Origin: a virus
DNA length: 21,070 nt
Reading direction: 5' to 3' (one strand)
IMG/VR virus record: IMGVR_UViG_3300042350_006479
Location: 1-21,070 of that record
This document shows positions 1 to 21,070 of this stretch, in pieces; the first letter of the stretch is position 1; each line of letters begins with the position of its first letter. The notes beneath the pieces are model-generated. The model saw only the letters and a list, made by a program, of their open reading frames with translations, was not told where the DNA came from and ran no database searches. The translations under genes and the position numbers were made by a program.

Positions 1-30
1 GTTTGCCAGTCGCCTGTTGTTTTTGAGAGA

Positions 31-105
31 GCGGAACCCGAACCATGCGGAACCGGAACCGAGGAACCCGTTCCGCCGCCGTTCCGTTTGACATCGTTCC
101 GTTCC
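31..105. repeat. GGAAC / GTTCC repeat array, candidate cos/pac or operator
   Basis: Eight copies of one pentamer lie within 73 bases. GGAAC starts at 33, 49, 55 and 63 in the forward direction, and its complement GTTCC starts at 70, 81, 96 and 101. A near copy, CGAACC, lies at 39-44. The four direct copies followed by four inverted ones can fold into several alternative hairpins. The array sits directly before the small terminase gene. In lambda-like phages the packaging site and the terminase-binding repeats lie there. Binding by the small terminase subunit is inferred; an autoregulatory operator is the alternative. Confidence 0.55.
87..93 (+). promoter_or_regulatory. TTTGACA box before terS
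   Basis: The heptamer ends 19 bases before the ATG at 113. There is no Shine-Dalgarno sequence between the box and the start codon. It is one of a family of such boxes in this window. Confidence 0.55.
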
Positions 106-112
106 GTAACAG

Positions 113-709
113 ATGAAACGACACGGAAGGGAACAAGCGGACCTGGTGAAGGCATGCGCGGCCGCGCACGGCGTCACCACCCGCGCCGTGCGGAAGTGGC
201 GCGACCAGGTCGATCCCCGCTGGAACAAATTTTTAGCGGAACGCGCCGCGGCCGGAATGGTCCCGGTGGGAGCGGCCGCCCCGGCGGCGCCGGTCGTCGC
301 CCGCGAATGGAGCGATGAGGAACTCGCCCTGGAAAACCAGATTCGGAAAATGAAAGAATCGACTGCCGATCTGCGGGAGCGAGCGGAACTGGCAAAGTCG
401 GCTGGCGATCTCGATGCGGAAATGGCACTCCGCCGCATGTGGCTCCAACACGCCGAAGCGCTGCGCCGGTTGGAAAAAGATGCCCCCGGCATCTCTGCGG
501 CCTCCGGCGATGTAGTTCCAAAAAAACTTGCCGCCCAAACGATCCTCCAATACTCGGCCGCCGTCGCCGCGGCCGTCTCGAATCTGCCCGACCGCATTCT
601 TTCCCTGATTCCTTCAGTCGGCGAAGACATCGCCGCCAAAATTCGCGCCGAGTCTGAAGAGGTGATGCGCGCGGCAAAATCAGTCCGCCTCGATGCCATC
701 ACTGTTTGA
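113..709 (+). CDS. Terminase small subunit (DNA recognition)
   Basis: This 198-residue protein is the likely DNA-binding subunit of the packaging motor, which selects phage DNA at the packaging site and hands it to the large subunit. Residues about 10-32 read as a helix-turn-helix with the turn near AHGVTTRAV and a recognition helix ending RKWRDQ. A charged, probably coiled-coil stretch follows at about 68-125, and an Ala-rich helical C-terminus ends the protein. Lambda Nu1, of the same role, is of similar length (about 180 residues). The last 17 bases overlap the large-subunit gene, so the two are probably translationally coupled. The ATG at 113 was chosen because it follows the TTTGACA box and keeps the helix-turn-helix intact. 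The assignment rests mostly on position and the helix-turn-helix; I did not recognise a specific family. Confidence 0.8.
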   Translation: MKRHGREQADLVKACAAAHGVTTRAVRKWRDQVDPRWNKFLAERAAAGMVPVGAAAPAAPVVAREWSDEELALENQIRKMKESTADLRERAELAKSAGDLDAEMALRRMWLQHAEALRRLEKDAPGISAASGDVVPKKLAAQTILQYSAAVAAAVSNLPDRILSLIPSVGEDIAAKIRAESEEVMRAAKSVRLDAITV

Positions 710-2405
710 CGAACTCCAAGAGCAGCTCGACCGCATCTGGGAGCCGAGCCGCCGCCCGTCCGCTCTCGAGTGGGCTCAAGAAAATGTCCACCTCGACAAG
801 CGCTTCTCCCCACGCCCCGGCCGCTACGACGCCGATTACACCCCGTATCTCCGCCAGCTTCACCTCTGGTTCTCCGATCCAAAAATCCGCCAACTCACCT
901 TCGTAAAATCCGCCCAGGTCGGCGGAACAACCTGGCTGGCAAACTGCCTCATGTGGGCGATCTCCGAGGACCCCGGCCCGATACTCTATGTGACCTCGAC
1001 CAACGAAAACGCCAAGTCCTGGTCCGAGCGCGAACTCCACCCGCGCCTCCGCGCCTGCCGCGCGCTCAAGCCCTTGCTCCCCGACAACGACGACGATTTC
1101 CGAAAAACGGAAATGCACTTCGCGACCTGCACTCTGAAGCTCGTCGGGGCCTGTTCCGAGGGGAATTTGGCGAGCCGCCCGATCCGCTACCTCTTCGCCG
1201 ACGAAGTGGACAAGTGGCCCGACGACTCCTCCCTCGAAGCCCCCGCCCTCGAGCTCGCCATGGCGCGCCTGAATTTCTACCGGAAAATCTCCAAAGCCTG
1301 CCTCACCTCCACGCCCACCGTCGAGGCCGGTGCTGTGTGGCAGCAATTCCTCGCCGGGTCCCAGCATCGCTTTCACCTCACCTGTCCCGACTGCGGCCAC
1401 GCCCAGCCGCTGCGCTTCGAGCAACTCCGCTGGCCCGAGCACCACCGCGACCTCGCTGGCATGTGGGACCTCGCCGGAGTCGAGCGCGACACCGCCTACC
1501 ACTGCGAAGCCTGCGATTCCGCCTGGCCGCAATCCCTGCAAAGCGACCTCGTCCGCCGCGGCGAATGGCGCCCTGGCAACGACAAAGCCCCCGCCGATCA
1601 CATCTCCGCGCACATCTCCGCGCTCTACTCCCCCCAGATTTCTTGGGGCGACCTCGCCCGCATCTTCCTGCAAAAAAAAGAATCCACCGGCGGCCTCCAC
1701 GATTTTTACAACAACTTTCTCGGCCTCCCCTGGGAAAACCGCGCAGCCCAGGTCAAGGAAGACGCCGTCCTCTCCCTCCGCGATCCCGCCTACCGCATCG
1801 GCCAGATTCCCCCCGGCATCGAGCCCGTAGTTCTCACCCTCTGCGCCGACCCCGGCGAACGCGCCACCCACTGGACCGTCGAGGCCCGCATCCAATCCGG
1901 CGAGTCATGGATCATCGACTACGGCACCGTTCTCGCCATCGAGGACCTCGTCTCCTCTGAATTCCTCGCCGCCCGCCGCTACCCATGCGGCGACCAAATC
2001 CTCTCCCCCCGCTTCGGCCTCATCGATTCCGGCTGGTCCGCCGAGCGCGTCTATTCCGTCTGCGCCCGCTCCTCCGGCCTCTACATGCCCAGCAAAGGCT
2101 CCACCGCGGCCTTCGGCACATGGAACCAATCCGCCGTCCAGTCCTACCCCACCCTCCGCCTCGTCACCTATGTCGACCATACGGCCAAGCTCGAGCTCTA
2201 CCTCGAGCGCATTAACAAAAAAATGCCACCCCTCCTGCACCTTCCCGCCGACGCCTCCACCGAGTTCATCCGCGGCCACTCCGGCCAGCAACTCCTCCAA
2301 AACAAAAACTCCCGCCTTGCCCCCTACTACTGGAAAAAAATCCCCGAAGATCACTACGGCGATTGCACGAAACTCCACGGCGTCGCCTGGTGGGTTCTCA
2401 AATGA
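693..2405 (+). CDS. Terminase large subunit, GpA family
   Basis: This 570-residue protein is the ATP-driven DNA translocase and nuclease that cuts and packages the genome at the portal. It follows lambda gpA in layout. A Walker A-like loop, KSAQVGGT, lies at 72-79. Walker B is at about 166-171 (YLFADE, acidic pair D170/E171), and a coupling motif with LTSTPT at 204-209. Two CxxC pairs (C231/C234 and C271/C274) form the zinc-binding insert typical of GpA. The C-terminal nuclease domain has candidate acidic residues D386 and D445 (LIDSGW). Lambda gpA is about 640 residues, so this is a somewhat short but complete copy. It begins inside the end of the small-subunit gene, and its stop overlaps the next start as ATGA. 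Confidence 0.95.
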   Translation: MPSLFDELQEQLDRIWEPSRRPSALEWAQENVHLDKRFSPRPGRYDADYTPYLRQLHLWFSDPKIRQLTFVKSAQVGGTTWLANCLMWAISEDPGPILYVTSTNENAKSWSERELHPRLRACRALKPLLPDNDDDFRKTEMHFATCTLKLVGACSEGNLASRPIRYLFADEVDKWPDDSSLEAPALELAMARLNFYRKISKACLTSTPTVEAGAVWQQFLAGSQHRFHLTCPDCGHAQPLRFEQLRWPEHHRDLAGMWDLAGVERDTAYHCEACDSAWPQSLQSDLVRRGEWRPGNDKAPADHISAHISALYSPQISWGDLARIFLQKKESTGGLHDFYNNFLGLPWENRAAQVKEDAVLSLRDPAYRIGQIPPGIEPVVLTLCADPGERATHWTVEARIQSGESWIIDYGTVLAIEDLVSSEFLAARRYPCGDQILSPRFGLIDSGWSAERVYSVCARSSGLYMPSKGSTAAFGTWNQSAVQSYPTLRLVTYVDHTAKLELYLERINKKMPPLLHLPADASTEFIRGHSGQQLLQNKNSRLAPYYWKKIPEDHYGDCTKLHGVAWWVLK

Positions 2406-2593
2406 ACTGCCCAAACTGCCACAACCGAAAAAGCCGCATCGTGGACACCCGCAGTCCCCGCCGCCGCCACGAGTGTCTGAACTGCCGCACCCGCTGGAGC
2501 ACCACCGAAGTCATTCTGCCCAGCACCATCGCCACCGTCCGCGACACCCGCACCTGGCTCGAAAAAATCCAAGACAAACTCGCCGAGGTTTGA
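2402..2593 (+). CDS. Small zinc-ribbon protein, NrdR-like N-terminal domain only
   Basis: This 63-residue protein has four cysteines in a zinc-ribbon layout: CPNC at 3-6 and CLNC at 25-28. Between and after them it reads IVDTRS, RRRHEC and RTRWSTTE. This closely follows the N-terminal ribbon of the ribonucleotide-reductase repressor NrdR (CPxC, V.DSR, RRRxCxxC, RFTTxE). The ATP-cone domain that makes NrdR a nucleotide sensor is absent; only a short charged helix follows. The start ATG at 2402 overlaps the terminase stop as ATGA. Its role is unknown. DNA binding, or zinc-dependent help in head assembly given its place between terminase and portal, are both possible. The stop TGA lies inside a TTTGACT sequence. 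Confidence 0.75.
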   Translation: MNCPNCHNRKSRIVDTRSPRRRHECLNCRTRWSTTEVILPSTIATVRDTRTWLEKIQDKLAEV

Positions 2594-2595
2594 CT
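2589..2595 (+). promoter_or_regulatory. TTTGACT variant box overlapping a stop codon
   Basis: The TGA of the zinc-ribbon gene (2591-2593) is inside this variant of the gene-start box. No convincing gene starts within 30 bases, so it may be a relic or chance. The bases after it (CCCGCC) match the extended form seen at other boxes. Confidence 0.25.
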
Positions 2596-2831
2596 CCCGC
2601 CCGAAAACATCCGGCGGGGCAGCGAGGGCGGCGCGCCACTAAGTCGTGGCTGGGGGCGGGTGTGTAGGCGCTCGAAAGAGTTGCCGAGACCCTTACTCGA
2701 CGCGGGCAACCGCGCTCTATCGATGAAGCGCATCCAGCAGCCGAGCGACCTGGCCCCCGTCGGACTTTTCCCCCTCCGTGCCCTCTGTGTTCTCTGTGGT
2801 CAACCCCACATTTTGACACGCCACGCCCGGC
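2594..2831 (+). other. 238-base non-coding gap with hairpins and a triple 9-base repeat
   Basis: No credible gene is visible here, although the cluster is otherwise tightly packed. It holds a 6-base-pair hairpin (2596-2601 with 2613-2618) and a second small dyad, GCCAC...GTGGC, near 2634-2650. At 2774-2798 there are three repeats of period 9: CTCCGTG, CTCTGTG and CTCTGTG. None is followed by a T-run, so these are not obvious terminators. The block looks like chromosomal-style intergenic DNA and could be an insertion or the remains of a lost gene. Confidence 0.4.
2812..2818 (+). promoter_or_regulatory. TTTGACA box before the 91-residue head gene
   Basis: The box ends 13 bases before a GTG (2832) and 16 before an ATG (2835). 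A perfect dyad, CACGCC-C-GGCGTG (2822-2834), lies between the box and the start. Confidence 0.55.
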
Positions 2832-2834
2832 GTG

Positions 2835-3110
2835 ATGACCGACGCGCAAAAAATCTCCGGCGTTAAATCCTTCCTCCGCCGCACAAAAACCACCGCCGAA
2901 CTCGAAGCCCTGGCCGCCTCCACATTCGCCAGCGCCACCGAGGAAGTCATCATTACCAGCATCGGCACCGAAGGCTCCTCGACCTCCGGCCAGGTCTCCT
3001 TCCCGCGCTGGCTGCTCCTCCAAGCCGTCGAGGAACTCCTTTCCGAAGGCACCGCACCGCGCCAGCTCTGCTCGGTCCTCGACCGTTCCCTCTACCCCCC
3101 GCCGCTTTGA
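2835..3110 (+). CDS. Small head protein, possible head-tail joining (gpW position)
   Basis: This 91-residue protein has no family I recognise. It begins MTDAQKISGVKSFLRRTKT, has a helical N-terminal half, a short Ser/Thr-Gly segment (IGTEGSSTSGQVSF) that could be a beta-turn, and a final amphipathic helix (RWLLLQAVEELLSE). In lambda the gene between terminase and portal is W, a 68-residue head-tail joiner of helix-beta-helix type, so position and size fit that role. There is no sequence proof. GTG at 2832 is directly before the ATG and could be the true start. The stop TGA lies inside the next TTTGACA box, so termination and the following start are 13 bases apart. Confidence 0.6.
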   Translation: MTDAQKISGVKSFLRRTKTTAELEALAASTFASATEEVIITSIGTEGSSTSGQVSFPRWLLLQAVEELLSEGTAPRQLCSVLDRSLYPPPL

Positions 3111-3112
3111 CA
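3106..3112 (+). promoter_or_regulatory. TTTGACA box before portal gene
   Basis: The box ends 13 bases before the portal ATG and contains the stop codon (3108-3110) of the gene before it. GGCC (3113-3116) and GGCC (3128-3131) flank the start as a small dyad. Confidence 0.55.
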
Positions 3113-3125
3113 GGCCACTTCCGGC

Positions 3126-4604
3126 ATGGCCTCGAAATCAAACGAAATTCAAACGAAATCAAACCGCGGCGGACCCCGCCCCGGCGCAGGCCGCCCCCGT
3201 AAAGCCTCACCCAAGGCCCTCGTCAATTCCTCCTTCGAGGCCGCCGATATTTCAAACCGCAACCGCGGCTACATCTATCTCAACACTGTTGAGCCCAAAC
3301 GCGAGGCCCCTCCCCAGACCCGCATGGAGCTGCTCAAAAAAGCCCGCTGGCTTTATAATAATGTCGGCATCGCCGCCTACCTGGTCGAACACATCGCCCA
3401 GCGCGCCGTTGGCACCGGCATCGTCCCCCAGGCCCGCACCGCCGATTCCGCCTGGAACCGCCGGGTCGAACGCCATTTCGAAGACCGCGCCTGCGGCGAC
3501 TCCTGGGCATTCGACGCCTCCGCCGCCGTCAACTTCTACGGCGCCCAATCCCTCATCCTCCGCCAGGTCGCCGTCGATGGCGATTTCTTCGGACAATTCC
3601 TCTCCACCCAAGAAGGCGGCACCCGCGTCCGCTTCATCGGCGGCGAGTCCATCGGCTCCACCGCCGACTCCAGCCAATACGCCTTCGACGGCGTCCTCCT
3701 CGACCCCTTCGGCGCGCCCCGCTCCTACCGCGTCATCACCGACCGCGCCACCGGCAAATACACCGATGTCCCAGCCCGCGACATGCTCCACTTCCGCCAT
3801 GTCCGCCGCGCCGGTTACCCCCGCGGAATCTCCTGGCTGCACAACTCCATCATCAACTCGCAAGACCTCTCCGAGTTCCTCGCCTACACGAAAGGCTCCG
3901 CCAAAGCCTCCAGCCAGATCGGCTTCGTCGTCACCAGTAACGAAGCCATCCGCCTCGGCGGCGGCCTCTCCTCCATGCCCTCCGGCGACAACCCCTCGCA
4001 GGAAATCACCGTGGACACCCTCCACAACGGCACCCTCATCCCCCGCCTCAAGCCCGGCGAGTCCATTCAAAGTTTCAAAAACGAGCACCCCGGCGTCACT
4101 TTCGAGCCCTTCGTTCGTCAACTCATGGGCGAGATCGCCCGCGGCATCGGCCTCCCGCCCGAGGCCCTCATGATCTTCGTCGGCGCCGCAGGCACAGAAT
4201 TCCGCGGCCTCCTCGAGGTCGCTCAAAATTTCCTCGAGCGTCTGCAACAGCAGCTCATCGACCAATTCTGCCGCCCCTTGTGGAAATTCTGGGTTTACCA
4301 GGAAATCCAAGCCGGTCGCCTCCCCTACCCCGGCGACGATTGGTGGCGCTGCGATTGGGTCACACCCAAGAAAATCACCGTGGACAACGGCCGCGACGGC
4401 CGCCTCTACGCCGACCTCCTCGACAAGGGATACATGTCCTGGGAGCGCTACTGCAATCTGCACGGCCTCGACGCCGAAGCCGAGGAAGACGACATCCTCA
4501 CCGCCTACATCCGCCGCAAACAAAAGTGCGAATCCCTCGGCCTCAACCCCGCCGAAGTCTTCCCCAGCCATGCGAGCACCGCGCCAGCAGCCCCAGCGCT
4601 CTGA
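3126..4604 (+). CDS. Portal protein, lambda gpB family
   Basis: This 492-residue protein forms the dodecameric ring at one head vertex through which DNA enters and leaves and to which the neck attaches. The sequence reads as the lambda-type portal family: ARWLYNNVGIAAYLVEHIAQRAVGTGIVPQ near residues 75-100, then DGDFFGQFL, ARDMLHFRHVRRAGYPRGISWL (about 216-240), and MGEIARGIGLPPEALM followed by the ERLQQQLIDQFCRPLW helix. Lambda gpB is of similar size (about 530 residues). The extreme N-terminus carries an AT-hook-like GGPRPGAGRPRK at 15-26, a basic tail often seen on phage DNA-handling proteins. The gene stands between the head-joiner candidate and the protease, as in lambda. Confidence 0.93.
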   Translation: MASKSNEIQTKSNRGGPRPGAGRPRKASPKALVNSSFEAADISNRNRGYIYLNTVEPKREAPPQTRMELLKKARWLYNNVGIAAYLVEHIAQRAVGTGIVPQARTADSAWNRRVERHFEDRACGDSWAFDASAAVNFYGAQSLILRQVAVDGDFFGQFLSTQEGGTRVRFIGGESIGSTADSSQYAFDGVLLDPFGAPRSYRVITDRATGKYTDVPARDMLHFRHVRRAGYPRGISWLHNSIINSQDLSEFLAYTKGSAKASSQIGFVVTSNEAIRLGGGLSSMPSGDNPSQEITVDTLHNGTLIPRLKPGESIQSFKNEHPGVTFEPFVRQLMGEIARGIGLPPEALMIFVGAAGTEFRGLLEVAQNFLERLQQQLIDQFCRPLWKFWVYQEIQAGRLPYPGDDWWRCDWVTPKKITVDNGRDGRLYADLLDKGYMSWERYCNLHGLDAEAEEDDILTAYIRRKQKCESLGLNPAEVFPSHASTAPAAPAL

Positions 4605-4739
4605 TGCCCGCGCGTTCTTGAACGCCCTGCGGGCAAAATTCCACCGCCCGCTTTTGCCGCCCGCCCCTCCGCCACCAAAGCCCGCCCCACAGCTCGCCCA
4701 GCTTTGGCTCGGCCATTTGACACGCGCTCCGAAGTCAGA
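4605..4739 (+). other. Short non-coding spacer between portal and protease
   Basis: This 135-base GC-rich stretch lacks a convincing gene. An in-frame TTG at 4704 would lengthen the protease by 12 residues. I rejected it because the ATG at 4740 has the usual box spacing and starts a normal N-terminus. Confidence 0.4.
4716..4722 (+). promoter_or_regulatory. TTTGACA box before prohead protease
   Basis: The box ends 17 bases before the ATG at 4740. No Shine-Dalgarno sequence is present, and a TATAAT-like element cannot fit upstream of the start codon. Confidence 0.55.
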
Positions 4740-5894
4740 ATGACGAACTGGTATGCCTTTCACGCCAAAGCCGAGCAGCGCGAAACCGAAATCTCCATTT
4801 TTGATGAGATCGGCATGTTTGGCGTCTCTGCGAAAAATTTCATCAGCGACCTCAAATCCGTCCCCGACGACCACAAAATCAAACTCCGCATCCACAGCCC
4901 CGGCGGAGAAGTCTTCGACGGAAACGCCATCTTCAACGCTCTGAAGCGCCACCCCGGCGGCGTCGAAGTCCAGATCGAGGGCCTCGCCGCCTCCATGGCC
5001 ACCGTCATCAGCCTCGCCGGTCTCCCGGTCAAAATGGCCGCGAATGGCTTCTACATGATCCACAACCCCTGGGGCGTCGCCATGGGAGATGCCGACGAAC
5101 TCCGCGACCAGGCCCAGCTCCTCGACAAAATCCGCTCCGGCATGGTCTCCGCCTACGCCGCCAAGTCCGGCCAGCCCACCGAGAAGATCGAAGAGTGGAT
5201 GAACGACGAAACCTGGTTCAGCGCCGAGGAAGCCCTCGCCGCCGGGTTCGTGGACGAAGTCACCGACGAAGTCCGCCTCGCCGCCAGCGCCAACCGCTTC
5301 TCCCGCCTCGCCAAATTCAAGCGCCCACCCGCCGCGCTTTTGACACCCGCACCCGCTCAAATGGAAACCGAAATCGAAAACCCCGTCGCCGAGCCCGAGG
5401 TCGCCGCCTCCGTCGTCAGCGAAAACGCCGATCAGCCCACTCCGTCCGATTCGTCCGAGCCCATCCTCGAGCCCGCACCTGAGATTGAGCCCGAGCCACT
5501 CGAGGCCGCCATCGAGCCCCAGCCCGAGATTCCCACCCCCGCCACACCCGTGGCCCACATCGCCGCTGCCGATTCCATCTTGGCAAAATACAACGCCGCC
5601 ATCGCCGAGCGCGATGCCGCCCGCTCCGAGATCATCGCCTATAAAGCCCAGCTCGACACCGTCCGCGCCGAACTCACCTCCGAGCGCGAAGCCCTGCAAC
5701 GCCTCGAGCGCAGCCTCGGCCTCCAGGCCGCCGCCGTCGTCCCGATTATCCAGCCGCAGAGCGACGCCACCTCTGACCCCGTCGCCGAATACCTCGCGGC
5801 ACTCGAGAGCGGCGACCGCAAAGCCGCCTCGAAGCTTTTCGAAAAGCACAAAGCCGCCATCTGGCAGCACCGAAACAAAATTTCCAAGGCCTGA
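4740..5894 (+). CDS. ClpP-like prohead protease fused to scaffold (gpC-like)
   Basis: This 384-residue protein has an N-terminal serine protease domain and a C-terminal scaffold part. Residues 1-190 follow the ClpP/SppA-like phage proteases: RIHSPGGEVFDGNAIFNALK (50-69), nucleophile S85 in GLAASMAT, catalytic H108 in YMIHNPWG, and the DETWFSAEEALAAGFVDEV segment (156-174), whose D156 may be the third catalytic residue. Residues 208-384 are an acidic, Pro-rich linker and a coiled coil. In lambda, gpC has the same plan and the scaffold Nu3 starts inside it. The protease would clear scaffold from the prohead before packaging. It lies between portal and coat genes, as expected. Confidence 0.92.
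   Translation: MTNWYAFHAKAEQRETEISIFDEIGMFGVSAKNFISDLKSVPDDHKIKLRIHSPGGEVFDGNAIFNALKRHPGGVEVQIEGLAASMATVISLAGLPVKMAANGFYMIHNPWGVAMGDADELRDQAQLLDKIRSGMVSAYAAKSGQPTEKIEEWMNDETWFSAEEALAAGFVDEVTDEVRLAASANRFSRLAKFKRPPAALLTPAPAQMETEIENPVAEPEVAASVVSENADQPTPSDSSEPILEPAPEIEPEPLEAAIEPQPEIPTPATPVAHIAAADSILAKYNAAIAERDAARSEIIAYKAQLDTVRAELTSEREALQRLERSLGLQAAAVVPIIQPQSDATSDPVAEYLAALESGDRKAASKLFEKHKAAIWQHRNKISKA
5339..5345 (+). promoter_or_regulatory. Internal TTTGACA box before nested scaffold start
   Basis: The box lies inside the protease reading frame (encoding Leu-Leu-Thr) and ends 15 bases before an in-frame ATG at 5361. Its spacing matches the boxes in front of independent genes. Confidence 0.6.
5361..5894 (+). 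CDS. Nested capsid scaffold protein (Nu3-like, in-frame internal start)
   Basis: Translation from Met208 of the protease gene would give a 177-residue protein identical to its C-terminal part. It begins METEIENPVAEP, is acidic and Pro-rich for about 60 residues, then has a predicted coiled coil (SILAKYNAAIAERDAARSEI onward to about residue 120) and ends in a basic helix, FEKHKAAIWQHRNK. Acidic linker, coiled coil and basic tail are the usual features of scaffolds, which bind coat protein through a basic C-terminal helix. Lambda makes Nu3 from the same kind of internal in-frame start. The start is supported by the TTTGACA box 15 bases upstream; no Shine-Dalgarno sequence is seen. Independent expression is inferred. 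Confidence 0.75.
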   Translation: METEIENPVAEPEVAASVVSENADQPTPSDSSEPILEPAPEIEPEPLEAAIEPQPEIPTPATPVAHIAAADSILAKYNAAIAERDAARSEIIAYKAQLDTVRAELTSEREALQRLERSLGLQAAAVVPIIQPQSDATSDPVAEYLAALESGDRKAASKLFEKHKAAIWQHRNKISKA

Positions 5895-5897
5895 GCC

Positions 5898-5935
5898 AAG
5901 GAGAAACCAACCAACAACCCAACACCAATCCAACA
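5898..5935 (+). promoter_or_regulatory. A/C-only leader of the coat gene
   Basis: An AAGGAG at 5898-5903 is followed by 32 bases (5904-5935) with no G and a single T before the ATG at 5936. The AAGGAG is too far from the start for normal Shine-Dalgarno use. Such an unstructured leader should leave the start open for ribosomes, fitting the need for abundant coat protein. Confidence 0.45.
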
Positions 5936-6787
5936 ATGCCTAATACATTCGACTCCGGCCTGGTTGCGGACTCCATCTCCGCGCAGACCAAAACCGTCCT
6001 GTCCAACCGCCTCGCGGCACTCAACATCTTCGCTTCCGATTTTTCGAGCGATGTCAAGAAGCCCAAGGAAACCGTCGTCGTTCCCATCGTGTCCGCCACA
6101 GCGGCCACCCAGGTGAACCCGACCAACTTCGAGCCCGGCGGCGGCACCACCGTCACCAAGACCACGGTCACCCTTGACCATGTCTATCAGCCCTTCGCCA
6201 TCACCGCGGCGGAACTCGCCCAAGGCCATCGCCTCGAGCGCCTGATCCAGATCAACCTCGACGCCCTCGCGGACAAAATCTGGGCACTCGCCACGGCACC
6301 CATCACCGTTGCCAACTACGGCGCAGCCACGCTCACCTCGGCCGACATCACGCCCACCAATGGCAAACTCGCCGACCTCTGGGCCGCCATCCACAAAAGC
6401 GCTCGCAAGGGCCTCGTGGTCAGCCCGACCATCTACTCGAAGCTCATCCCCACCACAGCCGATTCGCTCCCGCTCTCGGCCGGTGCCTACGGCTTCGACA
6501 ACGGCATCTACTTCGCCTCCAGCTTCGGCGGTGAGGCGGGTCTTGCCGGGTTCGCCTGCTCGCCCGAAGCGGTCGTGATGGCCGCCGCCGCGCCTGCCAT
6601 CGACGACGCCGTCCGCTCGCAGTTCGCGATCTCGGACATCGTCACGCTCGAGCAGATCGGCCTCTCGGTGCAATACAATGTCTGGGGCTCCACAGCCAAC
6701 CGCCAGGTCAACGCCTCGCTCGAAATCATGTTCGGCGCGGCCAAGGGCCTCACCGCGGGCACCATGGCCCTCATCGACATCGCGTAA
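5936..6787 (+). CDS. Major capsid protein
   Basis: This 283-residue protein is the likely coat subunit. It directly follows the protease/scaffold gene, has its own A/C-rich leader and is closed by a strong terminator, all fitting a highly expressed shell protein. The N-terminal part (MPNTFDSGLVADSISAQTKTVLSNRLAALNIF) is helical. The middle reads as alternating strands and a long helix (ITAAELAQGHRLERLIQINLDALADKIW, about 92-120), and the C-terminal half includes KGLVVSPTIYSKLIP and IVTLEQIGLSVQYNVWGS. This agrees with an HK97-fold coat protein in outline, but I see no diagnostic motif. No separate decoration protein gene lies between scaffold and coat, unlike lambda gpD. Confidence 0.87.
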   Translation: MPNTFDSGLVADSISAQTKTVLSNRLAALNIFASDFSSDVKKPKETVVVPIVSATAATQVNPTNFEPGGGTTVTKTTVTLDHVYQPFAITAAELAQGHRLERLIQINLDALADKIWALATAPITVANYGAATLTSADITPTNGKLADLWAAIHKSARKGLVVSPTIYSKLIPTTADSLPLSAGAYGFDNGIYFASSFGGEAGLAGFACSPEAVVMAAAAPAIDDAVRSQFAISDIVTLEQIGLSVQYNVWGSTANRQVNASLEIMFGAAKGLTAGTMALIDIA

Positions 6788-6813
6788 TCACAAGGAACAG
6801 AAACGCTGCAACA

Positions 6814-6859
6814 AAAACGCCCGCCGGTGCTCACTCCCGGCGGGCGTTTTCTTTTTTTT
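6814..6859 (+). terminator. Intrinsic terminator after the coat gene
   Basis: A perfect 14-base-pair stem (6814-6827 with 6837-6850) and a 9-base loop are followed after one base by eight T residues (6852-6859). This is a textbook rho-independent terminator. It starts 27 bases after the coat stop and separates the head genes from the tRNA block. The last T residues also form the start of the next TTTGACA box. Confidence 0.92.
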
Positions 6860-6933
6860 GACACGCCCCCGAGGTCGTCTGTGTTCATGCGCGCCCGGCG
6901 GGTTTTTTGTCATATGTTTCCCCGCCGGGCGCC
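6856..6933 (+). repeat. Hairpin repeat module, copy A (left of tRNA)
   Basis: The module begins TTTTGACAC, has GAGGTCGTC at 6871-6879 and an ATG at 6887. It ends in a perfect 12-base-pair hairpin (6891-6902 with 6921-6932) with an 18-base T-rich loop. A 21-codon reading frame from the ATG is probably not a gene. Copy B, on the other side of the tRNA, shares the same order and the same offset from TTTTGACAC to GAGGTCGTC. Confidence 0.7.
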
Positions 6934-6942
6934 AACTCCAAC

Positions 6943-7015
6943 CGCAGGATAGACAAGCTGGCTAAGTTACCGGGCCCATACCCCGGAGACGCGGGTTAGA
7001 CTCCCGCTCCTGCTA
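6943..7015 (+). tRNA. tRNA with CAU anticodon, initiator-like features
   Basis: The 73 bases fold into a full cloverleaf. There is an acceptor stem of six pairs with a C1 x T72 mismatch, and T8. The D arm has A14, G15, G18, G19 and A21 in place. The anticodon stem is CCGGG/CCCGG with the 7-base loop 6975-6981 and anticodon CAT at 6977-6979. A 4-base variable loop ends in C48 (G15-C48 possible), the T stem is GCGGG/CCCGC, and the discriminator is A73; CCA is not encoded. Initiator-type marks are the open 1:72 pair, three G:C pairs at 29-31:39-41 and A11:U24. Odd points are C33 instead of U33 and A56 instead of C56 in the T loop. Elongator Met or lysidine-modified Ile remain possible, as does a decayed gene. 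Confidence 0.75.
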
Positions 7016-7097
7016 TTTTGACACCACCTCGAGGTCGTCGTCAGTTCGATGTTCGATAAGCGCCCGGCGGCTTTTCTGCTTGTCCCCGCCGGGCGCC
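7016..7097 (+). repeat. Hairpin repeat module, copy B (right of tRNA)
   Basis: It begins TTTTGACAC directly after the tRNA discriminator base and has GAGGTCGTC at 7031-7039 and an ATG at 7049. It ends in a perfect 11-base-pair hairpin (7060-7070 with 7086-7096) whose arms match those of copy A. A T7 run (7108-7114) follows 11 bases later, too far for a typical terminator. Confidence 0.7.
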
Positions 7098-7111
7098 ACT
7101 GCCCCTGTTTT

Positions 7112-7118
7112 TTTGACA
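7112..7118 (+). promoter_or_regulatory. TTTGACA box before head completion gene
   Basis: The box ends 13 bases before the GTG at 7132. A hairpin, CAGGCG (7127-7132) with CGCCTG (7136-7141), places the start codon at its tip. Confidence 0.5.
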
Positions 7119-7131
7119 CCCGCCATCAGGC

Positions 7132-7455
7132 GTGTCGCCTGAGTCCCGCAACGCCTTCGCCCTCCGCGCCGCCCAGGCGGCCAATGCCGTCCACGGCATC
7201 CCCGTCACATTCCGCGGCCAGGAAATCAAAGTCTGCCTCGCCCCCATAGCCATCGGCCTCGACCTCGACACCGGCGGCCTCCGCCAAGGCGGCGAATTCA
7301 AGTGCCGCTTCTTGGCCAGCACCCTCGACTCCGCCCCCCGCCGCGGCGAGCCCGTCCTCTACAACGCCCGCACCTACCTCGTCACCGAAGTAAGCCAGCC
7401 CGCCAACATGACCGGCGAGCATGTCGTCACCCTCACCCCTGGCTCCGCACAATGA
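7132..7455 (+). CDS. Head completion / stopper protein candidate (gpFII-like)
   Basis: This 107-residue protein starts at GTG; the start is chosen because it is 13 bases after a TTTGACA box. After a helical N-terminus (RNAFALRAAQAANAVHG) the rest reads as beta strands. The segment APRRGEPVLYNARTYLVTEVSQ resembles in pattern the lambda gpFII region with RRGD followed by a strand ending in V-D-R-V, and the lengths agree (gpFII is about 117 residues). gpFII plugs the portal side of the filled head and binds the tail. Position after the coat gene and before the neck genes supports this role. The similarity is weak by eye, so a generic head-tail connector is the safe name. Its stop overlaps the next start as ATGA. 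Confidence 0.6.
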   Translation: MSPESRNAFALRAAQAANAVHGIPVTFRGQEIKVCLAPIAIGLDLDTGGLRQGGEFKCRFLASTLDSAPRRGEPVLYNARTYLVTEVSQPANMTGEHVVTLTPGSAQ

Positions 7456-7850
7456 CCCTCGACACGCAAAACGCCATCGCCGCCCACCTCCGCTCCGTCG
7501 CCGCCCTCGAAGGCGTCGCCATCCACACTTCCTCCAGCGACCTCGAAATCCCAGGCGACGCCTCGGCCATCGTCGTCTCCTGCGACACCGCCGAGTCCCC
7601 GGTCGCCGGTCTCTACCGCGCCACCGTCCAGATCAGCCTTTCCACGCCTTGCCTCCTCCCCGACGCCCTCGAGACCCACCGCACCCTGGCCTCCATCCTC
7701 CGCCCCGCCGTCAACCTCGACTCCGTCTCCACAAAATTCCCCGCCCACCTCGCCTACTCCGGCCGCCATTTGACCACATGGTCCGAGTCCCGCGAAGACG
7801 AACGCTTCCTCACCACCGCCGAACTCGTCGTCGGCGTCCGCGAAATTTGA
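7452..7850 (+). CDS. Neck or tail-terminator protein candidate
   Basis: This 132-residue protein begins MTLDTQNAIAAHLRSVAAL and continues with strands such as SAIVVSCDTAESPVAGLYRATVQISLSTPCLL, then an ETHRTLASILR helix and closing strands (TTAELVVGVREI). The helix-strand-helix-strand order and size resemble minor tail or tail-terminator proteins (lambda gpU/gpZ class), which cap the finished tail or join it to the head. I do not recognise a specific family; the call rests on position and shape. Translation is coupled to the gene before it by ATGA overlap. The stop TGA lies inside the following TTTGACA box. Confidence 0.6.
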   Translation: MTLDTQNAIAAHLRSVAALEGVAIHTSSSDLEIPGDASAIVVSCDTAESPVAGLYRATVQISLSTPCLLPDALETHRTLASILRPAVNLDSVSTKFPAHLAYSGRHLTTWSESREDERFLTTAELVVGVREI

Positions 7851-7852
7851 CA
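7846..7852 (+). promoter_or_regulatory. TTTGACA box before 54-residue gene
   Basis: The box contains the stop of the preceding gene (7848-7850) and ends 15 bases before the ATG at 7868. The spacer after CACGCG is A/C-rich. Confidence 0.55.
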
Positions 7853-7867
7853 CGCGAAACCAAACAA

Positions 7868-8032
7868 ATGCCCGAACTCGACAAAAAACTCACCGCCCTC
7901 GTCGAAGAGGTCAACGCCTCCGGCACAGCCTTCGCAGGCATCGGCACCGTCCCCGTCGAAGGCGGCACCAAGAAAGAATTCTACTTCACCCTCGTCGTCC
8001 CGGCCGACTCCACCTCAACCGACCAACCCTAA
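7868..8032 (+). CDS. Small phage protein of unknown role
   Basis: This 54-residue protein begins MPELDKKLTALVEEVNASG, an amphipathic helix, followed by a Gly-rich turn and one or two strands (KKEFYFTLVVP) and a Ser/Thr tail. It has no recognisable domain. The gene is believed real because it has a TTTGACA box at the usual distance, ends three bases before the next ATG, and sits in an otherwise continuous run of virion genes. It could be a small neck or tail-tube accessory protein. Confidence 0.55.
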   Translation: MPELDKKLTALVEEVNASGTAFAGIGTVPVEGGTKKEFYFTLVVPADSTSTDQP

Positions 8033-8035
8033 CCC

Positions 8036-8347
8036 ATGGCCTTTTCAGACATTGAACTTTTCGGCGTTTCCGACCCTGCCTCCGGCTTTCTTCAGGAAAC
8101 CACCGAAACGAAAACCGCAGAGATCGCCACTGTCCGCGACGCCACCGGCGTCACGAAGCTCGCCGTTCTCAAAGGCGTGATCACCACAGAAACTGTTCTC
8201 AAGGGCAAAGGCATTTACGCCCCAGCGGTGACAGTAAACAAAAATGTCACCGGCACGGCAGTCATCACCTCGGCGAAAATCTCCGAGTCCGCCGAAGACT
8301 TCCCCGACTACGAAATCACCTACCAGGCATTTTCCGCCTCTAACTGA
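8036..8347 (+). CDS. Small beta-rich virion protein, paralog 1 (tail tube candidate)
   Basis: This 103-residue protein is almost entirely beta-strand in character. Near its end it reads VTGTAVITSAKISESAEDFPDYEITYQAF, which lines up with VSGKVIINSVKNQTNNDDWESWEYSGEGF of the next gene, so the two are probably paralogs. Two small beta-rich genes just before the tail chaperones are in the place of the major tail protein, which is abundant and forms the tube. One may be the tube and the other a decoration or tube-end variant. There is no Shine-Dalgarno sequence; only three bases separate it from both neighbours. Confidence 0.55.
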   Translation: MAFSDIELFGVSDPASGFLQETTETKTAEIATVRDATGVTKLAVLKGVITTETVLKGKGIYAPAVTVNKNVTGTAVITSAKISESAEDFPDYEITYQAFSASN

Positions 8348-8350
8348 CCT

Positions 8351-8671
8351 ATGGCCGCTCCCACCGCAATCGGAATCCTTCAAGTCTCTCACTCCACGGC
8401 GCAAAGCGTGGAAGTCACCTCCCAAGGCGAAGTCGCCATCCTTGTGGACAAGTCCGGAATTTTTTCCAAGGCCGCCGTTTACGATCCCAAATTCACCTTC
8501 ACCGTCTCCGGCAAAGGTGCCTCCTGCCCGGTTGCGATCAACCCCGGCGGCAGCGGCAAACCCTCGAGCGTCTCCGGCAAAGTCATCATCAACAGCGTCA
8601 AAAACCAAACCAACAACGACGATTGGGAAAGCTGGGAATACTCCGGCGAGGGCTTCCCCGGCGCCTCGTAA
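8351..8671 (+). CDS. Small beta-rich virion protein, paralog 2 (tail tube candidate)
   Basis: This 106-residue protein has strand-rich sequence (TAQSVEVTSQGEVAILVDKSG, DPKFTFTVSGKGA) and a C-terminal region matching the preceding gene: VSG-VII-S plus a D/W/Y-rich end. It starts three bases after its paralog's stop, so the pair is probably co-translated. The aromatic, acidic C-terminus (NNDDWESWEYSGEGFPGAS) recalls the last strand of tail-tube subunits. I cannot name a family. A 51-base gap with a small hairpin follows. Confidence 0.55.
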   Translation: MAAPTAIGILQVSHSTAQSVEVTSQGEVAILVDKSGIFSKAAVYDPKFTFTVSGKGASCPVAINPGGSGKPSSVSGKVIINSVKNQTNNDDWESWEYSGEGFPGAS

Positions 8672-8691
8672 CCGCGCCATCGCGCCCGCTC

Positions 8692-8708
8692 GCAGACCGG
8701 CCGTCTGC
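8692..8708 (+). other. Small hairpin in a 51-base gap
   Basis: GCAGAC (8692-8697) pairs with GTCTGC (8703-8708) around a 5-base loop between two tail genes. No T-run follows, so termination is unlikely. It might limit decay of the upstream mRNA. Confidence 0.3.
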
Positions 8709-8722
8709 CCACCGATCACATT

Positions 8723-9226
8723 ATGTTAAAACCAGGGGACAGCTACCACTACCTCACCGAGACATCTCTCGGCGAGACGACCAAAGACGGCCGCGTCCGT
8801 TACGGCAACAACCCCCTCAACGCCTCCAACACCCGCCTCATCGCCGACGCCCTCACCAGCGGCTTCCGGCTCCTCGAGGCGGGCGGCTACCGCGACACCG
8901 TTGAGCAGACTGACAAAGGCCCGCTCCGCAAAGTCGAGTGGTATATCGACGGCTCCACTCGCGGCCTCTTCGTCACCGCCGAAGGCCGCGAGGAAATCGA
9001 CTTCGAGGAATTCCGCCGCCGCTACCAATCCGAGCAGTGGTGCCTCGAACATTGCCACCACCCCATCGCCTTCATGCGCTGGAGCGCCCGCCACTTGAGC
9101 GAACTCCGCGACAAAATCCGCGACCTCACACCCGCCGCCGTCCTCCGCCGCGGCCACCGCTCCGTCACCATCCCCGCCAATCTCCCCGCAGACAAAAAAG
9201 AAAAACTCCTCTCCTACCTCAAATGA
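8723..9226 (+). CDS. Phage protein of unknown function before the tail chaperones
   Basis: This 167-residue protein begins MLKPGDSYHYLTETSLGETTKDGRVRYG. It has a middle part alternating strands (KVEWYIDGSTRGLFVTAEGREEIDFEEFRRRY) with helices and a basic helical end (LPADKKEKLLSYLK). A Cys/His cluster, WCLEHCHHP, lies near residues 111-119; with so few ligands, metal binding is only a guess. I recognise no family. The place between tail tube and tape measure suggests a tail or assembly function. Its stop overlaps the next start as ATGA, coupling it to chaperone G. Confidence 0.6.
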   Translation: MLKPGDSYHYLTETSLGETTKDGRVRYGNNPLNASNTRLIADALTSGFRLLEAGGYRDTVEQTDKGPLRKVEWYIDGSTRGLFVTAEGREEIDFEEFRRRYQSEQWCLEHCHHPIAFMRWSARHLSELRDKIRDLTPAAVLRRGHRSVTIPANLPADKKEKLLSYLK

Positions 9227-9609
9227 CCGATCCCAAATCCGACTACATGTTCCTCGACCCCGAGACCCTCGAGGTCGCTGGGCTCCGCCTCCGGCCGTTC
9301 TCCATCGGCACATTCAACCTCATCCAACGCCTCGGCATCAAGCTCGACGGCCAGCAAGACGAGGCCAAGCAAATGCGCGACCTCGCCGCCATCGCCTGGA
9401 TTCAATCCGTCCCCATCCCCGAAGTCCTCAAAGCCGTCCATGCGGGCAAAGCCGACGAAGCCATCGACGCCTTCATGTTCTCCATCGACCTCTCCCGCGT
9501 CGGCGAACTCAGTGCCGAACTCAACCGCATCGGAGAGCAAGTCGCCGCCGCATCATTCTCCGTCGAGCCCAAGCCCGGCGACAAAGAGGAATCCACACCC
9601 CCAAACTGA
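9223..9609 (+). CDS. Tail assembly chaperone G (short form)
   Basis: This 128-residue protein is the short product of a two-frame chaperone pair that coats the tape measure and recruits tail-tube subunits. It sits just before the tape measure, as lambda G does. It has an N-terminal beta part (MFLDPETLEVAGLRLRPFS) and then helices (FNLIQRLGIKL, EAKQMRDLAAIAWIQS, KADEAIDAFMFSIDLSRVGELSAELNRIGEQV), with a charged tail EPKPGDKEESTPPN. The last two sense codons and the stop read CCA AAC TGA, and CCCAAAC at 9600-9606 is a slippery heptamer in the correct register. Start ATG 9223 overlaps the preceding stop. Confidence 0.85.
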   Translation: MTDPKSDYMFLDPETLEVAGLRLRPFSIGTFNLIQRLGIKLDGQQDEAKQMRDLAAIAWIQSVPIPEVLKAVHAGKADEAIDAFMFSIDLSRVGELSAELNRIGEQVAAASFSVEPKPGDKEESTPPN

Positions 9610-9833
9610 TTGAGCCAGGGCAGACCGCCTCCATGGTCTTCACCCTGGCCCGCGAAACCGGATGGCCCGAATCCTACATACTTTGGCAACTCCCGCTCCA
9701 CCGAGCCCTCGCCTACCAACACGCCGCGCTCCGCTCCCACGGCGTCTGGACCGTCACCCCCTCCGCAGCGCCCGAGCACGATCTCGCCGCGATTTTGACT
9801 CACCTCCCAATCAATGACGATGAAGACGGTTGA
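9223..9833 (+). CDS. Tail assembly chaperone G-T (predicted -1 frameshift fusion)
   Basis: A -1 shift after the AAC codon at 9604-9606 continues in the frame starting CTG at 9606 and runs to the stop at 9833. This adds 75 residues: LIEPGQTASMVFTLARETGW, then PESYILWQLPLHRALAYQHAAL and an acidic end INDDEDG. The total is 203 residues. That frame is open across the junction. An ATG at 9633 has neither a TTTGACA box nor a Shine-Dalgarno sequence, so separate expression is less likely. In lambda the T domain binds tube protein and G binds the tape measure, and their ratio matters. The last 20 bases overlap the next gene. Confidence 0.85.
9600..9649 (+). promoter_or_regulatory. Programmed -1 ribosomal frameshift site with stem-loop
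   Basis: The slippery heptamer C CCA AAC (9600-9606) is followed directly by the zero-frame stop TGA (9607-9609). After a 7-base spacer comes a nested hairpin. The outer stem GCCAGGG (9614-9620) pairs with CCCTGGC (9643-9649), and the inner stem AGACC (9622-9626) with GGTCT (9635-9639). The order slippery site, stop, spacer of 5-9 bases and stable stem-loop is that of known phage frameshift signals. Confidence 0.88.
9794..9800 (+). promoter_or_regulatory. TTTGACT variant box before the basic tail gene
   Basis: The box lies inside the G-T frame and ends 13 bases before the ATG at 9814. It differs from the common form only in the last base. Confidence 0.4.
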
Positions 9834-10461
9834 TGTGAAATGGGAGACCACGGATTTTCGCCGCGCGCTGGACCGCTACATGAAAGGCAGCCGCCGCGAC
9901 ATCGGCACCGTCATGCGCCAGCAGTGCAAGAAAATCATTGAGTCCGTCGCCATGGTCATGCCGCCAAGCAGCGCCGGAAGCGTCGCGCCCGCCAAGGCCC
10001 GCAAGCAAGGCGAAACCCGCATCCGCGGCGACCTCCAAAAACTCTTCGTTAAAACCCGCCGCAGCCCGCAGGAAACCAACCTCGCCTCAATCCACAAAGC
10101 CAACCGCAACTCCCGAGGACGCGTCCGCCGTGTCTCACAAAAATTCCCTGTCTCCCCGGCGGATTTCAACGCCTACCAGAAACTCGTGCTCGCCCGCGTG
10201 GGCCTTCTCGCCAGCGGATGGAAAGCCGCCGCAACGGCCCTTGGCTCCAAGCTCCCCGCCTGGATTCGCCGCCACAATGGCCCCGGCGATGCTTCGGTGC
10301 GCGATGCCTTTAACGGCGTCACGGTCACCGCCACCAACAAAGTCCGCTACGCTTCGAGCGGCGACAACGACCGCCGAGTCAAGTGGGCCATCGCCCGCCA
10401 AGCCCGCAAACTCCGCTCACAAATCGACCGCCAACTTTCCAACAACGCCCGCCGATTCTAA
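9814..10461 (+). CDS. Basic tail-region protein of unknown function
   Basis: This 215-residue protein is strongly basic. It begins MTMKTVDVKWETTDFRRALDRYMKGSRRDIGTVMRQQCKKI and ends in an Arg-rich helix (RRVKWAIARQARKLRSQIDRQLSNNARRF). A short DAFNGVTVTATNKVRYASSG segment is strand-like. It has no signal peptide or membrane segment. It overlaps the end of G-T and lies three bases before the tape measure gene. A basic DNA- or RNA-contacting protein, or a tail assembly factor, would fit; I recognise no family. ATG at 9820 is an alternative start. The 9814 start is preferred for its 13-base distance from the box. Confidence 0.65.
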   Translation: MTMKTVDVKWETTDFRRALDRYMKGSRRDIGTVMRQQCKKIIESVAMVMPPSSAGSVAPAKARKQGETRIRGDLQKLFVKTRRSPQETNLASIHKANRNSRGRVRRVSQKFPVSPADFNAYQKLVLARVGLLASGWKAAATALGSKLPAWIRRHNGPGDASVRDAFNGVTVTATNKVRYASSGDNDRRVKWAIARQARKLRSQIDRQLSNNARRF

Positions 10462-10464
10462 CCT

Positions 10465-12066
10465 ATGGCCGAACTCAAAGCCAAAATCACCGCCGACACC
10501 TCCGGCCTCAACGCTGCGCTGAAAAAAGCGCAGTCCGGCGTCGCCGCCCTCAAGCCCGCCATGGTCGGCGTCGCCGCCGCCGGTGCCGCCGCCTTCGCCG
10601 CTCTCGGCGTCGCCGCCGCAGGCGTCAAGAGAGCTCTCGACCTCGGCGGCGACCTCGCCGATGTCGCCGACCAGACAGGACTTACCACCGGTCGCGTGAT
10701 GGTTTTGCGCGAAGCTTTCAACCTCGCCGGACTTGGAGCCGAGTCTCTCGGCCCAACAATCAACAAAATGCAACGCAGCCTGGCTGAAGCCGCGCAAGGC
10801 ACAGGCCCGGCCGCCGATGCTTTTGCTCGTCTGGGGCTCTCCGCCGGTGATCTTGTCAACATGTCTCCCGATCAAGCACTGAGCGCCATTGGCTCCGCGA
10901 TCAACGGCATTGCCAACCCCACCGAGCGCGCCGCTACGGCAATGGATATCTTTGGTAAATCCGGCGGCAAACTTCTCACATTGTTTGCCGACAGCGGCAT
11001 CATGGGCGCGGCGGGGGATATCATCGGAGGGCAAGCCGGGATCATGGAAAAAAACGCTGCGGTTTTTGCCCGCACCTCCGATCTCATCAATGCGTCGTCG
11101 AATAAACTTCAAGGCGTCTTTGTCGGCATGGCCGAATCCATCGCCCCGGCGATCCTGCCGCTCCTCGAGCAATTCAATAAGATGGATTTCACCGCGCTCG
11201 GCCAGCAGATCGGATCCGCAGCCGCCATGTTCATCCAAGCCATGACCGATGGCTCCATTTGGTCCATCATCGGCGACAGCCTCAAGATTTCTCTGGGCAA
11301 CGCCGCCAATTTCCTTTTCCGCTCCCTCTCCGGCATCATCACCTCCGTCGCCCGCCTCATTCCCGAGATCATTCAAAACGCCGTCACCCTCTTCGGCATC
11401 GTCACCAAGGCCGATTTCTGGAAAGGTATGCTCCAAGCCCTCCTCGGAGCCGCCCAGGCATTCGGTGCCAAGCTTCTTGGCATCATGGCCGAGTCCCTTG
11501 GTCTGTTCTCTCGCATTCCCGGCCTCGCCGGAATGCTCGAAGCTCCGATGGAAGCCGTGCGATCCGCCAGCGAATCCATGCAAGGCCAGGCCGACCAAAA
11601 CCTCGCCGCCGGCGGAGACACGCTCACTCCATTTTTTAACCAAGCCCGCGAGCGAATCGAGTCCTCTCTCGCTGCCGCAGGCCAAGGCTTCATGGAAGGA
11701 TTCGACGGCGCAGGCGATGTCTTCGACCTCTCCGGCGTCCAAGCCAACCTCGACGGCACCTTCGACCGCCTCGGTAACACCGTCGAATCCCTCAAGGCCC
11801 AAGCCCAAGCCGCGCTTCCCGCCCCGAACACCGGCGGCCTCGCCACGGCCTTCGGCGCGATGGAAGAACGCACCGGAGCCGGTGGAGCCGCAGGCAAAGC
11901 CACCAACCAGCCCCTCTTCGCCTCCAGCCTCGCCAAGATCGGCGGCGGCGGCGGCATCGCAGGCGGCCCCACCGCCCTCCTCGACGAAAACCGCCGCCAA
12001 ACCCAATTCCTCCGCCGCATCGCCGAAGGCATTTCCAAACTCAACCCCACCCCGCTCCTCGCTTAA
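10465..12066 (+). CDS. Tail tape measure protein
   Basis: This 533-residue protein sets tail length and leaves the tail during DNA entry. The N-terminus (ELKAKITADTSGLNAALKKAQSGV) and the segment up to ATAMDIFGKSGGKLLTLF (about 151-168) are typical of phage tape measure proteins. A hydrophobic Ala/Gly/Val stretch at about 33-56 could span or perturb a membrane. The middle is helical with further hydrophobic patches (about 265-330), and the C-terminus has a Gly-rich hinge (IGGGGGIAGGP) and a final basic helix. The usual rule of about 1.5 angstroms per residue predicts a tail near 80 nm. It directly follows the chaperone region, as in lambda (gene H). Confidence 0.93.
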   Translation: MAELKAKITADTSGLNAALKKAQSGVAALKPAMVGVAAAGAAAFAALGVAAAGVKRALDLGGDLADVADQTGLTTGRVMVLREAFNLAGLGAESLGPTINKMQRSLAEAAQGTGPAADAFARLGLSAGDLVNMSPDQALSAIGSAINGIANPTERAATAMDIFGKSGGKLLTLFADSGIMGAAGDIIGGQAGIMEKNAAVFARTSDLINASSNKLQGVFVGMAESIAPAILPLLEQFNKMDFTALGQQIGSAAAMFIQAMTDGSIWSIIGDSLKISLGNAANFLFRSLSGIITSVARLIPEIIQNAVTLFGIVTKADFWKGMLQALLGAAQAFGAKLLGIMAESLGLFSRIPGLAGMLEAPMEAVRSASESMQGQADQNLAAGGDTLTPFFNQARERIESSLAAAGQGFMEGFDGAGDVFDLSGVQANLDGTFDRLGNTVESLKAQAQAALPAPNTGGLATAFGAMEERTGAGGAAGKATNQPLFASSLAKIGGGGGIAGGPTALLDENRRQTQFLRRIAEGISKLNPTPLLA

Positions 12067-12072
12067 CCCACC

Positions 12073-12726
12073 ATGGCCGTCGAAACCCGCCGCGAAAAAA
12101 CCGTCAACAACCGCAACAAAGGCGTCACCACCGTCACCATGGAAATGGTCGGTGCCACCCAGGTTGACGACATCGGAGCACCCACCGGCACCACCATCCG
12201 CAATGTCCGCCGCTCCATCGCCGATGGCCGCGCCGTCCTCCAATACGACATCGTGGACGATAGCGTCGGCGACTCCTACTCGATCTCCGGCACGGCTTCC
12301 CAAGAACCTATTGCCACACATCCCTATTTCCAGCCCGGCGGAAAATGGGCCGTCACCGAAGACGAGTGGAAGACCTGGGATAAATGGCAAAAAGAAGGCA
12401 CCGACATATCCGCAGAAGACCTCAGTAGCTATGGCCAAGGGTTTAACCAATTCATAAAACTCTACCTCAGCGGCTTCACAGATTACCTCCAGCCACGCGT
12501 CTCGCTCCGCGTCACAGATGCCAATGCCAACGAGCCAGACCTCTCCGAGCTCGGCAAAATCGCCGCCCCGCGCAATGCCCCCGATCTCGCCGATGGTGCC
12601 AACTGGCTCATGTCCGGCTGCGACGCCTCCGTCGATTCCGATGGAAACTGGGAAGTCACCCGCGAATTCATCTCCTCCGGCCCCGGCGGCTGGAATCCCG
12701 ACATCTACGGCGCAGGCACGGACTAA
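12073..12726 (+). CDS. Minor tail protein, distal tail candidate
   Basis: This 217-residue protein has a beta-rich N-terminal half (GVTTVTMEMVGATQVDDIGAPTGTTIRNVRRSIADGRAVLQYDIVDD) and a Trp-rich middle (KWAVTEDEWKTWDKWQKEGTD). The C-terminus (WEVTREFISSGPGGWNPDIYGAG) looks like a late structural strand. There is no recognisable catalytic motif. The gene follows the tape measure by six bases, where distal tail and hub proteins are normally encoded. It shares one base with the next gene (TAATG), so the two are coupled. Confidence 0.65.
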   Translation: MAVETRREKTVNNRNKGVTTVTMEMVGATQVDDIGAPTGTTIRNVRRSIADGRAVLQYDIVDDSVGDSYSISGTASQEPIATHPYFQPGGKWAVTEDEWKTWDKWQKEGTDISAEDLSSYGQGFNQFIKLYLSGFTDYLQPRVSLRVTDANANEPDLSELGKIAAPRNAPDLADGANWLMSGCDASVDSDGNWEVTREFISSGPGGWNPDIYGAGTD

Positions 12727-13346
12727 TGCTCATCCCCACCTTCCAGAAAAAATCCCCCCTCACCGCTGCGGACCTCAATCTCCTCGGCGACACCGTCCGC
12801 CGCGCCCGCGTCCTCCCCGGCGTCGGCATTAAACTCACCGAGACCCTCAACGGCACCGTCGTCAGCCTCAAGCCCACCCGCTCCTTCGGAGGCGGCGGCG
12901 AATCCGAAAAACACCCGTTCCAAATCGCCACTTTTGCAAAGACCGACTCCTCCGGCGAAGTCACCGGCTACGAATGCACCGTCTCCCCCGGCACCCTCAA
13001 CAACCTCCTCCCCACAAATCTTTTTGAAGACAACGCCCCCACCCGCCACAGCTACCCCAAGGATTCCATCCAGCATGTCATCCTCACCGGCCTCAGCAAC
13101 GGCAAACAATTCACCTCCTGCGAACTCTCCGTCCGCGCCCAGCCCCCGCCAGCCCAGCCGCCCACTCTTTTCGGCCTCCCCGACGAAGTCGAAATCCTCC
13201 TCGGCGTCGTTTACAACGGCGCGATCTACCAGATCGTAAAAACCCGCCTCGAGCTCGTCGGCAAACAACTCTTCCTCAAAGACCGCGACCAACCGGCACA
13301 ACCAGGGCAACTTCCCTACGAAGCCTATTTTGTCTGGGCCGCATGA
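12726..13346 (+). CDS. Minor tail protein of unknown function
   Basis: This 206-residue protein begins MLIPTFQKKSPLTAADLNLLGDTVRRARVLPGVGIKLTETLNGTVVSLKP. The N-terminal motif (LTAADLN-LGDTVRR, then GVGI and GTV-S) is of the kind found at the start of phage fibre and baseplate-like proteins. A Pro-rich linker (AQPPPAQPPTLFGLP) at about 139-153 separates it from a C-terminal beta part (EVEILLGVVYNGAIYQIVKTRLELVG). It overlaps the next gene as ATGA. A tail-tip adaptor for the following large protein is a reasonable guess. Confidence 0.6.
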   Translation: MLIPTFQKKSPLTAADLNLLGDTVRRARVLPGVGIKLTETLNGTVVSLKPTRSFGGGGESEKHPFQIATFAKTDSSGEVTGYECTVSPGTLNNLLPTNLFEDNAPTRHSYPKDSIQHVILTGLSNGKQFTSCELSVRAQPPPAQPPTLFGLPDEVEILLGVVYNGAIYQIVKTRLELVGKQLFLKDRDQPAQPGQLPYEAYFVWAA

Positions 13347-15337
13347 TCTCCTACACCGTCACCACGCAGAAGACGCAGGGGCAGTATCGGCATAGTTTTA
13401 CGCAAAAACTAAACTACACATTTAACATTTTTGATTTTGACCAACAATTAAAACCTAACGAAACACTCGGTGATTTTGGCGTTTATATTAGAACAGAAGC
13501 GTATGGACAAACATTTGAAACTTTTTTTTCTTCAGATGGAGCATCTTCAAGAAGCAATTCGCTTACCGGTTCAGCAACCGGAGTAACTCCGGGAAACCCT
13601 CCTGAGTTTTCTTTTAGTGGCACCGTTGTTGAATCTAATTTGCTTATTATAGACAGCAATTTAGCCGCAACCGGAGAAGGGGTAAGATCAGAAACGGGAT
13701 ACTACAATGAAAATGAAACCGATGACAATCCAGCAGGAACAACAAGTTTTGATTATGGAGGTCCGTATGCGTCATACACAACCCTGACCCCAACCACAAT
13801 TTCTGGCATAACAACAACCACGCAAGATCAACAGCGTTTTCTTCGAACTTCCAAAACTCAGATTGTTGGAACGACTGTTGCGACTACATCTGAGAGTGAT
13901 TCTTCAACTTTTATTACTGTAAAAATTACTACCACAAGTGAAATAATCGGAACTTTTTCTTTAGCAGGCAAAAATGTTGCCACGACGACCACTCAAGAAA
14001 TTTCAACCAATTTGGTTACAGAGCCTGGGCGTTTTTTAGGTCAAAGTGTGTTTATTTTAGATCCACCGCGTGACACTGCGACAATTTTTTGCAAATTTGA
14101 AAATGTAATAGTCTGGGTTCCTACCGCCACAGACTTGGTTGGAGCTGGTCCATGGGCACTTTCAGACATAGCCACTTCTCACACTACAGATTTCACAGCA
14201 AAACCTCTATATTCTACCCGCCCCTTGTTGGTCATTGCCCAAGAGGAAGCCACATTTCCATCTCCACCAGAAACATTGGAAACCATTACAGAAACTCGCG
14301 TGGGTTTGTCTTATGTCACTGCAATTCCTCAACAAGTTTGGATTTCAAACACCAGCGGCGGGTTTCCTTTAATAAGCACGCAATCTTTTTTTCCTGTTTA
14401 TACAACATTTACCACGGAATATACATATCAGAATTTTACGGAAAACAACCCGGCACTGACCATAGAAGCAACGGAAATCGGTCAACAGACTTCCAATTCC
14501 ATACAACTCAAAAATCGTAATTTAACCTATCAAGAATTTTACGAATTTTCTTATGTGACCACGCGTTACTTAGGCACATGGAGCGCAACTTCCAGCACTC
14601 AATATGCCGGAATTTCAACTGTAAATGGCGCGGGCACTGAAATCATTAGCGTTGTAAATGCTCAAATAAACTTTGCCCAAGGCGAAACGATCTGGGGCAC
14701 CAATGTCGAGCAAATCCAAATCCGCGCTTTTTCTCCCTGCGCGGTCTCGCATGTCGAAACTAATTTCAGACAAGCCTGGGGCCTCCACGGCAACAGCGGC
14801 CCAGAGCCAAAAAACCAAATTAGCTTCGATGGTAGCCTGAGCCTCAGATTCACCGATTTTGTCGAACTCCTGCCCGGCGTCTCGGCTCCCTTTCCCACCA
14901 CATACTCGTGGAGCACCGGAAACTCCACGCTCTCAGCTTCTCTTGCTGGCAATGCCATCACCATTTCCACCACCTCCGGCACCGGCTCAAACGCATCCAC
15001 GGCCTCATCGACCTACCAATTTCAAGGCGAGGGTTCTGCATATACCGAACAAATTTCCGACCGTTCTTTTTTTCTAAACAGCCAAGGTCTGCCCGCCCTT
15101 TCTTTCTTCGGCCCCCACGCCGCTACAGAATCCATCGAAACCCGCGCCCGCCCCGGCGAATATGTGCGAATCGTCCAAGATTCGCTCGGCGCTTTCACCC
15201 TCAGCACCCTCACGCTCGAAACCACCGCCGCCTCGATAATTTCTGAAAACGCCATTTTGTTTCCCGGCGAGAAAAGTTTCTACACCACCACCGGCGGCGT
15301 GCCATTTCTCACATTCTCACGCAACCCGGTCCCATGA
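13343..15337 (+). CDS. Large Ser/Thr-rich tail protein, receptor-binding candidate
   Basis: This 664-residue protein is extremely rich in Thr, Ser and beta-prone residues, with many TTT runs (TPTTISGITTTTQDQQ, VATTTTQEIST) and no coiled coil or enzyme motif. Long beta-rich, Thr-rich proteins in this position are usually tail spikes, fibres or tip proteins that touch the host surface. About the first two thirds are written in AT-rich codons (22 G/C in the 60 bases 13441-13500). The last third (from about 14700) returns to GC-rich codons like its neighbours, so the protein looks like a mosaic of a foreign receptor-binding part and a resident C-terminal part. The start overlaps the previous stop (ATGA), and the stop overlaps the glycosyltransferase start. 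Confidence 0.7.
   Translation: MISYTVTTQKTQGQYRHSFTQKLNYTFNIFDFDQQLKPNETLGDFGVYIRTEAYGQTFETFFSSDGASSRSNSLTGSATGVTPGNPPEFSFSGTVVESNLLIIDSNLAATGEGVRSETGYYNENETDDNPAGTTSFDYGGPYASYTTLTPTTISGITTTTQDQQRFLRTSKTQIVGTTVATTSESDSSTFITVKITTTSEIIGTFSLAGKNVATTTTQEISTNLVTEPGRFLGQSVFILDPPRDTATIFCKFENVIVWVPTATDLVGAGPWALSDIATSHTTDFTAKPLYSTRPLLVIAQEEATFPSPPETLETITETRVGLSYVTAIPQQVWISNTSGGFPLISTQSFFPVYTTFTTEYTYQNFTENNPALTIEATEIGQQTSNSIQLKNRNLTYQEFYEFSYVTTRYLGTWSATSSTQYAGISTVNGAGTEIISVVNAQINFAQGETIWGTNVEQIQIRAFSPCAVSHVETNFRQAWGLHGNSGPEPKNQISFDGSLSLRFTDFVELLPGVSAPFPTTYSWSTGNSTLSASLAGNAITISTTSGTGSNASTASSTYQFQGEGSAYTEQISDRSFFLNSQGLPALSFFGPHAATESIETRARPGEYVRIVQDSLGAFTLSTLTLETTAASIISENAILFPGEKSFYTTTGGVPFLTFSRNPVP
13390..14700 (+). 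other. AT-rich island inside the large tail gene
   Basis: The base composition drops sharply just after the gene's first dozen codons and recovers near 14700 without breaking the frame. A hand count gives 22/60 G/C at 13441-13500, against 43/60 in a line of the next gene (15361-15420). It is a likely recombinational import of a host-range domain. Confidence 0.75.
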
Positions 15338-16368
15338 CCGCCATCACCGTCGCCGCCACCCGCAGCTATCTCCACGCATTCCCCCAATGCGTGCGCGCCA
15401 TCGCCGCCGCCGCCTGGCACCTCGAGCAGGCCCACTTCATCTTGGCCACCGACGAAAGCAAAGAAGCCAAAGCCGCTGCCGAGATCGCCCAGCGCGAACT
15501 CCCCGAAGGCTGGAAAGTCACCGTCCTCAACCTCCCCATCAAAGACGACGCCAGCACCCGCTACAAAGAAGAAGCCCAGCTCCGCATCGCCGCCCTGCAA
15601 GGCGCCGCCTTCGCCTTCGCCCGCAAAATCCGCGCCACCCGCCTCCTCGTCGTCGAATCCGACACCATCATCCCCGCCGATGCCCTGCGCGTCCTCGAAT
15701 GGACCCTCGACATGCCCGGCGCGGACGGACGCCCGTTCTACCACATAGCGGCCGCCACCTACCCAAACGGGCTTTTCCTCGGAGGCTTCGGCACCCAAGG
15801 CCACCAAATCGCCGAAGACTTCCTCCCCTCCGAACGCAAACTCCCGCCCCGCCTTGCACTCTGCCTCGACACCTGCGAATCCCGCCTCAAAGGCTGCAAA
15901 GACCGCAAAACCGCCGAGCGTGAACACAACCGCATGCACCGCCTCCGCGAGCGCATCAAAAAATGCCCGCCCGATGGCAACATCTGGGAAGTCACGGCGA
16001 AGCACGGCTGGCGTCGCCGAGGCTGGCTCGACTTCGCTTATCCTGGCATCGGCCGCGGATCGATCGTTCCCAGCGATTGGTGCGGCCTCGGCTGCACCCT
16101 CCTCAGCCAAGCCGCCCTGGCCCACGCCGATTTCACCGGCTACGAAGGCAAAGGCACCCAAGACCTCTTCCTCTGCTGGCACCGATGGCACCCCGCCGGT
16201 CTCCGCATCGCCGCCGTCCCCCACATCGTCTGCGACCACATCAAACGCCGCAGCCCCAGCGACCCACCCGACTCCCCCGAAATCCTCCACCACCGCGCCT
16301 ACCACGAGCTCGAAGGCGAACACCGCGGCCACCTCCGCGTCCGCACCCAGCCCTTCATCTCCGTCTAA
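15334..16368 (+). CDS. Glycosyltransferase-like protein (GT-A type) in the tail cluster
   Basis: This 344-residue protein resembles nucleotide-sugar glycosyltransferases of the GT-A fold. RLLVVESDTIIPADALRVLEW (103-123) is a strand ending in an acidic ESD motif in the place of the usual DxD. The C-terminal part GLGCTLLSQAAL...GTQDLFLCWHRWHPAGLRIAAVPHIVCDHIK (251-304) follows the pattern G-G-L...(E/Q)D...G...V.H of such enzymes, with Q275-D276 replacing the common ED. Cys-rich inserts (C177, C181, C188, C211) are unusual. There is no signal peptide or membrane segment, so it acts in the cytoplasm. It overlaps the Ser/Thr-rich tail gene by ATGA, suggesting linked production. The sugar and acceptor are unknown. 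Confidence 0.7.
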   Translation: MTAITVAATRSYLHAFPQCVRAIAAAAWHLEQAHFILATDESKEAKAAAEIAQRELPEGWKVTVLNLPIKDDASTRYKEEAQLRIAALQGAAFAFARKIRATRLLVVESDTIIPADALRVLEWTLDMPGADGRPFYHIAAATYPNGLFLGGFGTQGHQIAEDFLPSERKLPPRLALCLDTCESRLKGCKDRKTAEREHNRMHRLRERIKKCPPDGNIWEVTAKHGWRRRGWLDFAYPGIGRGSIVPSDWCGLGCTLLSQAALAHADFTGYEGKGTQDLFLCWHRWHPAGLRIAAVPHIVCDHIKRRSPSDPPDSPEILHHRAYHELEGEHRGHLRVRTQPFISV

Positions 16369-16467
16369 AACGCCGTGCCCGCCGTGCCGCCGTGAGAACC
16401 CTCCCACCCGCTCCGTGAGCCACTCGGAGCGCCTTTGATTTGACACCCGCCGCTCCCTCGAGCGGCA
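16369..16467 (+). other. Non-coding gap with two hairpins before fibre genes
   Basis: A 7-base-pair hairpin (16409-16415 with 16425-16431) is followed by CCTTTGATTTGACA, which is only weakly T-rich, so it is at best a poor terminator. A second hairpin of 7 base pairs (16449-16455 with 16460-16466, loop CCTC) ends one base before the next ATG and could hide the start. Confidence 0.45.
16439..16445 (+). promoter_or_regulatory. TTTGACA box before the first fibre gene
   Basis: The box ends 22 bases before the ATG at 16468. An 18-base hairpin occupies most of that spacer; if folded, it would bring box and start to within a few bases. Confidence 0.5.
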
Positions 16468-17097
16468 ATGAAACTCTTCCTCGACACCAGAAACCGGCGC
16501 TTCGTCAAGTCCGCCGCGTCCAATGTCGCGCTCCAGACCCTGCACCTCAAACGCCGCGACCAGGTGCCCATCGAGATCGTCTTCGTCGCCAACAACGCCG
16601 TCGTCACCGCCCCCACCGGCACCGCCACCACCGTCGGCCTCAAAGCCAAATTCTCCGACGCCAACTTCCTCGCCTTCGCGGCCCCCGGCACCAACACGCT
16701 CAATTTGAACACCGAGCCGGTCGAGGCCGCATTCCTCTCCAACCCCGCCAGCCTCCCCGCCCTCCTCGAAGTCCGCTGGTCCGCCCCCGGCGAAGCCCTC
16801 CGCACCGCGACCCTCCAAGTCGAACTCCAGAACTCCGTCATCCTCGGCACCGAAGGCACCCCCGCCGCCGCCCTCGACCTCAAAGCCACCCAGGCCGAAG
16901 CCGAAGCAGGCACCAGCAACGACCGCTGGATGACCCCCCTCCGCACCGCCCAAGCCATCGCCGTCCAATCCAGCAAAGTCCACATCTCGGCCGCCCCGCC
17001 CAGCCCTGTCGTGAACGGCACCATCTGGGTCAACTCCGACACCCTCCGCCCCCACATCCTCGCCGAAGGCATCTGGGCCGAAATCGCCACCGCATAA
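16468..17097 (+). CDS. Fibre/tail-tip protein with shared C-terminal cassette
   Basis: This 209-residue protein begins MKLFLDTRNRRFVKSAASN and is beta-rich to about residue 130. Residues about 135-165 read DLKATQAEAEAGTSNDRWMTPLRTAQAI, a motif common in phage tail fibres (AEAE-G-x-x-x-x-MTPLR-xxAI). The last 35 residues (APPSPVVNGTIWVNSDTLRPHILAEGIWAEIATA) resemble the C-terminus of the next gene. It is the first member of the fibre block, and both a TTTGACA box and a hairpin precede its ATG. An exact structural role (hinge, collar or fibre) cannot be set from sequence alone. Confidence 0.75.
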   Translation: MKLFLDTRNRRFVKSAASNVALQTLHLKRRDQVPIEIVFVANNAVVTAPTGTATTVGLKAKFSDANFLAFAAPGTNTLNLNTEPVEAAFLSNPASLPALLEVRWSAPGEALRTATLQVELQNSVILGTEGTPAAALDLKATQAEAEAGTSNDRWMTPLRTAQAIAVQSSKVHISAAPPSPVVNGTIWVNSDTLRPHILAEGIWAEIATA

Positions 17098-17114
17098 CCA
17101 AAAAACTAACCACC
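17098..17114 (+). promoter_or_regulatory. A/C-rich leader of the second fibre gene
   Basis: Seventeen bases between the previous stop and the ATG at 17115 contain no G and one T. There is no Shine-Dalgarno sequence. It resembles the leaders of the coat gene and the last fibre gene. Confidence 0.35.
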
Positions 17115-18266
17115 ATGATCGCATTCCCAGCCAACCCATCAGTCAACGACACCTACACCGCCTCCGGCCGCACTTGGCGCTGGACCGGCGTTGTCTGGCA
17201 GCTCCAGCCCCGCACCCTCACCTCCGCCGACATCACCGATTTCGCCGAAGCCGTCGGCGCGGCCGCCCCACCCACCACCGACGCCTCCCTGCTCACCTCC
17301 GGCACCCTCGCCGACGCCCGTCTCTCCGCAGCCGTCACAGCCTCCCTCGCCAAAGCCGACACCGCCAGCCAGCCCGGCCACGGCCACGAAGTCAGCGACA
17401 TCGACGGCCTCCAATCCGCCCTCGACGGCAAACAACCCGCCGGCTCCTACGCCACCCTGGTCAACGGCACCGTCCCCGCCGACCAGCTCCCCAGCTATGT
17501 GGACGATGTCATCGAAGCCGCCGACTTCGCCTCCCTGCCCGCCACTGGCGAATCCGGCAAAATCTATGTCACGCTCGACACCCGCAAAACCTACCGTTGG
17601 TCCGGGTCGGTCTATGTCGAGATCAGCCCCAGCGAGGTCACCTCCGTCGCCGGAAAAACCGGAGCCGTCACCCTGGACAAATCCGATGTCGGCCTCGGCA
17701 ATGTCGATAACACCTCCGACCTCGACAAGCCCATCTCCACGGCCACCCAGACCGCGCTGGATGCCAAGTTCGATCGACAGGTTGCGCTGACCGGAATTCA
17801 AATCAACGGATCAACCGCACCATCATCTCCTTCTGGCGGAAAAGGTGGGCAAACCATTCCTGCAAGCCGCAACGCATTGCAAAATGTTGAAATTTTTAAT
17901 CTGAGCTCTTCGAATTTTGCAGAAGTTGTTTTAGCCAAAGCAACAGAAGGCTCAGAAACAAATGATCTTTTAAAAGTTCAACTGTCTTCTGGTTCTTCCA
18001 CCAAAGTAAAAGTTTCCTACTACAAATACGGTTTTTTCAGTGGCTCTTTAGGCTACCAAAGCACACCCACTACTCTGGTCGATTTAGCCCCAGGCCAAAG
18101 CGCTAACTTTGTTCAGTCCGGCGCAAATTGGTCACTTGTCGTCCCACAAACCATCTACAGCGACACCGCCCCCTCCCATGTCGCCGGACTCGAGTGGGTC
18201 GATACCACCGACCTCCGCTCATACCGCAGCTACGACAACCTCTGGGTCGAGATCGACCGCGCCTAA
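17115..18266 (+). CDS. Tail fibre protein with AT-rich C-terminal insert
   Basis: This 383-residue protein starts MIAFPANPSVNDTYTASGRTWRWTGVVWQL, a module repeated at the start of the next gene. A second W-G module, KTYRWSGSVY, is at 158-167. It is followed by VTSVAGKTGAVTLDKSDVGLGNVDNTSDLDKPISTATQTAL, a signature stretch of many phage tail fibres. The next part (about 222-340) is encoded by AT-rich DNA and probably forms a different, exchangeable domain. The last 35 residues (DTAPSHVAGLEWVDTTDLRSYRSYDNLWVEIDRA) match the previous gene's end. A longer frame is open upstream of 17115, but it overlaps the preceding fibre gene and codes for low-complexity Arg/Pro, so the ATG at 17115 is used. 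Confidence 0.85.
   Translation: MIAFPANPSVNDTYTASGRTWRWTGVVWQLQPRTLTSADITDFAEAVGAAAPPTTDASLLTSGTLADARLSAAVTASLAKADTASQPGHGHEVSDIDGLQSALDGKQPAGSYATLVNGTVPADQLPSYVDDVIEAADFASLPATGESGKIYVTLDTRKTYRWSGSVYVEISPSEVTSVAGKTGAVTLDKSDVGLGNVDNTSDLDKPISTATQTALDAKFDRQVALTGIQINGSTAPSSPSGGKGGQTIPASRNALQNVEIFNLSSSNFAEVVLAKATEGSETNDLLKVQLSSGSSTKVKVSYYKYGFFSGSLGYQSTPTTLVDLAPGQSANFVQSGANWSLVVPQTIYSDTAPSHVAGLEWVDTTDLRSYRSYDNLWVEIDRA
17790..18140 (+). other. AT-rich island inside the second fibre gene
   Basis: A hand count gives 18 G/C in the 60 bases 17881-17940, in a gene otherwise near 65-70 percent. The reading frame is intact, and GC-rich sequence resumes for the final cassette. This is the pattern expected for a swapped receptor-binding domain. 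Confidence 0.7.
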
Positions 18267-18275
18267 TCGCCCACG

Positions 18276-19040
18276 ATGGCCCTGTCCTTCCCATCCTCAC
18301 CGCAGCCCGGCGATATCTTCACCGCCGACGGCCGCGCCTGGACATGGACAGGCACCGTCTGGCGCGTCCAGCGCCTCATCGCCATCACCGATGTCACGGG
18401 CCTCTCCGCAGACCTCGCCACCCGCGCCACCACCGCCGCCCTCGATGCCGAGGCCCTCGCCCGCCTCGCCGCCATCGACTCCGTCAACCTCGCCATCAGC
18501 ACCGAGGCCACCAACCGCGACGCCGCCATCTCCGACGAACGCGAAGCCCGCGAAGCCGCCATCTCCACCCTCTCCGCCGACCTCTCCGAAGAAACCACCC
18601 GCGCCCTCGCCGCCGAAGAAGCCCTCGATGTTAAAATCGACGAAGAAATCATCGCCCGCTCCACCTTGGCAGGCGAAGTCTCCTTAAAAGCCGACCTCGT
18701 CTCCGGCCTCGTCCCCGCCACCCAGCTCCCCCCGATCAGCTACCAGACCACCCGCTACGACGGCGACGGCACCACAACCGCATTCGCCCCTCCCGGCACC
18801 CTCACCGCCAGCGACTCTCCCTCCGCCATCAGCGTTACCATCAACGGCGTCACCCAAGAACCCGGCAGCGACTACACGCTCAACATTTCCACCAACCGCG
18901 TCGTCCTCACCTCCGCGCTCCCCCTCGGCGACAAAATCGTCATCACCCGCCCGATCCTGCTCCCCAGCGCCTCCACCCTCACCGCCGAGCAGCTCGGCGC
19001 CCTCACCGCCACCAGCGTCATTGATGGAGGGAGCTTTTAA
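18276..19040 (+). CDS. Tail fibre protein with coiled-coil shaft
   Basis: This 254-residue protein starts with the same module as its upstream neighbour (FPSSPQPGDIFTADGRAWTWTGTVWRV). Residues about 36-145 form a long Ala/Glu/Asp-rich heptad-like stretch (AEALARLAAIDSVNLAISTEATNRDAAISDEREAREAAISTLSADL), a probable trimeric coiled-coil shaft. A beta domain follows (YDGDGTTTAFAPPG, ISVTINGVTQEPGSDYTLN, RVVLTSALPLGDKIVITRPI). The end (ALTATSVIDGGSF) is short and may join another fibre subunit. It is separated by nine bases from the previous gene and three from the next. Confidence 0.8.
   Translation: MALSFPSSPQPGDIFTADGRAWTWTGTVWRVQRLIAITDVTGLSADLATRATTAALDAEALARLAAIDSVNLAISTEATNRDAAISDEREAREAAISTLSADLSEETTRALAAEEALDVKIDEEIIARSTLAGEVSLKADLVSGLVPATQLPPISYQTTRYDGDGTTTAFAPPGTLTASDSPSAISVTINGVTQEPGSDYTLNISTNRVVLTSALPLGDKIVITRPILLPSASTLTAEQLGALTATSVIDGGSF
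19026..19033 (+). promoter_or_regulatory. Rare Shine-Dalgarno-like site
   Basis: GGAGGGAG ends 10 bases before the ATG at 19044. It lies in the last codons of the preceding gene and is one of very few such sites in the window. Confidence 0.5.
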
Positions 19041-19043
19041 GCC

Positions 19044-20291
19044 ATGACCACCCTCTCCGCCAACCAACTCTCCAGCAACCTCGACCTCACCGGGAAAACC
19101 ATCCTTCTCCCCGTCGAGACCGATGCCGTCGTCCACTACCCCTCCCGCTCCGATTTTCCAACCCTCGGCCGCCTCAAACGCATCTACATCGCCGAAGACA
19201 CCTCAGCCCACTGGCATTGGACCGGCACCACCTACCAGATCTCCGCCCCCACCACCGACGAATTCGCCACCCTCGAAGGCCAAGTCTCCGCCACCGAAGA
19301 CGCCATTGCAGCCGAGACCACCGCCCGCCAAGCCGCCGACTCCGCGCTCCAGTCAGCCATCTCCGCCCAAAGCGGCACCCTCACCGCCTCCATCGAGGCC
19401 CTTGAGACCGACCTCGCCCACCTCACCGCCAATCTCGACCCCGCCGCCCTTGACAGCGTAGCCGAAGCCGCCGCCTCCATCGGCACCCTCACCACCACCC
19501 TCGCCACCGTCCAAGACCGCCAGCGCCAAGTCCACGCCCGCCTCTACCACGACAACGCCGCCGTTTACGCTACTGGCCGCCCCGGCACCGAAGACCCCAG
19601 CGCCCTCGTCCGCCCCGGCTGGTATTTCACCAACTCCAGCGCCGGTCAGAAAATCAACTGGTTTTTCTGGAGCATCGCCCAACCCGGCATCCCCTCCATC
19701 CCCGCTTCCGATTTCGCCCCCTACGCCGTCTTCACCCCCGACACCCTCGGCAGCAGCCCCTTCATCACTTTCTACAGCGCCCCCACCGGCAGCGGCGACG
19801 CCGCCCCCGGCTATTACCACTCCGCCTGGGTTTACCAGCTCCCCACCGCCACCCGCAACGCCCTCACCCCCGGCCAGAAAGTCCTCCTCTACGCGCAGAC
19901 CGACCCCGTCTGCCACCCCGGCCTCCTGCACCGGGAACTCACCTTTGTCCCCTCTGCCAGCCACGGCGAACGCCTCCCCACCGAGACCATCGCCTTCGCC
20001 GCCCTCCACTCCGACAGCGGATCATCCCCCGGCAGCGTGCAATGGCTCATCGAATCGCTTGGCGTCGATCACCCCACCCTCCGCCTCGAAATCGCCCTCG
20101 CCATCCGCCCCATCTCCGCCTCCCAGACCGAAATTCTCAAAGGCTTCGAGCAAGTCGCCACCTTCGCCTCCCTGCCATCCCCCGGCCGCCTCACCCGCCT
20201 CTACCTCGTCCAAGAATCTAACCAGACCTACCGCTGGACCGGCACCGTTTACCGCCTCACCCCCGACGCCCTCGACGGCGGCCAATACTGA
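19044..20291 (+). CDS. Tail fibre protein with two W-G modules
   Basis: This 415-residue protein has an N-terminal beta segment with the module AHWHWTGTTYQI near residues 55-66. A helical Ala-rich shaft follows (TLEGQVSATEDAIAAETTARQAADSALQSAISAQSGTLTASIEALETDLAHLTANL, about 72-127). A long beta-rich central domain (HARLYHDNAAVYATGRPGTEDPSALVRPGWYFTNSSAGQKINWFFW onward) may carry host-binding loops. The C-terminus repeats the module (LTRLYLVQESNQTYRWTGTVYRL) and ends DALDGGQY, like the DGGSF end of its neighbour. The central domain is GC-rich, unlike the islands in the other two tail genes. I recognise no enzyme motif. Confidence 0.8.
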   Translation: MTTLSANQLSSNLDLTGKTILLPVETDAVVHYPSRSDFPTLGRLKRIYIAEDTSAHWHWTGTTYQISAPTTDEFATLEGQVSATEDAIAAETTARQAADSALQSAISAQSGTLTASIEALETDLAHLTANLDPAALDSVAEAAASIGTLTTTLATVQDRQRQVHARLYHDNAAVYATGRPGTEDPSALVRPGWYFTNSSAGQKINWFFWSIAQPGIPSIPASDFAPYAVFTPDTLGSSPFITFYSAPTGSGDAAPGYYHSAWVYQLPTATRNALTPGQKVLLYAQTDPVCHPGLLHRELTFVPSASHGERLPTETIAFAALHSDSGSSPGSVQWLIESLGVDHPTLRLEIALAIRPISASQTEILKGFEQVATFASLPSPGRLTRLYLVQESNQTYRWTGTVYRLTPDALDGGQY

Positions 20292-20298
20292 CCAACCC

Positions 20299-20361
20299 TT
20301 TGACACTCTCCTAACCGGGGAAACCCAAAAACCAACAACCAACAAATAGAAAACCACCACC
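20299..20361 (+). promoter_or_regulatory. TTTGACA box and long A/C-rich leader of last fibre gene
   Basis: TTTGACA is at 20299-20305, but 56 bases from the ATG, farther than elsewhere. The 41 bases before the ATG (20321-20361) contain one G and one T. The two start-region types, box and A/C leader, are combined here. Confidence 0.4.
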
Positions 20362-21070
20362 ATGGCAAACCCACTCCTCAAACTGAAACGCGGTAACGGC
20401 GCCCCGGCGTCCCTCTCCGCAGGCGAACCCGCCTACGATCTCCAAAACGAGATTCTCTACATCGGCGACGGCACCAACCTCGACAAAGTCGGCGGTAAAG
20501 GCGCAGTCGTCATGCTCGACGGCACGCAGACCGTCGGCGGCGTCAAAACCTTCTCCGAGACCATCACCGGCTCCGTCAGCGGCAACGCAGGCACAGCCAC
20601 CACACTCGCCACCGCCCGCGACATCTCCCTCACCGGCGACGCCACAGGCACAGCCTCCGCCTTCAACGGCTCGGCCAACGCCTCCATCGCCGTCACGCTT
20701 GCCAACAGCGGCGTCAGCGCAGGCACCCACACAAAAGTCACCGTGGACGCCAAAGGCCGCGTCACCGTCGGCGCCAACCTCGAAGCCAGCGACATCCCCA
20801 CGCTCACCGCGTCCAAAATCAGCGACTTCGACACCCAGGTCCGCACTTCGCGCCTCGACCAGATGGCCGCGCCCACCGCGTCCGTCTCGCTGAACTCGCA
20901 GAAAATCACAGGCCTCGCCGATCCTTCCGGGGCCAACGACGCCGCGAACAAAGGCTATGTGGACAGCGCCGTCACCAACCTCGTCAACGGCGCTCCCGAG
21001 GCCCTCAACACGCTGAACGAACTCGCCGCTGCCCTCGGCAACGACGCGAACCTCTCGACCACGCTGACCA
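20362..21070 (+). CDS. Tail fibre protein, N-terminal part (runs off window)
   Basis: The frame is open from ATG 20362 to the window end, giving 236 codons with no stop, so the gene is partial. It begins MANPLLKLKRGNGAPASLSAGEPAYDLQNEILYIGDGTNL, a standard phage fibre N-terminus. Next come DGTQTVGGVKTFSETITGSVSGNAGTATTLATARDISLTGDATGTASAFNGSANASIAVTLA and KVTVDAKGRVTVGANL. Then SASKISDF-type and NKGYVDSAVTNLV motifs and the end NTLNELAAALGNDANLSTTLT occur, all familiar from long tail fibres. The receptor-binding tip, normally at the C-terminus, is outside the window. An A/C-rich leader precedes it. Confidence 0.88.
   Translation, partial: MANPLLKLKRGNGAPASLSAGEPAYDLQNEILYIGDGTNLDKVGGKGAVVMLDGTQTVGGVKTFSETITGSVSGNAGTATTLATARDISLTGDATGTASAFNGSANASIAVTLANSGVSAGTHTKVTVDAKGRVTVGANLEASDIPTLTASKISDFDTQVRTSRLDQMAAPTASVSLNSQKITGLADPSGANDAANKGYVDSAVTNLVNGAPEALNTLNELAAALGNDANLSTTLT

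Follow-up and report, generated by a model that had tools for sequence, protein, structure and literature searches.

Why should a phage carry, just behind its capsid gene and ahead of the following head-module gene, a tRNA with the marks of an initiator? The usual explanations of phage tRNAs are codon supply or escape from nucleases that cut elongator tRNAs, and codon supply within genes cannot account for an initiator tRNA. The question is raised by an IMG/VR virus record of 21,070 bases, the whole of which was analysed and is called the window here.

The tRNA gene and its setting

PHROG matches in the window identify a lambda-type terminase, a portal and a ClpP-like head protease. The product of the capsid gene that follows has no PHROG or Pfam match, and that of the next head-module gene has no family match; the 344-base region between these two genes has no close DNA relatives among named phage genomes. 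The host is probably a bacterium of the Verrucomicrobiota, because the closest capsid protein in a cellular genome (89% identical) is encoded on a Chthoniobacter MAG contig and the closest terminase from a named phage is that of an Akkermansia phage.

The sole tRNA found in the window by ARAGORN is tRNA-Met(cat), at 6943-7015 on the plus strand. It gives a full-length match to Rfam RF00005 (49.9 bits against a cut-off of 29, E 3.4e-8), from whose alignment the tRNA positions are numbered. An earlier, sequence-only reading of this DNA had described a complete tRNA(CAU) cloverleaf with three initiator marks within the virion gene cluster. ARAGORN, Rfam and the base numbering agree on the cloverleaf and its marks, and the gene does lie in the virion cluster, with the capsid gene before it and the next head gene after it (Table 1).

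Table 1. Positions of the tRNA, its neighbours and nearby elements in the window
Feature	Position	Strand	Basis or remark
TTTGACA, 13-22 nt before starts	87, 2812, 3106, 4716, 7112, 7846, 16439		
Major capsid protein gene, 283 aa	5936..6787	+	placed by position behind head protease
Terminator-like hairpin (6814-6850) and T-run, behind capsid gene	6814..6859	+	fold -26.9 kcal/mol, z -4.5
TTTTGACAC, copy 1	6856..6864	+	sequence
Strong hairpin just upstream of tRNA, perfect 12-bp arms	6891..6932	+	fold -29.7 kcal/mol, z -4.6
Initiator-type tRNA(CAU) gene, CCA not encoded	6943..7015	+	ARAGORN, Rfam RF00005, homologs
Anticodon stem, 5' strand CCGGG (C27C28G29G30G31)	6970..6974	+	pairs with C39-G43, 6982-6986
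Anticodon loop C32 C33 C34 A35 U36 A37 C38 (CCCAUAC)	6975..6981	+	sequence
A56 in T-loop UUAGACU	6998	+	costs G19:C56 tertiary pair
TTTTGACAC, copy 2, immediately 3' of tRNA	7016..7024	+	sequence
GCGCCCGGCGG hairpin, second copy (first: 6891-6932)	7060..7098	+	in window and L066
TTTTGACAC, copy 3, just before GTG start of next gene	7111..7119	+	sequence
Next head-module gene, 107 aa, GTG start	7132..7455	+	adjoins cassette in L370 too

Initiator identity

The first of the three marks is a mismatch of C1 (6943) with U72 (7014), which leaves 1:72 unpaired, an identity mark for formylation; the others are the pair A11 (6953):U24 (6967) and three G:C pairs, G29-31:C39-41. The tRNA also carries G2:C71 and C3:G70, and its discriminator is A73 (7015). 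All three marks together are found in none of the 1031 distinct non-CAU tRNAs among the 1359 distinct tRNAs parsed from the collected loci. Two odd bases had been read correctly in the earlier account, C33 (6976) in place of the near-universal U33 and A56 in place of the near-universal C56. Four further features had passed without remark there: C38 (hosts have A38), the missing CCA, A9 and an A13·A22 mismatch.

Folding of the single strand recovers the cloverleaf only in part (z -1.4 to -2.2), as is usual for tRNAs. The sequence-only reading had named a pseudogene score or an Ile2 assignment by covariance models as outcomes that would refute it; neither a pseudogene score nor Ile2 features were found. 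A model built from host initiators scores the window tRNA at 50.1 bits, a host Ile2-like tRNA at 53.1 and an elongator tRNA-Met at 53.0; it gives no separation from elongators, so the initiator class rests on the identity marks.

Comparison with the host initiator, which had been proposed earlier, brings out shared features. Of 145 Verrucomicrobiota genomes, 128 have an initiator whose anticodon stem is AGG/CCU (A29:U41), and a GGG/CCC pattern matches in none because the phylum has A29:U41; a looser pattern gave only chance matches, in 4 of 96 genomes. The initiators of this phylum (L337-L366) depart from the textbook set of three G:C pairs, one of which is replaced by A29:U41. Where the whole sequence was read, they show U1·U72 (U1:A72 in one case), A11:U24, U33 and A38. 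The window tRNA resembles them in its CAU anticodon, its 1:72 mismatch with U72, G2:C71, C3:G70, A11:U24, A73 and a strong lower anticodon stem. It differs in having C33 and C38 where the host has U33 and A38, and in its D-arm, A4:U69, variable loop of 4, unencoded CCA and G29:C41 in place of A29:U41. Two homologs of the window tRNA, in viral contigs L002 and L370, have A29:U41 and thus carry the stem type of the host phylum; this change at 29:41, with A:U there instead of the G:C of the window, is compensatory.

The pattern of change among related phage tRNAs is more telling. A pattern scan that fixed G2, C3, G5, G6, A11, two lower G:C pairs and the loop CCCAUAC, and left positions 1, 22-25, 27-29, 41-43, 49-65 and 66-72 free, gave 50 viral matches that reduce to 15 distinct sequences. 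At 4:69, 7:66, 12:23, 27:43, 28:42, 29:41, 49:65, 50:64 and 51:63 both partners vary, yet pairing is kept in all 15, and U24, which the scan left free, is constant throughout. Positions 1:72 are unpaired in 14 of the 15 although both bases vary (the forms are CU, CA, UU, UA, AG and AA, of which one, found in one sequence, pairs). One mismatch kept in an otherwise paired acceptor is what formylation identity would demand, and its persistence amid covarying stems is the strongest evidence that this tRNA family functions as an initiator. By this measure, initiator identity is conserved across the related phage tRNAs. Taken together, the identity marks and the covariation give good support to the assignment of the window tRNA as a phage-encoded initiator, of the tRNA-fMet type.

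Bases 33 and 38 and a possible role

Almost all bacterial tRNAs have U33. Initiator-type tRNAs with C33 were nevertheless found in 84 viral stretches, unrelated phages included; the named phages D3 and Donnerlittchen are among them. C33 and C38 occur together in 50 viral stretches, and C38 with U33 in 57. The frequency of C33 could be counted fully in a viral subset chosen regardless of base 33 (GGG stem, A38, GGATAGA), which holds 8 distinct sequences with C33 and 42 with U33. Among host initiators, C33 was seen in 1 of 128 Verrucomicrobiota genomes and in 1 of 60 Pseudomonadota genomes, the latter on the phage-like contig L071. The viral proportion (8/50) differs from that in Verrucomicrobiota (1/128) with a Fisher p of 0.0002 and from that in Pseudomonadota without L071 (0/59) with a p of 0.001, related sequences being treated as independent in both tests. 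When 145 Verrucomicrobiota genomes were scanned with an exact pattern for C38, the one hit was a chance match inside an open frame.

Two of the cellular records deserve separate mention. At 6880-6953 of L367 (genome G085) there is a chromosomal host initiator with C33, beside genes that read, from their open frames, as smpB-like and queA-like; C33 is therefore possible in a cell's own initiator tRNA. L071, filed under a Burkholderiaceae MAG, carries at 5190-6032 a capsid gene of the window's phage group (67%) and at 10568-10644 another initiator-type tRNA with C33, and probably represents a phage contig that was assigned to the MAG in binning.

The sequence-only reading had left it undecided whether the odd bases mark a specialised or a decaying tRNA. 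For C33 and C38 the answer appears to be specialisation rather than decay, because both are common to the homologs of the tRNA in related contigs and recur in unrelated phages. The possibility of decay is left with A56. Because every homolog has C56 and G9, A56 and A9 belong to the window copy alone. A56 could reflect a mutation, the onset of decay or an error, and it may weaken the window tRNA. A literature search for phage initiator tRNAs with C33 found nothing direct, but most subscription papers lay outside its coverage and prior reports may exist.

What such a loop might be good for is suggested by toxins that cut initiator tRNA. As summarised in one paper, an enteric VapC cuts tRNA-fMet between A38 and C39 (PMC4105405, citing Winther and Gerdes 2011), and a leptospiral VapC cuts initiator tRNA too (PMC4105405). 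C38 of the window tRNA borders the bond equivalent to the enteric A38/C39 cut. The reading that we favour, with a little less than even confidence, is that of a late-made phage initiator tRNA whose C33/C38 loop may escape host anticodon nucleases. The tRNA would be transcribed late with the capsid operon and trimmed by host enzymes; the host would have to add CCA, since none is encoded. It would then be charged by MetRS and formylated, and IF2 and the ribosome would use it to start phage proteins when translation capacity is most needed. In a weaker step, C33 and C38, at or near the 38/39 bond, would shield the phage tRNA from nucleases that remove the host's own initiator. Such a copy may sustain protein synthesis where the host tRNA is cut or in short supply. 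The late supply of a working initiator is thus the core of the proposal; nuclease escape, its weaker extension, is plausible. Candidate nucleases exist: 18 of 39 Verrucomicrobiota genomes have PIN-domain genes, and the Chthoniobacter MAG that bears the nearest capsid relative has eight such genes. Two points count against escape: many phage initiator-type tRNAs retain U33 and A38, and we know of no nuclease in this host that cuts tRNA-fMet.

One alternative, possible but less probable, takes the tRNA as a functional initiator that merely enlarges the late initiator pool, with C33 and C38 as tolerated drift and no nuclease involved. The conserved initiator marks and the adjoining capsid gene would suit it, and the chromosomal initiator of G085 argues that C33 is tolerated. 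C33 is also found in 29 of the 1031 non-CAU tRNAs of the collected loci, which shows that initiators are not its only carriers, though it is commoner in them. It counts against drift that hosts show C33 and C38 far less often than do the initiator-type tRNAs of phages.

A possibly recombining cassette, its placement and known systems

A search with the capsid protein gave 64 viral loci, and the same tRNA cassette is present in five other viral contigs (L002, L066, L067, L068 and L370). In all six it is preceded by the major capsid gene and followed by the same head gene. The capsid of L002 is 98% identical to that of the window, while L066, L067, L068 and L370 have a different protein of 301 aa (for L370, an alignment of 299 positions with the window capsid shows 24% identity), so that two unrelated capsid genes stand upstream of one cassette. 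C33 and C38 are common to all of its copies. In most capsid relatives, even at 77-84% capsid identity, there is no tRNA at the site, where only the hairpin, TTTTGACA and the next gene are kept, and the whole records L003 and L004 have no tRNA anywhere. The tRNA is thus dispensable in this group, which counts against the reading favoured here.

The intergenic region is built of units bounded by TTTTGACAC at 6856, 7016 and 7111, a sequence that occurs five times in the window against 0.04 expected. Among the window, L066, L002, L067 and L068, the units so bounded (a hairpin unit and a tRNA unit) are duplicated or swapped; L002, L067 and L068 lack the second copy of the GCGCCCGGCGG hairpin. This, together with the presence of the cassette behind two unrelated capsid genes, suggests recombination at the TTTTGACAC repeats. 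Such a region could carry along a passenger or decaying tRNA, a reading in keeping with the bounding repeats, the duplicated hairpin unit, A56 in the window copy and the many relatives that have no tRNA. It is nonetheless improbable, given that the homologs are intact, that the change at 29:41 is compensatory and that the 1:72 mismatch persists while other pairs covary.

Expression is a difficulty for the initiator reading. A search for a sigma-70-like promoter for the tRNA found none, and the terminator-like hairpin stands between the capsid gene and the tRNA. Both count against late transcription with the capsid operon; because of the hairpin, expression would need read-through or an unrecognised promoter. 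(Rfam matches to STnc310 and ar14 at 6727-6862 were discarded: they lie below the gathering score and stem from the GC-rich terminator hairpin.) The position between two hairpins in an intergenic region of the head operon might also suggest that the tRNA is a processing signal, at which RNase P and 3' cleavage would cut the late transcript behind the capsid gene, with decoding secondary. This is very unlikely, since such a signal would have no need of the 1:72 mismatch, U24 and anticodon, which are conserved (the anticodon, like A11, having been fixed by the scan).

Two further readings can be put aside. That the tRNA is an Ile2 (AUA-reading) or elongator Met tRNA, initiator-like by chance, draws on the CAU anticodon and the lack of separation by the host-initiator model, but is highly improbable: all three initiator marks are present, and the window tRNA has neither the paired 1:72 and elongator D-stem of tRNA-Ile2 (host L086 and L097) nor the paired 1:72 and C11:G24 of elongator tRNA-Met (host L099 and L315), host Ile2-like and elongator Met tRNAs having a paired 1:72 and C11:G24. 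Although temperate phages often integrate in tRNA genes, the idea that a host tRNA end has been retained as an attachment site was rejected as the least credible of all, since the 3' half differs from that of the host initiator and the gene lies inside the head module.

The earlier account had also tied the tRNA to a motif, TTTGACA, ahead of start codons. The motif is real: 7 of its 11 copies in the window precede start codons that open at least 90 codons, and across twelve relatives 38 of 58 do so, at distances of 8-26 nt (most often 13), against 0-5 for control motifs with other letter orders. It is not placed likewise in host loci. The tie to the tRNA is not supported: TTTGACA is equally present in relatives without the tRNA and so gives no ground for a joint initiation system. 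TTTGACA was also considered as part of a sigma-70 promoter and rejected for its spacing, because the start codon occupies the place of the -10 box.

Nor does the placement seem as unusual as first supposed. Of 30 lone phage initiator-type lineages, 13 have terminase, portal, protease or capsid genes as neighbours, while 3 adjoin tail genes; this count is a lead and not a test, because no lone elongator phage tRNAs served as a control and the check covered neighbours from about 190 aa upwards. An initiator-type tRNA separates terminase from portal in L402. tRNAs with the CCCAUAC loop lie beside a phrog_3437 capsid gene in L386, beside a phrog_10 capsid gene and protease in L390, and about 430-660 bases from a phrog_334 capsid gene in L381 and L398. 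The clade of L368 and L386, to which most of L368-L413 belong, consists of widespread, near-identical phage contigs whose tRNA has C1·A72, C33 and C38 and adjoins the phrog_3437 capsid gene. In L381 (12803-12874) and L398 (3063-3134) the T-loops read TGCAAGT or TGCAACT, with G55 in place of U55, in tRNAs that are otherwise intact. The general proposal, that many phages, from different phyla, carry a lone, late initiator tRNA in the packaging and head module, with bases 33 and 38 changed repeatedly in escape from host toxins that halt infection through cleavage of initiator tRNA, is for now a doubtful one. The recurrent class defined by the 1:72 mismatch, C33 and C38, often near capsid, portal or terminase genes, does suggest that translation initiation itself is something that phages protect or strengthen. 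Bases 33 and 38 are exact points that can now be tested against toxins that cut tRNA-fMet, and the class bears on what the bacterial ribosome accepts at position 33 of an initiator.

Compared with known systems, the window tRNA is like those of the L368/L386 clade, L390, L381 and L398 in its CCCAUAC loop, mismatched 1:72 and nearby capsid gene, but the capsid families differ (phrog_3437, phrog_10 and phrog_334), as do the D-arms of L386 and L390. The tRNA-Met of Pseudomonas phage D3 (AF165214, L103) shares C1·U72, A11:U24, the GGG/CCC stem and C33 with that of the window; unlike it, the D3 tRNA keeps A38, has an encoded CCA and has three other tRNA genes nearby. A parallel in argument is that of van den Berg et al. 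(2023), who proposed that phage tRNAs escape nucleases through loop changes (PMC10264068). In their work, phages are said generally to avoid encoding tRNA-fMet where VapC-LT2 cuts (PMC10264068); the present survey shows that phages do encode initiator tRNAs, some of them altered in the loop at and near the scissile bond. The tRNAs that they treat are mainly those of mycobacteriophages, unlike that of the window, with which they have in common loop changes near nuclease cleavage sites (PMC10264068).
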